Notes under the pieces: model-generated
What the model saw: only the letters and a program-made list of their open reading frames with translations
What the model was told of the DNA's origin: nothing
Databases searched by the model: none
Shown: piece after piece, positions 1 through 64,000 of the stretch
Numbering within the stretch: position 1 is the first letter of the stretch
Layout: every line of letters begins with the position of its first letter
Position numbers and translations under genes: made by a program
Assembly (NCBI RefSeq): GCF_012272815.1
Contig: NZ_JAAWWL010000001.1
Span: 576,929 to 640,928, forward strand
Length of the DNA stretch: 64,000 bases
Reading direction: 5' to 3'
Source: Croceivirga thetidis
GTDB lineage: Bacteria; Bacteroidota; Bacteroidia; Flavobacteriales; Flavobacteriaceae

Positions 1-1
1 A

Positions 2-703
2 TTCCGATTTAAAGCGTTTACTATTCAACAAGACCGTTGCGCAATGAAGGTGGGAACCGATGGCGTTTTATTGGGGGCATGGGCTTCTCTAGATCACAAC
101 CCAAAATCTATACTTGATATCGGCTCCGGAACTGGACTTATTGCATTGCAAATGGCACAACGTTCAACGGCTGAACTTATCGATGCTATTGAATTGGACG
201 AAAACGCATTCGAACAATGCGTTGAAAACTTTGAAGCTTCCCCATGGTCCGATAGACTATTTTGCTATCATGCTTCGTTTCAGGAGTTCATAGCTGAAAT
301 GGATGAACCCTACGATTTAATTATTTCGAATCCCCCGTTTTATAAAGAAGATGTGCCATCTAGGAATTTTGAGCGTGACAAAGCCCGTCAAAGCCAATCC
401 TTGCCCTTTGATGTCTTATTGGAAGGAGTTTCAAAACTACTTTCAGTTTCAGGGCAATTCGCCGTTGTTGTCCCCTTTGCAATACAAGATGATTTTTGCT
501 CCATTGCTTCTAGTTATGACCTATTCCCTCTAAAAATCACCCATGTCAAAGGCAATTACAATTCTCCTTTCAAAAGATCCCTTCTTCAATTTTCTAAAAA
601 TAAAATCGAGGTTAAAGTCGAGGAACTCGTTATAGAGAAAGAGCGACATCTATACACCGATTCTTATATAAATCTAACTAAGGATTTTTACTTAAAAATG
701 TAA
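2..703 (+). CDS. trmN6: tRNA1(Val) (adenine37-N6)-methyltransferase, 5' end outside the window
   Basis: SAM-dependent methyltransferase of the TrmN6/YfiC type, which methylates A37 of tRNA1(Val) in the cytoplasm. The reading frame is open from base 2, and residues before the first internal ATG (base 44) read FRFKAFTIQQDRCAMKVGTD, the conserved N-terminal block of the family. The true start therefore lies upstream and base 44 is not the start. Motif I (DIGSGTGLIALQMAQ) binds SAM and the catalytic N6-adenine motif NPPF follows (ISNPPFYKED). The C-terminal half is complete and ends at TAA 701-703. The family is usually about 235-245 residues, so only a few residues are missing. gcdH follows from what looks like its own promoter. 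Confidence 0.88.
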   Translation, partial: FRFKAFTIQQDRCAMKVGTDGVLLGAWASLDHNPKSILDIGSGTGLIALQMAQRSTAELIDAIELDENAFEQCVENFEASPWSDRLFCYHASFQEFIAEMDEPYDLIISNPPFYKEDVPSRNFERDKARQSQSLPFDVLLEGVSKLLSVSGQFAVVVPFAIQDDFCSIASSYDLFPLKITHVKGNYNSPFKRSLLQFSKNKIEVKVEELVIEKERHLYTDSYINLTKDFYLKM

Positions 704-735
704 CAAATACAAGGTCTAATGTTTTATTTCGTTAG

Positions 736-743
736 TACCTTTG
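736..743 (+). promoter_or_regulatory. -7 promoter box for gcdH
   Basis: TACCTTTG matches the Bacteroidota -7 consensus TAnnTTTG exactly. Transcription would begin near 750, leaving a leader of about 8 nt before the ATG at 758. This argues against an alternative in-frame start at 719, which would lie upstream of the promoter. No clear -33 TTTG box was seen. Confidence 0.5.
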
Positions 744-757
744 ATAAAATTTTTTGC

Positions 758-1936
758 ATGAAACCTGATTTGTTTGAAGCACCCGATTATTACAATTTAG
801 ATGACCTATTGTCTGAAGAACATAAATTGGTCAGAGATGCTGCCCGTCAATGGGTCAAGCGTGATGTTTCGCCAATTATTGAAGAATATGCCCAAAAGGC
901 AGAATTTCCAAATCAGATTATCGCAGGATTATCTGAGATAGGTGCATTCGGACCATACATTCCAGCGGAATATGGTGGTGCCGGACTTGACCAAATCAGC
1001 TATGGATTAATCATGCAAGAAATTGAAAGAGGTGACAGTGGTGTTCGTTCAACCGCATCAGTTCAATCTTCGTTGGTGATGTATCCCATTTTTACCTACG
1101 GAAACGAAGAACAACGCAAAAAATACCTTCCAAAATTGGCTTCTGGTGAATGGATGGGCTGCTTTGGTTTAACAGAGCCCAATCATGGTTCCAATCCCGG
1201 TGGTATGGAAACCAAATACAAAGACATGGGCGACCATTATTTGCTAAATGGTGCCAAACTTTGGATTTCGAACTCTCCTTTTGCAGATGTTGCTGTAGTT
1301 TGGGCAAAAAACGAAGAAGGGCGCATTCACGGCCTTATTGTTGAACGAGGTATGGAAGGCTTTTCTACGCCTGAAACCCATAATAAATGGTCGCTTCGCG
1401 CTTCCGCAACTGGTGAATTGATTTTTGACAATGTCAAAGTGCCAAAAGAAAACCTTCTTCCGAACAAATCGGGATTAGGAGCACCACTAGGATGTTTAGA
1501 TTCTGCCAGATATGGAATTTCTTGGGGAGCTATAGGCGCAGCTATGGACTGTTATGATACCGCCCTACGCTATGCTAAAGAACGGGTACAATTTGGCAAA
1601 CCCATTGCTGCATTTCAATTGCAACAGAAGAAATTGGCAGAAATGGTAACAGAGATTACCAAAGCACAACTATTAGCATTTCGTTTAGGCCAACTAAAAA
1701 ATGAAGGGCGGGCAACTACCGCCCAAATCTCAATGGCAAAACGCAACAATGTTGAAATGGCCATCAAAATAGCTCGCGAAGCCCGTCAAGTTTTGGGTGG
1801 AATGGGCATTACTGGAGAATACAGTATCATGCGCCATATGATGAACCTAGAAAGTGTGATTACCTATGAGGGTACCCACGATATTCATCTATTGATTACT
1901 GGCGCTGATATTACGGGTATTCCAGCTTTCAAATAA
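758..1936 (+). CDS. gcdH: Glutaryl-CoA dehydrogenase-like acyl-CoA dehydrogenase
   Basis: FAD-dependent acyl-CoA dehydrogenase, 392 residues, most like glutaryl-CoA dehydrogenase. That enzyme oxidises and decarboxylates glutaryl-CoA to crotonyl-CoA in lysine/tryptophan breakdown and passes electrons to ETF. The N-terminal helical domain, the middle beta domain (GCFGLTEPNHGSNPGGM) and the C-terminal domain (RVQFGKPIAAFQLQQKKLAEM) appear in order. The catalytic glutamate lies in YEGTHDIH near the C-terminus, in the position used by glutaryl-CoA dehydrogenases. I chose the start at 758 because of the -7 box at 736-743 and because MKPDLFEAPDYYNLDDLL matches the usual family start. Substrate is inferred from motif similarity; another short-chain acyl-CoA substrate is possible. 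Confidence 0.85.
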   Translation: MKPDLFEAPDYYNLDDLLSEEHKLVRDAARQWVKRDVSPIIEEYAQKAEFPNQIIAGLSEIGAFGPYIPAEYGGAGLDQISYGLIMQEIERGDSGVRSTASVQSSLVMYPIFTYGNEEQRKKYLPKLASGEWMGCFGLTEPNHGSNPGGMETKYKDMGDHYLLNGAKLWISNSPFADVAVVWAKNEEGRIHGLIVERGMEGFSTPETHNKWSLRASATGELIFDNVKVPKENLLPNKSGLGAPLGCLDSARYGISWGAIGAAMDCYDTALRYAKERVQFGKPIAAFQLQQKKLAEMVTEITKAQLLAFRLGQLKNEGRATTAQISMAKRNNVEMAIKIAREARQVLGGMGITGEYSIMRHMMNLESVITYEGTHDIHLLITGADITGIPAFK

Positions 1937-1994
1937 ACCCAAAAGACTTTAGTGCTTTTGTAACTTTAGCAAAACTGTTACTAAATACAAGAGC

Positions 1995-3269
1995 ATGAAA
2001 ACCGCTTCACGAAGAAGGTTCTTAAAGCAAGTAAGCCAAGGAACCCTAAGTTCTTTTGCCGTTCCCATATTTGGAGCTGATTTATTGAATACATGGGAAT
2101 CAGCAGGATTAAGCGATGTTGAAAATACCACTGAAGCCTATTGGGAATTGATAAAATCACAGTTCAATTTTGCAGAAGGACTTCACTATTTCAACAACGC
2201 CTCTTTAGGAGCATCTTCTACACACATACAACAGGCCACCAATACGTTTAGAAATACATTGGATGGGTTTCCGTCACGATATATGTGGGGTGGTTGGGAC
2301 GATGAGAAAGAAGAAGTCAGAAAGAAAGTTGCTAAACTATTTTCGGTATCATCCGAAGAAATTGCCTTGACCCATAACACAACTGAAGGCATGAACTTGA
2401 TTGCTCGTAGTTTTGATTTAAAACCGGGCGATGAGGTGATATTGGCTAATCATGAACATGCAAGCGGTTCAATACCTTGGGAAGTATGGCAAGAATCCAA
2501 AGGCATCAAATTGGTAAGGCCAGAATTACCAATTCTACCTGAAACGGTATCAGACTTGGTCGAGGTCTATAAAAAGGCCATTACCCCAAAAACGAAGGTC
2601 ATTTCAATGTGTCATATTGTGAATACCAATGGCATGATACTACCGGTCAAAGAAGTTTCAAAGATGGCACATGAAAAAGGCATTCTGGTAGCTGTTGACG
2701 GGGCCCAATCCGCCGGAATGTTCCAAATCAATCTGCACGATTTAGGTTGCGACTTTTATACTGCCAGTTCTCATAAATGGTTGTTTTCACCCAAAGGAGT
2801 TGGAATTTTCTATGCAAAAAAAGAAAGTCAACAGTATTTAAAACCCTTAATCGTTGCCCGTGGATATACTGACACAAGCATTCGGCGATTGGAAAATTAC
2901 AATACCCGTAACCTACCGGAAGTTTTGGGTCTTGGGGCATCAATAGACTTTCACAATACCATTGGCAGTGAACGTATTCACCAACGTACATTTGAGTTGA
3001 AAGCGTACTTCCGGTCAAAGATTGAAAAGGACTCAAGATTCACAATAAAAACCCCTGATTCAGATAAACTTTCAGGGGCAATTCAAGTGATTGAAGTAAA
3101 TGGAAAGGACGTTAATGATGTTAAAAATCAACTTTGGGAGGAATACGGTATCGATTGCCGACCAATGTTCAGCAAAGGGTTAAATGCTTTGAGACTTTCC
3201 TTCGCTCTTTATATCACCAAAAAAGACATTGATTACCTTGTTAAAGCACTAAAAGAACTCGCTACCTAA
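1995..3269 (+). CDS. Tat-exported class V aminotransferase-like PLP enzyme
   Basis: PLP-dependent fold-type I enzyme of the class V aminotransferase/cysteine desulfurase superfamily, 424 residues, resembling isopenicillin-N-epimerase-like members. The N-terminus has a full twin-arginine motif (SRRRFLK) followed by a short hydrophobic stretch, so the folded, cofactor-loaded enzyme is predicted to be exported to the periplasm. THNTTEGMNLIA contacts the PLP phosphate, VDGAQSAG holds the PLP-stacking Asp, and the Schiff-base lysine is in SSHKWLFSPKG at about residue 260. The gene stands alone between gcdH and the convergent molybdo-oxidoreductase, only 5 bp from the latter. The substrate cannot be read from the sequence. 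Confidence 0.8.
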   Translation: MKTASRRRFLKQVSQGTLSSFAVPIFGADLLNTWESAGLSDVENTTEAYWELIKSQFNFAEGLHYFNNASLGASSTHIQQATNTFRNTLDGFPSRYMWGGWDDEKEEVRKKVAKLFSVSSEEIALTHNTTEGMNLIARSFDLKPGDEVILANHEHASGSIPWEVWQESKGIKLVRPELPILPETVSDLVEVYKKAITPKTKVISMCHIVNTNGMILPVKEVSKMAHEKGILVAVDGAQSAGMFQINLHDLGCDFYTASSHKWLFSPKGVGIFYAKKESQQYLKPLIVARGYTDTSIRRLENYNTRNLPEVLGLGASIDFHNTIGSERIHQRTFELKAYFRSKIEKDSRFTIKTPDSDKLSGAIQVIEVNGKDVNDVKNQLWEEYGIDCRPMFSKGLNALRLSFALYITKKDIDYLVKALKELAT

Positions 3270-3274
3270 GGGTT

Positions 3275-5575
3275 TCAAGCAATCACTTTTTCAACAGTGA
3301 TTTTAATGGATTTACTGATGGGCGTCTGACTTCTATCCGCAAATTGATCTATCGGTACGAGCAAGTTGGTCTCTGGAAAATACGCTGCACAATTTCCTTG
3401 CGGTATTGCATAGGGGACTACAATGAATTTTTCAGCAACACGAATTTTTTTATTGTAACTACTTTTTAAATTCACCACATCGCGTTTTTTAAGCGCTCGG
3501 CTTTCCATGTCTTTCTCGTTCATAAATAGCACCCTACGTTCATTGTGAATTCCACGATATCTATCGTGCAACCCATAAATAGTAGTATTGAACTGGTCAT
3601 GAGAACGAATGGTCATTAAAACCAGTTCCTCTTTTTTTAATTTAAGGTCCGGCAATGGATTTGTAGTCAATTGGGCCTTCCCATCAGGAAGCATGCTAAA
3701 ATCTAAATTTCTCACGTTATTGGGTAAATAGTAACCGTGCCCTTTGGAATTTTTACTGGTGTTCTGAAATCCTTTTACGGTTTTATCAATCAAGGCACGA
3801 ATGGCTTCGTAATCAGAAGCCAAATTTTCCCAATCTACAGGGTGTTGACCCTCAAAAAAGGTGTGCGCCAACATCGCAATGATTTCTGGTTCACTTTTTA
3901 ATTGCCCCGAAACTGGTTTCAACAATCCTTTACTGCGCCGTACTTTTCCGGTGCTACTTTCCATTGTCAAGAACTGTGACCGTCCTTTTTGTACATCCTT
4001 TTCAGAGCGACCGAAGGTGGGTAACAATAGAGCGGTCTTACCAGTTATCAAATGACTTCTGTTCAATTTGGTACTGATTTGAACAGTCAAATCACATTTT
4101 TGAACGGCTTCGGAGGTATAGCTTGTGTCGGAAGCTGCCATGACAAAATTCCCACCCAAACAAACAAAGACTTTGGCCTTGCCTTGATGCATTGCTTGAA
4201 TCGCTTCAACCGTATCAACACCTTTTTTTGTAGGCGGTTCGAATTTCAAATGTTCACGAATACGATTGTTCAAGCCTTCATTTACGAAATGCATGATACC
4301 GACGCTCCGGTCGCCTTGTACATTGCTATGCCCGCGAACGGGACATGTCCCTGCAAAAGGTTTTCCAACAGATCCTTTTAGCAATAAAATATTGACAAAC
4401 TCCCGAATGTTATGCACCGCATTCTTATGTTGGGTAAGCCCCATAGCCCAACAAATAATAATTTTTGAATTATTCGCCAGTAATTCAACAACCTCATCTA
4501 CCAATGTTGAATCGAGCCCAGTACGTTGTAAAAGTTCCTCTTCGGAATATTTCGACAAATCAGTTCTTAAATCATCATAGCCTTTGACATAATTTTCAAT
4601 AAAACCATGGTCGAGAACCTGATTATTTTCAGCATCCAGTTTGTTTAACTTTTTCAGTAACAATTTTGCAAGGGCAACATCTTCATTGATTTTTACCGGT
4701 AGATGAATATCTGCCATAGTATTACCGCTACCCAGCATATCCCCCACTTTTTGGGGGTTTTTGAAATTTACCAATCCTGTTTCCGCTAGAGGATTAATAC
4801 TAATTACTTTTCCCCCATTTTTCTTGCATTCTGACAGGGCCGAAAGCATGCGTGGGTGATTGGTACCTGGATTTTGACCAACTACCAAAACCACTTCTGC
4901 CCCATAAAAATCTTCAACTTTGACCGAGCCCTTGCCAATACCCAAGGTTTCTGAGAGTGCAACTCCAGATGATTCATGGCACATATTTGAACAATCTGGC
5001 ATATTATTGGTGCCGAAAGCCCGGGCAAACATTCCGTACAGAAAAGCTGCTTCATTGCTAGAGCGCCCTGAAGTGTAGAAAATCGCTTCATCTGGATTTT
5101 GGAGTTTTCCTAGTTCTTTGGCTATAAGTTGATAAGCATCCTGCCAAGAAATTGGTTCGTAATGTACATTTCCTTCCCTGAGTACCAAGGGTTCGACCAA
5201 ACGGCCCAATTTATTTAAATCGTAATCGCTTAAAAGGGAAAGTTCTTCAACTGAAACTTGAGAAAAAAACTCGGCATCCACATATTCCCGAGTTGCCTCG
5301 TCAGCAAGGGCTTTTGCACCATTCTCACAATATTCAGCAAGCTTTGATGGGTTTTTAGGTACGGGCCAGGCACAACTGGGGCATCGAAAACCGTCTTCTT
5401 GGTTCATTTTGGCCAAGGCCTTCATTGAACGGAGTACACCCATCTCTTTAAAACTATGATTTAAAGCAGCAGTTACCCCGTCAAGACCTGCCGCAGTTTG
5501 AGAGGGAGCAGAGAGTTCCAATCCCGTGAATTCAATGTTACCCGTTAGCGAGATGTTTCGTTTCTTATGAACCAT
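3275..5575 (-). CDS. FdhF/YdeP-family molybdopterin oxidoreductase
   Basis: Large molybdopterin-dinucleotide oxidoreductase, 766 residues, of the Fdh-alpha-like YdeP family. The N-terminal Cys cluster (CPSCAWP, then EYCENGAKA) suits an Fe-S site. It is followed by a molybdopterin-binding body (SGRSSNEAAFLYG; CSNMCHESSG; GQNPGTNHPRM) and a C-terminal dinucleotide-binding beta-barrel domain (from about residue 640, ending near FADRSQTPISKSI). No signal peptide is visible, so it is probably cytoplasmic. YdeP proteins are linked to acid resistance in E. coli, but their reaction is poorly defined, so formate dehydrogenase activity should not be assumed. No fdhD or electron-transfer subunit lies next to it. 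The start ATG at 5575 is the only upstream candidate with a plausible N-terminus. Confidence 0.85.
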   Translation of the reverse strand: MVHKKRNISLTGNIEFTGLELSAPSQTAAGLDGVTAALNHSFKEMGVLRSMKALAKMNQEDGFRCPSCAWPVPKNPSKLAEYCENGAKALADEATREYVDAEFFSQVSVEELSLLSDYDLNKLGRLVEPLVLREGNVHYEPISWQDAYQLIAKELGKLQNPDEAIFYTSGRSSNEAAFLYGMFARAFGTNNMPDCSNMCHESSGVALSETLGIGKGSVKVEDFYGAEVVLVVGQNPGTNHPRMLSALSECKKNGGKVISINPLAETGLVNFKNPQKVGDMLGSGNTMADIHLPVKINEDVALAKLLLKKLNKLDAENNQVLDHGFIENYVKGYDDLRTDLSKYSEEELLQRTGLDSTLVDEVVELLANNSKIIICWAMGLTQHKNAVHNIREFVNILLLKGSVGKPFAGTCPVRGHSNVQGDRSVGIMHFVNEGLNNRIREHLKFEPPTKKGVDTVEAIQAMHQGKAKVFVCLGGNFVMAASDTSYTSEAVQKCDLTVQISTKLNRSHLITGKTALLLPTFGRSEKDVQKGRSQFLTMESSTGKVRRSKGLLKPVSGQLKSEPEIIAMLAHTFFEGQHPVDWENLASDYEAIRALIDKTVKGFQNTSKNSKGHGYYLPNNVRNLDFSMLPDGKAQLTTNPLPDLKLKKEELVLMTIRSHDQFNTTIYGLHDRYRGIHNERRVLFMNEKDMESRALKKRDVVNLKSSYNKKIRVAEKFIVVPYAIPQGNCAAYFPETNLLVPIDQFADRSQTPISKSIKITVEKVIA

Positions 5576-5602
5576 TCCCTAAAGATAACCCTCATACGGG
5601 CA

Positions 5603-8600
5603 TTATTTGTTTCTCCCCCTGGATTTTGTCTGATTGGTAATATCCTTTTTTCTACTTGTTTTCATCTCTGCATATCGCGGGTCTTGAATAAAATCCTGCT
5701 TTTGCATTTTGATAACCTCAATACTCAGAAAACCGAACTCACTGACCACCTTACCGTAAAAACGATAAATACCCTTACCCCGAAAGGGATATTTCGCAGC
5801 TACAGGTGGAAAAAGTACCGTATCGAACACCTCGCCATATTGGTCAATGAGCGTGGCAAAATACATACGCTTTCCCGTATGGGTGCTAGTATTCTTTACA
5901 GTCACCAGGTAGCCATAGATGTCAATTTTTTTGTTGAGATACCGCTGCAAATCACGTTGCCCGTTTTTACTTAATAGCGGTTCTTTCAACAAGTCAAAAG
6001 GTGTACATAACGGAAAACCTAAGAGTTCCCATTGTTCAAAGGCAGTTTCAAGAGGCGTGGTATCCAGTTTTGGAATTCTAAACTTACCCCGTTTCGGGGG
6101 AAACAACTTTGGGTGGTCAATACGCTTGCTTTTACCCAATAACATATGTGCTTTCCAGAGCAGCTCGTGTTTATTGATGCCTGTAAAACGAAAAGCGTCA
6201 ATACGAACCAATATGCTGATTTGCTCTATGGAGATAAACACACGATCAATGAAATTTTCCAGCGATGTGAACTTTCCATTGGTTTCCCGCTCTTTAATGA
6301 TGCGCTGCATGACCCGTTCTTCCAATTCGCGCAGGTACATCATGCCCAAATAAATATGGGTGCCATAGATGACATTGGCACCATAACTTTGATTGATACA
6401 GGGCGGATGAATGGTTGCCCCCAACATTCGGGCATCATGAATGTAAAATTCAGCCCGGTAAAAACCACCACCATTGTTCAGTACGGCCACCATATATTCC
6501 AACGGAAAATAGGCTCTCAAGTAAAGGCTTTGATAACTTTCAACGGCATAGGATGCTGAATGCCCTTTGGCGAAGGCATAACCGGCAAAACTGGCCACCT
6601 GATACCAAATTTCATCAATCAACTGTTCATCATAGCCCTTTTTAATACAATTGGTTCTGAACTTTTCCTTGACTTTTTCAAACTCAGCCCGTGAACGAAA
6701 TTTACCGCTCATTCCACGCCGTAATACATCGGCCTCTCCCAGGTCTAAATCCGCAAAAAAGTGCGCTACTTTTATCACATCTTCCTGGTACACCATTACC
6801 CCATAGGTTTCGGGCATAATATCGAGCATCACAGGGTGGGCTTCCCGTTCGGCCCTACCCGGGTTTCGATGCCTTAAAATGTATTCACGCATCATACCAC
6901 TCTTTGACACTCCAGGCCGTATAATCGAACTTGCAGCAACCAAGCCCAAGTAGTTATCCACTTCGAGCTTTTTTAACAGCATACGCATAGCGGGCGATTC
7001 TACATAAAAGCAGCCCATACACTGTGCAGTTTTTACCATATTATTGATTATGGGGTCTTTGTAAAAGCGCTTCACATCGTGAATGTCAAAATTTGCTTTT
7101 TCGGGTTGGTTGTATGCTACAATACCAAGGGTGTCCTTTATTTTACCAAGTCCGCGTTGGGCCAAAATATCAAACTTAAATAGGCCCACGTCTTCGGCAA
7201 TGACCATATCAAAATGTACGGTTGCAAACCCTTTTGGGGGCATGAATGTCGCTGAAAAATGGTGTAGCGGTTTTTCACTAATTAATATTCCGCTTGCATG
7301 AACACTCACGTAATTGGGCATGCCCTCAATCAACTTTCCGTATTTGAGTACAAGCCGAACCACACTATCCGATTTCGGTGTCGATACTACGCCATTACTA
7401 AGGGCATCAATTTCACTTTTTGGCAGTCCGAATACCTTGCCCAACTCTCTTACAACCCCTTTATACTTAAAAGTAACGTAGGTACCCACCAGGGCCACAT
7501 GGTCAAAACGGTCAAAAATGTACTGGGTCATTGCCTCTCGGTCACGCCACGAAAAATCGATGTCGAAATCAGGTGGGTTGGCACGGTAGAGATTAATGAA
7601 GCGCTCAAAATATAAATCAAGTTCTATGGGGTCTACATCTGTAATCTGTAATAGGTAGGCTACAATGCTATTGGCCCCACTGCCTCGCCCCACATAGAAA
7701 AATCCCTGTTCGCGGGCATGCGAGATAATGTTCCAATTAATCAAAAAATAGGAGACAAAACCCATTTTTTTGATAAGCTCCAACTCTTTGTCCAGTCTAT
7801 TCTGAACGGTTACAGATATGGTTTCGTAGCGCTTGGGCAGTCCATCGTAACATAACTTATGGAGCAAGGCCTCGTCTTCTTTTTTGCTACCCGTATAGTA
7901 TTTCAAATTTTGAGGGATACGGTTCGTGGAAAAATCAAAATGAATACTACACTGTTCAAGTAATTTCTGGGTATTCTCAAGGATAAAGGGGTATTCAGAA
8001 AAGGCCTCGACCAAATTTTCCAACGAATGCATTCGGTCTTCTTCACTGGCCAATTCAGATTCTTCAAGCTTACTCAACAAGACATTATTGTCAATGGCCC
8101 GAAGCAATCGATGGGCGTTATAATCGCGTTTGTTTCGAAAGGTTACGGGTTGCTGTACCACCAATTTATCGCGATACGTTTTTAAGCGTGAGAAAGGCAA
8201 CCTTCGTAAATCCCGTATCGAAATACCAATAAATTCGTGAGGGAGGAATCCATCCAATTCATTAAGCAAAACCGTTTCGAAAGGATATACTACAACGGCA
8301 TTTTTTAATATGGGCGCCCTTTCAGGAATTTTCAAATCGCCATGAAGGTGGTACGACAACAACTCGTTCAATTCTTGGTAGCCCGCGTTATTTCTTGCAA
8401 TACCTATGAAACAAGTTTCCACTCCTTTTCTAAAGTCTATTCCCAAAATAGGTCTCACATCATACTTCGGAGCTTCACGCACAAAATTCAGACAAGCAGA
8501 GGTGTTGTTGATGTCAGTGAGTACCAGTTGTTTTATCTGATTCTCTTGTGCCAATTGCAAAAGCTCCTGTTCAGAAAAGGTTCCAAAGCGGAGGCTATAG

Positions 8601-8623
8601 TACGTATGACAATTCAGATACAT
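5603..8623 (-). CDS. dnaE2: Error-prone DNA polymerase III alpha subunit (DnaE2 type)
   Basis: C-family polymerase of the DnaE2/ImuC type, 1006 residues, an alpha subunit used for translesion synthesis during SOS mutagenesis. It begins with a PHP domain, then the polymerase palm with the catalytic PDFDIDF motif near residue 353 and a third carboxylate in KFDILAQRGLG, then HhH fingers and a C-terminal OB domain (GYLVTVKNTSTHTG). The usual HxH metal motif at the start of the PHP domain reads NCH, so PHP nuclease activity is probably lost. I chose the ATG at 8623, one base after the dinB stop. A longer frame begins at 8701 but would overlap dinB by 77 bp and adds residues unlike the family. Translation is probably coupled to dinB. 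Confidence 0.88.
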   Translation of the reverse strand: MYLNCHTYYSLRFGTFSEQELLQLAQENQIKQLVLTDINNTSACLNFVREAPKYDVRPILGIDFRKGVETCFIGIARNNAGYQELNELLSYHLHGDLKIPERAPILKNAVVVYPFETVLLNELDGFLPHEFIGISIRDLRRLPFSRLKTYRDKLVVQQPVTFRNKRDYNAHRLLRAIDNNVLLSKLEESELASEEDRMHSLENLVEAFSEYPFILENTQKLLEQCSIHFDFSTNRIPQNLKYYTGSKKEDEALLHKLCYDGLPKRYETISVTVQNRLDKELELIKKMGFVSYFLINWNIISHAREQGFFYVGRGSGANSIVAYLLQITDVDPIELDLYFERFINLYRANPPDFDIDFSWRDREAMTQYIFDRFDHVALVGTYVTFKYKGVVRELGKVFGLPKSEIDALSNGVVSTPKSDSVVRLVLKYGKLIEGMPNYVSVHASGILISEKPLHHFSATFMPPKGFATVHFDMVIAEDVGLFKFDILAQRGLGKIKDTLGIVAYNQPEKANFDIHDVKRFYKDPIINNMVKTAQCMGCFYVESPAMRMLLKKLEVDNYLGLVAASSIIRPGVSKSGMMREYILRHRNPGRAEREAHPVMLDIMPETYGVMVYQEDVIKVAHFFADLDLGEADVLRRGMSGKFRSRAEFEKVKEKFRTNCIKKGYDEQLIDEIWYQVASFAGYAFAKGHSASYAVESYQSLYLRAYFPLEYMVAVLNNGGGFYRAEFYIHDARMLGATIHPPCINQSYGANVIYGTHIYLGMMYLRELEERVMQRIIKERETNGKFTSLENFIDRVFISIEQISILVRIDAFRFTGINKHELLWKAHMLLGKSKRIDHPKLFPPKRGKFRIPKLDTTPLETAFEQWELLGFPLCTPFDLLKEPLLSKNGQRDLQRYLNKKIDIYGYLVTVKNTSTHTGKRMYFATLIDQYGEVFDTVLFPPVAAKYPFRGKGIYRFYGKVVSEFGFLSIEVIKMQKQDFIQDPRYAEMKTSRKKDITNQTKSRGRNK

Positions 8624-8624
8624 A

Positions 8625-9839
8625 TCATTGCTTTCTGTGTGCCAGTACAATCGGCGGTTGTCCATTGAACGGATTATGCATTCTGCCAATGGTTCGTGCA
8701 CCCATAGCTGAGGCCCGAATTACGGCACGGTCGCCAAAACGGTTACGAACCCTATCCATTGCCTGATAGAGGTTCAAGGCCTCTTCGGTATCATCAAACA
8801 AGTTAATTTGATAATTGCCCGAGACCAGGTGACTGAATCGAATACCCACTAAGCGAACCAACATTCGTTTGCTGTAGAGCGAATCAAAAAGCTCCATAAT
8901 TTTTGGAATTAAAATATGGTCAGCACTCGTATACGGAATACGCTTTTGTTTTGAGTAGGTATTGAAATCTGAATAGCGGATCTTCACCGCAATACAGGCC
9001 GTCAATTTTTCACCCCGTCTCAATTGATAGGCTAGGTTCTCGGCCATGGCCACAATAATGCCCTTGAGTTTGACCACATCTATAGTATCACGGTCAAAGG
9101 TGCGTTCATTTGAAATCGACTTTCGTTCGTGAAAAGGAATTACCGGAGTATTATCCATACCGTTGGCACGTTTCCAAATCACTCTACCATTCGCCCCGAG
9201 TACGCGTTGCATGACATCCATCGGCATTTCTTGTACCGTTCGTACTTGCCGTATGCCCAGATTACGCAAAGTCTGATAGGTCTTGTCGCCCACCATGGGT
9301 ATTTTTTTGATTGAAAGTGGTGCCAGAAAAGGTTTTTCCAGTCCAAAATCAATTTTCAATTGATTGTTTGGTTTAGCCTCATTAGTAGCAACTTTAGAGA
9401 CCACTTTATTGACTGAAAGTCCAAATGAAATGGGCATTCCTGTCTCCTTAATGACCTTACGGCGCAACTCAGTAGCGTATTTATAGGCCCCAAAGAATTT
9501 GTCCATACCCGACAGGTCGGCATAAAACTCATCGATACTCGATTTTTCAAATACGGGGACCCCTTCTTTAATAATCTCGGTGACCTCATCGGAAACCTTG
9601 CTATAAGTACCTGCATTGCCCTTAATCACAGTTGCTTCTGGACAAAGCTCCCGCGCCATTTTCATGGGCATGCCCGAGTGAATGCCATAGCCCCGGGTCT
9701 CATAGCTGCAGGCCGCAACAACGCCCCTATCACTGATACCACCGACCAATAAGGGTTTGCCCTGCAATTCAGGGTTGATTCGCCGCTCTACGGATACAAA
9801 AAATGTATCCAAATCCAGATGTAAAATGGTCTTACTCAC
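8625..9839 (-). CDS. dinB: Y-family DNA polymerase IV
   Basis: Y-family translesion polymerase, 404 residues. Catalytic carboxylates are D9 (HLDLDTFFVSVE) and D103/E104 (SSIDEFYADLSG), and the steric-gate aromatic is F14. Finger, palm, thumb with HhH (KKIPMVGDKTYQTLRNLG) and little-finger regions are all present. QINLF at residues 344-348 is a good match to the beta-clamp-binding motif, followed by a further 56-residue tail. It is the first gene of a two-gene operon with dnaE2 on the minus strand, and diverges from the SRAP gene across a 115-bp region carrying operator-like repeats. Together these act in damage bypass. It could also be called an ImuB-like partner, but the active site is intact, unlike in ImuB. 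Confidence 0.9.
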   Translation of the reverse strand: MSKTILHLDLDTFFVSVERRINPELQGKPLLVGGISDRGVVAACSYETRGYGIHSGMPMKMARELCPEATVIKGNAGTYSKVSDEVTEIIKEGVPVFEKSSIDEFYADLSGMDKFFGAYKYATELRRKVIKETGMPISFGLSVNKVVSKVATNEAKPNNQLKIDFGLEKPFLAPLSIKKIPMVGDKTYQTLRNLGIRQVRTVQEMPMDVMQRVLGANGRVIWKRANGMDNTPVIPFHERKSISNERTFDRDTIDVVKLKGIIVAMAENLAYQLRRGEKLTACIAVKIRYSDFNTYSKQKRIPYTSADHILIPKIMELFDSLYSKRMLVRLVGIRFSHLVSGNYQINLFDDTEEALNLYQAMDRVRNRFGDRAVIRASAMGARTIGRMHNPFNGQPPIVLAHRKQ

Positions 9840-9864
9840 TCGTTCAGAAAAAGGATAGCTAATT

Positions 9865-9897
9865 TATGGAATATTTCCTTTTTTATGGATTATTTCC
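9865..9897. promoter_or_regulatory. Tandem GGAA-N3-TTCC operator-like repeat between dinB and SRAP
   Basis: Two 14-bp near-copies, TATGGAATATTTCC (9865-9878) and TATGGATTATTTCC (9884-9897), lie 19 bp apart in the divergent intergenic region. The first contains the perfect dyad GGAA-TAT-TTCC and the second has one mismatch (GGAT-TAT-TTCC). The placement between two damage-response transcription units suggests a shared repressor site. No regulator gene lies nearby and the binding protein is unknown. Confidence 0.45.
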
Positions 9898-9954
9898 AAT
9901 ATATAATTTCATCAATAAAACTTATAATTAACTTCCATTCAATATGTAACTACT

Positions 9955-10713
9955 ATGTGCTATAACACGAGACAATCCCGCAAAAAGGCGGAACTACAAA
10001 AATGGGCGAATGTAGAAGCACTCGTTGGGAACATTCCGGACGATTTTGAGCTCATTTACTTCTCTGTAAGCGGTTTTAGTCATCCCGTGATGTGGAGTAT
10101 AACACAAGAGCGACCTGATGCCCTTTCACCTAATATGTGGGGTATAATGCCTTCTAAACAGAACCAGGCAGATTACAAGGAATATTTTAAAAACCCAAAG
10201 ACCTTTGGTGGGTTGAATGCCAAATCTGAAAAGCTATTCGACCATTTTATCTATCGCTATTCTTGGGAACATCAGCGATGCCTAATTCCCGTAGATGGTT
10301 TTTTTGAACCGCACAACACCAAAGTAAAGGTGAAGGGCAAAGACTTTAAAGTACCGTTCTATTTTAGCAGAAAAGATGGCGACCCACTCTTTCTGGCGGG
10401 GATTTATACCAACACCGCTGACGGACGCAGAACCTTTTCAGTATTGACAAAAGAAGCTACACCCATGTTTGCAGCAATACATAACGACAAAAAACGAAGA
10501 CCGGTCATCATCGATTATGAAAACAAAGACGAATGGTTGGCCGAAGGATTAAACCAAGATGATGTACAAAACCTAATTGAAGAAGATCTATGGGAAGGAG
10601 CACTCGCCGCCCACCCCGTGACGAAAAACCTATACTCAAGAACAATAGACCCCAATTATCCTGAAATCATAAAAAAGGAAGACTACGTAGAGGTCAGTAT
10701 AGATTTTGCTTAG
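9955..10713 (+). CDS. yedK: SOS response-associated peptidase family protein (SRAP, YedK/HMCES-like)
   Basis: SRAP-domain protein, 252 residues. Family members form a stable thiazolidine cross-link with abasic sites in single-stranded DNA and shield them during replication. The reactive Cys is residue 2 (MCYNTRQ), exposed after Met removal. The other conserved active-site residues are visible: N88 (FGGLNAK), E118 (CLIPVDGFFEPH) and H176 (MFAAIHNDKKRRPVII). The start is fixed by the requirement for Cys2. It diverges from dinB-dnaE2, so abasic-site protection and lesion bypass are probably co-induced. All active-site residues are intact. Confidence 0.92.
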   Translation: MCYNTRQSRKKAELQKWANVEALVGNIPDDFELIYFSVSGFSHPVMWSITQERPDALSPNMWGIMPSKQNQADYKEYFKNPKTFGGLNAKSEKLFDHFIYRYSWEHQRCLIPVDGFFEPHNTKVKVKGKDFKVPFYFSRKDGDPLFLAGIYTNTADGRRTFSVLTKEATPMFAAIHNDKKRRPVIIDYENKDEWLAEGLNQDDVQNLIEEDLWEGALAAHPVTKNLYSRTIDPNYPEIIKKEDYVEVSIDFA

Positions 10714-10739
10714 GAAAAAGTAAATCTAAAAGCCTAATC

Positions 10740-11453
10740 TTAATCTGGTGAAGTCACCTCTAATCGTGCGACCGAAAAGTTGCCAAATCCATCTCTGGAA
10801 ATCACCTCAACTGTATAATCCGTATCAAGCATGTAACCAATTGGTCCTATCGAAGTAGACGTCAAATCGACCGAATCAAAAACGGATTGGCCTTCTTCAA
10901 ATACCTCAACATCAAAAGTCAACTCATCACCATCTTCATCACTTCCGACCCACGTGACAGTCATTTCTGAAGTCCCCTCATCAAATGTTACCACTATCTC
11001 AGCCGTATAGGGTGCAAAATTCCCGATTGGTGTACCTGGGGTGGTAAATGAATTGGAATCACCATTCGTCTGGCCATCTTCATTTACCGAAGTCACTGAC
11101 CAACTAAAGGTCTTACCCCTATCCAACTCTACATTGGCATTTAAAGTAGTGAATGAACCTGTAAATACTTGACTACTTCCTTCCAAAACATTTAATACAT
11201 AACTATCCGCAAATTGTGCAGAGTTCCAATTGAACAAAACCGATACTTTGGAGTCATCACCTGAGACTTCTTCATAATCAGAACATGGTTCGCCATTTAC
11301 CGGCAAGGTTCCTACCGCCTTTGCGGGCGGGGTCTCATTTTGGATTGGCGGTTCAACTGGTTCTTCACTTGCCATTTCTTCCTCACACGAAACCAAAAAA
11401 ATCAGTGCTGAAAACATCAACAACCTAATTTTAATATTCAAGAACTTTTTCAT
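10740..11453 (-). CDS. Fibronectin III-like outer-surface lipoprotein, partner of the BspA-like protein
   Basis: Predicted lipoprotein of 237 residues. A signal peptide ends in a lipobox (FLVSC, Cys at about residue 23) followed by an acidic, Pro-rich linker ([13 protein letters not shown]). The acidic residues after Cys suit export to the surface in Bacteroidota. The mature part holds two beta-sandwich fibronectin III/Ig-like domains ([32 protein letters not shown]). Its start ATG overlaps the stop of the giant upstream gene by 4 bp (ATGA), implying translational coupling. It is homologous to, and exactly as long as, the lipoprotein at 19615-20328, which has the same position relative to another T9SS protein. 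Function is unknown; a role in anchoring or secreting its partner is inference. Confidence 0.7.
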
Positions 11454-14400
11454 CGCTTAATGATTTTAAAGGTTTTCACATTTTCACCCTCCACTAGGTT
11501 GATGAAATACATCCCCGAAGGCAATAAACTGACGTCAATTTCTACTGCTTGAGTTGAAAATTCGAGTTGCTTTAATGGTTGCATTACCCTACCCTCAAGA
11601 TTATAGATAGCAAATTCCAATTTTGAATTGGAGCTTAGTACATTAAAATGACTGGTTACTACTGTGGGGAAAATGGAGATGGAATCATCTACAAAGAAGC
11701 TATCTTCAATTTTTCCCTGACAATCACTTTCACCAGATATAACGATTTCAGTTTCACCATTCAAGTTTTCTAGGGATATCACATTTTCTTTATCATTTTC
11801 GAACTCAAAATTTTGGAGCTCTCCATTTACCCTTACAGTGTAGGTTTTACTACCGGAAACAAGATATGAGGCGGTTCTTGATTTTGTATCCAAGCTTTGC
11901 CGTTTTCCACTGACCGAGTCCAAAGCGTTTACCGTCACTCCAAACGTGCGTTCAAATAAAACCTCTGGAATTGAAACGGTAACCGTATAGGTCCCGACTG
12001 ATAGGTCTTCAATTTCAAAATTTGTTCCGGAGGTAACATCATTGAATTGATTGCTAACTGCTATTCCTTCGAGGGAAATGTCCAATTGGTACCCAGCAGC
12101 GTTCATGTTTACTTCAATAGAACCATCTGAGCTATCGGTACAGCTTGGAGTAAGCACAAATACCTGAATGGCATCATTAGCGATAAAATCACATCCGTTT
12201 TCATTGACCACGGCTCCTGGTGCCGAATTCAGACATTGATCAAACTGGTCCAATACTCCATCACCATCATTGTCTTGATTGCAGAGGGCAAACTCGCCGC
12301 CATCTGTTATTGTCCAACCGTAAGTGTCAATTATAAATTGTCTTGCATCAATAGCTTCACAATATTGGCTATCACCTGCATCAAAAACTACGTTGTTTTG
12401 CAGGCTAGGTAATACAGACCATTCCAAAAGTGTAGAATCATAATTTGGCGCAGATATTCCAGCTTCAAAAAACATTTCAGACATATTGGTTACGTTTGAT
12501 ACATTCCAGTTACCCAAATCTTGATCAAAGGCCTCAGCTAGTCTGAACATACCACGCATGTCAGTTACATTAGAAACATCCCAAGTACTCAAATCCTTAT
12601 TAAAAGAATGTGCATTGTTGAACATGTTGCTCATATTAACAACATTCGAAGTATCCCAAGAACTTAAATCTTGGTTATAAGATGTTGCGAAATTGAACAT
12701 CCCATTGATAAATTCAGCGTTACTGATATCCCAATTCGATAAGTCTTGATTGAATTCGTAGCAAACTCTGAACATACTATCAAATCTTTCAACATTACTA
12801 ACATCCCAGTCATTAAAAGAATCATTTCCAACTAAAGAATGGCAAAGTCCGAAAGAGTAAACCATTTGTTCCACTTTGGATAGGTTTGGAGTATCAGTTG
12901 CAACAACGTCCATATTTAGGCATTCTGCAAAGGCGTTATTAAAATTATCCCAAACAATATCTCCCCATTGCTCCACAGTCAATAATTTTTCCCTATCGAG
13001 ACGATCATTGCCGAAGAAACCATTCGAGGGAAAATACCCACTGATTTGAACCTCATAAATACCAGGAGTGATATAGGTATGTAATATGTCTCCACGGACA
13101 TTAGTATCTGAAGTGCCATCCCCCCAATCAATATCATATTGATAAATGGCGAATTCGTTTGTTGAAATCAATAGTTGATTATCTTCTGAATCTCCAAAAT
13201 TGTCAGTTTTCCATGTTGTTATGTATGGACGTTGCCCTTCAATGCAATTCTTGCCATTGTCGTTGATTATCCACCCATAGGTATCTATTAGGTTTTGTCT
13301 GGCGTCTTCGGCTTCACAGTATTCGTGATTTGAGGTATCAAACTGCACGTTTGACTGTAAAGATGGGAGATTGTTCCAGCCAATAAGCATGTCGTTGTAG
13401 TTTTGATAAGACATTCCTGTACTTTGAACAAACATATTTGACATATCGGTGACCTGAGAAACGTCCCATCCCCCCAAATTATAATCGAAGGTCCGATTCA
13501 TAAAAAACATACTTGCCATACTCGTTACACTAGAAACATCCCATTGGCTGATATCTTGATTGAAAGTCGGGTTACTGGAAAACATGAAGTCCATGAATTC
13601 AACTTTACTGACGTCCCAGCCTGAAATATCCTGATTAAAAGACGTTCGATTAAACATAGCGGCCATATTGGTAACACTGGAAACATCCCAATTATTTAGC
13701 TCACTGTTAAAAACGGAAGCCCCAGCAAACAAACTTTGCATTTGTTCAACGCTACTTACATTCCAGCCATTTAAATCTTGGTTAAAAGTCTTGGCCTCGC
13801 TGAACATTCCGGCCATATCAGTAACGTTGGAAACATCCCATGCACCTATGTTTTGATTGAAGAGGTCGGCTCCTCTAAATAGATTGGGCATGTTATTGAT
13901 CGACGAAACGTCCCAAAATTCAAAACTTTCATTTCCAATCAAAGAAACACAGTTTAAAAACATAGCTCCCAAAGAGTTGGAATTAGAGAAATCAGGAATA
14001 TCCTGTGCTGAAATGTCTAAATTTTTACAGCCAGCAAAAGCACCAAACATAAATCCCCATCTTGCAGTTCCCCACTGTTTTATGTCAATTATCTTTTCCT
14101 CATCGCCGATAAAATTTTCACGGTTTTGGTTATTAAAAAATATTTGGTTGAAATCTCCCGAAATGATTACGTCATATTCTCCAGGATTGGAATACGTATG
14201 TGTAATTGAGGCAGTAACATTGGTATCTGAGGTACCATCACCCCAATCCACGTTGTAATCGTAGGTGCCACCCGGAAATGTTGGAATCGTAATTTGATTA
14301 TCTTCAGATAGACCAGGGTTGTCAGTCTTCCATGTAGTTATAAAAAAACATTCGCTATTGGCACCATCATCTTCAATGTTCCAGCCATAGTTGTCAATTA

Positions 14401-16903
14401 TAGACTGTCTATCTTCTAACGAGTTACAAAATTGACTACCACCGGCATCGAAAACTACTCCGTTTTGAAGATTGGATAAACTGGCCCAACCCGCTAAGAG
14501 CGAATCATAGTTGGCGGTTGAAAGTTTTGCTCCGAAAAACATGGAAGACATATTGCCAACATTTGAAACATTCCAATTTTCCAGATTTTGGTCAAAACTT
14601 GTCGCACCAAAGAACATATTTTGCATATCAGTAACCTGAGATACATTCCAATTACCAATACCCTGATTAAAAGCCCACGAATCTTGAAACATGGCCCGCA
14701 TATTCTGAACCGCAGATGTATTCCAATTACTGATATTGCCGTTAAATTGTTGGGCTGAGGAAAACATAAAAGACATATCTGTTACGTTACTTACATCCCA
14801 AGAACCAAGCTCTTGGTTGAACTCAAAACAATCAGCAAACAAATCATTCATGATTTGAACATTACCAACCTCCCAATTTTCAAATTCAGTTGTGCCTTCT
14901 AAGGAATAGCAACCATTGAACATTGAATTCATATTGGTAACATTATCCAAAATGGGTTCGTCAGGGGCGACAACATCAAGCTCGGTACAATTGAAAAAGG
15001 CAAATTCCATGGATGTCCATTGAATCGAACCCCAAAGATCAACTGACAACAATTTTTGATTGTCGAACGGGGAATTTTCGTCGGTAGTTGCTCCTAAAAA
15101 ATAAAGCCTTGGAAATTGACCACTAATAGAAATGGTATATGTTCCAGGATTTGCATAGGTGTGGGTAATATCACCCATAACATTGGTATCTATATTACCA
15201 TCACCCCAATCGATTGAATAATCATAGGTCTCTCCAGGAAAAGTGGGAATTGTGATTTGATTGTCATTTGAACCCCCTGGATTATCTGTTTTCCATGTTG
15301 TGATAAATGGGCAGACCCCGATGCCCCCATCCGTTATTGTCCAACTAAAATCGTTTATCAATTTTGATTTTGCTGATGCCCCAGTGCAAAGGGTGCTGTT
15401 ACCAGCGTCAAACTGAACATTACTTTGTAAAGATGGAAGATTCGCCCAGCCAGTTAAAGTTGCGTCATAATTAACTTGAGACAGGCCTGCGTCATTAAAC
15501 ATATCTTTCATAGTCGTTACGTTAGTTATATCCCATCCGCCCAAGTCTTGGTCAAAAGAAGTTGCTCTTTCAAACATTGCGTCCATACTACTAACACCGC
15601 TTACGTTCCAACCAGAGACATCTTGGTTGAACGAGGTGGCCCCGAAGAACATCGCGCCCAAATCAATATTGTTGCTAAGATCCCAAGCACCAATATTTTG
15701 GTCAAAGGAGTTTGCATCAAAGAACATACCTCGCATTGTGGTTACATTACTCGTATCCCAATTCGAAATATTCTGATTAAAATTTGAAGCTCCAGCAAAC
15801 ATTCCTTGCATTGAAGTTACCTGGCCAACATTCCATCCATTTAAATTTTGATTAAAACTTGATGCACCAGCGAAAAGCTCCTTCATCATGGTAACATTCT
15901 CAACATTCCATAATTCTATAGGTTGATTAAAGTCAACTGCATTTCTAAACATGTTTTCCATATTCAAAACAGCACCCACATTCCATTGCGAAATATTGTT
16001 ATTAAAACTAGAAGCTCCTGAAAACATTTCTTTCATATTTTCCACCTTGGAAACATTCCAACTATTTAGTTCTCTGTTGAAATTTGGAGCATTCTTAAAC
16101 ATGGCTTCCATATTTAGTACTGCGGAAGTATTCCATGTATTCAATGGTTGATCAAAGCCAGTCGCGAAAGAAAACATGTAACTCATGTCCGACACTGAAG
16201 AAACATCCCAACCGGATATATCAATATTAAAGTTTTGGGTAGCGGAAAACATCCCTAACATGTTTTGGACTTTGGACACATTCCAAGCACTTATATCTTG
16301 ATTAAATGCAGAACCTGAAAACATTGCCGGCATCGCCTGCACATTGCTTACATTCCAATTGGAGATATCGATGTTAAAATTTGAGGTGCCACTAAATAAA
16401 GAAGACATATCAGTAACTGTTCCGACTTGCCAAGTACCCATTGCAGAATTACCAACCAAGGAAGTGCAACCTGTGAACATGTTAACCATATTCTGGACCC
16501 CTGAAAGATTTGGCACGTCGTTCGCCAAAACGTCTAAATTTTCGCAATACCAAAATGCCGAGAACATTGATTGCCATTCTATTCCACCCCATTGATCGAT
16601 AGAAATTAATTTTTTGCCTTCATCTAGACCACCAAAATAAATGTGGGGAAAATCGCCTGTTATCGAAACTTGGTAGGTTCCGGGTGCAGCATATGTATGG
16701 GTAATGTTGCCTGTTACAATAGTATTTGTCGTACCATCACCCCAGTCCACCTCGTAATTATAGGTTACATCAGGATGTGTTGGAATGGTAATTTGATTGT
16801 CATTTGATGAACCTTCATTATCAGTTTTCCAAGTAGTTACAAAGGCTTGAGAAAAAACTGTAAGGGAAACAAGAAGAAAGGCTAGCGTAAAAGTTAGTCT
16901 CAT
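11450..16903 (-). CDS. Giant BspA-like (DUF285) surface protein with PKD domains and T9SS sorting domain
   Basis: Secreted protein of 1817 residues. A signal peptide (about 1-20, ending VFSQA) is followed by four tandem modules starting near residues 24, 534, 856 and 1229. Each opens with a PKD-like domain (TTWKTDN..., YDYxVDWGDGT, ITHTY) and continues into a ladder of about 25-residue DUF285 repeats of the form NWDVSNVTxMxxMFxxAxxFNQ, closed by a cap (NYDxxLxGW...LPSLQ, then AR/DA-rich GW motif). Near residue 1550 there is a calcium-binding thrombospondin type 3-like loop ([14 protein letters not shown]), then an Ig-like block with a CQG motif, then a type A T9SS sorting domain over the last 75 residues (ending FKIIKR). 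It is predicted to be exported by the Sec system, moved across the outer membrane by T9SS and displayed or released. BspA-like ladders often mediate adhesion. Confidence 0.85.
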
Positions 16904-16987
16904 AGGTCGTGTTTAGTCTTAATAAAAACCTAAAAACACTAAAAATATTATATGACTCTTGGCTAAAACTGATGATTTTTATCGGAA

Positions 16988-17019
16988 AGAAAAAAGCCCC
17001 AAACAGTCGTTTGAGGCTT
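16988..17019 (-). terminator. Intrinsic terminator of tRNA-Leu
   Basis: Read on the minus strand: an 11-bp stem AAGCCTCAAAC / GTTTGGGGCTT (one G-T pair) with a 4-nt loop, followed by a T-rich run. It begins 5 bp past the tRNA 3' end and separates the tRNA from the BspA-like gene start at 16903. Confidence 0.8.
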
Positions 17020-17024
17020 CTAAG

Positions 17025-17108
17025 TACCGAAGGTGGGAATCGAACCCACACGGTATTGCTACCACTGGATTTTGAATCCAGCGCGTCTACCAATTCCGCC
17101 ACTTCGGC
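17025..17108 (-). tRNA. tRNA-Leu (anticodon CAA)
   Basis: Cloverleaf of 84 nt on the minus strand. Acceptor stem GCCGAAG pairs with CTTCGGT (G1-T72 wobble) with discriminator A73. The anticodon arm is CTGGA-TTCAAAA-TCCAG, giving anticodon CAA (reads UUG). A long class II variable arm and the T-arm GTTCGATTC are present. The 3' CCA is not encoded (ACTT follows position 72), as is common in Bacteroidota. It is flanked by its own promoter and terminator, so it is a single-gene unit. Confidence 0.95.
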
Positions 17109-17119
17109 AAATGGGACTG

Positions 17120-17148
17120 CAAAGCTAAAAAATTATTTCAATCACAAA
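17120..17148 (-). promoter_or_regulatory. Promoter of tRNA-Leu
   Basis: On the minus strand, TTTG (17148-17145) and TAGCTTTG (17127-17120) are separated by 17 bp. This fits the Bacteroidota -33 TTTG / -7 TAnnTTTG promoter, and would place the start of transcription a few bases before the tRNA 5' end at 17108. Confidence 0.65.
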
Positions 17149-17192
17149 ACCAAATTAACCACAATTATACTTTAGCAACCCAGATTAATTTT

Positions 17193-17200
17193 TAAATTTG
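17193..17200 (+). promoter_or_regulatory. -7 promoter box for prs
   Basis: TAAATTTG matches TAnnTTTG. A weak -33 (TTTAG, 17171-17175) lies 17-18 bp upstream. The leader to the preferred prs start at 17252 would be about 45 nt. Confidence 0.45.
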
Positions 17201-17251
17201 CACCGCTTTTGAAGGGCCGTTGAAATGCTGGTCTTTCTTAATTTGAGAAGA

Positions 17252-18193
17252 ATGCCATATCAAGTTCCAGAACCTAAAATTTTTGCGTGCACACAAAGTA
17301 CGGCACTAGGCGAAAAAATCGCTGGAGCATACGGAGCTGATTTGGGTAAAATCCATTTCTCTAGATACAGTGACGGGGAGTTTCAGCCCTCTTTTGAAGA
17401 GTCAATTCGAGGAGCTCGAATCTTTATCATAGGTTCTACCAATCCGAGTTCAGAGAATTTGATGGAAATGTTGTTGATGTTGGATGCCGCAAAACGCGCC
17501 TCTGCTAGACATATCACAGCGGTCATGCCCTATTTTGGATGGGCTAGACAGGACCGAAAGGACAAACCTAGGGTGCCTATTGCTGCCAAGATGATTGCCA
17601 AAATGTTGGAGACCGCGGGAGCAACACGAATCATTACCATGGATTTACATGCAGATCAAATCCAGGGGTTTTTTGAAAAACCAGTAGATCATTTATTCGC
17701 GTCAACTCTCTTTTTACCGTATTTGCAAAGCTTAAAACTGGACAATCTCTGTATTGCTTCTCCAGATATGGGTGGTTCAAAAAGAGCTTATGCCTATTCC
17801 AAGGCTTTGGAAAGTGACGTTGTTATTTGTTACAAACAAAGAGCAAAAGCCAACGTCATATCGCATATGGAACTTATTGGTGATGTTAAAGGCAAAAACG
17901 TCGTATTGGTTGATGATATGGTAGATACGGCGGGTACCTTGACTAAAGCTGCCGATTTGATGATGGAAAGGGGTGCTGTCAGTGTTAGAGCAATTACCAC
18001 CCATGGTCTGCTATCAGGCAATGCTTATGAAAAAATAGAAAAATCACAATTGCAAGAATTGATCATCACCGATTCAATTCCTTCAAGAGATAATCATCCG
18101 AAAATTAAGGTGTTGAGTTGTGCAGGTTTATTCGCAGATGTTATGCATCGCGTACACCACAACACTTCAATTTCGTCAAAATTTATAATGTAG
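17252..18193 (+). CDS. prs: Ribose-phosphate pyrophosphokinase (PRPP synthetase)
   Basis: Makes PRPP from ribose 5-phosphate and ATP for purine, pyrimidine, His, Trp and NAD synthesis; 313 residues, a normal length. Both phosphoribosyltransferase-like halves are present. The ATP/flexible-loop region reads PYFGWARQDRKDKPR, the metal-binding histidine lies in DLHADQIQGFF, and the PRPP-binding loop is VVLVDDMVDTAGTL. I chose ATG 17252 (MPYQVPEPKIFACTQS), the usual family start. A start 27 bp upstream is in frame but adds an unconserved MLVFLNLRR. rplY/ctc follows after 63 bp with no terminator between, so the two are probably co-transcribed. Confidence 0.95.
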   Translation: MPYQVPEPKIFACTQSTALGEKIAGAYGADLGKIHFSRYSDGEFQPSFEESIRGARIFIIGSTNPSSENLMEMLLMLDAAKRASARHITAVMPYFGWARQDRKDKPRVPIAAKMIAKMLETAGATRIITMDLHADQIQGFFEKPVDHLFASTLFLPYLQSLKLDNLCIASPDMGGSKRAYAYSKALESDVVICYKQRAKANVISHMELIGDVKGKNVVLVDDMVDTAGTLTKAADLMMERGAVSVRAITTHGLLSGNAYEKIEKSQLQELIITDSIPSRDNHPKIKVLSCAGLFADVMHRVHHNTSISSKFIM

Positions 18194-18256
18194 CCTTCGA
18201 CTACGGTTGGGCTTCAAGGTTCAAACAATTCGAAAAAAATAATTTAAATAGTAAAT

Positions 18257-18898
18257 ATGAAGTCAATTACGATCAAAGGATCTAAAAGAGAAAGCGTGGG
18301 CAAGGTTGCTACTAAGGCCTTACGTAATGCTGGAAAGGTCCCTTGCGTTCTGTACGGAGGGGAATCACCATTGCACTTTTCAGCTGATGAACTAGCGTTC
18401 AAAAACCTGGTGTACACTCCAAATGCATACACTGCGGTAATTGAACTTGAAGGTGGGGAAACCTTGAATGCTGTTTTACAAGACATTCAATTTCACCCTG
18501 TAACGGATAAAATCTTACATATAGATTTCTTCCAGTTATTCGACGACAAAGCTGTAACCATGAATATTCCTGTTCGTTTGGAAGGAAATTCACCTGGGGT
18601 ACGAAATGGTGGTCGCCTTTTGTTTAGAAAGCGTAAGCTTTCTGTAAAAGCATTGCCAAATTTGTTGCCGGATGAAATCAAAGTGGATATTTCGACCCTT
18701 AAAATCGGTCAAAAAGTAGCTGTTGAGTCCATCAAAAGCGATGATTACACTATCATGCATCCTGATAACATCACCGTAGTTCAAGTGAAGGCTGCTAGAA
18801 ACGCCATCGTTGACGATGAGGAAGAGGAAGAAGGTGAAGAAGGTGCACCAGCTGAAGGTGGTGAAGCACCAGCTGCTGAAGCTTCAGCTGAAAGCTAA
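18257..18898 (+). CDS. rplY: 50S ribosomal protein L25/general stress protein Ctc
   Basis: Ribosomal protein of 213 residues that binds 5S rRNA. It is the long Ctc (TL5-like) form: an N-terminal L25 beta-barrel ([32 protein letters not shown]) followed by a second beta domain. It ends in an acidic/Ala tail of about 30 residues ([17 protein letters not shown]), typical for Bacteroidota homologues. The prs-ctc-pth order is widely conserved in bacteria, which supports the call. An intrinsic terminator follows directly. Confidence 0.94.
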
Positions 18899-18917
18899 AT
18901 CATTCCGAAATTATACT

Positions 18918-18956
18918 AAAAAGCGCCTTTCTTCTAAGTTAGGCGCTTTTGTATTT
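18918..18956 (+). terminator. Intrinsic terminator after rplY/ctc
   Basis: Stem AAAAGCGCCT / AGGCGCTTTT (right arm 18941-18950) with a 12-nt loop, followed by GTATTTTT. The T-rich tail runs into a TATTTTTG box that may be the pth promoter. Confidence 0.85.
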
Positions 18957-18959
18957 TTG
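18952..18959 (+). promoter_or_regulatory. -7 promoter box for pth
   Basis: TATTTTTG fits TAnnTTTG. It overlaps the U-tract of the preceding terminator. Transcription would start near 18966, about 11 nt before the GTG start of pth. No -33 TTTG is visible, so the call rests on one box. Confidence 0.35.
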
Positions 18960-18976
18960 GATAAATTGAAAATTGC

Positions 18977-19609
18977 GTGTTCGAATTTCTTAGAAAATTA
19001 TTTGGTCATAAAGCAAAACAGTACCTCGAAGAAAACGACCCTATGAAAAAGTTTTTAATCACAGGATTGGGAAATATTGGTGATAAGTACGAAAACACCA
19101 GACATAACATCGGATTTCAGGTATTGGACCAATTGGCCACTGAAGAAGAATTGACCTTTGCTGACGACCGTTTGGGAGCAGTAGCGACCTTTAAACACAA
19201 AGGACGGTCGGCCATTTGTCTCAAACCATCTACCTATATGAACTTGAGTGGCAAGGCTGTTCGCTATTGGATGGACAAAGAAAAGATTCCGTTACAAAAC
19301 ATTCTGATTATCACAGATGATATAAACCTACCTTTTGGCACTATTCGTTTAAAGACCAAAGGAAGTGATGGTGGGCACAATGGGCTAAAAGATATTCAAC
19401 AACAATTGCAAACCACCAAATACAACCGGTTTAGATTTGGTGTTGGCGCAGATTTTTCGAAAGGTCGCCAAGTCGATTATGTTCTGGGGCAATGGAACGC
19501 TGAAGAGGAAGGTAAAATGCAAGAGCGCTTAAAAAAATCAACCGAATTGATTCGGTCTTTCATGTTTTCTGGTGTTGCGAACACCATGAATACCTTTAAT
19601 AACAGCTAA
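18977..19609 (+). CDS. pth: Peptidyl-tRNA hydrolase
   Basis: Releases peptides from peptidyl-tRNA dropped by ribosomes. Catalytic and binding residues are visible: N in GLGNIGDKY, the catalytic His in NTRHNIGF, N in TYMNLSG, Asp in ITDDINLPFG and N in GGHNGLKDIQQ. The core starts at MKKFLITGLGN (base 19043). A GTG at 18977 adds a 22-residue basic/acidic leader (MFEFLRKLFGHKAKQYLEEN), which resembles the N-terminal extension found in other flavobacterial Pth proteins, so I keep the longer form (210 residues). If that start is wrong, the protein has 188 residues. Confidence 0.93.
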   Translation: MFEFLRKLFGHKAKQYLEENDPMKKFLITGLGNIGDKYENTRHNIGFQVLDQLATEEELTFADDRLGAVATFKHKGRSAICLKPSTYMNLSGKAVRYWMDKEKIPLQNILIITDDINLPFGTIRLKTKGSDGGHNGLKDIQQQLQTTKYNRFRFGVGADFSKGRQVDYVLGQWNAEEEGKMQERLKKSTELIRSFMFSGVANTMNTFNNS

Positions 19610-19614
19610 GTAGA

Positions 19615-20328
19615 TTATTGCACCTTAAAATCGTAGACTCCTGAATCTGAGTTGTTTCCTTGGGCGTCTGTAGTAATGACCTTCCAATAATTCACAGATC
19701 CGGATTCCAGACCTGAAATTGCAAAGCTTGAATCTGCCCCAACATAAACAGAAGTCAGGGTATTAGGCGACCCAGTGGCGAAAAAAAGCTCGTAGGAAAC
19801 AATATCATCTTCTACATCGGTACCGTCCCAATCAAATACAACCTCATCATTCTGGTTTTTAACCGCTGTTGATCCTGATTCCGGTTCAAGGATGGTCGCA
19901 GGAAAAGGTGGATAATTAACGATGGTTCCAGCGTTATAAAAGAGCCAGCTTTCACTTTCAGCGCTTTCTTGAGATTCGTTGTTTCGCGAGGTAATAGACC
20001 ATGAAAAAGGTGTTCCTTTGGCAATAGCCAAAGTTGCCGTCGTTTCTGAGGTAAACAAAGTCTGTGGAGGAGTCGAAGAGTTTAAATTGATGACTTCCAA
20101 GGTATAAACGTCTGTATTTTCAGAAGCATTCCATTCAAATGTAACCTCACTAAAATCAGTGTTTAAATCAACACCTGTGTTGCATTCTGAATTTTCAAAA
20201 GGAAAGACCAAGGTGGCAGCTGAAGGTGGATCTGGTAAGGGCGGTGTAGGAGGATTGTCATCACCGCCTCCAGAGCATGAAATCAGTAGCCCCAACACTA
20301 AAAAACTTAGATACTTCTTCATTTTCAT
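19615..20328 (-). CDS. Fibronectin III-like outer-surface lipoprotein, partner of the reprolysin-like protease
   Basis: Predicted lipoprotein of 237 residues: signal peptide with lipobox LLISC (Cys about 18), then a Gly/Asp/Pro linker (SGGGDDNPPTPPLPDPP). Two fibronectin III-like beta domains follow (VTFEWNASENTDVYTLEV; EVVFDWDGTDVEDDIVSYEL). It aligns along its length with the lipoprotein at 10740-11453, sharing blocks such as a WN-S/A...Y-L-V strand, FSWS-TS and a W-G-D acidic loop. Its ATG overlaps the stop of the giant protease gene by 4 bp, the same arrangement as in the other pair. Function unknown; surface partner of a T9SS cargo is an inference from this repeated context. Confidence 0.7.
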   Translation of the reverse strand: MKMKKYLSFLVLGLLISCSGGGDDNPPTPPLPDPPSAATLVFPFENSECNTGVDLNTDFSEVTFEWNASENTDVYTLEVINLNSSTPPQTLFTSETTATLAIAKGTPFSWSITSRNNESQESAESESWLFYNAGTIVNYPPFPATILEPESGSTAVKNQNDEVVFDWDGTDVEDDIVSYELFFATGSPNTLTSVYVGADSSFAISGLESGSVNYWKVITTDAQGNNSDSGVYDFKVQ

Positions 20329-23300
20329 CGCTTCAGAATTTTGAAGGTTTCGCTGATTCGATTTCCCGATAGTTTCAATAAATAGAGTCCCGAAGGAAAA
20401 TCGTTTAGTTGCACATCCAACCTACCTGAACTGATATTACGATTATCTGATTTGATTAATCTACCATCATAGGAGAACAATTGAACATTCAATTCTCCTG
20501 AAAAATCATTCAGAAATAAGGTTACCTGATCTTGTGTAGGATTAGGTGCAAGAAATGCTCCAGTATTCACCAAAAACGTCTCTTTGAATTCCCCTTGACA
20601 AGGCAAATTGGTAAATACCCTTATTTCATTTACTCCGTTTCTCAAATCAAGGGTGATTTCAGTTTCTCGGGTTTGGGTTACCACCCCGTTCACTTCAATA
20701 TTATATAAGGTTCCTCCTTGCAGTGAAATGGTAGTTGTCAAATCTTGTTCGTCAAAAACAGCACTGGCCTGTAGCGGTTCGGGTTCATTTATGGTAATCG
20801 CAAAACAGGTTTCCTCATAGTTGTTGATACCATCAGTACCCGTTATACATAAACTGTAATTACCAGCCGTTAGGTCGGTAAAAGAAGTTTGATCATTAAA
20901 TGCCAAAACGGTATCACCGCCCGGTCCAGATAACGTTCCTTCATAATTAAGGGAAGTATCAACGGCGTTCAGATTAAGCGCCCCATCATTGTTATCGCGA
21001 CAAGTTTCATTATTGATTTCAATGAAAAAGTTGTCGGTCGGAAAGCGATAAACTTGGCAACCATCGGTATTGACTTGAACACCTTTTGGGGTTCCTAGGC
21101 ACAAATCGTCACCATCGTCAAAAACGCCATCTTCATCTTCGTCCGGTCTAAATGTTCCCTCAACGCAGAAAGTAACCGTAAAGTCAATAAGTTGACCTCC
21201 ATCGCCTGCTGCGGTATCATCAATTTCAAGCACCCATTCTCCTTCGCCGAACTCTCCATTAAAAGTGGAAAGTGCAGCAAGGGGTCGAACGGTTCCACTA
21301 ATTGCAGGATTACCGGAACAACTGATTTCGGTTCCGTCATCATCAAAAGTGGCATTTATGTTATTCAATGGGCCACAAGTGTTCGAGGTCAATAAGACCT
21401 TGGTTCCATTTGGTGAAGTCAAGCTTATGACCAAATCCCCTAGGTAGGTATGTTCCAATTCTAGGGCCACATCAATATCAGCAATGGGTAAATTTTGTGA
21501 AAGGTTTACCGTTGCTGTGATGGCAGATGGCGCTCCATTCGATATAGCTCGAGGTAAACCCTGAGCTGAAACCGTTATACAGTCAATTAAAATAGTAGTG
21601 AAACTAAAGGGAGCAGAGTAATTACCTACAGCACAATTATTACTAGGCCGAACTCGCCAAAAATATGTTGTTGACGGATCCAAATTACTTGACTCGTACA
21701 TATTGACATTTACAAGACCAGTTTCAACAATATTGGTAAAGGCATCGTCGGTTGCAATTTCAATTTCATAAGATGCATGATTGGGGTCGTCTTCCCATGA
21801 AAAGGTTGGATTTATTCGAGTATCAACAGCTAAATCGGCAGGCGCCAATAAAACTGCATCATTCAAATTTGAATCAAAGACATGCAGTAGAACATCCACT
21901 TCAGTAGTTGACCCTCCTGAAGTACCCGTTATCTCAATTGGGTAACTGCCAACATCCAAAGAAGATACATCTGAAAGCGCTAGTGAAACAGCGGTATCAT
22001 TAGTTGTTACTGAAGATGGCGTAAATGTTCCCGAAACACCAGTTGGTAGATTTGCCGTTAAGTTTGTAGTACCAGCAAAACCATTAAATGTTTCGTATAC
22101 AAAATCAATCGTCAGGTTATCAGGTTTGCAGACTGTATACTCAAGCTCATCAAAATTCAAAATAAAATCCGAGGCGGTAATCTCAAAATTCTCAGCGTTT
22201 ACCGCGAAGAAAATATTTCCGTTGGCCCTTACCATAATTCGGGCTTGACTTGTTGGTGTTCCCGGCAATTGTATACCTGCACTACCATCATTTGGAATTG
22301 CAGTTGCCAGAGGAATTGTAAAACTCGCACCACCATCAGTGGACAAAAATACATCTACAAAATCTGCGCTAATCGGAGGTAAATTGGTGCCAGCAACATC
22401 CCATTCCACTGTAATAACCGAACCACCATTAAATTGCAATGAGCTTTCTGATTGTGACGTTATGGCAAAGACATTGCCAGTATCCACTACATCAACCTTA
22501 ACCTCTTCTGTTGCCACCTGGCCTCCACCGAAACCATTATCTCGAACAGTGAGTGCAAAATTAAATTCGCGACTTATAGTAGAAACAGTTTCCCATGCCG
22601 AATTCAGTGGTGGCAACGATTGGGTCAAATTGCCAGAGATAACTCTTGAAAGTCTTGGAAAATACCGTGAGGCATCAGTAGTCGGTGATAGCGATCTAAA
22701 GTTGGCACCTATTGGGTTTTCAGGCCCAAAAGTATCTCGGGTAACCACACCATTATCGATTTGTTCCCAACAATACAACAGTGTGTCTCCTGCATCTGGG
22801 TCAGTGGCATTGCCCGTCAGCACAAAAGCAGTACCTGCTGGTATCACATAATCAGGATTTTCCACGATAACCGGCACATTATTGGTTAAATCGGTATCCA
22901 CAGCACAGGTCTGGCTTCTGATATAGGTCGTCATTTGCTGAATGCTATTGTAGTGGTAATAGGCATCGCCATTGGGAGCAACGTTATTTGCACCAGTTAT
23001 TCCGGCATATCCCATAATCGTAGTTCCACTTGCGGGTTCAGCTTGAACACCAGTACCTTCGGTTTCGAATGACCAGGTATGGTTGGCGCCTAACTGGTGC
23101 CCCATTTCATGGCCTACATAATCTAAATCGTATAAATCGGTTTCTGGAATATTGGCAGACGAGAATGCCCTCCCTTTTATAGGGCCACAAACAGTACCAA
23201 TACCACCGGCGTTACCATTATCATCATCAAGGTGAAACAAGTGTCCGATATCAAAGTTTGCTGAACCGATAGTGGTTTCAAGCTCGTTTTGTACTTCACC

Positions 23301-24077
23301 AAGGAGATTAGATCCAGAAGAATATGGGTCCGTTGTTGGGTCTGTGAAGATGACATTGGTAACGTTGGCAACCAATTCCAATCGTACACCGACATCCCGT
23401 TCCAAAATCTCATTGACCCGTGTTATTGTAGCGTTCATAGCGGCTAATGCATCCGTTACAGTACCTCCATGATAATTGGTATAATCACCGGAAGCTGAGA
23501 CTGCCAAACGATAGGTTCTTAGGGTTTGATCGTCAACCAACTTTTGCGTAAAGCCACCTAAGCCCATCATTTTTGCTCCTTCATCCAGAGTTTTGCAAAC
23601 GAAGTTCTTATTTGTCAAACTGCGCCCATTCATTTTGTATATACTAGATGTTCTGCTTTCTTTTTGAATGAACATTGTTTTCTGTGCTTCGAAATCTTGT
23701 AGCATAACTTGCACCCCTCGGTGTGAGGTGCTAAATCGAACTTTCTTTTTTGCATCAGCAGACCAGCCAACAAATGATTTGATTTGTGGAAATCGCTTTG
23801 CTAATTCTGGATGTAAAACCGAAGATTCCTTTACATGAAAGGCAATCATTTTTCCATTTTCATCAGGAAAATGGACTACTTGGGTGCCAGAGTTATCTTG
23901 TATTGCCTGACGCAGTGAGCTTTTAAATGATGTTTCGTCTAAACTGAAATAGTAATTATTGGAATTTTGGTCGACTAATTTTGTGGTCGTTCCTTGCCAG
24001 TAGTTTTGTTGTGCAATAACTGAAATTGAAGCAAAAAATATGGCTGTTGATAAAACAAGGCGTAATTTAGCTTTCAT
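20325..24077 (-). CDS. Secreted reprolysin-like zinc metalloprotease with P-domain and T9SS sorting domain
   Basis: Secreted multidomain protease of 1250 residues. A signal peptide (1-22, ending SVIAQ) and a propeptide lead to a metzincin catalytic domain with HEMGHQLGANH (about 321-331), the HExxHxxGxxH zinc motif of M12B/reprolysin-like enzymes. Ig/fibronectin III-like domains follow (about 560-860), then a proprotein-convertase P-domain (about 862-968; HTYLGDLVISLTSPNG, DGGQLIDFTVTFC), a calcium-binding TSP3-like loop (DEDEDGVFDDGDDLC), an Ig-like block with a CQG motif and a type A T9SS sorting domain in the last 75 residues (ending FKILKR). Probably acts on extracellular protein. The region from the TSP3 loop to the C-terminus is homologous to that of the BspA-like protein. 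Confidence 0.87.
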   Translation of the reverse strand: MKAKLRLVLSTAIFFASISVIAQQNYWQGTTTKLVDQNSNNYYFSLDETSFKSSLRQAIQDNSGTQVVHFPDENGKMIAFHVKESSVLHPELAKRFPQIKSFVGWSADAKKKVRFSTSHRGVQVMLQDFEAQKTMFIQKESRTSSIYKMNGRSLTNKNFVCKTLDEGAKMMGLGGFTQKLVDDQTLRTYRLAVSASGDYTNYHGGTVTDALAAMNATITRVNEILERDVGVRLELVANVTNVIFTDPTTDPYSSGSNLLGEVQNELETTIGSANFDIGHLFHLDDDNGNAGGIGTVCGPIKGRAFSSANIPETDLYDLDYVGHEMGHQLGANHTWSFETEGTGVQAEPASGTTIMGYAGITGANNVAPNGDAYYHYNSIQQMTTYIRSQTCAVDTDLTNNVPVIVENPDYVIPAGTAFVLTGNATDPDAGDTLLYCWEQIDNGVVTRDTFGPENPIGANFRSLSPTTDASRYFPRLSRVISGNLTQSLPPLNSAWETVSTISREFNFALTVRDNGFGGGQVATEEVKVDVVDTGNVFAITSQSESSLQFNGGSVITVEWDVAGTNLPPISADFVDVFLSTDGGASFTIPLATAIPNDGSAGIQLPGTPTSQARIMVRANGNIFFAVNAENFEITASDFILNFDELEYTVCKPDNLTIDFVYETFNGFAGTTNLTANLPTGVSGTFTPSSVTTNDTAVSLALSDVSSLDVGSYPIEITGTSGGSTTEVDVLLHVFDSNLNDAVLLAPADLAVDTRINPTFSWEDDPNHASYEIEIATDDAFTNIVETGLVNVNMYESSNLDPSTTYFWRVRPSNNCAVGNYSAPFSFTTILIDCITVSAQGLPRAISNGAPSAITATVNLSQNLPIADIDVALELEHTYLGDLVISLTSPNGTKVLLTSNTCGPLNNINATFDDDGTEISCSGNPAISGTVRPLAALSTFNGEFGEGEWVLEIDDTAAGDGGQLIDFTVTFCVEGTFRPDEDEDGVFDDGDDLCLGTPKGVQVNTDGCQVYRFPTDNFFIEINNETCRDNNDGALNLNAVDTSLNYEGTLSGPGGDTVLAFNDQTSFTDLTAGNYSLCITGTDGINNYEETCFAITINEPEPLQASAVFDEQDLTTTISLQGGTLYNIEVNGVVTQTRETEITLDLRNGVNEIRVFTNLPCQGEFKETFLVNTGAFLAPNPTQDQVTLFLNDFSGELNVQLFSYDGRLIKSDNRNISSGRLDVQLNDFPSGLYLLKLSGNRISETFKILKR

Positions 24078-24130
24078 GCTGAGAATGGGGCATTAAGATT
24101 TTAAAAATAAGCTTTTTTATTTTTCTCTAA

Positions 24131-25057
24131 GTGAAAACAATCCGTGGCATCTCTCAATACAATGAGAAGCACCCTTCGGTCATAACAATCGGTACTTTTG
24201 ATGGCGTTCATATTGGACACCGTAAGATATTGGAACGTCTCAATAATCGGGCCAAGGCTACGGGTTTAAAATCCATCCTACTGACGTTCTTTCCGCATCC
24301 TCGTATGGTATTGCAGAAAGACAGTGATATTAAGATGCTGAATACGCTTGATGAAAAAGTAGCAATACTAGAGAATATGGGTCTTGATTACACCATAATC
24401 CATCCATTTACAAAATCCTTTTCGCGAATGACCGCCATTGAATTTGTTCGTGATTTGTTGGTGAATGGACTAAATGCGAAGAAAGTTATTATTGGATATG
24501 ACCATAGATTCGGTAGAAATCGCAATGCCAACATCAACGACCTTAGAAACTTTGGTTCAACCCTTGATTTTGAGGTAGAAGAAATACCAGCCCAAGAGAT
24601 TGAAGATGTTTCTGTGAGTTCCACTAAAATCAGGAAAGCACTTTTAGAAGCTGATATTGAAACAGCAAATTCGTTCTTAGGGTACCACTATATGATAAAC
24701 GGAACGGTAACCAAGGGTAAGGGCATCGGAAAGACTTTAGGTTACCCAACAGCGAACATTAAAGTACCTGAAGACTATAAGCTTATACCCAAAAATGGGG
24801 TGTATGCCGTAAAATGTAAGATTAAGGATCGCCAATTAAATGGAATGATGAATATCGGTTTCAATCCGACGGTCAAAGGCAATACTGTTAGTACAGAGGT
24901 CAATCTTTTTGATTTTGAGGGCGATATTTATGACGAATCCATTTCAGTTGAGTTCATCAAGCATATTCGTGAAGAGGAAAAATTCGATTCGCTTGATGCT
25001 TTAAAAGCACAATTATTTAAGGATAAGCAAACGGTGCAAGATTTATTTTCAAAATAA
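24131..25057 (+). CDS. ribF: Bifunctional riboflavin kinase/FAD synthetase
   Basis: Converts riboflavin to FMN and FMN to FAD; 308 residues. The N-terminal nucleotidyltransferase domain shows GTFDGVHIGHRKIL (HxGH) and a C-proximal SSTKIRKAL (ISSTxIR-like). The C-terminal kinase domain begins near residue 185 (GKGIGKTLGYPTANI, GVYAV, NIGFNPTVKG). The start codon is GTG at 24131; no ATG in frame lies upstream. The stop overlaps the start of the HTTM gene (TAATG), so the two are translationally coupled. No FMN riboswitch was recognisable upstream, and the 53-bp gap is too short for one. Confidence 0.95.
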   Translation: MKTIRGISQYNEKHPSVITIGTFDGVHIGHRKILERLNNRAKATGLKSILLTFFPHPRMVLQKDSDIKMLNTLDEKVAILENMGLDYTIIHPFTKSFSRMTAIEFVRDLLVNGLNAKKVIIGYDHRFGRNRNANINDLRNFGSTLDFEVEEIPAQEIEDVSVSSTKIRKALLEADIETANSFLGYHYMINGTVTKGKGIGKTLGYPTANIKVPEDYKLIPKNGVYAVKCKIKDRQLNGMMNIGFNPTVKGNTVSTEVNLFDFEGDIYDESISVEFIKHIREEEKFDSLDALKAQLFKDKQTVQDLFSK

Positions 25058-26382
25058 TGTTCAATGATTTCCTTTACAGAAAGATTGACAATGCCCAATT
25101 AATTGCCTTTAGGGTGTTCTATGGTATTCTGGTGTGTTGTGAAGCATTTGGTGCCATTGCAACAGGTTGGGTTCGCAAAACCTTTATTGAACCCCAATTT
25201 ACTTTTTCGTTTATCGGTTTTGAGTGGTTGCAGCCCTTACCAGGTGACGGTATGTACTACTATTTTGTACTGATGGGCCTTTGTGGAATATTGATTACCG
25301 TTGGTTACAAATATCGTTATGCAGCATTTGGATTTGCAGTACTCTGGTCAGGGGTTTATTTAATGCAGAAAACCTCTTACAATAACCACTACTACCTACT
25401 AATGTTATTGGCCTACATAATGGGATTTCTACCGGCCAACAGAAATCACTCATTGGACGCAAAATTTAATCCGTCAATTAAGACCGATTACATGTACAAT
25501 TATGTACGATGGATCATTATTGTGCATTTGTTTATTGTATACACCTATGCCTCGGTCGCTAAACTTTATGCCGATTGGTTTGATAGCAGTTTCATTGAGG
25601 TTTTAATGAAGGGCAAAAAGGACTATTTTCTTATTGGGGAATTTTTGCAGGAAGCTTGGGTGCATAAAGCAATTGGGGTTTTCGGGATTGCCTTTGACCT
25701 ATTGGTGGTGCCTGCCTTGCTTTGGAAACCCACTAGAAGAATCGCTTTTGCTTTATCCATTTTCTTCCATCTGTTCAATAGCTATGTTTTTCGAATAGGT
25801 ATTTTTCCCTATTTGTCCCTTGCTTTTTGTGTGTTCTTTTTTGAAACCAAAACCATTCGTAAACTCTTCTTTAAAAAACCCTTGGAAGAAGCAACGGCCA
25901 ACTCCCCTATATTCAATCTTAAGGCAAGTAAAATATTGGTAGCAGTTTTCATTGGTTATTTCTTCATACAAATACTACTGCCGCTTCGACATCATATAAT
26001 ACCAGGCAATGTTGTTTGGACGGAAGAAGGGCATCGATTAAGTTGGCGTATGATGTTACGCAGCCGTTCGGGCTATTCGAATTTTAGGGTAGTGAACAAA
26101 GAAACCAAGCAGGTAACCCACATTGATTTAGATGATTACCTCACCAAAAAACAACGACGGCGCATCGGCTCGTATCCTGACTTTATTTGGACATTTGCCC
26201 AAAGACTTAAAAAAGAATACAAGGCAAAAGGGGAAGATGTACAAATCTTTGTAACCGGTAAAGCCAAAGTCAATCAAGGGGAATACTATCCTTTAATAGA
26301 CCCAAAAGTAGATATGGCCGAGGCCAAGTGGAATCACTTTCGGAGAAACGAATGGATTCTAATTCCGGAGGAATATAAATAG
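25057..26382 (+). CDS. HTTM domain membrane protein (vitamin K-dependent gamma-carboxylase-like)
   Basis: Integral membrane protein of 441 residues with about 8-9 hydrophobic segments in the first 320 residues, opening RKIDNAQLIAFRVFYGILVCCEAF. This is the HTTM (horizontally transferred transmembrane) domain related to vitamin K-dependent gamma-carboxylases. A soluble C-terminal region of about 110 residues (W..M..R...RVVNKETKQVTHIDL) resembles the extracytoplasmic portion of bacterial homologues. It overlaps ribF by one base. Bacterial members have no settled function, so carboxylase activity is not assumed. Confidence 0.8.
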   Translation: MFNDFLYRKIDNAQLIAFRVFYGILVCCEAFGAIATGWVRKTFIEPQFTFSFIGFEWLQPLPGDGMYYYFVLMGLCGILITVGYKYRYAAFGFAVLWSGVYLMQKTSYNNHYYLLMLLAYIMGFLPANRNHSLDAKFNPSIKTDYMYNYVRWIIIVHLFIVYTYASVAKLYADWFDSSFIEVLMKGKKDYFLIGEFLQEAWVHKAIGVFGIAFDLLVVPALLWKPTRRIAFALSIFFHLFNSYVFRIGIFPYLSLAFCVFFFETKTIRKLFFKKPLEEATANSPIFNLKASKILVAVFIGYFFIQILLPLRHHIIPGNVVWTEEGHRLSWRMMLRSRSGYSNFRVVNKETKQVTHIDLDDYLTKKQRRRIGSYPDFIWTFAQRLKKEYKAKGEDVQIFVTGKAKVNQGEYYPLIDPKVDMAEAKWNHFRRNEWILIPEEYK

Positions 26383-26402
26383 GGCAGCCAAAAGGTTTTC
26401 TC

Positions 26403-26410
26403 TAAATTTG
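26403..26410 (+). promoter_or_regulatory. -7 promoter box for serS
   Basis: TAAATTTG matches TAnnTTTG. Transcription would start near 26417, 12 nt before the ATG at 26429. A possible TTG start at 26408 lies inside this box, which argues for the ATG. Confidence 0.5.
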
Positions 26411-26428
26411 CCCTTTCAAATAAAAATC

Positions 26429-27700
26429 ATGCTTCAGCTACAGAAAATTCGTGAGCATAAAGATGCGTTTATCGAGGCTTTAAAAAAGCGTAATATCGAT
26501 GCGGTTCCTTTATTTGACCAAGTTTTGGAATTGGACGAGAAACGCCGTGCTACCCAAACCGAATTGGACAATACACTTGCAGAATCAAACAAAATTTCCA
26601 AAGAGATAGGGATGCTTTTCAAAAGTGGTAAAGCAGCTGAAGCCAACGAGCTCAAAGCGAAAACGGGTGACTTAAAGGAAAGTTCAAAACAACTTGGGGA
26701 AATTCTAACTATCAGTACGGAAGCTTTGCAAAAAGCATTGTATGAAATTCCGAATATTCCCAACCCGTTGGTGCCAGCAGGTAATTCTGAAGATGATAAT
26801 GAAGAAGTATTTCGCGAAGGGGATATTCCAGAGTTGATTGATGGTGCCCTACCCCATTGGGAGCTTGCCAAAAAATATGACCTCATTGATTTTGAATTGG
26901 GTGTGAAAATTACCGGTGCAGGATTCCCGGTTTATAAAGGCAAAGGTGCTCGCTTACAACGTGCCTTGATTTCTTATTTTTTGGATAAAAATACCGCAGC
27001 AGGTTATCAAGAAATTCAAGTTCCACATTTAATCAATGAAACTTCCGGCTATGGTACGGGACAACTGCCGGATAAAGAAGGACAGATGTACCATGTTACC
27101 GGGGATAATTTGTATTTGATTCCAACTGCAGAAGTTCCTGTGACCAACATTTTTCGCGATGAAATAGTTAAAAAGGAAGATTTTCCAATTCAGTTGACGG
27201 GTTATACGCCCTGCTTTCGACGTGAGGCTGGTAGTTATGGAGCCCATGTTCGTGGACTCAACCGACTACACCAATTCGACAAAGTTGAGATTGTGCGAGT
27301 TGAGCATCCTGACAACTCTTATCAAGCTTTGGATGCTATGGTTGAACATGTAAAGACCATATTGAAGGAATTGAAACTGCCATATCGTATTTTGCGCCTA
27401 TGCGGCGGTGACCTAGGTTTTACCTCTGCCATGACCTATGACTTTGAAGTATTTTCTACGGCTCAAGACCGTTGGCTAGAAATCAGCTCTGTTTCCAATT
27501 TTGAAACATTTCAAGCCAATCGTTTAAAGCTTCGTTTTAAAGATGAGAACGGCAAGACACAATTGGCACATACCTTAAATGGAAGTGCTCTTGCATTGCC
27601 AAGAGTTCTTGCTGGTATTTTAGAAAACTATCAAACAACTGATGGAATCAAAATACCTGAAGTTTTGGTTCCCTATTGCGGCTTTGAAGTCATCAGCTAG
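26429..27700 (+). CDS. serS: Serine--tRNA ligase
   Basis: Class II aminoacyl-tRNA synthetase charging tRNA-Ser and tRNA-Sec, 423 residues. The N-terminal long coiled-coil arm (about 10-110) that grips the tRNA variable arm is followed by the catalytic core: motif 2 FRREAGSYGAHVRGLNRLHQF and motif 3 LNGSALALPRVLAGILENYQ. The serine site TAEVPVTNIFRDE (TxE loop) is intact. I chose the ATG at 26429 (MLQLQKIREHKDAF), which fits both the family start and the -7 box at 26403. Confidence 0.95.
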   Translation: MLQLQKIREHKDAFIEALKKRNIDAVPLFDQVLELDEKRRATQTELDNTLAESNKISKEIGMLFKSGKAAEANELKAKTGDLKESSKQLGEILTISTEALQKALYEIPNIPNPLVPAGNSEDDNEEVFREGDIPELIDGALPHWELAKKYDLIDFELGVKITGAGFPVYKGKGARLQRALISYFLDKNTAAGYQEIQVPHLINETSGYGTGQLPDKEGQMYHVTGDNLYLIPTAEVPVTNIFRDEIVKKEDFPIQLTGYTPCFRREAGSYGAHVRGLNRLHQFDKVEIVRVEHPDNSYQALDAMVEHVKTILKELKLPYRILRLCGGDLGFTSAMTYDFEVFSTAQDRWLEISSVSNFETFQANRLKLRFKDENGKTQLAHTLNGSALALPRVLAGILENYQTTDGIKIPEVLVPYCGFEVIS

Positions 27701-27747
27701 TTGATGATTTCTATCATGGTAAAGGAAATCCTAAGTACTAAAGAAAT

Positions 27748-28434
27748 ATGAAGAAGCTAATCTTGCTCGTTGCATTGGTTTTGGAAACCCTATTGTTACC
27801 TGCACAAGAACTCGATGGTGTCTGGATGGCAACTGATACCAGCCTTCATAATTTAACGACTACAACAAAGCATGATTCCGGTGTAATTTTACTCGATTTT
27901 GATAAGGGTTTGATAGGTAATATGGCCAATAGTACTAATGAGCCCCTGATTACAAACCGGAAAAAAAACAAAATCAAGGTTACAGGTATCAAGGGCAAGC
28001 TTAAAGTAATTTCTATTGACAACGACCAACTTGTTTTAAAGGGTGCAAAAGGCACCACTTCGGTATTTAAAAAGCTTGATTTAAGTCATGCCCTAGAACT
28101 TGAGCCTAAAGAATTGAATACCTATTTAATAGAACAGCATTGTGGTGAAATTCAGGGTATTCAAGGGCGTTTTACCAAGGAAAGGTTCTTTCTTGATAAA
28201 GCTGAAAAAGAAAAGCTCAAAAGAAAACAATACATCAATTTTACGGACAAAGCCAACGGGTACTGGTATTTCCGGAAAATAAATGGGAATACCTTTTTGA
28301 TAATTACAGTTGATCAAAAATCACCTGAGAACATTTTTCAAGTGAAGTCATTGACCTTAAAAGGGTTTGATGTAATCCAACTTCAGAACACCAATCGTAT
28401 TTCGAACTTAAGTTTGCTAAAGACCTGTTTATAA
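27748..28434 (+). CDS. Hypothetical secreted protein
   Basis: Protein of 228 residues, not assigned to a family. A signal peptide is clear (MKKLILLVALVLETLLLPAQ, cleavage after about residue 20). The mature part is beta-rich, with charged and hydrophobic alternation and a short poly-basic stretch (NRKKNKIKVTG); it contains a lone Cys near residue 138 and one at the end. It lies 47 bp after serS on the same strand with no terminator between them, so it may be co-transcribed. The overall pattern (DGVWMATD..., repeated beta strands) recalls small lipocalin-like flavobacterial proteins, but I cannot support that assignment. Confidence 0.6.
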   Translation: MKKLILLVALVLETLLLPAQELDGVWMATDTSLHNLTTTTKHDSGVILLDFDKGLIGNMANSTNEPLITNRKKNKIKVTGIKGKLKVISIDNDQLVLKGAKGTTSVFKKLDLSHALELEPKELNTYLIEQHCGEIQGIQGRFTKERFFLDKAEKEKLKRKQYINFTDKANGYWYFRKINGNTFLIITVDQKSPENIFQVKSLTLKGFDVIQLQNTNRISNLSLLKTCL

Positions 28435-28517
28435 AATAGACTTCAAAATTCCATCAGCCGAACCGGAAATTGAGCACAAAAACAAATACCTCTAATTGAG
28501 TAACGCCATCCTTAAAA

Positions 28518-30713
28518 TCAAGTATTTAAAACCTCCAATACCCGTTCTGGGGTAAAGGGTATATGTCGCAAACGTTTACCTGTCAATCGTAAAAAGGCAT
28601 TTGCAATGGCACCTGCTACCATTGGGGTAGCTGTTTCACCAACACCTTCTGGGTGTTCCGCAGATGGTAAGATTTCAGTTTCAATACTATCGGGCACATC
28701 TTGCATGCGCAATAATTTGTAATCGTGGTAATTGCTTTGTTGAATTTTACCATCGACCACGGTAAGCTGTTCGCTTAGCACACTACTCATACCCATAATA
28801 ATTCCGCCTTCCATCTGTGCTTTTACATTGTCAGGTTGCACCACAACGCCTGCATCAAGTGCAATCCAGAATTTATGAACACGTATTTTACCTGTTTCGC
28901 GATTTACCGAGATTTCACAAATGCCCGTACCCATAGAACCGTGTTCTACAAAGGCAACTCCCTTAGCTCGGTTTTCAGGTAAAAAGGCATCCCAATCCGC
29001 CATTTCAGCAGCTTTTTCCAAAGTGGCCAAAGCCCGTGGAGATTGATTGGTCATCAATTTTCGTCTTAAGGCTATTGGGTCCTGCCCTTGTTCATAGGCA
29101 ATTTCATCCAGCATGGCTTCAATTGCAAACTTGTTAGGGCCATGACCAACTGCACGCCAATGCTTTAGGCGAACCCCATGTGAGGCGCTTCGCCATTCCA
29201 ACCATTGATTGGTAATTTGATAATGGTCATTTCGGGCACCACCAGCAACCAAATGGCCCCCATCGCCTACCACAACATGTGAAAATCCGGTTAGGTTTCC
29301 CTGAGAGTCGGTGCAAGCCTTTAAGCGCTGTAAAGTCAATGGCCTGTAGCAGCCATAGGTGACATCATCCTCACGGGTCCAAAGCAATTTCACTGGTCTT
29401 GGTGCCATTTCTTTGGCTAAGGTTCCACATTCAACTACAAAATCGCTCATGCTCCTACGCCCAAAACCACCACCAAGATATTGTAGGTGTACTGTTACAT
29501 CCTCATGACCTATTCCTAGTAAACTTGGAATGCCCAGTTTTGTATCACTACCCTGTTGGCTCCCAACCCAAACTTCTGCCTTCTTTAAGTCCTCTGACAC
29601 TTGGACAATGGCATTCAACGGTTCCATCTGTGCATGGTAGACATAGTCGTTCTTAAAATCGGCTTCGTACGTTTTTGTGGCAGAACTAGACGCTTTATTG
29701 AAATCGCCAATTTCATTTCGTACATCGCCAGTTTTATCCTCCGCCAAAATATCTTCATAAGAAGCATAAATCTCTTGTGAATTGAATCCCGATGCTTGGG
29801 CATCACTCCATTCAATTTTGAGTGCTTTTTTAGCACTAAGTGCCCCTTCTAAAGTTGTGGCAACGATACCAATCCCATAATCAAAAGGAACCAGTTTCAG
29901 CACACCGTCCATAGCCAAAATTTCTTCTTCATTTTGCAATGTAGGTTTGGCTCCATGTAGGTTGCCTCGCTCCAAAACACCATATATCATTTCAGGTAAG
30001 CGAATATCAATGGCAAATTGTGCACTACCATTTACTTTTTCGGGTATTTCGGTTCGCGGTATGATACTGCCAATCAATCGAAAATCTTTCGGGTCTTTAA
30101 GTCCTCCTTCGTTAAAATCAGGTATGGACTCCGGCATGGTCAAAAAACGTACTAACTGCCCATATTCGATTTTTTGGTTACTTGCTTCATGCACCACATT
30201 ACCTTCAATCGTAATCAACTCTTCAATAGGAACGTTCCAGTGTGCTGCTGCTGAGCTAAGCAAAACATATCTGGCTTGTGCCCCTGCCCGTCTCAATGTT
30301 GAATAGTAACTATTTGTTGTTCGACTACCCACAGTGAACATGAGTTTAGTGCCAGGTGCCCAGCCTTCTCCGCCATAGATTTCAGCCTCTTGCGGAGAAA
30401 ATTCAACATTTACCTTGGACCAATCTGCATCCATTTCTTCTGCAAATATGATGGGTAAAGCAGTCATCGACCCTTGGCCCATTTCTGCAGCAGGATTGTA
30501 AATGGTGATTTGACCATCTTCTGAAATCTGAACCCAAGCCGTGACTTCATGTTTTTGAAACTGTTCTTCAACTCTTTTTTGGTCCCGACACGAAACAACG
30601 GTTGGCAACAGTCCTGAGACACCGATAAAAAGGGCAACCCCGCTCGAAGATTTTAAGAATTGCCGACGGTTGAAAGACCTACTGGATTTTCTATTATTAA
30701 GATTACTCATCAT
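28518..30713 (-). CDS. iorB: Isoquinoline 1-oxidoreductase-like molybdo-hydroxylase, large subunit
   Basis: Xanthine oxidase-family large subunit (IorB/CoxL-like), 731 residues, carrying molybdopterin cytosine dinucleotide; hydroxylates N-heterocycles or aldehydes with water as oxygen donor. A Tat motif (NRRQFLK) precedes a hydrophobic stretch ending in VVSC, a possible lipobox, so it may be a Tat-exported lipoprotein. Cofactor-contact regions are visible (AEMGQGSMTALP; LGGGFGRRSMSDF; EGGIIMGMSSVLSE), and the C-terminal GVGETATP supplies the catalytic glutamate. I chose ATG 30713, one base past the iorA stop. Earlier in-frame ATGs would overlap iorA. No cytochrome c acceptor or XdhC-type maturation gene is adjacent. 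Confidence 0.86.
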   Translation of the reverse strand: MMSNLNNRKSSRSFNRRQFLKSSSGVALFIGVSGLLPTVVSCRDQKRVEEQFQKHEVTAWVQISEDGQITIYNPAAEMGQGSMTALPIIFAEEMDADWSKVNVEFSPQEAEIYGGEGWAPGTKLMFTVGSRTTNSYYSTLRRAGAQARYVLLSSAAAHWNVPIEELITIEGNVVHEASNQKIEYGQLVRFLTMPESIPDFNEGGLKDPKDFRLIGSIIPRTEIPEKVNGSAQFAIDIRLPEMIYGVLERGNLHGAKPTLQNEEEILAMDGVLKLVPFDYGIGIVATTLEGALSAKKALKIEWSDAQASGFNSQEIYASYEDILAEDKTGDVRNEIGDFNKASSSATKTYEADFKNDYVYHAQMEPLNAIVQVSEDLKKAEVWVGSQQGSDTKLGIPSLLGIGHEDVTVHLQYLGGGFGRRSMSDFVVECGTLAKEMAPRPVKLLWTREDDVTYGCYRPLTLQRLKACTDSQGNLTGFSHVVVGDGGHLVAGGARNDHYQITNQWLEWRSASHGVRLKHWRAVGHGPNKFAIEAMLDEIAYEQGQDPIALRRKLMTNQSPRALATLEKAAEMADWDAFLPENRAKGVAFVEHGSMGTGICEISVNRETGKIRVHKFWIALDAGVVVQPDNVKAQMEGGIIMGMSSVLSEQLTVVDGKIQQSNYHDYKLLRMQDVPDSIETEILPSAEHPEGVGETATPMVAGAIANAFLRLTGKRLRHIPFTPERVLEVLNT

Positions 30714-30714
30714 T

Positions 30715-31188
30715 TTAAGCAGTTTTGGCTGATTGTTCACTTGCCAATTCAATGGCTTTGATAATGCGCATATAGGTTCCGCATCGGCAAAGAATTCCGT
30801 TCATATGACTTTTTATTTCTTCTCGAGTCGGGTTAGGATTGTCTTTCAATAATGCCGCTGCCTGCATCAATTGCCCAGATTGACAATATCCACATTGGGG
30901 AGCTTGGGCCTCAATCCATGCTTTTTGTAAAGGATGCTCATTATTTTCAGAAAGACCTTCTATTGTGGTAATTACTTTACCATCAGGCACTGCATTTACT
31001 GGTAAAACACATGCTTTGGTAGGATTACCGTCTAGATGAATGGTACAAGAACCACATTGTGCTATTCCACAACTGTATTTGGTACCGGTGAGTCCCAAAT
31101 GTTCACGTAGTACCCATAACAACGGAGTACCTTCTGCAACTTCAACAGTTTGGACTTTACCATTGATGTTTAAAGAATAGGTAGGCAT
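30715..31188 (-). CDS. iorA: Isoquinoline 1-oxidoreductase-like (2Fe-2S) small subunit
   Basis: Electron-transfer subunit of 157 residues with two [2Fe-2S] domains. The N-terminal plant-ferredoxin-like domain has CGIAQCGSC plus a fourth Cys (KACVLP), and the C-terminal helical domain has CGYCQSGQ and CRCGTY. It passes electrons from the molybdenum centre of IorB. It is the first gene of the pair, with iorB starting one base after its stop. There is no signal peptide, so it is presumably carried out with the Tat-targeted large subunit. Confidence 0.92.
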   Translation of the reverse strand: MPTYSLNINGKVQTVEVAEGTPLLWVLREHLGLTGTKYSCGIAQCGSCTIHLDGNPTKACVLPVNAVPDGKVITTIEGLSENNEHPLQKAWIEAQAPQCGYCQSGQLMQAAALLKDNPNPTREEIKSHMNGILCRCGTYMRIIKAIELASEQSAKTA

Positions 31189-31297
31189 AAATTTTTTGTT
31201 TCCCTCAAGTTACAGAAAGAAGCTTTTCGTGACTTTCAGTTTGGGAAAAAATTTTGATACCCTAGATGCCGATTAACATTACCGCCAAAAACATGTT

Positions 31298-32671
31298 TCA
31301 GGAACCAATCTGCTGCTTTAGTCCCTCTAATATTTCATCGGTTTCATCCAACAAATGGTCTTTTATCATAATGTCAGGTTGAACACCTTCTTGTTTTTCA
31401 CTTCCATTCACACGAACAATTCGACCTTTTGAAACGTTAACGGCAATGCCTGTATTTGGCAATGTAAACTGAAATATCGAGGCAAATAAAGTGGGGTATT
31501 CTGCGGTTTCTTCACCAACCACCGTTGCAAAACCGTAATCTTGTAATTGAGCCGCAGTAACTGTGGCTTGTGAATGTGATTGTCGATTTACCAGTACGTA
31601 TACCGCTCCATAAAATCGTTTCTCAGTAGGTTGGGGTTGGTAGTCTTCAAAATCATAGTCATATATTTCGCCATCTTCATGCGAAAGGGCTTTTTGCCAA
31701 AAGTCGGTGGATATATCATAATTCTTTCGAATATGTTTCTTTAAAAAACTACTGGTCTTTAAAGAAAATTTTGAGTTCCATTGAAATGGTCTGTCTGCCA
31801 AGAAAGAGACCAAGTAGTCACTAAAACTATCGTCACCACCAGGATTATTGCGCAAGTCTAAAATTAGATGCTTGCTTTTTCTTGTTTTGATTTCTGAAAA
31901 GGAAGAGTCAATAAAAGCCAGATATTTTTCTTTATCGCCACCAAATCCACCTGGCCTTAAGTATGCTATTTCTTCAAAAAAGTCCAATTGCCTAGTTGCA
32001 TTTATGACTTCATCCCTTTTCATTTCATAACCGTCAATTGCAGGTACCGCCTTAAGCCGATATATTTTTTCAGAATTATTGTTTTTAATCGTAACACTAA
32101 ATTCATCTGTCTCACCAAAGACTTGCCAATAAAGTCTGGGAAAAGAATACAATTCGATTTTGGCATTTTTAAAGTATTCACGCTCAGCAGAAATTTGTGG
32201 GTAAAGTTGATTAACAATGTTCGCTATTGAGACCCCGTTTATGGTTATTATCTCCATTCCAGGTAGTAAAGCATCTTCTCCAGACCAATTTTTTCGAATC
32301 AGGGCCTTTTTATTCTCAAATGCCAATTCCAAAGGAAAAACCGTTCCACCGTTTTCAGCGTACTCCATGTACGATTGAATTGGAAATTCGATCCAAGTGT
32401 GCCCGTTATTCACAGATGAGGTAAACTTTTGAAACAAGTTCGTCGTCTCTAACAAGGAAAGGGAATCTTTTGACACCCCGTTTTTTAATTCTTGATACCG
32501 TTCATTGAATTCATTCTTTGAGGTATAGGCAAAAAGATTATAGTGTGTTTCTTCCAGTGTATTCTTTAAAGCATCCAAATCGTCAAGAACTTCCTTTTCT
32601 GAAAATTTTGATTGGCCGAATACAAGAGATGTGGTTAGAAATAGCAACAGGGTTAGAGTTCTTGCCCTCAT
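31298..32671 (-). CDS. S41-family (C-terminal processing protease-like) peptidase
   Basis: Secreted serine peptidase of the S41 family, 457 residues. I chose ATG 32671 because it gives a proper signal peptide (MRARTLTLLLFLTTSLVFGQ). A frame open to 32869 adds 66 Lys-rich residues and would overlap the divergent TPR gene. A PDZ-like region follows (GMEIITINGVSI), then the peptidase core with LILDLRNNPGGDDS and the nucleophile Ser in NRQSHSQATVTAAQLQDYG, and the downstream GEETAEYPTLFAS. Predicted to be periplasmic; substrate unknown. It is a single gene, convergent with none and divergent from the TPR gene. Confidence 0.85.
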   Translation of the reverse strand: MRARTLTLLLFLTTSLVFGQSKFSEKEVLDDLDALKNTLEETHYNLFAYTSKNEFNERYQELKNGVSKDSLSLLETTNLFQKFTSSVNNGHTWIEFPIQSYMEYAENGGTVFPLELAFENKKALIRKNWSGEDALLPGMEIITINGVSIANIVNQLYPQISAEREYFKNAKIELYSFPRLYWQVFGETDEFSVTIKNNNSEKIYRLKAVPAIDGYEMKRDEVINATRQLDFFEEIAYLRPGGFGGDKEKYLAFIDSSFSEIKTRKSKHLILDLRNNPGGDDSFSDYLVSFLADRPFQWNSKFSLKTSSFLKKHIRKNYDISTDFWQKALSHEDGEIYDYDFEDYQPQPTEKRFYGAVYVLVNRQSHSQATVTAAQLQDYGFATVVGEETAEYPTLFASIFQFTLPNTGIAVNVSKGRIVRVNGSEKQEGVQPDIMIKDHLLDETDEILEGLKQQIGS

Positions 32672-32792
32672 ATAAATTATTAGTTTTCCTGTTGACGACC
32701 TTCTATTTCTTTTGTTACATTGAAATTGATTTTTATAAGACCTTAACACAAAACCAATAAAACCAGCGTTATCTTTATCTAAAAGCTCATTT

Positions 32793-34580
32793 TTGAAATA
32801 CACCCTATTCTTTGTTTTGTGTTTTGTGGTTGCAGAATTTTCTTGGGGGCAAGACGATTTTTTGGCCAAGCAATATTTTCAAGACGGTGATTTTGAAAAA
32901 GCTGTGGTTTTCTACGAAAATCTTGTAAAGAAGAATCCAAGGCGCACTGACTATTCTGAAGCATTGGTTGCCTGTTATCAACAACTCGAACGCTATCAAG
33001 AGGCTGAAACGTTTCTACAGGATAAGATTTCTCAAAACTTTGTTTTTCCGACATTCTTTATTGAACTCGGCTATAATTATGCACTTCAAAACCAACCGGA
33101 AAAGAGCAGTGAATACTACCAAAAGGCCATTGAAAAAATAGATGAAAATCCGAATTTCGGTTACGGTATTGGATATCGTTTTCAAAAGTACGCCTTACTT
33201 GATGAGGCCATTCAAGCCTATACAAGAGCAATGACTTTAAAACCCGAGCTGAATTACAATTTTCAATTGGCCCGTATTTATGGAGAGCAAGGTGAGATTG
33301 AAAAAATGTACCAGTCCTACCTTCAATTGGTTTATGATGGTAAATCCTCTCGTTCAAACGTTCTGCGAAACATCAATGACTTTATTTCGGAAGATCCACA
33401 AAATGAGAACAACGTCAAATTAAGAAAGACCTTACTGGTGAATGCCCAAAAAAATCCTGATGTTCTTTGGAACGAGCTATTAAGTTGGCTTTTTATTCAA
33501 CAAAACCAATTTAAACAGGCTTTTGCCCAAGAAAAAGCAATCTACAAGAGAGCTGAAGGCTCAAATTTGGACCGAATTCGAAATCTAGGTGATATTGCTC
33601 AAGAAAACGAAGACTACGATACTGCGGTAGCCATATTTGAATACATCGTAGAAAACGCTTCGCAGCCGAATAGAAAATTGAACGCCCAGCTAAGCTTAAT
33701 CGAAATAGAGTTATTAAATACAGGTGGAAAAAAATTGGATGCAATCGAAAAAAAATACGAGGCCCTGCTTGATGAATATGGTTATCAAAACAATCTCTTA
33801 CAATTACAGATTGCCTATGCAAATTTTTTGACTTTTAGAAAGGAACAGCCAGATCCTGCAATTGCCATGCTCAAAAAAAGTTTGGAACAACCTCTTGGAC
33901 GGTTTGGAGTGGCCTACATTAAAATGGCTTTAGGTGAGATTTTAGTTTTTGACCAACGGTTCAGTGAGGCTCTTATCTATTTTACGCAAATTCAAAAAAG
34001 TCTTAAAAACGATGTTATTGGGCAAGATGCTCGCTACAAAGTAGCAGAAACCAGCTTTTACAAGGGCGATTTTGATTGGGCATTAACACAATTAAAAGTA
34101 TTGCGAAGCTCCACTTCGCAGCTTATCGCAAATGATGCCATGCAATTAAGCCTGCTGATATCTGATAATTCTTTGGAAGACTCCACCCAAACCGCCCTAA
34201 AAAAATATGCTCGTGCCGATTTGCTGGCCTATCAGAAGAAAACTCAACAGGCCGTTGATATTTTAGAGGATATTCTACAAAATCACAAGGGTGAAAAAAT
34301 TGAAGATGAGGCATTACTTCGGCAAGCCAAACTTTTGGAAGAACAAGGAAAATATGAAGCAGCTGAATTCAATTACATTAAAATCATAGAATTCTACTCA
34401 CAAGATATTTTGGCAGACGACGCCCATTTTGCTTTGGGACAGCTGTATGAAAATCATTTAAATGCTCCAGAAAAGGCAAAACCTCAATACGAGAAAATCA
34501 TCTATAATTACCAAGACAGTTATTACTTTCCTCAAGCCCGTAAAAATTTCAGGCGATTACGTGGTGATTCCATCAATTAA
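32793..34580 (+). CDS. Periplasmic TPR-repeat protein
   Basis: Protein of 595 residues. The start is TTG at 32793, since no ATG is available upstream in frame; it yields a signal peptide (KYTLFFVLCFVVAEFSWGQ). The rest is a near-continuous array of about a dozen tetratricopeptide repeats, for example FLAKQYFQDGDFEKAVVFYENL at the start and ADDAHFALGQLYENHLNAPEKA at the end. It is presumably a periplasmic scaffold. It ends just before a strong AT-rich terminator. In flavobacteria a TPR gene is often found between serS and DUF4286-ksgA (from memory, not verified here); the order in this window fits with an insertion of iorAB and the S41 gene. Confidence 0.8.
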   Translation: MKYTLFFVLCFVVAEFSWGQDDFLAKQYFQDGDFEKAVVFYENLVKKNPRRTDYSEALVACYQQLERYQEAETFLQDKISQNFVFPTFFIELGYNYALQNQPEKSSEYYQKAIEKIDENPNFGYGIGYRFQKYALLDEAIQAYTRAMTLKPELNYNFQLARIYGEQGEIEKMYQSYLQLVYDGKSSRSNVLRNINDFISEDPQNENNVKLRKTLLVNAQKNPDVLWNELLSWLFIQQNQFKQAFAQEKAIYKRAEGSNLDRIRNLGDIAQENEDYDTAVAIFEYIVENASQPNRKLNAQLSLIEIELLNTGGKKLDAIEKKYEALLDEYGYQNNLLQLQIAYANFLTFRKEQPDPAIAMLKKSLEQPLGRFGVAYIKMALGEILVFDQRFSEALIYFTQIQKSLKNDVIGQDARYKVAETSFYKGDFDWALTQLKVLRSSTSQLIANDAMQLSLLISDNSLEDSTQTALKKYARADLLAYQKKTQQAVDILEDILQNHKGEKIEDEALLRQAKLLEEQGKYEAAEFNYIKIIEFYSQDILADDAHFALGQLYENHLNAPEKAKPQYEKIIYNYQDSYYFPQARKNFRRLRGDSIN

Positions 34581-34608
34581 AAATTTAATAACGACGACAA
34601 TTCATCTC

Positions 34609-34640
34609 CAAGTTTAATTTGAAAATTAAACTTGTTTTTT
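34609..34640 (+). terminator. AT-rich intrinsic terminator after the TPR gene
   Basis: Perfect 12-bp inverted repeat CAAGTTTAATTT / AAATTAAACTTG (34609-34620 and 34623-34634) with a 2-nt centre, followed by six T's. It excludes the TTG at 34632 as the start of the next gene. Confidence 0.8.
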
Positions 34641-34664
34641 GAACTTGTACCCGAACTCATTGCT

Positions 34665-34982
34665 ATGATAATTTATAACGTAACCATCAATATTGAAGAC
34701 GAGGTTCATGACGATTGGCTGTCGTGGATGAAAGACAAGCACATACCCGATATGCTGGCCACAGGTAAATTCAGTCATGCTAAAATGACCAAGGTTTTAG
34801 TTGAAGAGGAGATGGGAGGCACGTCCTATTCGATTCAATATACTTGTCCGGATAAACAAACCTTGGAAAGTTACTATAAAGAAAATGCTGAAATCATGAG
34901 GGCAGACGGCATGAGACGCTTTGCCAATAAATTCGTTGCCTTTAGAACTGAACTTGAAGTAATTAGTCAGCAAATACCTTGA
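34665..34982 (+). CDS. DUF4286 family protein
   Basis: Small cytoplasmic protein of 105 residues belonging to DUF4286, a ferredoxin-like alpha/beta dimeric fold family of unknown function. The start at ATG 34665 gives MIIYNVTINIEDEVHDDW, the conserved family opening. The conserved core continues HIPDMLATGKFSHAKM and ends with a helix (MRRFANKFVAFRTELEVI). It overlaps the following GGCT-like gene by 4 bp (TTGA), and both precede ksgA, so the three are likely an operon. Confidence 0.85.
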   Translation: MIIYNVTINIEDEVHDDWLSWMKDKHIPDMLATGKFSHAKMTKVLVEEEMGGTSYSIQYTCPDKQTLESYYKENAEIMRADGMRRFANKFVAFRTELEVISQQIP

Positions 34983-35293
34983 AGTTGCCTCTCTTATTCA
35001 CCTACGGCACCTTACAAGACCCTCAAGTACAACAGTATGTTTTCGGTAGAATCTTAGAGGGTCAAGCGGACCAACTTCCAAGTTATAAATGGTTTGAAAA
35101 TGCGGTTTACGAAAGGTATCCATTGGTTAGGCCAACCACTAATTCCAATGATTTTGTTGATGGAATGGTGTATGAGTTAAATAATGAAGACCTCAAAATT
35201 TGTGATGTCTATGAAACTTCGGCCTATACTCGCAAACTGATAACCCTTGTCTCTGGTAGGGAAGCATGGGTCTATGTCGAGAATTCAGGTTAA
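34979..35293 (+). CDS. Gamma-glutamylcyclotransferase-like (AIG2/GGCT) protein
   Basis: Protein of 104 residues with the GGCT/AIG2 fold: the substrate loop LFTYGTLQDPQVQ is at the N-terminus and the strand GMVYELNNEDLKICDVYE carries the region of the catalytic acid. Family members cyclise gamma-glutamylamines or related peptides to 5-oxoproline, but many bacterial members are uncharacterised. The start is a TTG overlapping the previous stop. No other start fits, because MKLPLLFTYGTL is the family N-terminus. Translational coupling with DUF4286 is likely. Confidence 0.8.
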   Translation: MKLPLLFTYGTLQDPQVQQYVFGRILEGQADQLPSYKWFENAVYERYPLVRPTTNSNDFVDGMVYELNNEDLKICDVYETSAYTRKLITLVSGREAWVYVENSG

Positions 35294-35313
35294 CTTAGGC
35301 ACAAAACCAAATC

Positions 35314-36174
35314 ATGCCCAAAAAAAGAAGGGATTCGCATAGAAAATTTGAAAAAAAAGGGCAAGATAATTCCCCAGTAAAGGCGAAAAAACATTTAGGG
35401 CAACACTTTCTAAAAGATGAAAAAATTGCCCAAAAAATTGCCGAAACCCTTTCCCTTGAAGGCTATCTAAAAGTAATCGAAATTGGCCCCGGCACCGGAG
35501 TACTCACTAAGTATTTACTTCTACGAGGGATGGATTTGGTTGCCATGGATTTGGATGAGGAATCCATAGTCTATTTAAACCACAGTTTTCCTTTAGAACA
35601 CCCAAAGGTCTTAGAGCAGAATAGTAAATTGACCGTATTAGAAGCTGATTTTTTAAAGTTCGATTTACAAGAACTATTCGGGCAACAGCAATTTGGCATT
35701 ACGGGAAACTTCCCCTACAATATTTCGTCACAGATAGTCTTTAAAATGCTCGAACATCGCAATCAAATTCCAGAATTTTCAGGTATGTTCCAAAAAGAGG
35801 TTGCGCAACGAATTTGTGAAAAAGAAGGGAGTAAAACCTATGGTATTCTTTCTGTTTTGGTTCAGGCTTTTTATAGAGCCGAATATCTTTTCACGGTGCA
35901 TCCACATGTATTTGTCCCACCGCCTAAAGTACAGTCGGGAGTGTTGCGGTTAACCCGAAAAGAAAATTTTCAATTGGACTGCGACGAACAGTTATTGTTC
36001 AAAGTAGTAAAGGCAGCTTTCAACCAACGCAGAAAAACATTAAGAAACAGTTTGAAGGGTTTTGGGCTTTCCGATAGTCTTCGAGAAGATGCTATCTTTG
36101 ACCGCCGACCAGAACAGATATCTGTCGCCAATTTTGTTGAATTGACCCAGAAAATTCAATATGATTCCGTTTAA
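35314..36174 (+). CDS. rsmA: 16S rRNA adenine(1518/1519)-N6 dimethyltransferase
   Basis: KsgA/RsmA, 286 residues, dimethylates two adjacent adenines in 16S rRNA helix 45 during small-subunit maturation. A basic N-terminal tail of about 25 residues precedes [18 protein letters not shown] motif I is [14 protein letters not shown] and the catalytic motif is [11 protein letters not shown], with Phe in place of the more common Leu of NLPY. The C-terminal helical domain ends normally ([15 protein letters not shown]). Its end overlaps mgtE by 14 bp. Confidence 0.95.
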
Positions 36175-37513
36175 ACTCACAGACGAGCTTTTAGAACAGG
36201 TGCAAACCTTGATCTCTGAATCAAAAGATGCAGAGTTGAGAACCTTAATGAAGGAGTTTCATTATGCAGATATTGCTGAAATTGCCAATGAGCTCGATGA
36301 GGAAGAAGCAACCTATATCATTAAGCTGCTGGATAGCGAAAAGACTTCCGACGCTATTACCGAACTTGACGAAGACGTTCGAGAAGCTATTCTGAATAAC
36401 CTATCCCCAAAAGAAATTGCCGATGAGTTAGAGGAATTGGATACTGATGATGCGGCAGATATTGTAGGTGAGCTTCCAAAAGAATTGGTCAAAGAAGTAA
36501 TCTCAGAAATTGAGGATAGGGACCATGCCAAAGATATTGTTGATCTTTTGCGCTATGATGAGGATACCGCAGGTGGACTTATGGCTAAAGAATTGGTCAA
36601 GGTTAATGAAAACTGGACGGTAACCCGTTGTGTCAAAGAGATGCGTACCCAAGCTGAAGAAGTAACCCGGGTACATTCCATTTATGTGATAGATGATGAA
36701 GAAAAATTAAAGGGTCGGCTATCTTTAAAGGACTTACTGACAGTTTCAACAGAAACCCATATTCGAGAAGTTTATATTCCAAAAGTTGATTATGTCAATG
36801 TCAACGAAAAACCGGAAGAGGTCGCCAAAATCATGCAGAAATATGACTTGGAAGCCATACCTGTAGTTGATGAAATCGGACGATTGGTTGGGCGCATCAC
36901 CATTGATGATATCGTTGATGTTATTCGAGATGAGGCCGAACGAGATTATCAATTGGCCGCTGGTATATCGCAAGATGTAGAGGCCGATGATACTATTTGG
37001 GAATTAACACGTGCCCGCTTGCCATGGCTTATTTTGGGCCTATTCGGTGGAGCAGCAGCCGCTGTTATTATGGGTGGATTTGAAGAGATGTTCAAAAAGT
37101 ATACAGTCCTCTTTCTTTTTACACCGCTAATTGCCGCAATGGCCGGAAATGTTGGCGTGCAATCAAGCGCAATTATAGTTCAGGGACTTGCCAATGACGA
37201 TATTAAGGGGAGCATCGGTAACCGCCTGATCAAAGAAATGTTATTGGCCCTATTGAACGGCATTATACTTTCTGCACTATTATTGTTGTTCACTTGGATT
37301 TGGAAAGGTGATTTTATGACAGCCATGGCCATTTCCATTTCTTTAATTGCAGTCATTGTTGTGGCTGGTTTTATTGGAACTTTCATCCCGCTGTTTTTAG
37401 ACAAAAGAGGCATCGATCCAGCAATAGCCACTGGACCTTTCATAACAACTAGTAACGATATATTTGGGATTCTTATTTATTTCTGGATTGCTAAACTTAT
37501 TTTGGGATTATGA
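36161..37513 (+). CDS. mgtE: Magnesium transporter MgtE
   Basis: Homodimeric Mg2+ channel, 450 residues. The N-terminal superhelical domain of acidic repeats (about 1-130) is followed by two CBS domains (about 135-255) that sense cytoplasmic Mg2+. A plug helix and five transmembrane helices follow (about 285-450), with the pore/N-terminal motif [17 protein letters not shown]. It overlaps ksgA upstream by 14 bp and the cupin gene downstream by 4 bp, so the ksgA-mgtE-cupin-dehydrogenase string is one tight operon. Confidence 0.93.
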
Positions 37514-37875
37514 AATCAATTAACCTTAAGGAAAAACACTCCCTGTTTGACGTAACATGGCATCCACATCAGATTGCCGTTGTTGATGATATGCAGGTAA
37601 TCTTAGCCAAGATTCAAGGCGAATTTGTTTGGCATGTCCATGAAAATGAAGATGAACTCTTTCAAGTACTCAAGGGCACCCTTTACATGCAGTTTCGAGA
37701 TCGAACCGAAGTTGTTAAAGAAGGTGAGCTAATTGTCGTTCCAAAAGGTGTGGAACATTGTCCAGCCACAAAAAATAACGAAGAAGTTCATTTATTACTT
37801 TTTGAAAAGCTTTCAACAGCCCATACGGGAACTGTTGAACACGAAATGACACAAACCCACTACCCCCGCATATGA
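37510..37875 (+). CDS. Cupin-domain protein
   Basis: Small single-domain cupin of 121 residues. Metal ligands are visible in two motifs: WHVHENEDELFQVLKG (GxHxHxxxxE-type) and VPKGVEHCPATKNNEE. No signal peptide. It overlaps mgtE (ATGA) and the dehydrogenase (ATGA) by 4 bp each, so it is translated as part of that operon. Small cupins of this type can be isomerases or binding proteins; the substrate is unknown. A role next to the 2-hydroxyacid dehydrogenase is only suggested by position. Confidence 0.82.
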   Translation: MKSINLKEKHSLFDVTWHPHQIAVVDDMQVILAKIQGEFVWHVHENEDELFQVLKGTLYMQFRDRTEVVKEGELIVVPKGVEHCPATKNNEEVHLLLFEKLSTAHTGTVEHEMTQTHYPRI

Positions 37876-38813
37876 AGGTTTTACATGTTGACACCAACCA
37901 TACCCTGCTCATTGAACAGTTTAAGGAGCTTGGTTTTGAGAATGATGAAGATTACAAGTCCTCAAAAGAGGATATTGAGAAAAAGATTTCGGCTTATGAT
38001 GGATTGATAATTAGAAGCCGTTTTACAATTGATTCTAAATTTTTGGATACCGCCACAAACTTGAAATTCATAGGTCGTGTTGGGGCAGGCTTGGAAAATA
38101 TCGACCTTAAATATGCGCGTTCAAAAAACATTTTCATAGCTGCTGCAGCAGAGGGTAACCGTAATGCTGTAGGCGAACATGCCTTAGGCATGTTGCTTAG
38201 CCTAATGAACAAATTGAATAAGGCAAACCGAGAGGTTAAAAAAGGAAAATGGGACAGGGAAGGAAGTCGTGGCGTTGAACTTGAGGGTAAAACTGTCGGC
38301 ATTATCGGTTACGGCAATATGGGGAAAGCCTTTGCCAAAAAATTAATGGGTTTTGATGTGGATGAAGTTATCTGCTATGATATTATCGGCGGAGTTGGAG
38401 ATGAAAACGCCAGACAGGTGGGAATTTTGGAATTTCAAAATCGTGCTGATGTGGTGAGTTTGCATGTTCCACAGACAGAGTTAACCATGAAAATGATAAA
38501 TACCGAATTTATCAATGCCTTTGAAAAACCATTTTGGTTCTTAAATACCGCCCGAGGAAGTTGTGTGGTAACCAAAGATTTGGTGTCCGCTCTCAAATCG
38601 GGCAAAATACTTGGGGCGGGTCTCGACGTGCTTGAATATGAGAAGAAATCATTTGATTTTGGCGACTTTTTTTCGAACAAGCCAAAGCCTTTTAAATATT
38701 TGCGCAAAGCAAAGAATGTACTCCTAACCCCACACGTTGCTGGATGGACCGTGGAAAGCAAAGAAAAATTAGCGCAGACAATTGTCGACAAGGTGAAGGC
38801 AGAATTTTGCTAA
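37872..38813 (+). CDS. D-2-hydroxyacid dehydrogenase (phosphoglycerate dehydrogenase-like)
   Basis: NAD-dependent D-2-hydroxyacid dehydrogenase, 313 residues, without the C-terminal ACT domain of long SerA forms. The NAD-binding Rossmann motif is GIIGYGNMGKAFAKK. The catalytic triad region shows Arg in NTARGSCVV, Glu in LDVLEYEKKSF and His in LTPHVAGWTVES. It could be a short SerA-type 3-phosphoglycerate dehydrogenase or a glyoxylate/hydroxypyruvate reductase; the sequence alone does not decide. It is the last gene of the ksgA operon. Confidence 0.82.
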   Translation: MKVLHVDTNHTLLIEQFKELGFENDEDYKSSKEDIEKKISAYDGLIIRSRFTIDSKFLDTATNLKFIGRVGAGLENIDLKYARSKNIFIAAAAEGNRNAVGEHALGMLLSLMNKLNKANREVKKGKWDREGSRGVELEGKTVGIIGYGNMGKAFAKKLMGFDVDEVICYDIIGGVGDENARQVGILEFQNRADVVSLHVPQTELTMKMINTEFINAFEKPFWFLNTARGSCVVTKDLVSALKSGKILGAGLDVLEYEKKSFDFGDFFSNKPKPFKYLRKAKNVLLTPHVAGWTVESKEKLAQTIVDKVKAEFC

Positions 38814-38821
38814 ATTAGAGT

Positions 38822-39238
38822 GTGAAGAAGACCATCTTTGTCTTTTCGGCCCTCATTGTTTCATTACTTGTCCTTTTTCAATTGGGCAAATATTCATTCC
38901 TTTCGGGTAGTACCTCAATCGAGCTTATAATTTCAATTGTTGCTATTGTTTTTTTGGGTATTGGTCTCTATATCAATCAACAAAAAAAGAAACAACTCCA
39001 ACAGGACTCATTTACCATAGATTTCAAAAAAATTCAAGAGTTGGGTATAAGCAATCGTGAATACGAAGTACTGATGGAGATTTCCAAAGGACTTTCCAAT
39101 AAAGAAATTGGTGAAAAATTACATATCTCCGAAAGTACGATCAAAACCCATGTTTCCAACCTACTTATCAAACTAGATGCAAAAAGAAGAACACAGGCGA
39201 TACAAAAAGCAAAAGAACTTCAAATAATCACCACTTAG
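38822..39238 (+). CDS. Membrane-tethered LuxR-type regulator
   Basis: Protein of 138 residues. Two N-terminal transmembrane helices (about 5-25 and 33-52) are followed by a Lys/Gln linker and a C-terminal GerE/LuxR helix-turn-helix (about 70-135): ISNREYEVLMEISKGLSNKEIGEKL then SESTIKTHVSNLLIKLDAKRR. There is no receiver or ligand domain, so any signal must come through the membrane segment or a partner. The start is GTG at 38822, 8 bp after the dehydrogenase stop. The DUF4199 membrane gene follows after a 101-bp gap with repeats, a common pairing in flavobacteria. Confidence 0.83.
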   Translation: MKKTIFVFSALIVSLLVLFQLGKYSFLSGSTSIELIISIVAIVFLGIGLYINQQKKKQLQQDSFTIDFKKIQELGISNREYEVLMEISKGLSNKEIGEKLHISESTIKTHVSNLLIKLDAKRRTQAIQKAKELQIITT

Positions 39239-39245
39239 ACCTGCT

Positions 39246-39299
39246 TTCCTACCTAAGTACTAGCAATTTGGTACTTTAGTATGAGTCGGTTCCTACCTA
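39246..39299. promoter_or_regulatory. Repeat-rich region upstream of the DUF4199 gene
   Basis: TTCCTACCTA occurs twice (39246-39255 and 39290-39299), and between the copies lies the dyad AAGTAC-N10-GTACTT (39255-39276). This fits an operator for the LuxR-type regulator encoded just upstream; binding is inferred from position only. Confidence 0.35.
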
Positions 39300-39339
39300 T
39301 TGAGACTAGTTTTGGCCTAAACCTTTAAATAAGAAAATC

Positions 39340-39846
39340 ATGAAAAAAACTATTATTAAATATGGCGCTTTTGGTGCCATAGCCATCTGTGTTCTTTTTT
39401 TGCTCTCGTGGTATGTAATGGACGATTTGAGCTTTGCTTCGCAAGAAGTGCTGGGTTACGCCTCGATGATCATTGCGTTGCTTTTTGTGTTCTTTGGAAT
39501 CAAACATTACCGAGATAACGAAAACAATGGAAAAGTTGCCTTTAAAAAGGCACTGACCATTGGGGTTTTAATCAGTCTTATAACTGCAGTAGTATTTGGT
39601 ATTTTAGATGTGATTTACACTGAAGTATTGAATCCTACATTTATGGATGACTATTACAATGCCTCGGTTGAACAAATGAAAGTCTCAATGTCGCCAGAAG
39701 AATTCAAGGTGAAATTGGCAGAACTTGAATCTCAAAAAGAACTTTTTACCAACCCACTCTTTAGTTTTGGATTGATGACCATGACCGTTTTTGTCATTGG
39801 TTTTATTATTTCCTTAATTTCTTCCTTGATTCTTCAACGTAAATAA
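39340..39846 (+). CDS. DUF4199 family membrane protein
   Basis: Membrane protein of 168 residues with four predicted transmembrane helices (about 8-28, 33-53, 65-87 and 140-162) and a central hydrophilic segment with the conserved family region (MDDYYNASVEQMK...). DUF4199 proteins are common in Bacteroidota and have no known function. In many genomes they sit beside a small LuxR-type regulator, as here, so the regulator probably controls this gene. Confidence 0.8.
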   Translation: MKKTIIKYGAFGAIAICVLFLLSWYVMDDLSFASQEVLGYASMIIALLFVFFGIKHYRDNENNGKVAFKKALTIGVLISLITAVVFGILDVIYTEVLNPTFMDDYYNASVEQMKVSMSPEEFKVKLAELESQKELFTNPLFSFGLMTMTVFVIGFIISLISSLILQRK

Positions 39847-39852
39847 ATTGAC

Positions 39853-40308
39853 ATGACCATAGACGCCAAAACAGTAGACGAGTATATTTCAAAAGTACCA
39901 TCAGAACGAACCGAAGCAATTTCAAAACTAAGGGAAACCGTTCGTGATAATTTACCAACAGGATTCGAAGAAGGAATTGGTTACAAAATGATAGCGTATT
40001 ATGTGCCGCATTCAAAATATCCTGACGGGTACCACTGTGACCCAAAAGTGCCTTTGCCCTTTATTAATATTGCCTCGCAAAAGAATTTCATAGCACTTTA
40101 CCATTCTGGTATCTACGCCGATAAAAAACTATTGGATTGGTTTGTAGGTGAATATCCAAAACACGTGAAAACGAAATTGGATATGGGTAAGAGTTGCATT
40201 CGATTTAAAAAAATAGCAAATATTCCATACGTGTTGATTGGGGAACTGTGCAAAAAAATGACAGCTGATCAGTGGATTGCATTATATGAGAAAAACGTAA
40301 AACAATGA
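39853..40308 (+). CDS. DUF1801 domain protein
   Basis: Cytoplasmic protein of 151 residues with a DUF1801 (YdhG-like) fold: TVDEYISKVPSERTEAISKLRETV at the N-terminus, then GIGYKMIAYYVPH and the substrate-pocket-like block FINIASQKNFIALYHSGIY and GKSCIRFKKIANIP. The family has an SH3/frataxin-like alpha-beta fold; its function is not established. It starts 6 bp after the DUF4199 gene and overlaps the VOC gene by 4 bp. Confidence 0.8.
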   Translation: MTIDAKTVDEYISKVPSERTEAISKLRETVRDNLPTGFEEGIGYKMIAYYVPHSKYPDGYHCDPKVPLPFINIASQKNFIALYHSGIYADKKLLDWFVGEYPKHVKTKLDMGKSCIRFKKIANIPYVLIGELCKKMTADQWIALYEKNVKQ

Positions 40309-40691
40309 ACAAAAGAGTAACAGGCCTAGGTGGGTTTTTCTTCAAAACCAAAGACCCAGATGGCATTAAAAATTGGTACAAAAAGCACTTAGGGATACCT
40401 ACCGACCAATACGGATGGAGTTTTTGGTGGAAAGACAAGGAGGGTAAAGATTGTATGACGCAATGGAGCCCGTTCAAGGATGACACCGAGTATTTCAATC
40501 CGAGCGAAAAACAGTTCATGATGAACTTTAGAGTGGAAAACTTAAAAGAGTTATTGGCCGAACTTAAAAAAGAGGGTGTTACAATTATTGGTGAAGTTGA
40601 AGAATACGACTACGGCAAATTCGGTTGGATCCTTGATCCTGAAGGCAACAAAATTGAGCTTTGGGAACCTGTTGATAAAGCCTTTCTGTAA
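40305..40691 (+). CDS. VOC (glyoxalase/bleomycin-resistance fold) protein
   Basis: Small vicinal-oxygen-chelate protein of 128 residues. Paired beta-alpha-beta-beta-beta units run GFFFKTKDPDGIKNWYKKHLGI and FMMNFRVENLKELLAELKKEGV, and end with the metal-ligand strand WILDPEGNKIELWEP (Glu). The family covers glyoxalases, dioxygenases and resistance proteins; the substrate cannot be predicted. It overlaps DUF1801 by 4 bp, forming a short operon. Confidence 0.83.
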   Translation: MNKRVTGLGGFFFKTKDPDGIKNWYKKHLGIPTDQYGWSFWWKDKEGKDCMTQWSPFKDDTEYFNPSEKQFMMNFRVENLKELLAELKKEGVTIIGEVEEYDYGKFGWILDPEGNKIELWEPVDKAFL

Positions 40692-40744
40692 CTAATGATT
40701 TATTTTTTACATTTAGGTTCTATTAACCAATCAAATTAAAAATC

Positions 40745-41185
40745 ATGTCTGAAGACAACAAAGATTTAGGTGATAAGGCAGAAGAAGCTTTTGACAAGGC
40801 AAAGGACGCTGCAAAAGAAGCTGCAGAGGATGCCAAAGAGGCTGCAAGTGATTTCAAAGAAGAAGCTAAAAAAACAGCCAGCGAATTCAGCGAAGGATTG
40901 AATAATGCAGTTGGTGGGGGTGATAATAAAAAAATTCTCGCTGGTATTCTTGCAATAATTCTTGGGTCTTTAGGAATTCATAAGTTTATTCTTGGGTATC
41001 AGAAAGAAGGTTTTATAATGCTTGGTGTAACCCTTTTAGGCTATGCAACAAGTTGCATTGTTGTTGGGGCGTTTTTCTTTTGGATTCCGGGATTAATTGG
41101 ATTAATCGAAGGAATTATTTATTTGACGAAGTCAGATGAGGAATTTTACAACACATACCAAGTGGGCAAAAAGCCTTGGTTCTAA
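40745..41185 (+). CDS. TM2-domain protein with amphipathic helical N-terminus
   Basis: Protein of 146 residues. The first 60 residues are a highly charged Lys/Glu/Ala helix of 11-mer-like repeats (EAFDKAKDAAKEAAEDAKEA), resembling apolipoprotein or LEA-type helices. They are followed by a TM2 domain (about 62-130) with two transmembrane helices and a GSLGIHKFILGYQKEG turn. No signal peptide. The terminal YNTYQVGKKPWF is polar. It stands alone with its own terminator. Confidence 0.82.
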   Translation: MSEDNKDLGDKAEEAFDKAKDAAKEAAEDAKEAASDFKEEAKKTASEFSEGLNNAVGGGDNKKILAGILAIILGSLGIHKFILGYQKEGFIMLGVTLLGYATSCIVVGAFFFWIPGLIGLIEGIIYLTKSDEEFYNTYQVGKKPWF

Positions 41186-41192
41186 AAATAAT

Positions 41193-41223
41193 AAGGTCAG
41201 AAATTAACGCTGGCCTTTTTTAT
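41193..41223 (+). terminator. Intrinsic terminator after the TM2 gene
   Basis: Stem AAGGTCAG / CTGGCCTT (one G-T pair) with a 9-nt loop and a run of T's, starting 8 bp past the TM2 stop. Confidence 0.8.
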
Positions 41224-41240
41224 TTCAATTTATCATCGTA

Positions 41241-41252
41241 ATATTGCAATAT
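41241..41252 (+). promoter_or_regulatory. Palindromic operator candidate of the arsR operon
   Basis: ATATTGCAATAT, a perfect 12-bp palindrome, lies 10 bp before the arsR ATG (41263). ArsR-family repressors bind imperfect A/T-rich dyads at this position, so autoregulation is likely. No clear -33/-7 pair was identified. Confidence 0.5.
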
Positions 41253-41262
41253 ATAATTTTAC

Positions 41263-41586
41263 ATGGGAGCAACTAAAACACATATTTTCTCTCCGCGACA
41301 TAATGAGCTTGCAAAAATTGCCAAGGTAATGGCGCATCCTGCAAGGGTAGCTATCCTTGAATATATAAGCAAACAAGAGAATTGTATTTGTACCGATCTC
41401 GTAGATGAAATTGGTTTGGCCCAACCCACTATATCCCAACACCTTAATGAAATAAAAAAAGTAGGACTACTCGATGGAACCTTCGAAGGAAAAAATCTCT
41501 GTTATTGCATTAACAAAGAAAGATGGGGCCACGTACAAGAGTTATTATCCTCCTTTTTTGTAAATATTAATCTAAATTGTTGTTAG
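41263..41586 (+). CDS. arsR: ArsR/SmtB-family transcriptional regulator
   Basis: Winged-helix metalloid-responsive repressor of 107 residues. A Cys pair (NCICTDLVDE) lies at the start of the DNA-binding region, at the place of the CxC site in ArsR, followed by the recognition helix QPTISQHLNEIKKVGLL and the wing (EGKNLCYCINKERW, another CxC). The protein ends NINLNCC, a Cys-Cys terminus shared with the next two genes. It heads a five-gene operon, with the next start 1 bp downstream. Arsenite or antimonite would release it from the operator. Confidence 0.9.
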   Translation: MGATKTHIFSPRHNELAKIAKVMAHPARVAILEYISKQENCICTDLVDEIGLAQPTISQHLNEIKKVGLLDGTFEGKNLCYCINKERWGHVQELLSSFFVNINLNCC

Positions 41587-41587
41587 C

Positions 41588-42079
41588 ATGATAACATCGG
41601 AATTCTTATCCTTACTCGAAGACCATAAAAACAAAAGTTTACTATTTGAGTACCAACCCGGACAATTGGTGCCGGCGAATTACCACATTACCGAGGTAAA
41701 AAATATTGCCATTGAATCGGTGGATTGCGGTGCTGGAACCGATGCCTGGAAGGAGACCATAATCCAACTTTGGGAAAGTCCATCAGAAATCGGAAAAACC
41801 GAATTTATGAGCTCATACAAAGCACTTGGTATTTTGAATAAGGTTGATAAAATGAGGGCAATGGACCGTGAGGCCGAATTAAAAATTGAATACAGTAATG
41901 ACCAATTCCATACGGCACAATTATTCATTGATGACTACACTTGGAACAATGAAAAGTTAGTTTTCAAGCTATCTATCAAAAAGACGGACTGCAAAGCAAA
42001 AGAGACCTGTGGCGTTCCAACTGAGGCAGTTGTAAAATCAGGAGCTTCTTCTTGTGCTCCAGGAAGCGGTTGTTGTTAA
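41588..42079 (+). CDS. DUF6428 family protein of arsenic-type operons
   Basis: Cytoplasmic protein of 163 residues, matching (from memory) DUF6428, a family seen beside arsR in Bacteroidota. The body opens SEFLSLLEDHKNKSLLFEYQPG and has a CGAG segment. The last 31 residues are cysteine-rich with five Cys (CKAKETCGV, then SSCAPGSGCC), suggesting a metalloid- or metal-binding tail. Function unknown. It starts one base after arsR. Confidence 0.75.
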   Translation: MITSEFLSLLEDHKNKSLLFEYQPGQLVPANYHITEVKNIAIESVDCGAGTDAWKETIIQLWESPSEIGKTEFMSSYKALGILNKVDKMRAMDREAELKIEYSNDQFHTAQLFIDDYTWNNEKLVFKLSIKKTDCKAKETCGVPTEAVVKSGASSCAPGSGCC

Positions 42080-42086
42080 TATTTCT

Positions 42087-42662
42087 ATGGAAGTCATATT
42101 TCTCATAACGGCAATTTCACTTTTCACCTATATGGTCCTTGCCACCTATGATGGGCTTTACCTACATCTTTGGAAGTATCAGCTATACAATAGAATTGAA
42201 AGTAAATTAGAACACTTAACCCATACCTTAAGGGCTATACTTTTCCCTTTAATTGTCATTTTCTTGGTATTAAATCAACAGAATTTCTTTTGGTTCTTAA
42301 TTGGGTTATTATTGGTCGTAATCGATTTTGTTATTCTTGCTATCGATGCACATTCTGAAGAGGACAGCCGGAAATTTATGGGAGGATTGCCTAAACAAGA
42401 ATACATTCTCCATTTGTTTGCAAATGCAACCCATTATGGGTTAGTCGTATTGATAATCGCCCTTAAAATTAGATTTACTGAAAATACCCTTCTTTTTATT
42501 TCAGAAATTGATTATTCGAGTTTAGCGGGAAGAACGTTGCTATTCGTTGCTGAAAATGCTGTGCCTGGGGCATTTATTTTGGCCCTTTTACACATTTTGC
42601 TTGCTATTGAAGGTCCTAGAAACTTTCTGCACAATCAAAGGATTAAAGTAAACTGTTGTTAA
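42087..42662 (+). CDS. Uncharacterised membrane protein with Cys-Cys terminus
   Basis: Integral membrane protein of 191 residues with five predicted helices: about 2-22 (FLITAISLFTYMVLA), 45-64, 68-88 (FLIGLLLVVIDFVIL), 113-133 (YGLVVLIIALKI) and 158-180 (AFILALLHILLAIEG). It ends in KVNCC. I chose ATG 42087, 7 bp past the DUF6428 stop; an earlier in-frame GTG (42054) would overlap that gene and add non-membrane residues. It is not a recognisable ArsB, ACR3 or ArsP permease and is too small for them. It sits where a pump would be expected in such operons. Confidence 0.65.
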   Translation: MEVIFLITAISLFTYMVLATYDGLYLHLWKYQLYNRIESKLEHLTHTLRAILFPLIVIFLVLNQQNFFWFLIGLLLVVIDFVILAIDAHSEEDSRKFMGGLPKQEYILHLFANATHYGLVVLIIALKIRFTENTLLFISEIDYSSLAGRTLLFVAENAVPGAFILALLHILLAIEGPRNFLHNQRIKVNCC

Positions 42663-42681
42663 ATCTATAGTTCTAAAACCG

Positions 42682-43173
42682 ATGGTAATAAGAAGAATGT
42701 CATCCACCGATTGGCCCAAAGTTGGCCAGATTTATGCCGAGGGAATATCAACCGGAATTGCCACTTTTGAAACCACTGTCCCAGATTACAAAAGTTGGGA
42801 TGTTGCCCATATTGACGAATGTCGTTTAATTGCTGAATCTGAAAACGAAATACTTGGTTGGGCGGCACTTTCACCCGTATCAAGCAGATGTGTCTATGGC
42901 GGGGTCGCAGAAGTCAGTGTTTATATTGGCAAAAATGCCCGAGGAAAAGGAGTTGGAAAGGCGTTGATGGAAAAACTTATTGTGGAGAGCGAAAATGCCG
43001 GATATTGGACCTTACAATCAGGTATCTTTCCTCAAAACCAAGCGAGCATTAAACTACACGAAAAGGTAGGTTTTCGATTTTTAGGTAAACGAGAAAAAGT
43101 GGGCAAAACCAAAGACGGGATATGGATGGATAATCTTTTATTTGAGAAACGAAGTAAAATCGTCGGTATCTAA
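42682..43173 (+). CDS. arsN: GNAT acetyltransferase (ArsN1/phosphinothricin acetyltransferase-like)
   Basis: GNAT N-acetyltransferase of 163 residues: MVIRRMSSTDWPKVGQIYAEGI, the catalytic-base region TFETTVPDYKSW, the acetyl-CoA loop KNARGKGVGKALMEKL and the C-terminal LHEKVGFRFLGKREKVG. These match the phosphinothricin/arsinothricin acetyltransferase (ArsN1) group, which occurs in ars operons and inactivates arsinothricin, and the operon position supports this. Whether the substrate is arsinothricin or methionine sulfoximine cannot be told here. Confidence 0.75.
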   Translation: MVIRRMSSTDWPKVGQIYAEGISTGIATFETTVPDYKSWDVAHIDECRLIAESENEILGWAALSPVSSRCVYGGVAEVSVYIGKNARGKGVGKALMEKLIVESENAGYWTLQSGIFPQNQASIKLHEKVGFRFLGKREKVGKTKDGIWMDNLLFEKRSKIVGI

Positions 43174-43187
43174 TAATTCTATTTGCT

Positions 43188-43817
43188 ATGAACCAAGACA
43201 AACTATTTATTGAACTGGAGAAAACAATTAATTCCTTAAATGCCAAAACCATTTCCAAAGAGCGCATGTCGGTTCTTCAACCCCTTGTTGATTACATCAT
43301 TCAAAAACGAGGTCAAAAGGAAGAAATTCGATTGAATTTCATTTGCACCCATAATTCAAGAAGAAGTCATTTATCACAGATATGGGCTCAGACCATGGCT
43401 CATTATTTTAATGTGGATAACTTAAGCTGCTATTCTGGAGGAACAGAGGCAACAGCAATGTTTCCAAAAGTGGGTGAAACCTTAACCTATCAAGGCTTTG
43501 AAATTTTAAAACTTTCGGATGACCAAAACCCTATATATGCAGTTAACTATTCAGGTAACAAACATCCTGTTATTTGTTTTTCTAAAACGTATGATGATTC
43601 GTTCAATCCCGATTCCGGCTTTGGAGCTATTATGACATGTGATTCTGCGAATGAAGCTTGCCCAATGGTTGTAGGGGCAGAAGCACGTTTTCCAATCACC
43701 TACGAAGACCCTAAGGCCTTTGATGGAACCGAACAACAGAGTGAAAAATACTTAGAACGAAGTATTCAGATTGCCACTGAACTTTTTTGGGTCTTTCAAT
43801 CCGTTTCTGAAGCTTGA
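43188..43817 (+). CDS. arsC: Low-molecular-weight phosphatase-fold arsenate reductase-like protein
   Basis: Protein of 209 residues, somewhat longer than LMW-PTP-type ArsC. It has a 40-residue N-terminal extension before the phosphatase loop FICTHNSRRSHLSQIWAQ (C-x5-R). A second Cys pair with 7-residue spacing (TCDSANEACP) occurs where thioredoxin-coupled ArsC uses Cys82 and Cys89, and the C-terminal helix has the usual ERSIQIATELF. Arsenate reductase activity using thioredoxin is likely, protein phosphatase activity is the alternative. Its last 22 bases overlap the convergent acyltransferase gene. Confidence 0.8.
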   Translation: MNQDKLFIELEKTINSLNAKTISKERMSVLQPLVDYIIQKRGQKEEIRLNFICTHNSRRSHLSQIWAQTMAHYFNVDNLSCYSGGTEATAMFPKVGETLTYQGFEILKLSDDQNPIYAVNYSGNKHPVICFSKTYDDSFNPDSGFGAIMTCDSANEACPMVVGAEARFPITYEDPKAFDGTEQQSEKYLERSIQIATELFWVFQSVSEA

Positions 43818-45613
43818 CCTTCTGAATGTTTACGTTCCAGCTCGGCTTGAAATTCTTCCATAACCGGTTTTACCGTACTCTCCGGTAAATCAGCAATTTT
43901 AATGTACATCAAACCATCAACTGCATTGTTAAATAATGGGTCGACATTAAAGGCAACAACTTTGGCGTTTTGTTTGATGTACTTTTTGATTAGAACAGGA
44001 AGCCTTAGGCTTCCAGGTTCCACTTCTTCAATCAAGCGATCAAATTTGTTCAAATCGGCTTCTGTCTCATCAAAGACAAATTCCTTATCGGCATCTTTCA
44101 ATTGTACCTTAAACTCTTTTTTGGGACGAATATATTGCGCTACATAAGGATCCCAATAATGCGATTTCATAAATTCAATCATCAACGATTTCGAGAAATT
44201 CGAAAATTGATTACTAATACTTACACCGCCTATTAGATATTTATGTTCAGGATGTCGAAGTGTTGTATGTACTATGCCTTTCCAAAGTAAAAAGAGTGGC
44301 ATTGGTTTTTGTTGATATTCTTTTACGATGTATGCCCTACCCATTTCAATGGATTTCGACATCATACCATACAATTCAGGCTCAAAACGAAAGAGATCTT
44401 GAAGGTAAAAACCATCTATTCCGTGGTCTTTAAAAATAGTGGAACCCAGACCCATTCGATAGGCTCCAACCAAGTTTTTGTCGTTATCATCCCAAAGGAA
44501 TAAATGATGATAGTACGAGTCAAAACCATCCAGATCAACTGCGTTGTTCGTTCCTTCCCCGACTTCACGAAAGGTAATCTCACGTTGTCTTCCTATTTCT
44601 TGGAGCAAAAAAGGCATGTCTTTGGCCTGTGCCAGATATACCTCATAATTTTTACTCTGTAATAAACGAAGATCTTTTTCCCGCAACTTTTCAATCTCAC
44701 CTTGCAAAACTTCAGTTCGAACTGCAGAGGCAATTTTTTTGGTCGGTTTTGGAATTTTTATGCTAGTTGGCACTTTATCAATCAAACGTTCCTTCTCAAA
44801 AACATTGGCCAATAAATAGGTTTTTTTACGGAGCAACTCGGTAAAATCCTCTAGACTCTCTGCCTCTTTTTGGTTGGCCACAGAAATGGGTTGGCCTATG
44901 CGTACCTTAATCGGTCTTCTTCGTTGGGTCGTTAACTCAGAAGGTAATTTGGCCGTTCTAAAAACATCATTGATTTTGGACAAACGATAAAACAAACGGC
45001 TGTTTTTAGCATGGAAATATATGGGAACAACAGGTACCTCTGCCTTACGAATCAATTTTAAGGCAGCCTCTTCCCAAGGGCGGTCTACCACCAATTTATC
45101 ATCGCGATAGGTAGATACTTCTCCAGCAGGGAAAATACCTAAGGGGTGCCCTTCTTTGATATGTTTCAGTGCACTTTTAAAACCCATAACACTGCTTTTG
45201 GCATCTTTATGGTTTTCAAAAGGATTCACCGGCATTATGTAAGGCTTCAGGGGTGCAATACGGTGTAAAAGGAAATTGGCTATAATCTTAAAATCATCCC
45301 GCTGTGATAGCATAAGTTTTAGCAAAAGAACACCATCTATACCCCCTAAAGGGTGATTTGAAATGGTAATGTAAGGTCCGGATTTAGGTAAGCGCTTAAA
45401 CTCCTCTTCAACAAGTTCAAAATCAATATCGTAATGCTCTAAAATGGTATCGCAAAAATCAGGGCCTGGGAGATTTTTATGCTTTTTATAAAATCGATTG
45501 AGGTTCGAAATACGGGTTATCTTCATCAACAACCATCCGATGAACGTTCCAAAAACACCATAACGGTCAAGATTTATAACCTTGGCCACCTCTTTCGCCG
45601 TAACCAGCCCCAT
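43796..45613 (-). CDS. olsF: Bifunctional acyltransferase (OlsF-like, PlsC + GNAT)
   Basis: Fusion of 605 residues. The N-terminal half is a PlsC-type glycerolipid acyltransferase with the HPxxGxD motif (ISNHPLGGIDGVLL) and a downstream FPAGEVST. The C-terminal half (about 320-560) is a GNAT-like hemolysin/ornithine N-acyltransferase domain (EVYLAQAKDMPFLLQEIGRQRE, EMGRAYIVKEYQQKP). This layout matches OlsF, which in Flavobacterium and Serratia makes ornithine lipids, the C-terminal domain forming the amide bond and the N-terminal domain the ester. It is a standalone gene whose 3' end overlaps arsC by 22 bp. Confidence 0.8.
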   Translation of the reverse strand: MGLVTAKEVAKVINLDRYGVFGTFIGWLLMKITRISNLNRFYKKHKNLPGPDFCDTILEHYDIDFELVEEEFKRLPKSGPYITISNHPLGGIDGVLLLKLMLSQRDDFKIIANFLLHRIAPLKPYIMPVNPFENHKDAKSSVMGFKSALKHIKEGHPLGIFPAGEVSTYRDDKLVVDRPWEEAALKLIRKAEVPVVPIYFHAKNSRLFYRLSKINDVFRTAKLPSELTTQRRRPIKVRIGQPISVANQKEAESLEDFTELLRKKTYLLANVFEKERLIDKVPTSIKIPKPTKKIASAVRTEVLQGEIEKLREKDLRLLQSKNYEVYLAQAKDMPFLLQEIGRQREITFREVGEGTNNAVDLDGFDSYYHHLFLWDDNDKNLVGAYRMGLGSTIFKDHGIDGFYLQDLFRFEPELYGMMSKSIEMGRAYIVKEYQQKPMPLFLLWKGIVHTTLRHPEHKYLIGGVSISNQFSNFSKSLMIEFMKSHYWDPYVAQYIRPKKEFKVQLKDADKEFVFDETEADLNKFDRLIEEVEPGSLRLPVLIKKYIKQNAKVVAFNVDPLFNNAVDGLMYIKIADLPESTVKPVMEEFQAELERKHSEGQASETD

Positions 45614-45667
45614 TGATTTGATTTAGTTGGTAGACTGTAAATATAGACAATTAGGCGGGGGCCATTA

Positions 45668-46918
45668 CTATTTTACGACCAACTGAACGGTTTCCTTTCC
45701 ACGTTGTTCAACAAGTACATCATATCCGTTCAAAACCGATTCAACGGCCTGTTCGTCAAAGTGTCTTATGGTATATAAGGATACGTCTTCATGACAGGTG
45801 ACCTTGAACCTTTTTTCCAATTCAGGTAAAATCGATTTTAGTCCCGAGAATTTATTGTCCAAGCAAACTGAAAAGCTAATTGCCGAATTCTGAATCAAAT
45901 CAACTTTCAATCGATAATCGTGAAACATTTTGAAAATATCACTGATGTTGTTCTCTACAATAAAAGAGAAGTCAAGTGATGATAGTTTTAATAAGACCTG
46001 GTTCTTTTTAACAATGAAACAAGGCACTTCAGGAACAATCTTTTTTCCCTTACCGACAGTGGTACCTTGGGCTTCTGGATGAACAAATGATTTTACATGC
46101 AGTGGTATCTCTTTTTGCTGTAGAGGCTGCAACGTTTTCGGGTGAATAACAGAGGCACCGTAAAATGCCAATTCTATGGCCTCACGATAACTGATTTGTT
46201 CCAACTTTTGGGTTTCTTTGAAATGTCTAGGGTCTGCATTTAAGACCCCTGGAACGTCTTTCCAAATGGTAACAGACTTGGCGTTGAGGCAATACCCCAG
46301 AATGGCAGCAGTGTAATCCGAACCTTCCCGACCTAAGGTTGTGGTGAAATTATTTTCATCACTACCTAAGAAACCTTGAGTGATATTCAATTGCGCCGGT
46401 TCCACTTTTTCAGAGACTCGTTGTTCGGTTGAATCCCAATTTACTTGGGCATCACGATACGAATTGTCGGTCTTAATCAGTTCTCGAACATCCAACCAAT
46501 TATTGGTCATTCCAATTTCGGTCAAATACGAGCTTACAATTGTCGTAGAAATCAATTCTCCATAACCTACGACTTGATCATAAACAAAAGCATATTTGGG
46601 TGATTTATTCCACATCAAGAAACCGCGGAATTCCTCTATTAATTTATTGACCTTATGGTGTACATCATGGTTCTTTACCTCAAAGAGATCGTTTATAATC
46701 GCCTTATGATAGTCGACGACAACTTGAATTTTATCATCAAGCTGAGATTCTTCATTGAAATAGGCATCTATTACCTCTTCCATGGCGTTGGTCATTTTAC
46801 CCATTGCCGATATAACCAAAACGATTTTTTCATGGCCTACAGCTTCGAGTACTTTGACCAAATTCCTTACTCCATTTGCATCTTTAACGGATGCTCCCCC
46901 AAATTTGAATATTCTCAT
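45668..46918 (-). CDS. lysC: Aspartate kinase
   Basis: Catalyses the first step of the aspartate pathway (lysine, threonine, methionine, diaminopimelate); 416 residues. N-terminal kinase motif KFGGASVKDANGVRN, then TTTLGREGSDYTAAILG (aspartate/ATP binding). A C-terminal regulatory region of about 120 residues resembles ACT domains (LLKLSSLDFSFIVENN; HEDVSLYTIRHF), so feedback control by an amino acid is expected. It is monofunctional and overlaps the upstream GNAT gene by 4 bp (ATGA), so the two are coupled. Confidence 0.92.
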   Translation of the reverse strand: MRIFKFGGASVKDANGVRNLVKVLEAVGHEKIVLVISAMGKMTNAMEEVIDAYFNEESQLDDKIQVVVDYHKAIINDLFEVKNHDVHHKVNKLIEEFRGFLMWNKSPKYAFVYDQVVGYGELISTTIVSSYLTEIGMTNNWLDVRELIKTDNSYRDAQVNWDSTEQRVSEKVEPAQLNITQGFLGSDENNFTTTLGREGSDYTAAILGYCLNAKSVTIWKDVPGVLNADPRHFKETQKLEQISYREAIELAFYGASVIHPKTLQPLQQKEIPLHVKSFVHPEAQGTTVGKGKKIVPEVPCFIVKKNQVLLKLSSLDFSFIVENNISDIFKMFHDYRLKVDLIQNSAISFSVCLDNKFSGLKSILPELEKRFKVTCHEDVSLYTIRHFDEQAVESVLNGYDVLVEQRGKETVQLVVK

Positions 46919-47391
46919 GCTTCTAAAAACTTTTTCATTGCCACATCATCCATTTGAACGACATGCCAATCCCTCATAACAATAGCCCCACAATCTTCAT
47001 AAAACTTTATGGCCGGTTCATTCCAATCCAAAACCTCCCATCCGATTCTACCAACACCTTTAGCAACCCCGTATTGAACCACGCGTTTCAAAAGTGCCGC
47101 CCCGATTCCCTTACCTCGCATAGCTTTTGTAACAATCAGGTCCTCTAAATGGATTACGGGGCCTCTCCACGTTGAATAACGCGGATAAACCAAAGCTATT
47201 CCTACTACATCACCATTAAAATCTGCTACAAAACAATGAAACAAAGGTGCTTCACCAAACCCATCCCGCTCCAAATCGCCTATGGTAACTTTTACGGCTT
47301 CTGGCTCCTTCTCAAAAACCGCCAATTCTGTAATCAAAGCGTGTACGCTTTTCATATCAGACCTCACTGCTTCTCTTATACTAAATTCCAT
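46915..47391 (-). CDS. GNAT family N-acetyltransferase
   Basis: Acetyltransferase of 158 residues similar to diamine (spermidine/spermine) acetyltransferases: SIREAVRSDMKSVHALITELAVFEK, the acetyl-CoA loop KAMRGKGIGAALLKRV, the catalytic-region WEVLDWNEPAIKFYEDCGA, ending in WHVVQMD. Possible substrates are polyamines or amino acid-derived amines; pairing with lysC does not settle this. First gene of the GNAT-lysC operon. Confidence 0.85.
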   Translation of the reverse strand: MEFSIREAVRSDMKSVHALITELAVFEKEPEAVKVTIGDLERDGFGEAPLFHCFVADFNGDVVGIALVYPRYSTWRGPVIHLEDLIVTKAMRGKGIGAALLKRVVQYGVAKGVGRIGWEVLDWNEPAIKFYEDCGAIVMRDWHVVQMDDVAMKKFLEA

Positions 47392-47528
47392 AATTGTTGC
47401 AAATAAAACACTTTGTTATAAATTATCAAACCGTTGTTTAAATATGCAACGATTTGAGTGTTCTTTGTTTTCAAAATGTACTTTGGCAAAGATGTCCGGA
47501 TTAAAACAACAAAAACTTATCGAAATCG

Positions 47529-47557
47529 TTGTAGTAATCTAAAATCAACGACCTTTG
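47529..47557 (+). promoter_or_regulatory. Promoter candidate of fbp
   Basis: TTG (47529-47531) and GACCTTTG (47550-47557) are separated by 18 bp. The -7 box differs from TAnnTTTG only by G in the first position. The leader to ATG 47585 would be about 20 nt. A TTG at 47555 lies inside the box and is therefore rejected as a start. Confidence 0.45.
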
Positions 47558-47584
47558 TTTCGAACAAATACAACCTTCTCACCA

Positions 47585-48592
47585 ATGCACAATAGAACCA
47601 AGACTCTAGGGGAATTTATAATTGAAAACCAAACTGATTTTCAATACTCTACTGGAGAATTGTCCAAACTCATCAATGCCATTCGCCTTGCGGCCAAAGT
47701 AGTGAACCATGAAGTCAATAAAGCAGGTTTGGTTGATATTTTGGGTGATGCCGGCGACACCAATATTCAAGGCGAGGACCAAAAGAAATTGGATGTTCTA
47801 GCGAATGAGAAATTCATTCAAACCTTAAAAAACCGAGAAATCGTCTGCGGAATTGCTTCAGAAGAGGAAGATGATTTTATTACCATTAATAGTCAAGATG
47901 AGAATCATAACAATAAATATGTAGTCTTAATTGACCCTCTTGACGGTTCAAGTAATATTGATGTAAATGTATCCGTTGGGACCATTTTTTCGATTTACCG
48001 AAGAATAACTCCTGTTGGCACACCAGTTCAATTAGAAGATTTTCTGCAACCGGGTAATCAACAGGTTGCTGCGGGGTATGTGGTTTATGGCACCTCAACC
48101 ATGCTGGTATATACCACGGGAAATGGGGTAAACGGATTCACATTGAACCCTGCTATAGGAACGTTTTACCTTTCACATCCGAACATGCAATTCCCTGAAG
48201 ATGGAAGAATCTATTCGGTCAATGAAGGAAACTATGTTCATTTTCATCAAGGTGTAAAGGACTATATCAAATATTGTCAGAAAGAGGAAGGAGACCGTCC
48301 GTACACCTCAAGATATATTGGTTCATTGGTTTCCGATTTTCATCGAAATATGATTAAAGGTGGCATATATATGTACCCTAAAAGCAGCGTGACCAATAAT
48401 GGTAAATTAAGGTTGTTATACGAGTGCAATCCAATGGCCTTTTTGGCCGAGCAAGCCGGCGGACTGGCCATAGGAGGCAAATCGCGAATTTTAGACGTAC
48501 AACCTACAGAATTACACCAACGTATTCCGTTTTTCTGTGGAAGTAAAAATATGGTCTTGAAACTTCAGGAATTTTTAGATAAGTACCACTGA
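47585..48592 (+). CDS. fbp: Fructose-1,6-bisphosphatase class I
   Basis: Gluconeogenic phosphatase of 335 residues. Metal-binding motifs are visible: [19 protein letters not shown], and the signature [21 protein letters not shown]; a substrate-binding region [22 protein letters not shown] follows. I chose ATG 47585 ([12 protein letters not shown]), the family start. The stop (48590-48592) abuts the convergent TerB-like stop with no spacer. Confidence 0.95.
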
Positions 48593-49015
48593 TTATTTAT
48601 CCATCAGATACAAATAATCGTCAAAAGCAATTTGACCCGTAAAGATTTTAATGGATTTTTCGATAATCGCTTCTGATTTATCAACTGGAAAACCAAGACC
48701 TATGGCATATTTCTCAACCATACGTAGTTGGGTATCATCAACATCCCTATCTGAAAAAATAATCTGAAAGAAATCGAATAAACGCTTTAGACGTTTTTCC
48801 TCACTGTGTGGGGTTTCTATAGGATATTTATTCTCCTTTTTCATAATCTCTTTATACTCAGCCTCACTGATATCAAGTTTAAAAGCGAACTTGTCTAAAA
48901 CAGCTTTTTCCTCTTCATTGATTTCACCATCAACCGCGGCCAGACTGCATAAAGTTGCGAAGTGAGCCAACTGCTTTCTTGAATTTCCAGCTTCGTATAA
49001 ATCTATAATGGGCAT
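48593..49015 (-). CDS. TerB-like (tellurite-resistance fold) protein
   Basis: Small alpha-helical protein of 140 residues of the TerB family. The start at ATG 49015 (MPIIDLYEAGNSRKQLAHF) fits the TATATTTG -7 box at 49035-49042 on the minus strand; a longer frame to 49096 would cross that box. The conserved acidic region AAVDGEINEEEKAVLDKFA is typical of TerB metal-binding helices. Flavobacterial copies of this type are usually orphans, as here, so a role in tellurite resistance is not implied. Confidence 0.78.
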   Translation of the reverse strand: MPIIDLYEAGNSRKQLAHFATLCSLAAVDGEINEEEKAVLDKFAFKLDISEAEYKEIMKKENKYPIETPHSEEKRLKRLFDFFQIIFSDRDVDDTQLRMVEKYAIGLGFPVDKSEAIIEKSIKIFTGQIAFDDYLYLMDK

Positions 49016-49034
49016 TGTTAAAATTTTTGTTTGG

Positions 49035-49042
49035 CAAATATA
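49035..49042 (-). promoter_or_regulatory. -7 promoter box for the TerB-like gene
   Basis: TATATTTG read on the minus strand, 20 bp before the ATG at 49015. A -33 box was not seen. Confidence 0.4.
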
Positions 49043-49102
49043 CTTCGCTCCAAAAAACCTTCCTAAATAATGCCCAAAAGAAATTTGTAATTTCATCGAG
49101 CT

Positions 49103-50128
49103 ATGAAATCTCCACTTTTACGATTTACCAATAAGGGTATCTATTGCGAAGCCGCCGATGTCTATTTAGACCCATGGCGCCCGGTGGAAAAGGCCATTAT
49201 ATCCCATGGGCATGCCGATCATAGCCGATGGGGCCACAAGGCCTATATTACCCATCACAGAAATGTACCCATTGTAAAACATCGTTTGGGAACTATAACG
49301 ATTTCCGGAAGGGAATGGGGAGAATCGTTTATGATCAATGGGGTCAAGTTTAGTTTGCATCCAGCCGGTCATATCATCGGCTCGTCCCAAATTCGAGTTG
49401 AACACAAAGGGGAGGTATGGGTGTTTACCGGGGACTATAAACTAGAAGCTGATGGGGTCGCTACTCCCTACGAACCCGTAAAATGCGATACGTTTATTAC
49501 CGAATGCACTTTTGGCCTTCCGGCCTTTTTATGGAGACCTCAAGAAGAAGTTATATCTGATATTAACAAGTGGTGGGCCGAAAACCAATCAGCAGGTCAA
49601 ACCTCTGTTTTGTTTGGATATTCTTTGGGCAAAGCACAACGCTTATTAAAACACCTAGACCCATCCATTGGTAAAATATTTACGCACGGTGCGGTCGAAA
49701 AAATGACGGAAGTCCTCCGTCCGTTGACTGATTTTCCCAAAACAGAGCTCATCACCCGCGACACAAAAAAGGAGGACATTAAAGGGAATATTGTTATAGC
49801 CCCACCCTCAGCCCACGGCAGTACTTGGATTCGAAAAATGACTCCTTTTGTTACCGCCACTGCAAGTGGATGGATGGCATTTAGAGGAGCAAGAAGAAGA
49901 CGGGCCATTGACAAAGGTTTTGTGTTGAGCGATCATTGCGATTGGCCAGGATTGCTAACCGCCATTAAGGAAACAGGGGCATCAAAAATTATTTGCACCC
50001 ATGGCTATACCGATATTTTTTCAAAGTATTTAAGAACGCTAGGCTATGATGCAAGAACCGAAAGCACACAATTTGAAGGTGAAAATGGCGAAGTGAATGC
50101 TGAAACCGAAAAAGTTGAGGCCGAATGA
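49103..50128 (+). CDS. Ligase-associated DNA exonuclease (metallo-beta-lactamase/beta-CASP fold)
   Basis: Metallo-beta-lactamase nuclease of 341 residues, a bacterial relative of the CPSF/SNM1 nucleases. The zinc motif HGHADHSRWGH is at about residue 31, followed by HPAGHIIGSSQ and FTGDYKLEADG. The C-terminal region has SDHCDWPG and KIICTHGYTD. It is the first gene of the four-member ligase-associated DNA-damage-response cluster and overlaps the ligase by 4 bp. It probably processes ends for the ligase. Confidence 0.88.
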   Translation: MKSPLLRFTNKGIYCEAADVYLDPWRPVEKAIISHGHADHSRWGHKAYITHHRNVPIVKHRLGTITISGREWGESFMINGVKFSLHPAGHIIGSSQIRVEHKGEVWVFTGDYKLEADGVATPYEPVKCDTFITECTFGLPAFLWRPQEEVISDINKWWAENQSAGQTSVLFGYSLGKAQRLLKHLDPSIGKIFTHGAVEKMTEVLRPLTDFPKTELITRDTKKEDIKGNIVIAPPSAHGSTWIRKMTPFVTATASGWMAFRGARRRRAIDKGFVLSDHCDWPGLLTAIKETGASKIICTHGYTDIFSKYLRTLGYDARTESTQFEGENGEVNAETEKVEAE

Positions 50129-51759
50129 AACAGTTTGCACGACTTATTAAAACATTGGATAGCACCAACAAAACTAATGTCAAGGTCAATGCACTCGCCA
50201 ACTACTTCTCACATGCACCTGACAAGGATAAAGTTTGGACCATCGCCATATTATCGCATCGACGTCCACCTCGACCCGTGAATACCACTTTATTGCGTGA
50301 GTGGGCCTCTGAGTTGGCCAATATTCCACTATGGCTCTTTGAAGAAAGTTACCACATCGTGGGTGATTTGGCCGAGACCATTGCATTGGTAGTTCCCTCT
50401 GATGAAAAATCTACGGAGAAGTCATTGACTGACTTTTTACAAGAGATGATTTGGTTAAAAAAACAATCGGATGAAGACAAAAAAACCTATCTCTTTGATA
50501 ACTGGAAACAACTGGACTATTATTGCAGATTTGTATTTACCAAATTAATAACTGGTGGATTACGAATAGGAGTAAGTCAAAAGTTGATGACAAAGGCGTT
50601 ATCCAAAGCAACTGAAATCGATGAAGATGTTTTGGCCTATAAGCTCATGGGAAATTGGGACCCAAACGTGATTTCATATCAAGATCTAGTCTTGCAAGAA
50701 AATGAAAGTGATTTTCTTTCAAAACCCTATCCCTTTTATTTGGCCTATGCCCTAGAAGACAACATTGAAGATTTGGGAGATGTCAAAGACTGGTCATTTG
50801 AACATAAATGGGATGGTATACGGGCACAGGTAATTCTGCGTAACGATGAATTATTTGTTTGGAGTCGAGGCGAGGAATTGGTTACGGATAAATATCCCGA
50901 GTTTCAAAAGTTTTTAGGCCCAATTCCGAATGGTACTGTGTTGGATGGTGAGCTCTTGCCCTACCCCAATGGTGAAATAGGGACCTTTAACGATTTACAG
51001 ACTAGAATAGGCCGAAAAACAGTTTCCAAAAATCTACTGAAAAAGACCCCAGTAGTTTTAAAAGCCTATGACTTACTAGAGTGGCAAGGACAAGATATTC
51101 GTTCGAAATCGTTTTTAGAACGAAGGGAACTACTTGAAATGATGGTTGAACGAAGTCGAAACGACGAAAATGTCACTTCGACTTCGCTCAGCGACCTTCC
51201 GCTACTTTTATCAGAACGGATGCAATTCAATTCTTGGTCAGTAGTAGCAGCGGAAAGGGAACTCTCAAGGGAAAAGAGAAGCGAAGGGTTGATGCTTAAA
51301 AAATTGAATTCCCCCTATCAAGTTGGCCGTAAAAAAGGAGATTGGTGGAAATGGAAGGTCGACCCATTGACCATTGATGCCGTACTTACCTATGCCATGC
51401 GTGGTCATGGTAGAAGAAGTAATTTATTCACGGATTACACATTTGCATTGTGGCAAGAGAATGCTGACGGAAAAAGGGAGTTGGTCACTTTCGCCAAGGC
51501 TTATTCCGGACTTACGGATGCAGAATTCAAGGAGGTGGATGCGTGGATCAAAAAAAACACCTTGGAACGTTTTGGCCCAGTGCGAAGTGTAACCCCACAT
51601 CATGTTTTTGAAATTGCATTTGAAGGCATCGCCCTTTCAAAACGCCATAAAAGTGGTGTAGCAACCCGTTTTCCCAGGATCTTACGATGGCGAAAAGACA
51701 AAAAAATTGAAGAGGCAAACTCAATAAATGATTTAAGAACGCTAATACCGAATTCTTGA
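50125..51759 (+). CDS. Ligase-associated ATP-dependent DNA ligase
   Basis: ATP-dependent DNA ligase of 544 residues, second member of the ligase-associated cluster. The N-terminal DNA-binding domain (about 1-200) is followed by the nucleotidyltransferase core with the adenylation motif EHKWDGIRAQ (Lys about 230), motif III LDGELLPYPNG, motif V EGLMLKKLNSPY and VGRKKGDWWKWK (motif Va/VI area). Residues 341-358 (VERSRNDENVTSTSLSDL) are read from a palindromic repeat lying within the gene. This is not the replicative NAD-dependent LigA, which is expected elsewhere. Confidence 0.92.
   Translation: MKQFARLIKTLDSTNKTNVKVNALANYFSHAPDKDKVWTIAILSHRRPPRPVNTTLLREWASELANIPLWLFEESYHIVGDLAETIALVVPSDEKSTEKSLTDFLQEMIWLKKQSDEDKKTYLFDNWKQLDYYCRFVFTKLITGGLRIGVSQKLMTKALSKATEIDEDVLAYKLMGNWDPNVISYQDLVLQENESDFLSKPYPFYLAYALEDNIEDLGDVKDWSFEHKWDGIRAQVILRNDELFVWSRGEELVTDKYPEFQKFLGPIPNGTVLDGELLPYPNGEIGTFNDLQTRIGRKTVSKNLLKKTPVVLKAYDLLEWQGQDIRSKSFLERRELLEMMVERSRNDENVTSTSLSDLPLLLSERMQFNSWSVVAAERELSREKRSEGLMLKKLNSPYQVGRKKGDWWKWKVDPLTIDAVLTYAMRGHGRRSNLFTDYTFALWQENADGKRELVTFAKAYSGLTDAEFKEVDAWIKKNTLERFGPVRSVTPHHVFEIAFEGIALSKRHKSGVATRFPRILRWRKDKKIEEANSINDLRTLIPNS
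51145..51198 (+). repeat. REP-like palindromic element inside the ligase gene
   Basis: Imperfect inverted repeat with a perfect core CGAAGTCGAA (51151-51160) and TTCGACTTCG (51177-51186), 16 bp apart; outer bases partly pair too (GGTTGAA.../...CTCAGCGACC). The right arm, ACTTCGACTTCGCTCAG, resembles a repetitive palindrome seen in many flavobacterial genomes (from memory). Here it sits in frame in the coding sequence. Confidence 0.6.
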
Positions 51760-51784
51760 ACTAGCACTTTTAATATCAAAATTG

Positions 51785-51973
51785 ATGGAGAAGAAAAAGA
51801 AAAACACATTTAACCTAGGACTAATCATTGGTGTAGTTGGAACCCTTGCAGGCATTTATTTGATAATCACTGGAGATACTTTTATCGGAATATTCGGTAG
51901 TATCGCCAGTGCAGGAATTGCCTATCAATCTTATATTAATACCAAAAAAGAACAGTCAAGTAAAGATTCATGA
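51785..51973 (+). CDS. Small membrane protein inside the ligase cluster
   Basis: Protein of 62 residues with a Lys-rich start (MEKKKKNTFN) and two hydrophobic segments (LGLIIGVVGTLAGIYLII and FIGIFGSIASAGIAY), ending in a charged tail. It lies 25 bp after the ligase and 28 bp before the helicase, so it is probably part of the same transcript. The usual four-gene cluster does not contain it. Start is ATG 51785, preceded by an in-frame TTG at 51782. Function unknown. Confidence 0.55.
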   Translation: MEKKKKNTFNLGLIIGVVGTLAGIYLIITGDTFIGIFGSIASAGIAYQSYINTKKEQSSKDS

Positions 51974-52001
51974 CCTTATTTAAATTCAGAGTACAATCGG
52001 C

Positions 52002-54461
52002 ATGAATAGACAACAACTTTTTGAAATAGCAAACAATTGGTTCCAGCAGCAAAGCTGGAAACCACACACGTTTCAAAAAGAAACCTGGACCGCTTTTTTG
52101 CAGGGCAAACACGGATTGCTCAATGCCCCAACCGGAAGTGGAAAAACCTATGCACTTTGGTTCCCTATTGTCCTTAACTACATTAAGAACAACCCCGATT
52201 ACAAATCGAAGCATAAAAAGGGGTTAAAGGCTGTTTGGATAACCCCACTTCGGGCCCTTTCGCAAGAAATCAAACAATCGGCAGAACGCATTGTTACCGA
52301 TTTGGAGTTACCCATGACCGTGGGCATACGTACAGGCGATACTTCCAATAAAGAACGTGCGAGACAACGAAACTCGCTTCCTGATTTATTGATTACCACA
52401 CCTGAAAGTTTACAGTTGCTACTGGCATCAAAAGACTATGGCAACAAGTTTAAAAACTGTTCGGCCATTGTCATTGACGAATGGCATGAATTGCTCGGCA
52501 CAAAACGTGGCATTCAAATGGAGCTTGCCCTTTCAAGGCTCAAAACCGTTTGTAATGAGCTCCGAATCTGGGGCATTTCGGCTACAATCGGGAATTTAGA
52601 ACAAGCAAGGGAAGTCCTTTTGGGCCCTACCTCATCGGAGATGGAAAATTCCGTTTTGGTCAAGGCAAATATTAAAAAGAAAATAAGGGTCAGCAGTATC
52701 ATTCCGAAGCAAATGGAAACCTTTCCATGGCGCGGACACCTCGGGCTTCATTTGTTGGATGATGTAATTCCCATCATCAAAAAAAGTAAGACCACCCTCC
52801 TTTTCACCAATACCCGTAGTCAATGTGAAATTTGGTTTCAGAAAATCTTGGAACGCTATCCTGAGTTTGCGGGTGAGATGGCCATGCACCACGGTAGTGT
52901 AAATAAAGAGACCCGTATTTGGGTCGAAAATGCCATACGTAACGAAAGTCTAAAAGCAGTGGTCTGCACTTCAAGTCTAGATTTAGGTGTTGATTTTGCT
53001 CCGGTTGAAACCGTTATTCAAATCGGTGGCCCAAAAGGCGTTGCCCGCTTTTTACAACGTGCTGGTCGTAGTGGTCACCAACCTGGCAAAACCAGTGTAA
53101 TCCATTTTTTACCTACCCACGCCATTGAATTGATTGAAGCCTCGGCACTTCAAGTGGCCGTTAAAGAAAATGCTGTCGAAGACCGTTTGCCTTTTTTGAA
53201 CAGTTATGATGTGCTCATTCAATATTTAACGACCCTTGCTGTTTCAAATGGCTTTTATCCGAAGGAGATTTTTCCTGAAATAAAACAGACGTTTTGTTAT
53301 CAGGGTATCACCGAAGATGAGTGGCAGTGGCTATTGAATTTCTTGGTAATGGGTAGTCAAAGCTTAAAAAGCTATGACGAGTACAAGAAAGTTGAGGTGG
53401 AAGCTGACGGAAAATTCAAGGTCAACAACAAGGGCATAGCGATGCGCCATCGCTTTCAAATTGGCACTATTGTGGGTGATGCCAACCTCTCGGTACATTA
53501 TCAAAAAGGGGGCTATATCGGTTCTATCGAAGAATACTTCGTTTCGAAACTAAACCCTGGAGATGTATTTGTTTTTGCGGGGCGCAATTTGGAGTTTATT
53601 CGCATTCGGAGCATGAAGGTGCAAGTTCGTAATTCTACGAAACGAACCAACAAAGTACCTGCTTGGATGGGTGGTCGATTGAGTTTTTCTGCCCAGATGT
53701 CGGAATTGTTGCGCCTCGAACTCTACAAAGCAGCAACCGAAAAAGAACAAAGCAAAGAATTGGTTGCCCTAAACCATATTTTTCAGAAACAACGAGAAGA
53801 AAGCTTGGTGCCCAAACCCGATGAATTTCTAATCGAAACTTTCAAAACAAGAGATGGTTACCATCACATCTTTTATCCCTTCGAAGGGCGGGCTGTTCAT
53901 GAAGCCATGAGTAGTTTGCTATCCTACCGTATCAGTTTGTTATCGCCCATTACGTGCTCATTGGCCTTCAATGACTATGGCTTTGAAATGCTATCCGACA
54001 AGCCCCTAGACATTCAGGCCGTTTTGGATAACAACCTTTTTACAACGGAATACATGCTTTCTGACCTTCAAAAAAGTTTGAACAGCAATGAAATGTCGAG
54101 AAGAAAGTTTCGTGATATTGCCGTTATCAGTGGAATGGTTTTTACTGGATATCCTGAAAAAGGTGTAAAAATGAAACACCTTCAGAGCAGTTCGCAATTG
54201 CTTTTTGATGTTTTTAGAGATTATGAACCCGATAATCTACTTTTTCAACAGGCATTTACCGAAACCATTGAACATCAGCTGGAAGAAGGGCGACTACGCC
54301 TCGCCTTAGAACGAATTGCTACCCAAGAAATCGTTTGGAAACAATGTCAAAATCCCACGCCATTTTCATTCCCTCTGATTACCGATAGACTTCGGGAAAA
54401 GCTCTCAAATGAAAAATTGGCTGACAGAATTAAAAGGATGACCAAGATTTTGATGAAGTAA
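52002..54461 (+). CDS. Ligase-associated DEXH-box helicase (Lhr-like)
   Basis: Superfamily 2 DNA helicase of 819 residues. Walker A is NAPTGSGKTYALW, motif II is VIDEWHELLGTKRG (DEXH), motif III is WGISATIG, and motif VI is QRAGRSGHQPG. RecA domains 1 and 2 span about 1-400; a winged-helix and Lhr core domain follow (AFVYTAY-type region about 450-620), with a C-terminal helical part. Third member of the ligase-associated DNA-damage cluster, where it would unwind or remodel DNA for the ligase and nucleases. Confidence 0.9.
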   Translation: MNRQQLFEIANNWFQQQSWKPHTFQKETWTAFLQGKHGLLNAPTGSGKTYALWFPIVLNYIKNNPDYKSKHKKGLKAVWITPLRALSQEIKQSAERIVTDLELPMTVGIRTGDTSNKERARQRNSLPDLLITTPESLQLLLASKDYGNKFKNCSAIVIDEWHELLGTKRGIQMELALSRLKTVCNELRIWGISATIGNLEQAREVLLGPTSSEMENSVLVKANIKKKIRVSSIIPKQMETFPWRGHLGLHLLDDVIPIIKKSKTTLLFTNTRSQCEIWFQKILERYPEFAGEMAMHHGSVNKETRIWVENAIRNESLKAVVCTSSLDLGVDFAPVETVIQIGGPKGVARFLQRAGRSGHQPGKTSVIHFLPTHAIELIEASALQVAVKENAVEDRLPFLNSYDVLIQYLTTLAVSNGFYPKEIFPEIKQTFCYQGITEDEWQWLLNFLVMGSQSLKSYDEYKKVEVEADGKFKVNNKGIAMRHRFQIGTIVGDANLSVHYQKGGYIGSIEEYFVSKLNPGDVFVFAGRNLEFIRIRSMKVQVRNSTKRTNKVPAWMGGRLSFSAQMSELLRLELYKAATEKEQSKELVALNHIFQKQREESLVPKPDEFLIETFKTRDGYHHIFYPFEGRAVHEAMSSLLSYRISLLSPITCSLAFNDYGFEMLSDKPLDIQAVLDNNLFTTEYMLSDLQKSLNSNEMSRRKFRDIAVISGMVFTGYPEKGVKMKHLQSSSQLLFDVFRDYEPDNLLFQQAFTETIEHQLEEGRLRLALERIATQEIVWKQCQNPTPFSFPLITDRLREKLSNEKLADRIKRMTKILMK

Positions 54462-54494
54462 GCTTTTTGTCCTTCTTACGAAAGCTGGAATCCA

Positions 54495-54502
54495 TAATTT
54501 TG
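54495..54502 (+). promoter_or_regulatory. -7 promoter box for pdeM
   Basis: TAATTTTG fits TAnnTTTG, 27 bp before the pdeM ATG. TTTG at 54466-54469 is 25 bp upstream, a little far for -33. Confidence 0.35.
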
Positions 54503-54528
54503 GCATTGCGTGTCAAACGCAAAGACCT

Positions 54529-55161
54529 ATGACAGAAACAATAAAAATCAAAAACCATTCTTTTGTACTCCACCCCCATGGTGGAATCTTCTGGGAAGAA
54601 AAATCACTTTTATTGATTTCTGATGTGCATCTAGGAAAGGTAGGTCATTTTAGAAAATTTGGTGCCGCAGTACCAAGAAAAGCGGTGCATAAAAACTTTA
54701 TTCTGTTAGATGAATTGGCGGGTCATTTTCAACCATTTCACATTGTTTTTCTAGGCGATCTATTCCACTCATCGCTTAATAAGGAGTGGGATTTATTTCA
54801 AAATTGGGTTGAAAAAACGGCTTCAAAAATTAGCCTTGTAGCTGGGAACCACGATATTATTTCTCCTGAAAAATTTAGTTCGGTTGGTATTGAAATTTTC
54901 GAAGAACTGATACTTGACCATTTTTTACTCACTCACCACCCAGATGAAAGAGACGGTTTATTCAATTTTTGTGGTCATATACATCCTGCTGTGCGGCTTC
55001 AAGGCTTTGGGAGGCAACGTTTGAAGCTTCCTTGTTTTTTTAAAACCAGTAATCAATTGATCTTACCCGCTTTTGGGGAATTCACGGGAAATTATACCCT
55101 GACCCCTAAAAAAAATGATGAAATTTTTGTGGTGGTAGAGGGTGAAGTGGTACAAATCTAG
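54529..55161 (+). CDS. pdeM: Ligase-associated metallophosphoesterase PdeM
   Basis: Calcineurin-like phosphoesterase of 210 residues, the fourth member of the ligase-associated cluster. Metal motifs are ISDVHLGKVGHFRKFG, VFLGDLFHS, VAGNHDII, THHP and CGHIHPAV, all intact. It may be a DNA endonuclease or exonuclease; the reaction has not been established for the family from this sequence. mfd begins 27 bp after its stop. Confidence 0.87.
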   Translation: MTETIKIKNHSFVLHPHGGIFWEEKSLLLISDVHLGKVGHFRKFGAAVPRKAVHKNFILLDELAGHFQPFHIVFLGDLFHSSLNKEWDLFQNWVEKTASKISLVAGNHDIISPEKFSSVGIEIFEELILDHFLLTHHPDERDGLFNFCGHIHPAVRLQGFGRQRLKLPCFFKTSNQLILPAFGEFTGNYTLTPKKNDEIFVVVEGEVVQI

Positions 55162-55164
55162 CTT

Positions 55165-55172
55165 TATATTTG
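55165..55172 (+). promoter_or_regulatory. -7 promoter box for mfd
   Basis: TATATTTG lies in the 27-bp gap between pdeM and mfd. Transcription would start near 55179, leaving a leader of about 10 nt to the TTG start at 55189. No -33 TTTG is visible. Confidence 0.35.
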
Positions 55173-55188
55173 CCGGAAAATTGTTGGA

Positions 55189-58100
55189 TTGATTCAATCG
55201 TCCGTTTCCCAACTATTTGAACAGTCTCCAAAACTTAGGAAACTGCGGAAAGCTATTGCCCAGCCTGAAAACAAAGTAAGTCTCAAAGGCCTCGTAGGTT
55301 CTTCAGTTTCATTTGCCATTTCTGAATCTTTTAAAGGTGCAGATTCACCTTTTCTTGTCTTGTTACAGGATAAGGAAGAGGCCGCTTACATTTTGAATGA
55401 TCTTGAACAATTACTAGGTGAAAAAGATGTGCTTTTCTATCCTGGCAGTTATCGACGCCCCTATGAAATTGAGGAAACTGACAATGCCAATGTTTTGCTT
55501 CGCGCCGAAGTTTTGAACCGAATCAATTCGAGAAAGAAGCCTGCAGTCATTGTTACCTATCCCGATGCACTTTTTGAAAAGGTCGTCACTCGTAAAGAAT
55601 TGGACAAAAACACGCAAAAGCTTCAAGTTGGCGATACCATTTCTTTGGATTTTTTGAATGAGGTGCTCTTCGAATATGAATTCAAACGCGTTGATTTTGT
55701 AACGGAACCCGGCGAGTTTTCCGTTCGAGGGGGAATCGTAGACGTGTTCTCATTTTCGCATGATGAACCTTATCGTATTGAATTCTTTGGTGATGAAGTC
55801 GATAGTATTCGAACTTTTGATGTAGAGACCCAACTCTCGACCGAAAAGGTCAAAAAAATCACCATCATCCCGAATGTAGAAAACAAGTTTACCCAAGAAA
55901 CACGCGAAAGTTTCTTGAAATATATAGCCTCTAAAACGGTCATTTTTTCTAAAAATCTCGACTTGGTCTTTTCCCAAATCGACTCCAATTTTGAAAAGGC
56001 CAAGGAAAATTTCGCCAAACTAAGCGCTGAAATCAAGCATTCGACACCAGAAGAACTTTTTGTGAATTCAGAATTGCTCAAAACGCAATTACAAGATTTT
56101 TCTGTGGTTGAAATTGATGGTCAAAGTAATCCCTCGACTGCGCTCGAGGTGACATTCCAAACAAAACCACAAACTTCCTTTAATAAAAAGTTTGACCTTC
56201 TTATTGAAAACCTCAATGAAAACCATGATGCTGGCTACACCAACTATATTTTTTGTTCTACTGAGCAACAGGCCAAGCGTTTCAATGACATTTTACAAGA
56301 ACATGAAGGAGATGTTCATTACCAGACCATAGTTTTTCCATTGTATCAAGGTTTTCTAGATACTGATTTGAAGGTGGCTTGTTATACAGACCATCAAATA
56401 TTTGAGCGCTACCATAAGTTCCATTTAAAAAATGGGTATGCCAAGAAACAGGCCATTACCCTTAAAGAACTTAATAAACTTGAAATTGGGGACTATGTCA
56501 CCCATATCGATCATGGCATTGGAAAGTTTGGTGGACTTCAAAAAATTGACGTAGAAGGTAAAAAGCAAGAAGCGATAAAATTGGTGTATGGTGACCGGGA
56601 TATTCTTTACGTGAGTATTCATTCCTTGCATAAAATTTCAAAATACAACGGCAAGGATGGTAAGGAACCCAAGATATTCAAGCTGGGTTCAGCCGCTTGG
56701 AAAAAGCTCAAGCAGAAGACCAAAAGCCGTGTCAAAAAGATTGCGTTTGATCTCATCAAAGTATACGCTAAGCGTCGTTTGGAAAAAGGCTATCAATATG
56801 CTCCTGACAGTTATCTACAGCACGAATTGGAAGCCTCTTTTATTTATGAAGATACGCCAGATCAAGCCAAGGCCACTGACGATGTAAAAAAAGACATGGA
56901 AAGCGAGCGCCCAATGGATCGTTTGATTTGTGGGGATGTCGGTTTTGGAAAAACGGAGGTCGCTATTCGAGCTGCTTTTAAGGCAGTTGATAACGGAAAA
57001 CAAGTGGCCGTTTTGGTGCCAACTACCATCTTGGCATTTCAACATAGCAATACCTTTAAAAAACGGTTTGACGATATGCCGGTGACAGTTGATTACCTCA
57101 ACCGGTTTCGTAGCACCAAGGAAAAACGTGACATCTTGGAACGCTTGGGCCAAGGTAAAATAGACATCATCATTGGTACGCACCAACTTGTCAACAAAAA
57201 TGTTCAGTTCAAAGATTTAGGTTTACTCATTGTAGATGAAGAACAAAAATTTGGAGTTTCAGTTAAAGACAAATTAAAGTCCATCAAAGAAAATGTAGAC
57301 GTGTTGACCTTAACGGCAACGCCAATACCGAGAACCTTACAATTCAGTTTGATGGCCGCTCGCGACCTTTCGGTAATTAACACACCACCACCAAATCGCT
57401 ACCCTATTGAAAGCCGAGTCATTCGTTTTCAAGAAGAAATCATTCGCGATGCGGTTTCCTATGAAATTCAGCGCGGTGGGCAGGTTTTCTTTATTCACAA
57501 CCGAATTGAAAACATCAAAGAGGTTGCGGGTATGATTCAACGATTGGTGCCCGATGCCAAAATCGGAATAGGCCATGGCCAAATGGAGGGTAAAAAATTG
57601 GAGCAGCTCATGTTGGCATTTATGAATGGTGAGTTTGATGTGTTGGTTTCAACAACCATTGTAGAAAGTGGTCTCGATGTGACTAACGCGAACACCATTT
57701 TTATACACAACGCCAATAATTTCGGTCTTAGTGATTTGCACCAAATGCGCGGTCGCGTAGGACGTAGTAATAAAAAAGCATTCTGCTACTTTATCACACC
57801 ACCTTACGAAGTCATGACGCCCGATGCCCGAAAACGTATTCAAGCTTTAGAGCAGTTTACCGAATTGGGGAGCGGTTTTAATATCGCTATGAAAGATTTG
57901 GAAATTCGCGGTGCCGGAGATTTATTAGGTGGTGAGCAAAGTGGTTTTATCAATGAAATCGGTTTCGAGACCTACCAAAAGATTTTGACCGAAGCTATTG
58001 AAGAACTTAAGGAAAATGAGTTCAAAGAACTCTATGATGAAGTTGAAGGGGATAAAGAAAAAGTCTTTGTGAAAGACACCCAATTGGATACCGATTTTGA

Positions 58101-58536
58101 GTTACTCTTTCCTGATGATTATGTCAATAATATTACAGAACGTCTGAATTTATACACCCAATTAAATGAGATTAAAGACGAGGAAGGGCTGCAGCAGTAT
58201 GAAACTTCCTTAATAGACCGTTTTGGGGAATTGCCCGAGCAGGCCGTTGACCTCTTAAATTCAGTTCGGATTAAGTGGATTGCCACTTCTATTGGGTTAG
58301 AGCGTGTTATTCTTAAAAAGGGCAAGTTTATTGGTTATTTTATTGCCGATCAGCAATCGCCCTTCTACCAAACTGCCACTTTTACAAGGGTATTGCAATA
58401 TGTTCAGACGCATCCCCAAGAATGTCAGCTCAAAGAGAAACAAACCCGTAACGGATTGCGATTGTTGTTGGTTTTTGAAGGGATCAAAAGTGTAGAACAG
58501 GCCTTAAAGGTATTGGAACCACTTTACAAAGGATAA
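55189..58536 (+). CDS. mfd: Transcription-repair coupling factor
   Basis: Mfd, 1115 residues, displaces stalled RNA polymerase at lesions and recruits UvrA. UvrB-homology region (about 1-330), RNA polymerase-interaction (CarD-like) domain (about 425-490; GDYVTHIDHGIGKFGGLQ), RecG-like translocase with Walker A CGDVGFGKTEVAIRA and DEEQ (LLIVDEEQKFG), motif VI QMRGRVGRSNKKAFCYF and TRCF C-terminal domain (about 960-1115). The start is TTG at 55189, there being no ATG in frame upstream or nearby downstream. It directly follows the ligase-associated repair cluster. Confidence 0.94.
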   Translation: MIQSSVSQLFEQSPKLRKLRKAIAQPENKVSLKGLVGSSVSFAISESFKGADSPFLVLLQDKEEAAYILNDLEQLLGEKDVLFYPGSYRRPYEIEETDNANVLLRAEVLNRINSRKKPAVIVTYPDALFEKVVTRKELDKNTQKLQVGDTISLDFLNEVLFEYEFKRVDFVTEPGEFSVRGGIVDVFSFSHDEPYRIEFFGDEVDSIRTFDVETQLSTEKVKKITIIPNVENKFTQETRESFLKYIASKTVIFSKNLDLVFSQIDSNFEKAKENFAKLSAEIKHSTPEELFVNSELLKTQLQDFSVVEIDGQSNPSTALEVTFQTKPQTSFNKKFDLLIENLNENHDAGYTNYIFCSTEQQAKRFNDILQEHEGDVHYQTIVFPLYQGFLDTDLKVACYTDHQIFERYHKFHLKNGYAKKQAITLKELNKLEIGDYVTHIDHGIGKFGGLQKIDVEGKKQEAIKLVYGDRDILYVSIHSLHKISKYNGKDGKEPKIFKLGSAAWKKLKQKTKSRVKKIAFDLIKVYAKRRLEKGYQYAPDSYLQHELEASFIYEDTPDQAKATDDVKKDMESERPMDRLICGDVGFGKTEVAIRAAFKAVDNGKQVAVLVPTTILAFQHSNTFKKRFDDMPVTVDYLNRFRSTKEKRDILERLGQGKIDIIIGTHQLVNKNVQFKDLGLLIVDEEQKFGVSVKDKLKSIKENVDVLTLTATPIPRTLQFSLMAARDLSVINTPPPNRYPIESRVIRFQEEIIRDAVSYEIQRGGQVFFIHNRIENIKEVAGMIQRLVPDAKIGIGHGQMEGKKLEQLMLAFMNGEFDVLVSTTIVESGLDVTNANTIFIHNANNFGLSDLHQMRGRVGRSNKKAFCYFITPPYEVMTPDARKRIQALEQFTELGSGFNIAMKDLEIRGAGDLLGGEQSGFINEIGFETYQKILTEAIEELKENEFKELYDEVEGDKEKVFVKDTQLDTDFELLFPDDYVNNITERLNLYTQLNEIKDEEGLQQYETSLIDRFGELPEQAVDLLNSVRIKWIATSIGLERVILKKGKFIGYFIADQQSPFYQTATFTRVLQYVQTHPQECQLKEKQTRNGLRLLLVFEGIKSVEQALKVLEPLYKG

Positions 58537-58572
58537 AATTTAATTCTTTTATTGAGTTAATATTAGTGTCAT

Positions 58573-59019
58573 ATGTATAGAAAAATTTTGCTCGTAATGA
58601 TCATCATACTTTACGGATGTTCGAATGAAGAAAATGAAGCTTCCAACTCGCTATTTTCTGTCCCTTCGAGTTATGCCGGAGAATGGATTACAACTCCATT
58701 TTCTATAGGAAACAATCAAACAGAAAGTCTATTTGAGTTTACATTTTCAGAAAACAATATAATTGAAACAAATAATCAAGATGATTATACTCTCAACTAT
58801 ATGCGAGACTTCCCCGAAGAAGACTTTTTGATTTCACAAAGTAGGAATGAGAATGTTTATGAAATTTCAATTGAATCCAGAGATGGTTCAAATATTACAG
58901 AAACCTTAGGTTCACGAATTAATAGATCTTTCGGTTTAACTGTTGACAGAGAAGGTCGCGAAGTAATAATTTTGAACTGGATAGGTGTGTCAGGCGAATT
59001 TCTAATTCGCAAAGAGTAG
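58573..59019 (+). CDS. Small lipoprotein of unknown function
   Basis: Predicted lipoprotein of 148 residues. The lipobox ILYGC places the lipidated Cys at about residue 16, followed by SNEENEASNS, an acidic +2 region that suits surface export in Bacteroidota. The mature part is beta-rich (EWITTPFS, FEFTFSENN, VIILNWIGVSGEFLIR). It is 37 bp after mfd and convergent with the serine hydrolase. No family recognised. Confidence 0.65.
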   Translation: MYRKILLVMIIILYGCSNEENEASNSLFSVPSSYAGEWITTPFSIGNNQTESLFEFTFSENNIIETNNQDDYTLNYMRDFPEEDFLISQSRNENVYEISIESRDGSNITETLGSRINRSFGLTVDREGREVIILNWIGVSGEFLIRKE

Positions 59020-59083
59020 TTTTTATTTGTTCAAAAAGAAAAACAGAGCGCTTTTAATTTCGTTTTCTATACTGTAACTAGTC

Positions 59084-60289
59084 TTACTCTTTCAAATTCT
59101 TATTCACCGCTTTAAAAATCGGAATCAGTTGCTTTTCAACTGACTCACCTGTCAAAGCGGTATTTACCATGATAATATGGCCCAATTTCAACTCTGGGTC
59201 AAAAAACATAAACGTACTGATACCGGGATCACCTCCTGAATGGCCCACCAAACCTATTGGAGTGAATCCCATAAAAATTCCAGAATTAAACTCCTCATCA
59301 TAACTGTTCGGATTCTTGGGCACCTTTTGCTGTGGTAGCTGTTCGGTAAACAATTCCTTATAAGAAGCTTCACTTAAAAGCGTTCCTTCTCCAAAATACC
59401 CTTTCATTAGTTCATTCAGATAAGTGCTAAAATCATACAAATTGGTCAGCAATCCCCCATCGGGATAGGTCACCAATGCATATCGAGGTATCTCTTCGCC
59501 CGATTGAACATACAATTTGGTGTGCTTTGCTGCATCAATGGTATCAAAAGACCAGCCGGATGTGGTCATTTTCAAAGGTTCCAAAATATGGTTGGCCGTA
59601 AACTCATCATAGGGAACCCCGGTAGCTTTTTCTAGGACATAAGCCGCCAAAGTTGCCGCCACATTACTGTACTCGTATTTTTTACCTGGATTCTTTTTTG
59701 AAAAGTTTTTCTTCTTATACCATATACCATCCTTAGCCAAAAAGTTTTTAAGGTAGTCAGCCATTGATACTTTTGTGGTTAAGGTTTGGAGCTCCTCACC
59801 AATGTCTTGTACGATTTCCAATTTCAAATCTTCCTCATTCAACACATAGTAGGCTTTTTTATCGTACAAATCAGTATCCAAAATGGTACTGGTGTGCGTG
59901 GCTAAGTGTCTAATTAAAATGCGTTGTTCCGGATGATAGGGATTGACTACTTCAAAATCAAGGTGTTTATTGATGGGGTCATCAAGCTTTAGCTTGCCCA
60001 TTTCTTGAGCCTTCATCAAGGCTATACCGATTAAGGTCTTTGAAACGGAACCAATGTTTTGAATGGAGTGTTCTGTATAAGGTATATTTTTTTCAACATC
60101 TGAATGGCCATAACCTTTTGCAAATAGAGTGCCATCAGAACTAACGACAGCAACACCAAACCCCTTTAACAAACCAATTTTCGAAATTTCAGCTAGTTCT
60201 TCATCTAAAGATTCGTAATTCTGGCTTTGTCCACTTAGTAGTATAAAACAAAAACTGAAGAGGCCTAGCAGTGTGTTTTTTATAGTCAT
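59084..60289 (-). CDS. Serine hydrolase (beta-lactamase class C/PBP4-like)
   Basis: Secreted serine hydrolase of 401 residues with a signal peptide (MTIKNTLLGLFSFCFILLSGQSQ); start at ATG 60289. Active-site motifs: SxxK as GSVSKTLIG (about residue 75), Tyr motif YEYSNVAATLAAYVLE, and HSGGDPG in place of KTG. The family covers D-Ala-D-Ala peptidases, esterases and class C-type beta-lactamases; resistance is not implied. A longer frame from 60331 adds a basic leader before the signal peptide and is less likely. Predicted periplasmic. Confidence 0.87.
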   Translation of the reverse strand: MTIKNTLLGLFSFCFILLSGQSQNYESLDEELAEISKIGLLKGFGVAVVSSDGTLFAKGYGHSDVEKNIPYTEHSIQNIGSVSKTLIGIALMKAQEMGKLKLDDPINKHLDFEVVNPYHPEQRILIRHLATHTSTILDTDLYDKKAYYVLNEEDLKLEIVQDIGEELQTLTTKVSMADYLKNFLAKDGIWYKKKNFSKKNPGKKYEYSNVAATLAAYVLEKATGVPYDEFTANHILEPLKMTTSGWSFDTIDAAKHTKLYVQSGEEIPRYALVTYPDGGLLTNLYDFSTYLNELMKGYFGEGTLLSEASYKELFTEQLPQQKVPKNPNSYDEEFNSGIFMGFTPIGLVGHSGGDPGISTFMFFDPELKLGHIIMVNTALTGESVEKQLIPIFKAVNKNLKE

Positions 60290-60358
60290 GGTTTCCCGTT
60301 TTGAATGTGGTTGTCTTATAGCAATAGACATGAAAAACCCAATTTTGTTACAAACGTA

Positions 60359-60970
60359 TCAGGGTTTGGCATAGGCATAGCGGCCCAACTTCTCAATGGA
60401 GAAATAAGAATCCAATCCACCAATTGTTACACTATCGAGCTGTTCTAGAGAGATATTACCATCCTTCTCAATCATGTCATCCGGCAATAATAAGTGCTCT
60501 ATTTTACCAATAACCAATCGGGTATCATTACACTTTATATACTGCTCTTCTTCAAATCGAAGACCTATTTTTATGTGGCTTTCCATAACAAACGGGGCGT
60601 GAAAATCTTGATGGAAGTATTCGGTAAGACCAACGGCATCAAATTCAGAATTATCACGCTCGTAATTCGCTGAAGTTTGATGAGCCTTTTGATGAATTTG
60701 GGTCGTGATTTGATTGATGGTATAAACACCTGTAGCCTTTATGTTGTTGTAGGTATGGCGTTCAACGGTGGTAGGCCTTAAAATGAAACCCAAATACGGA
60801 GGATTGGCACCAATATGAACCACCGAATTAAAAACCGCCAAATTGGTTTGCCCAGCTTCTGATTTTGTACCAATGAGATTGGCTGGTTTTAATCCTGAAA
60901 TTTTATTGAGCAAAACACCGCGGTAACGGCTTGGCAATTGCATTAGCGATTCAAAACTGAATTCTTGCAT
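60359..60970 (-). CDS. Flavin reductase-like FMN-binding protein
   Basis: Cytoplasmic split-barrel FMN-binding protein of 203 residues. The flavin contacts are in FNSVVHIGANPPYLGFILRP and in NNIKATGVYTINQITTQIHQKAHQTSANYERDNSEF; the C-terminal LHRLG-type strand is retained as YFSIEKLGRYAY. Such proteins supply reduced flavin to monooxygenases or bind flavin as sensors. A partner monooxygenase is not adjacent, though alkB lies 2.6 kb away on the other strand. Confidence 0.85.
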   Translation of the reverse strand: MQEFSFESLMQLPSRYRGVLLNKISGLKPANLIGTKSEAGQTNLAVFNSVVHIGANPPYLGFILRPTTVERHTYNNIKATGVYTINQITTQIHQKAHQTSANYERDNSEFDAVGLTEYFHQDFHAPFVMESHIKIGLRFEEEQYIKCNDTRLVIGKIEHLLLPDDMIEKDGNISLEQLDSVTIGGLDSYFSIEKLGRYAYAKP

Positions 60971-61004
60971 CTATTGTAATTTTTTACAAAGGTATTCCGA
61001 ACCC

Positions 61005-61029
61005 AATAAAAAAGCCCTCTTTCGAGGGC
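61005..61029 (-). terminator. Intrinsic terminator, copy A of the duplicated peptide gene
   Basis: Stem GCCCTC / GAGGGC (61014-61019 and 61024-61029) with loop TTTC; on the minus strand it is followed by a T run. It lies 28 bp past the stop of the 78-residue gene. Confidence 0.8.
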
Positions 61030-61056
61030 CGCACAGTCAAATCCTATTATATCTTC

Positions 61057-61293
61057 TTATGCCATTTTAGCTTTGTTGGCCTTGGTAGCAAATTTCAACG
61101 CTTTCTTTACCCTTGAGTTCTTGTACATGTACAATCTAGCAACCTCAGACTTCTCAATATCACTCTTCTCGATAGTGATGTTCAATTCAACCTTCATAAT
61201 AGTAGTTTCAACTTTAACTTGCTTAGCTGGAGTGTTTGCCATTGCTGCTGCTGTGATGAAGAAGAAAAAAACGAAGGTTAAAATTGCTTTCAT
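61057..61293 (-). CDS. Small secreted peptide with basic C-terminus, copy A
   Basis: Protein of 78 residues. A signal peptide (MKAILTFVFFFFITAAAMAN, cleavage after about 20) leaves a mature chain of about 58 residues. A middle segment of alternating acidic/basic residues precedes a conserved-looking terminus VARLYMYKNSRVKKALKFATKANKAKMA, which is strongly basic. Similar short proteins ending in a KNSRVKKAL-like motif are common in marine flavobacteria (from memory), but their role is unknown. It differs from copy B only at residues 26 (V/A), 32 (I/T) and 46 (I/V). Confidence 0.7.
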   Translation of the reverse strand: MKAILTFVFFFFITAAAMANTPAKQVKVETTIMKVELNITIEKSDIEKSEVARLYMYKNSRVKKALKFATKANKAKMA

Positions 61294-61298
61294 GTCTT

Positions 61299-61326
61299 GG
61301 GTAATTGTTACGATGTAAAATTACCC
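61299..61326 (-). promoter_or_regulatory. Hairpin next to the start codon, copy A
   Basis: Read on the minus strand: GGGTAATT-TTAC-ATC-GTAA-C-AATTACCC, a 12-bp stem with a 3-nt loop and one bulged C, ending 5 nt before the ATG. It could be a 5' UTR structure controlling ribosome access or mRNA stability, or a dyad operator. It is identical in copy B. Confidence 0.5.
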
Positions 61327-61401
61327 TGAGGCACCCCCTAAGGTCGATTTTCGTCGTTTATCCAGACAAAAAACTCGCTAAAAAACAATTGTTCGGTTTA
61401 A

Positions 61402-61470
61402 GTGCATTTTATCCTCGATAAACGTTTTCAGGCGTTGGAACCTCTTATCCGATACATGGTGCATTTTATC
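61402..61470. repeat. Paired GTGCATTTTATC motifs upstream of copy A
   Basis: The 12-mer occurs at 61402-61413 and 61459-61470, 57 bp apart, about 110 and 166 bp upstream of the peptide gene. The same pair, with the same spacing, occurs upstream of copy B. Possibly a regulator binding pair. Confidence 0.5.
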
Positions 61471-61519
61471 GGAAGACCATCTTCTCAAGACCTTACTTAC
61501 CTAATGATTATCTTTAGAA

Positions 61520-62413
61520 ATGAACTTCTTTAAATCAGTGGTCAAAAGGCTTCATCATTTACTTCTTTCAGAAAAATCAAAAAGAAAAATTGAACGAAGT
61601 ATACTGTTATTATCCATCGTTAGTTTTATTGTTCATCTGGTATTTATCTATTTGGCGGACTCACTACAGTTTCTTGACGAAGAAAATCCGCTCTTAGGTA
61701 GCCCCATAGCTGCCGTCTATACCCCTTTTTCTTTTATTCTTGTTTATGAGGTTTATCTATTGATATTTTATCTGCCACGTTCAATTACCACATACATCAG
61801 TAAACAATATGAGATTATAAGTCTCATCATTATTAGAAGATTATTCAAAGATTTGGCGAATTTGAAATTGTCAACCGATTGGTTCAAGATTAAAGGGGAT
61901 TTACAATTCACTTATGATATACTGGCGTCGATTATTTTATTTTACCTCTTATTTTGGTTTTACCGTTTAAATAAGAATCGTAAAAAGAACGAAGCGGACA
62001 AGGAACTAAGTAAAGGCCTGGAAAATTTTGTCAATCTTAAAAAAGGGATAGCTTTAGTATTGGTGCCTTTATTACTTGGGCTAGCGCTTTACTCCTTTGG
62101 AAGTTGGGGTTTTTCACAACTATCGGACAGTGTAATTGGTGTTGGAAAATTAAAAAACATAAACAGCATTTTCTTTGACGAATTTTTTTCTGTTTTGATT
62201 ATAGTTGATGTTTTGCTTTTACTAGTCTCTTTCTTTTACACTGACAAATACCATAAGGTGATTCGAAATTCAGGTTTTGTAATTTCTACCATATTAATAA
62301 GGATTTCATTCTCAGTTGATGGCCTAGTCAATACGGTTCTTATAATTTTTGCAGTCATTTTCGGTTTACTAATTCTAGCGATTCACAATCAGTTTGAAAA
62401 AGACTTAAAATAA
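61520..62413 (+). CDS. Polytopic membrane protein between the duplicated cassettes
   Basis: Membrane protein of 297 residues with about seven predicted transmembrane segments (for example LLLSIVSFIVHLVFIYLAD, AVYTPFSFILVYEVYLLIFYL, IILFYLLFWFYRL, LVLVPLLLGLALYSF, SVLIIVDVLLLLVSFF). No family recognised and no catalytic motif seen. It diverges from copy A of the peptide gene and its stop codon lies directly at the left edge of copy B, whose terminator stem begins 6 bp later. Start is ATG 61520. Confidence 0.65.
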   Translation: MNFFKSVVKRLHHLLLSEKSKRKIERSILLLSIVSFIVHLVFIYLADSLQFLDEENPLLGSPIAAVYTPFSFILVYEVYLLIFYLPRSITTYISKQYEIISLIIIRRLFKDLANLKLSTDWFKIKGDLQFTYDILASIILFYLLFWFYRLNKNRKKNEADKELSKGLENFVNLKKGIALVLVPLLLGLALYSFGSWGFSQLSDSVIGVGKLKNINSIFFDEFFSVLIIVDVLLLLVSFFYTDKYHKVIRNSGFVISTILIRISFSVDGLVNTVLIIFAVIFGLLILAIHNQFEKDLK

Positions 62414-62434
62414 AAAAAGCCCTCTTTCGAGGGC
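62413..62434 (-). terminator. Intrinsic terminator, copy B of the duplicated peptide gene
   Basis: Stem GCCCTC / GAGGGC (62419-62424 and 62429-62434), loop TTTC, with an A-run on the plus strand (T run on the minus). Same position relative to the gene as in copy A. Confidence 0.8.
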
Positions 62435-62461
62435 CACACAGTCAAATCCTATTATATCTTT

Positions 62462-62698
62462 TTATGCCATTTTAGCTTTGTTGGCCTTGGTAGCAAATTT
62501 CAACGCTTTCTTTACCCTTGAGTTCTTGTACATGTACAATCTAGCAACCTCAGACTTCTCAACATCGCTCTTCTCGATTGTGATGTTCAATTCAACCTTC
62601 ATAGTAGTAGTTTCAACTTTAGCTTGCTTAGCTGGAGTGTTTGCCATTGCTGCTGCTGTGATGAAGAAGAAAAAAACGAAGGTCAAAATTGCTTTCAT
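62462..62698 (-). CDS. Small secreted peptide with basic C-terminus, copy B
   Basis: Second copy, 78 residues, with the same signal peptide and the same C-terminus as copy A. Alanine at 26, threonine at 32 and valine at 46 are the only differences. The conservation of the whole upstream region suggests both copies are expressed under the same control. It lies between the membrane-protein gene and tetR, transcribed in the opposite direction to both. Confidence 0.7.
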   Translation of the reverse strand: MKAILTFVFFFFITAAAMANTPAKQAKVETTTMKVELNITIEKSDVEKSEVARLYMYKNSRVKKALKFATKANKAKMA

Positions 62699-62703
62699 GT
62701 CTT

Positions 62704-62731
62704 GGGTAATTGTTACGATGTAAAATTACCC
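62704..62731 (-). promoter_or_regulatory. Hairpin next to the start codon, copy B
   Basis: Identical 28-nt hairpin sequence to that of copy A, 5 nt before the start ATG. Confidence 0.5.
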
Positions 62732-62806
62732 TGAGGCACCCCCTGAGGTCGATTTTCGTCGTTTATCCAGACAAAAAACTCGCTAAAAAACAATTGTTCG
62801 GTTAAA

Positions 62807-62875
62807 GTGCATTTTATCCTCGATGAACGTTTTCAGCCTTCGGAACATCTTATCTGGTACATGGTGCATTTTATC
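62807..62875. repeat. Paired GTGCATTTTATC motifs upstream of copy B
   Basis: Copies at 62807-62818 and 62864-62875, spacing 57 bp, matching the pair upstream of copy A exactly. Confidence 0.5.
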
Positions 62876-62944
62876 GGATTGCAAAACATTTTGCACACAC
62901 TGTTTGGATAAGAAAACTTGTGAAAAGAGTTAAATCAAAATTCT

Positions 62945-62975
62945 TATATTTGACTATTATCCGTTTTTAGTCAAA
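62945..62975 (+). promoter_or_regulatory. tetR-alkB promoter and operator
   Basis: The -7 box TATATTTG (62945-62952) overlaps the left arm of a perfect dyad TTTGACTA-N11-TAGTCAAA (62949-62956 and 62968-62975), whose right arm abuts the tetR ATG at 62976. A TetR-family repressor bound here would block polymerase, so autoregulation of tetR and control of alkB are likely. Confidence 0.65.
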
Positions 62976-63551
62976 ATGTCTAATATTAAAAATCAGCTTA
63001 TTACTGCAGCAAGTACAACTTTCAGTAAGTACGGTTACTATAAGACCGCTATGGAAGATATTGCAAAAACTGCACAAAAGGCCAAAGGGTCGTTATACTA
63101 TCATTTTGGGAGCAAAGAGCTGCTTTTCGAGGCTGTGGTCTTACAAGAATTGGAACTGCTTAAAACCGAATTAACAATCGTTTTTGAAGACCAGGTATCC
63201 GATACTAGAGTTGTTTTGCACAACTATATGTTGAAGCGCATGGAGGTCTTACGACATGCTCCTAACTATCAAGAAACCCTAAGACCGAATTTCTACGAGC
63301 ATTATGATTTTGTAGACAGGGTAAAACAAGAAATGATCAATTGGGAGGTAGAACAAATAGTACATCTCATTCAACGAGGCGTTCAAAAGCATGAATTGGA
63401 ACTTCCGGGAGACCATATGGTTTATGCACAGGTTCTTGTCATGCTTTTACAAGGATTGGAACCTAATTTCTATTTAAAAGGAGAATACGACCGACTGGAA
63501 TCTCATTTCGATAGTCTGATAACCATTATTACAAAAGGAATCTCAAAATAG
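62976..63551 (+). CDS. TetR/AcrR-family transcriptional regulator
   Basis: TetR-family repressor of 191 residues. The N-terminal HTH is KYGYYKTAMEDIAKTAQKAKGSLYYHFGSKELLFEAV (about 19-55), followed by an all-helical ligand domain with no recognisable ligand signature. It is the first gene of an operon with alkB (6-bp gap) and carries a perfect dyad at its own start. A lipid or hydrocarbon-derived ligand is plausible from the gene it precedes. Confidence 0.9.
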   Translation: MSNIKNQLITAASTTFSKYGYYKTAMEDIAKTAQKAKGSLYYHFGSKELLFEAVVLQELELLKTELTIVFEDQVSDTRVVLHNYMLKRMEVLRHAPNYQETLRPNFYEHYDFVDRVKQEMINWEVEQIVHLIQRGVQKHELELPGDHMVYAQVLVMLLQGLEPNFYLKGEYDRLESHFDSLITIITKGISK

Positions 63552-63557
63552 CTACAC

Positions 63558-64000
63558 ATGAAAAGATTAAAGTACTTATTTGTTTATACCATACCCCTTA
63601 CAGTACTGGTAGCTTTTAATTTTCAAGGTATATGGACCTTTTTTACGTTTCTGGTCTTTTTCGGTTTGGTTCCCTTACTCGAGCTACTTGTGCCACCCGA
63701 CCGCGAAAACATGGATAAGAAATTGGCAGATGATGAAAAGAACCAAAAGATATACGATTACATCTTATACGGTTGCTTACCTCTTCAAATAGGTTTTCTT
63801 ATTTATTTCTTTTACGTTATTGCGGACACCCCTTTTGGGTCTTTGGAATATATAGGTAGAATAACCGCAATGGGTTTCATGTGTGGTGTGATTGGCATTA
63901 ATGTTGGACACGAATTGGGGCATCGACATTCGCGCTGGGAACAATTTATTGGAGAAGTTTTATTGCTCACTTCACTTGACACCCACTTTCTGCCCTACCA
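63558..64000 (+). CDS. alkB: Alkane 1-monooxygenase-like di-iron enzyme, 3' end outside the window
   Basis: The first 147 codons of an integral-membrane di-iron hydroxylase, read directly from 63558 (ATG) to the window end. It begins MKRLKYLFVYTIPLTVLV with hydrophobic helices, and the first histidine box is NVGHELGHRHSRWEQ (HELGH, AlkB type). Family members hydroxylate terminal carbons of n-alkanes using rubredoxin-supplied electrons; the second and third histidine boxes lie beyond the window. A related fatty acid desaturase or hydroxylase cannot be excluded. Confidence 0.82.
   Translation, partial: MKRLKYLFVYTIPLTVLVAFNFQGIWTFFTFLVFFGLVPLLELLVPPDRENMDKKLADDEKNQKIYDYILYGCLPLQIGFLIYFFYVIADTPFGSLEYIGRITAMGFMCGVIGINVGHELGHRHSRWEQFIGEVLLLTSLDTHFLPY

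Follow-up and report, generated by a model that had tools for sequence, protein, structure and literature searches.

The gene pairs and their question

Why should a giant protein that carries a T9SS type A sorting domain be followed by a lipoprotein gene overlapping its stop codon? The question arises twice in the window, by which we mean the whole stretch of 64,000 nucleotides of Croceivirga thetidis DNA analyzed here, and it touches on the sorting of type A substrates to the surface or to the medium, which has been described as unsolved (PMC10202324). An earlier note on this DNA had reported two minus-strand pairs of like design with 4-bp overlaps, and the open reading frames and both overlaps are as claimed. 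The features are the following (LP, lipoprotein; CTD, sorting domain).

10740-11453, minus strand: LP1, 237-aa lipoprotein; lipobox Cys23; lone further Cys57 (codon 11285-11283); two FnIII/Ig-like domains
11450-16903, minus strand: giant 1, 1817 aa; signal peptide, DUF285/PARCEL (BspA-like) repeats and PKD domains, extended C terminus, T9SS type A CTD
11450-12283, minus strand: extended C terminus of giant 1; TSP3 linker, D1, D2, type A CTD; invariant Cys1588 and Cys1728
11450-11453, minus strand: ATGA overlap of pair 1; TGA stop of giant 1 and ATG start of LP1
19615-20328, minus strand: LP2, 237-aa lipoprotein; lipobox Cys18; lone further Cys49 (codon 20184-20182)
20325-24077, minus strand: giant 2, 1250 aa; signal peptide, M12B reprolysin-like metalloprotease, P-domain, FnIII-like domain, extended C terminus, type A CTD
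20325-21155, minus strand: extended C terminus of giant 2; TSP3 linker, D1, D2, type A CTD; invariant Cys1026 and Cys1160
20325-20328, minus strand: ATGA overlap of pair 2; TGA stop of giant 2 and ATG start of LP2

The sequence at both stop/start overlaps reads ...AAGCGATGAAA..., and promoter and terminator scans gave no signals above those of shuffled sequences. LP1 and LP2, each of 237 aa, are homologous as had been proposed (28% identity over 195 columns, E 6e-8). Their description as FnIII-like held in part: both show similarity to PF00041 but score 19.3 bits, below the Pfam cut-off of 25. Both giants carry a type A sorting domain above the curated cut-off (TIGR04183, 38.2 and 38.9 bits for giants 1 and 2 versus 23; PF18962, 42.2 and 43.6 bits versus 27), and neither matched the type B model TIGR04131 at E<=1. 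Giant 1 also matched DUF285 (E 2.6e-264) and PKD models, and giant 2 matched Reprolysin_4 (E 1.2e-43) and P_proprotein. The view that the giants are unrelated applies to their N-terminal parts, but homology extends over the final ~275 residues of the two proteins (E 2e-19; 26% identity in an alignment of 284 columns), as compared to about 75 residues for the sorting domain.

Beyond the window, the C. thetidis genome harbors three more LP pairs (L002, L003 and L139), and an extended C terminus was found in 5 of its 23 type A matches. L139 was detected only with a richer profile, and LP counts are therefore lower bounds; this holds for C. thetidis as well, where the richer profile was not run on each of the other 18 type A matches. 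Two candidates from this genome were rejected as family members: L005, a lipoprotein with repeats that has only an FnIII-like domain in common, and L006, a noise match.

Lipoproteins accompany the extended C terminus across genomes

LPs (E<=1e-20) were found in 44 of 100 genera, and 87 of 92 lay directly behind a match to the extended C terminus on the same strand. The five exceptions were a pair in reversed order (L111), two LPs at contig ends (L093 and L100), an incomplete LP on a contig of 3 kb (L116) and a degenerate remnant (L062). Similarly, 79 of 80 LPs directly followed a T9SS type A gene in a second genome set (80 of 413 kept, drawn with one LP clade and overlapping the 100-genus set), the 80th having N upstream. 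Zobellia uliginosa (L205) and Z. barbeyronii (L209) are among the species with the pair. The earlier note had called for a search of whether LPs follow T9SS type A genes, and both counts bear out its idea of a conserved accessory with an exchangeable cargo. At the level of genera, both elements were present in 44, LP alone in 0, the extended C terminus alone in 4 and neither in 52; in one of the four extended-only genera (G038), an LP is matched at E 5e-14. The nearest ATG had an offset of -4 in 105 of 180 pairs, as in the window, and of -1 in 22, both overlapping the giant's stop.

At first pass, 29 of the 118 extended C termini had no LP behind them, counted among the matches listed with the best 25 or fewer candidates per genome scored (9 or fewer in one further scoring). 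Nineteen of the 29 were inspected, and 15 had no LP in the surrounding stretch; the rest consisted of L139 with its divergent LP, L132/L111 with the LP in front, and L128 and L133, both interrupted by the end of a contig. The G086 member of the 15 has neighbors matching those of the window's metalloprotease, and because these same neighbors occur there with no LP, the LP seems dispensable in this genome. The LP goes with the extended C terminus (TSP3-D1-D2-CTD) and not with type A sorting domains generally, and the conserved unit is the extended C terminus plus LP, with an exchangeable cargo in front.

The lipoprotein tracks D1D2 while the cargo changes

The cargo survey, covering 80 of 87 listed regions, gave 42 Pfam models, some overlapping, in the 80 cargos, which include proteases, glycoside hydrolases and sortilin-like, LRR, beta-helix and DUF285 proteins. 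Among 191 locus pairs whose LPs share at least 45% identity, 85 had homologous cargos and 103 had cargos with no detectable similarity, with one region unmapped and with long cargos compared by their N-terminal parts only.

LP divergence correlated more strongly with D1D2 (r 0.884) than with the CTD (r 0.524), the noisiest of the compared regions, and the partial correlations were 0.841 and 0.179, respectively (n=177 pairs for both analyses). Three of the 180 pairs (L142, L095 and L216) were dropped from the distance and coupling tests, and 2 of 104 from the within-genome test. Re-pairing the LPs within genomes lowered the between-genome r from 0.795 to a mean of 0.395 (maximum 0.572, 500 shuffles), and the CTD control decreased from 0.504 to a mean of 0.266 in the same shuffle. 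Within genomes, LP tracking reached r 0.948 for D1D2 versus 0.872 for the CTD (82 paralogue pairs).

Features and predicted structure of the lipoprotein

In the 180 distinct pairs, exactly one Cys follows the lipobox in 171 LPs; the conserved LP Cys is present in 179, and each of the two Cys of the cargo C terminus in all 180. Surface lipoproteins of Bacteroidota carry an export signal beside the lipid Cys, reported as K-(D/E)2, SDDFE or SDDDD (PMC5080379). At least one D/E was present at positions +2 to +6 in 135 of 179 LPs, and at least two within +2 to +11 in 160 of 179. However, the acidic residues peak at +6/+7 and not at +3 to +5, so that the match to the export signal is a loose one.

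A PDB sequence search with the LP returned mostly FnIII/Ig-type domains (16 sequences, E<=1), and its second domain resembles solved domains of this type. The same search with the extended C terminus gave 7 sequences, of which six matched the CTD and the other was an OmpA-family stretch aligned to the TSP3 part, and homology between the LP and the cargo C terminus was not detectable (hhalign probability 0.5%). LP relatives were modelled as two Ig/FnIII-like domains, for which the best 50 Foldseek matches of both models were generic Ig/FnIII-type bead proteins.

AlphaFold2 support for docking of the LP on D1D2 is mixed, coming from one of two in-frame pairs, each modelled as a single chain: L043 reached a pTM of 0.68 versus about 0.46 expected without docking, and L011 a pTM of 0.51, as expected without docking, where both expectations assume errors of 3 and 22 angstrom. 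Residue couplings between the LP and the C terminus exceeded those of shuffled pairings, with phylogeny not removed. In mfDCA, these couplings defined no interface or contact; the top ones were spread as area predicts and were not concentrated in D1D2, and the LP Cys window ranked at the 47th and 86th percentiles with Cys48 and Cys179 of the extended C terminus. A check for misplaced residues, made on A3 alone, found 7-18 of them in the wrong half for 7 of the 63 LP rows.

Lipoproteins are frequent where PorU is not detected

The C. thetidis genome encodes the translocon SprA and the shuttle PorV. PorU was not detected in it by several searches, of which only one used a model validated by its detection of PorU in other genera, and the GldJ-like and PorV genes adjoin without a porU. 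Flavobacteria lacking PorU had already been noticed, the available part of that report giving no anchoring route (PMC7440613). Of the 33 genera in which PorU was not detected, 29 have an LP, versus 15 of the 67 with PorU; three of the genera scored as PorU-less (G031, G047 and G057) have weak partial PorU matches (E about 2e-4 to 5e-4). Because six PorU-less genera had less than 90% completeness or more than 5% contamination, we repeated the count on the 81 more complete genomes and found an LP in 23 of 27 versus 13 of 54. In a PorV tree that covers 50 of the 97 PorV-bearing genera, the association rests on about five evolutionary changes, and the number of pairs was too small for an independent-pairs test to reach significance.

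A candidate route for surface retention

We consider it somewhat probable that the LP is an outer membrane lipoprotein dedicated to docking D1D2, which would keep type A cargo on the surface; direct binding, the surface side and retention are what we infer. The Ig-like D1D2 and the TSP3 linker stand before an ordinary type A sorting domain on many different cargos, and the closely coupled, often stop/start-overlapping gene would supply the cognate partner, an outer membrane lipoprotein with two FnIII/Ig-like domains. As judged from the CTD, the cargo would take the export route of other type A substrates, through SprA and with PorV; the LP would then bind D1D2 at the cell surface and hold the cargo as a lipid-anchored complex. 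This would provide type A substrates with a retention route requiring neither sortase nor anionic LPS, and a common one in flavobacteria without detectable PorU. In many marine flavobacteria, a large secreted protein of the surface, be it a protease, an enzyme that degrades sugars or an adhesin-like protein, has its own LP, and the joint evolution of the two suggests that the LP holds its partner on the surface. A bolder version, which we regard as unlikely, is that in PorU-less flavobacteria the lone Cys of a surface LP attacks an invariant disulfide clamping D1 to D2 of the freshly exported cargo, giving a covalent mixed-disulfide anchor to the outer membrane, free of sortase. If true, T9SS substrates would have a third attachment chemistry in addition to sortase linkage to LPS and binding by a barrel.

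The LP could also act before secretion, as a periplasm-facing outer membrane lipoprotein that binds D1D2 and serves as a substrate-specific chaperone or pilot to SprA/PorV. Stop/start overlap and a one-to-one specific partner, both seen here, are typical of secretion chaperones, and tracking of the C terminus rather than the cargo would fit this role as well. We nevertheless hold it to be unlikely, since the LPs have an acid-rich stretch after the lipid Cys like surface lipoproteins, though shifted (PMC5080379), CTDs are described as enough for export in published fusion experiments (PMC12618676), and 15 of the 19 inspected extended C termini without an LP behind have none in the surrounding stretch.

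Quite improbable, in our view, is a separate surface accessory beside the cargo, for instance a glycan- or substrate-binding lipoprotein, that does not hold it. Ig/FnIII-like folds such as that of the LP are often binding modules, and several glycoside hydrolases are among the cargos; however, LP divergence tracks D1D2, close LPs go with cargos without detectable similarity, and none of the 44 LP genera (E<=1e-20) lacks the extended C terminus.

We give very little credence to LP and giant being merely co-inherited neighbors whose correlation reflects linkage and shared ancestry. Part of the distance correlation must indeed stem from shared descent, and the excess of couplings over shuffled pairings still contains phylogeny. 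Yet the CTD, encoded between D1D2 and the LP, shows the lower between-locus correlation (it is also the noisiest region), LP-only genera number 0 of 44, and the pairing was kept in the one genome with reversed gene order. Finally, an inhibitor or immunity protein shielding the cell from its enzyme would suit the close coupling to proteases and glycoside hydrolases but is scarcely credible, as one LP family also accompanies sortilin-like, LRR, beta-helix and DUF285 cargos, which to our knowledge have no common active site, and follows the C terminus, not the N-terminal cargo.

Comparison with known systems

If LPs are dedicated partners of a portable docking region, this would account for the retention of proteases and algal-polysaccharide enzymes on the surface of common marine bacteria, and the LP plus extended C terminus would be an easily recognized sequence signature for surface-held enzymes. 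We found no description of the LP-giant module in the open-access literature searched, and neither the CelAly nor the FP0506 paper, in its accessible parts, describes the LP pair. Pep25/Lbp26 of F. collinsii, considered as a parallel, are Wza/Wzz-like and unrelated.

Sus-like surface-exposed lipoproteins of Bacteroidota are outer membrane lipoproteins, as the LPs are predicted to be, and carry an acidic export signal (PMC5080379), which the LPs match loosely; they serve glycan acquisition, and no T9SS partner enters into that description. For SprF-GldK, an invariant lipoprotein Cys has been proposed to attack a disulfide of the T9SS partner; for the authors' first guess, SprF-GldJ, AlphaFold3 gave no plausible complex (PMC12635249). 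GldK is a periplasmic track protein common to its partners, whereas the LP appears dedicated to one cargo, and its conserved Cys is a candidate for such a link. PorU/PorV/PorQ/PorZ with anionic LPS likewise retain type A substrates on the surface, but by sortase chemistry on LPS, and PorU is undetected in C. thetidis and 32 other genera of the 100.

A further likeness is to the type B/PorP-SprF pairs. In SprB-SprF and PG1035-PorP, a cognate and usually gene-linked partner anchors the T9SS substrate after export (PMC9143113, PMC12618676, PMC10202324), and the LP would likewise be a cognate, usually gene-linked partner of a T9SS substrate. Those pairs combine a type B CTD with an outer membrane barrel that replaces PorV, whereas the cargos studied here end in a type A CTD (TIGR04183), and their partner is not a PorP/SprF barrel but a lipoprotein of Ig-like domains whose divergence follows D1D2 more closely than the CTD.

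Two window pairs share an extended C-terminus

The two gene pairs in the window lie where the earlier note had placed them, and in both, the stop of the cargo gene and the start of the lipoprotein (LP) gene overlap as ATGA:

11450-16903, minus strand: giant 1, large T9SS cargo gene
10740-11453, minus strand: LP1, paired with giant 1
20325-24077, minus strand: giant 2, large T9SS cargo gene
19615-20328, minus strand: LP2, paired with giant 2

As had been noted, LP1 and LP2 are homologues of 237 amino acids each (28% identity, E 6e-8), and domain searches placed a type A T9SS sorting domain (CTD) at the C-terminal end of both giants. The same searches identified giant 1 as a DUF285/PARCEL (BspA-like) protein and giant 2 as an M12B-type metalloprotease. 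The claim that the giants are unrelated in front stands, but a homologous C-terminus of about 275 residues had been overlooked (E 2e-19). It consists of a TSP3-like acidic linker followed by two domains that we named D1 and D2 in this analysis, and then the CTD; no Pfam or NCBIfam model exceeded its cut-off in D1D2 of the giants. We refer to this region as the extended C-terminus.

Further pairs in the same genome

Searching the 3.7-Mb genome of C. thetidis with LP2 (E ≤ 10) returned six places: LP1, LP2 and loci L002, L003, L005 and L006. L002 and L003 are true LP copies, each sharing 4 bp with a gene that carries the same extended C-terminus. L005 (contig C2, 985913-989197) was rejected as an unrelated lipoprotein of 591 aa that has repeats and a single FnIII-like domain and adjoins what we take to be a two-component pair, and L006 was discarded as noise. 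L139 is a fifth pair, whose LP is divergent and was detected only with a richer profile. All five extended-C-terminus genes found in this genome are thus followed by an LP. They are among its 23 TIGR04183 matches (18 over the cut-off); genome-wide searches found no LP for the 18 other matches, although an LP as divergent as that of L139 would escape them.

The module is widespread in the family

Using profiles built from four copies of this genome, we searched 100 genomes representing 100 genera of the family. The LP profile (E ≤ 1e-20) matched 92 times, in 44 genomes, and the extended-C-terminus profile (E ≤ 1e-19) 118 times, in 48, among the matches listed. The earlier note had proposed scoring whether LPs directly follow type A genes: when joined by coordinates, 87 of the 92 lay directly behind a same-strand extended C-terminus. 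The exceptions were as follows:

L062 (G001, contig C13, 1146-2063): degenerate remnant, with part of D1 and part of the LP in one frame, then a frame change
L093 and L100: both at contig ends
L116: truncated LP on a 3-kb contig, the upstream stretch being without extended C-terminus
L111 with L132 (G002, contig C1): order reversed, with the LP first and the start of the extended-C-terminus gene about 30 bp behind it

Adjacency also held in a second set, obtained by scanning genome contigs with 12 close LPs and keeping 80 of 413 relatives, including Zobellia, Maribacter, Muricauda/Allomuricauda, Robiginitalea, Croceitalea, Cellulophaga, Tenacibaculum, Aquimarina and Lutibacter. An extended C-terminus was directly upstream of 79 of these 80 LPs; at the remaining one (L220), the upstream DNA reads N.

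In the converse direction, a first pass found an LP behind 89 of the 118 extended C-termini. We fetched 19 of the other 29 (L123 to L141): L139 had its divergent LP, L132 had the LP in front, L128 and L133 were cut by contig ends, and 15 had no LP within the stretch fetched. One of these 15, L123 (G086), has a 1259-codon frame and the same neighbours as the window metalloprotease, presumably pth and an rplY-like gene, and because of them it is probably an orthologue without LP.

Across the phylum, the LP profile (E ≤ 1e-12) matched 21 of 296 genomes, among the matches listed: 13 belong to the same family and one (G311) to a different family of the class, and seven are more distant. The matches in these seven cover the profile only partly, and six lie within frames of more than 420 codons with FnIII-like stretches.

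From both genome sets together, we assembled 180 distinct pairs of LP and C-terminus. The LP-frame ATG nearest the cargo stop was at -4 in 105 pairs and at -1 in 22. Some LPs are unusually long: L142 (G038, contig C9) encodes 334 aa and looks like a tandem duplication with the conserved cysteine in the second copy only, and the LP frames of L024 and L072 (428 and 431 codons) have a candidate C-terminal extension of about 200 residues.

Overall, the two-gene module is real, widespread and coupled, and its conserved unit is the LP together with the extended C-terminus.

The cargo is exchangeable

Across 80 cargos, the N-terminal ~610 residues matched 42 Pfam models, some overlapping, including reprolysin (20), sortilin/VPS10 (12), GH42 (5), beta-helix (4), GH5 (3), alpha-amylase (3), DUF285 (2) and GH81 (1), plus others. 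Of 191 locus pairs whose LPs are at least 45% identical, 85 have homologous cargos and 103 have cargos in which no similarity could be detected; the other 3 are uncertain. Judged from these comparisons, the part in front of the extended C-terminus is exchangeable. Two adjacent modules, L081 and L083 (G020, contig C15), share 99.5% identity in the LP, 100% in the CTD, 84% in D1D2 and 69% in the TSP3 linker, and no similarity was detectable between their cargos (558 residues against the first 800 of about 1725). Apparently, the module was duplicated and the cargo changed.

The LP diverges together with D1D2

LP distances closely followed D1D2 distances (r 0.884, 177 pairs); for comparison, r was 0.781 between the LP's own two domains and 0.663 between D1 and D2. 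It was 0.654 for the TSP3 linker and 0.524 for the CTD, though the CTD is encoded nearer the LP gene; the weaker value may partly reflect noise of the fast CTD (mean distance 0.73). When LPs were swapped among paralogues within each genome (102 pairs of the first set, 500 rounds), the between-genome correlation with D1D2, 0.795 for the true pairs, averaged 0.395 (maximum 0.572), and that with the CTD, 0.504 for the true pairs, averaged 0.266 (maximum 0.386). Within genomes, CTD tracking nearly equaled that of D1D2 (0.872 and 0.948 in 82 paralogue pairs), and agreement with the LP on nearest neighbours differed little (CTD 31/102, D1D2 38/102); both speak against a pure D1D2 story. Residue coupling between LP and C-terminus exceeded that of six shuffled pairings and was concentrated in no region, phylogeny still being included in both results.

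Two in-frame pairs were each modelled as a single chain. L011 gave pLDDT 92 and pTM 0.51, and L043 pLDDT 88 and pTM 0.68. Assuming errors of 3 and 22 angstrom, the pTM expected without docking is ~0.52 and ~0.46, respectively, and with the LP docked on D1D2 ~0.71 and ~0.64, so that one of the two models suggests docking.

We consider surface retention of type A cargo through LP-D1D2 docking the most likely work of the module, with slightly better than even confidence. The main rival, in which the LP would serve the cargo as a chaperone before secretion, seems rather improbable to us.

Conserved cysteines

Exactly one cysteine follows the lipobox in 171 of the 180 LPs, usually with no partner inside the LP, and its position is conserved in 179, the exception being the tandem L142. 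The cargo C-terminus has two invariant cysteines (180/180 each); in the model, one lies behind the first strand of D1 and the other ahead of the final strand of D2. Ig topology makes it likely that they point towards each other where D1 meets D2. Further cysteine pairs of the C-terminus appear and disappear jointly. Among 18 C-termini without LP behind, the second invariant cysteine was present in all and the first in 16, the remaining two having a cysteine one column away. An internal disulfide is therefore more likely, and this retention argues against a bond formed solely with the LP.

PorU and the LP

PorV and SprA are present in C. thetidis; PorU was not found with one search model proven in other genera, nor with others having no working control. 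On contig C2 (L303, 3193-6348), a GldJ-like lipoprotein gene adjoins PorV across a gap of ~320 bp with no porU between; excerpts of PMC7440613 give the order gldJ-porU-porV for F. johnsoniae. Across the 100 genera, PorV was found in 97 and PorU in 67 (66 over the cut-off, one as fragments). A homologue of the genome's own GldJ-like protein was directly beside PorV in 10 of 13 PorU-less loci examined, and PorU ended 21-130 bp before PorV in all seven PorU-bearing loci examined.

Of the PorU-less genera, 29 of 33 had the LP, against 15 of 67 in which PorU was found (p 3e-10 by Fisher's test, kinship ignored), and, among 81 genomes at least 90% complete with at most 5% contamination, 23 of 27 against 13 of 54 (p 2e-7, kinship ignored). 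The PorU-less genera without LP (G007, G016, G023 and G035) had no or one extended-C-terminus match each, among the matches listed. A PorV tree covering 50 genera requires 5 changes for PorU state and 10 for the LP; one clade accounts for much of the association, and only 2 pairs were supported in an independent-pairs test. We regard this association as a lead rather than proof. Going by the searches, the LP cannot stand in for PorU with every type A protein, because most of those in C. thetidis have no LP found.

Comparison with known systems

Attack of the LP cysteine on the cargo disulfide would be a putative parallel to lipoprotein GldK, whose Cys343 is proposed, in excerpts of PMC12635249, to attack a disulfide in SprF. 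Partners named in excerpts of PMC10202324, PMC9143113, PMC12618676 and PMC10994853 are PorV for type A substrates and PorP/SprF for type B. Searches of open-access papers turned up no title or abstract describing a lipoprotein partner for type A substrates; an earlier description may exist in subscription papers. The module lacks both of the defining features of the SprB-SprF family that were tested and hence falls outside it. By analogy, it would nevertheless work similarly to SprB-SprF, as a pair of substrate and anchor.
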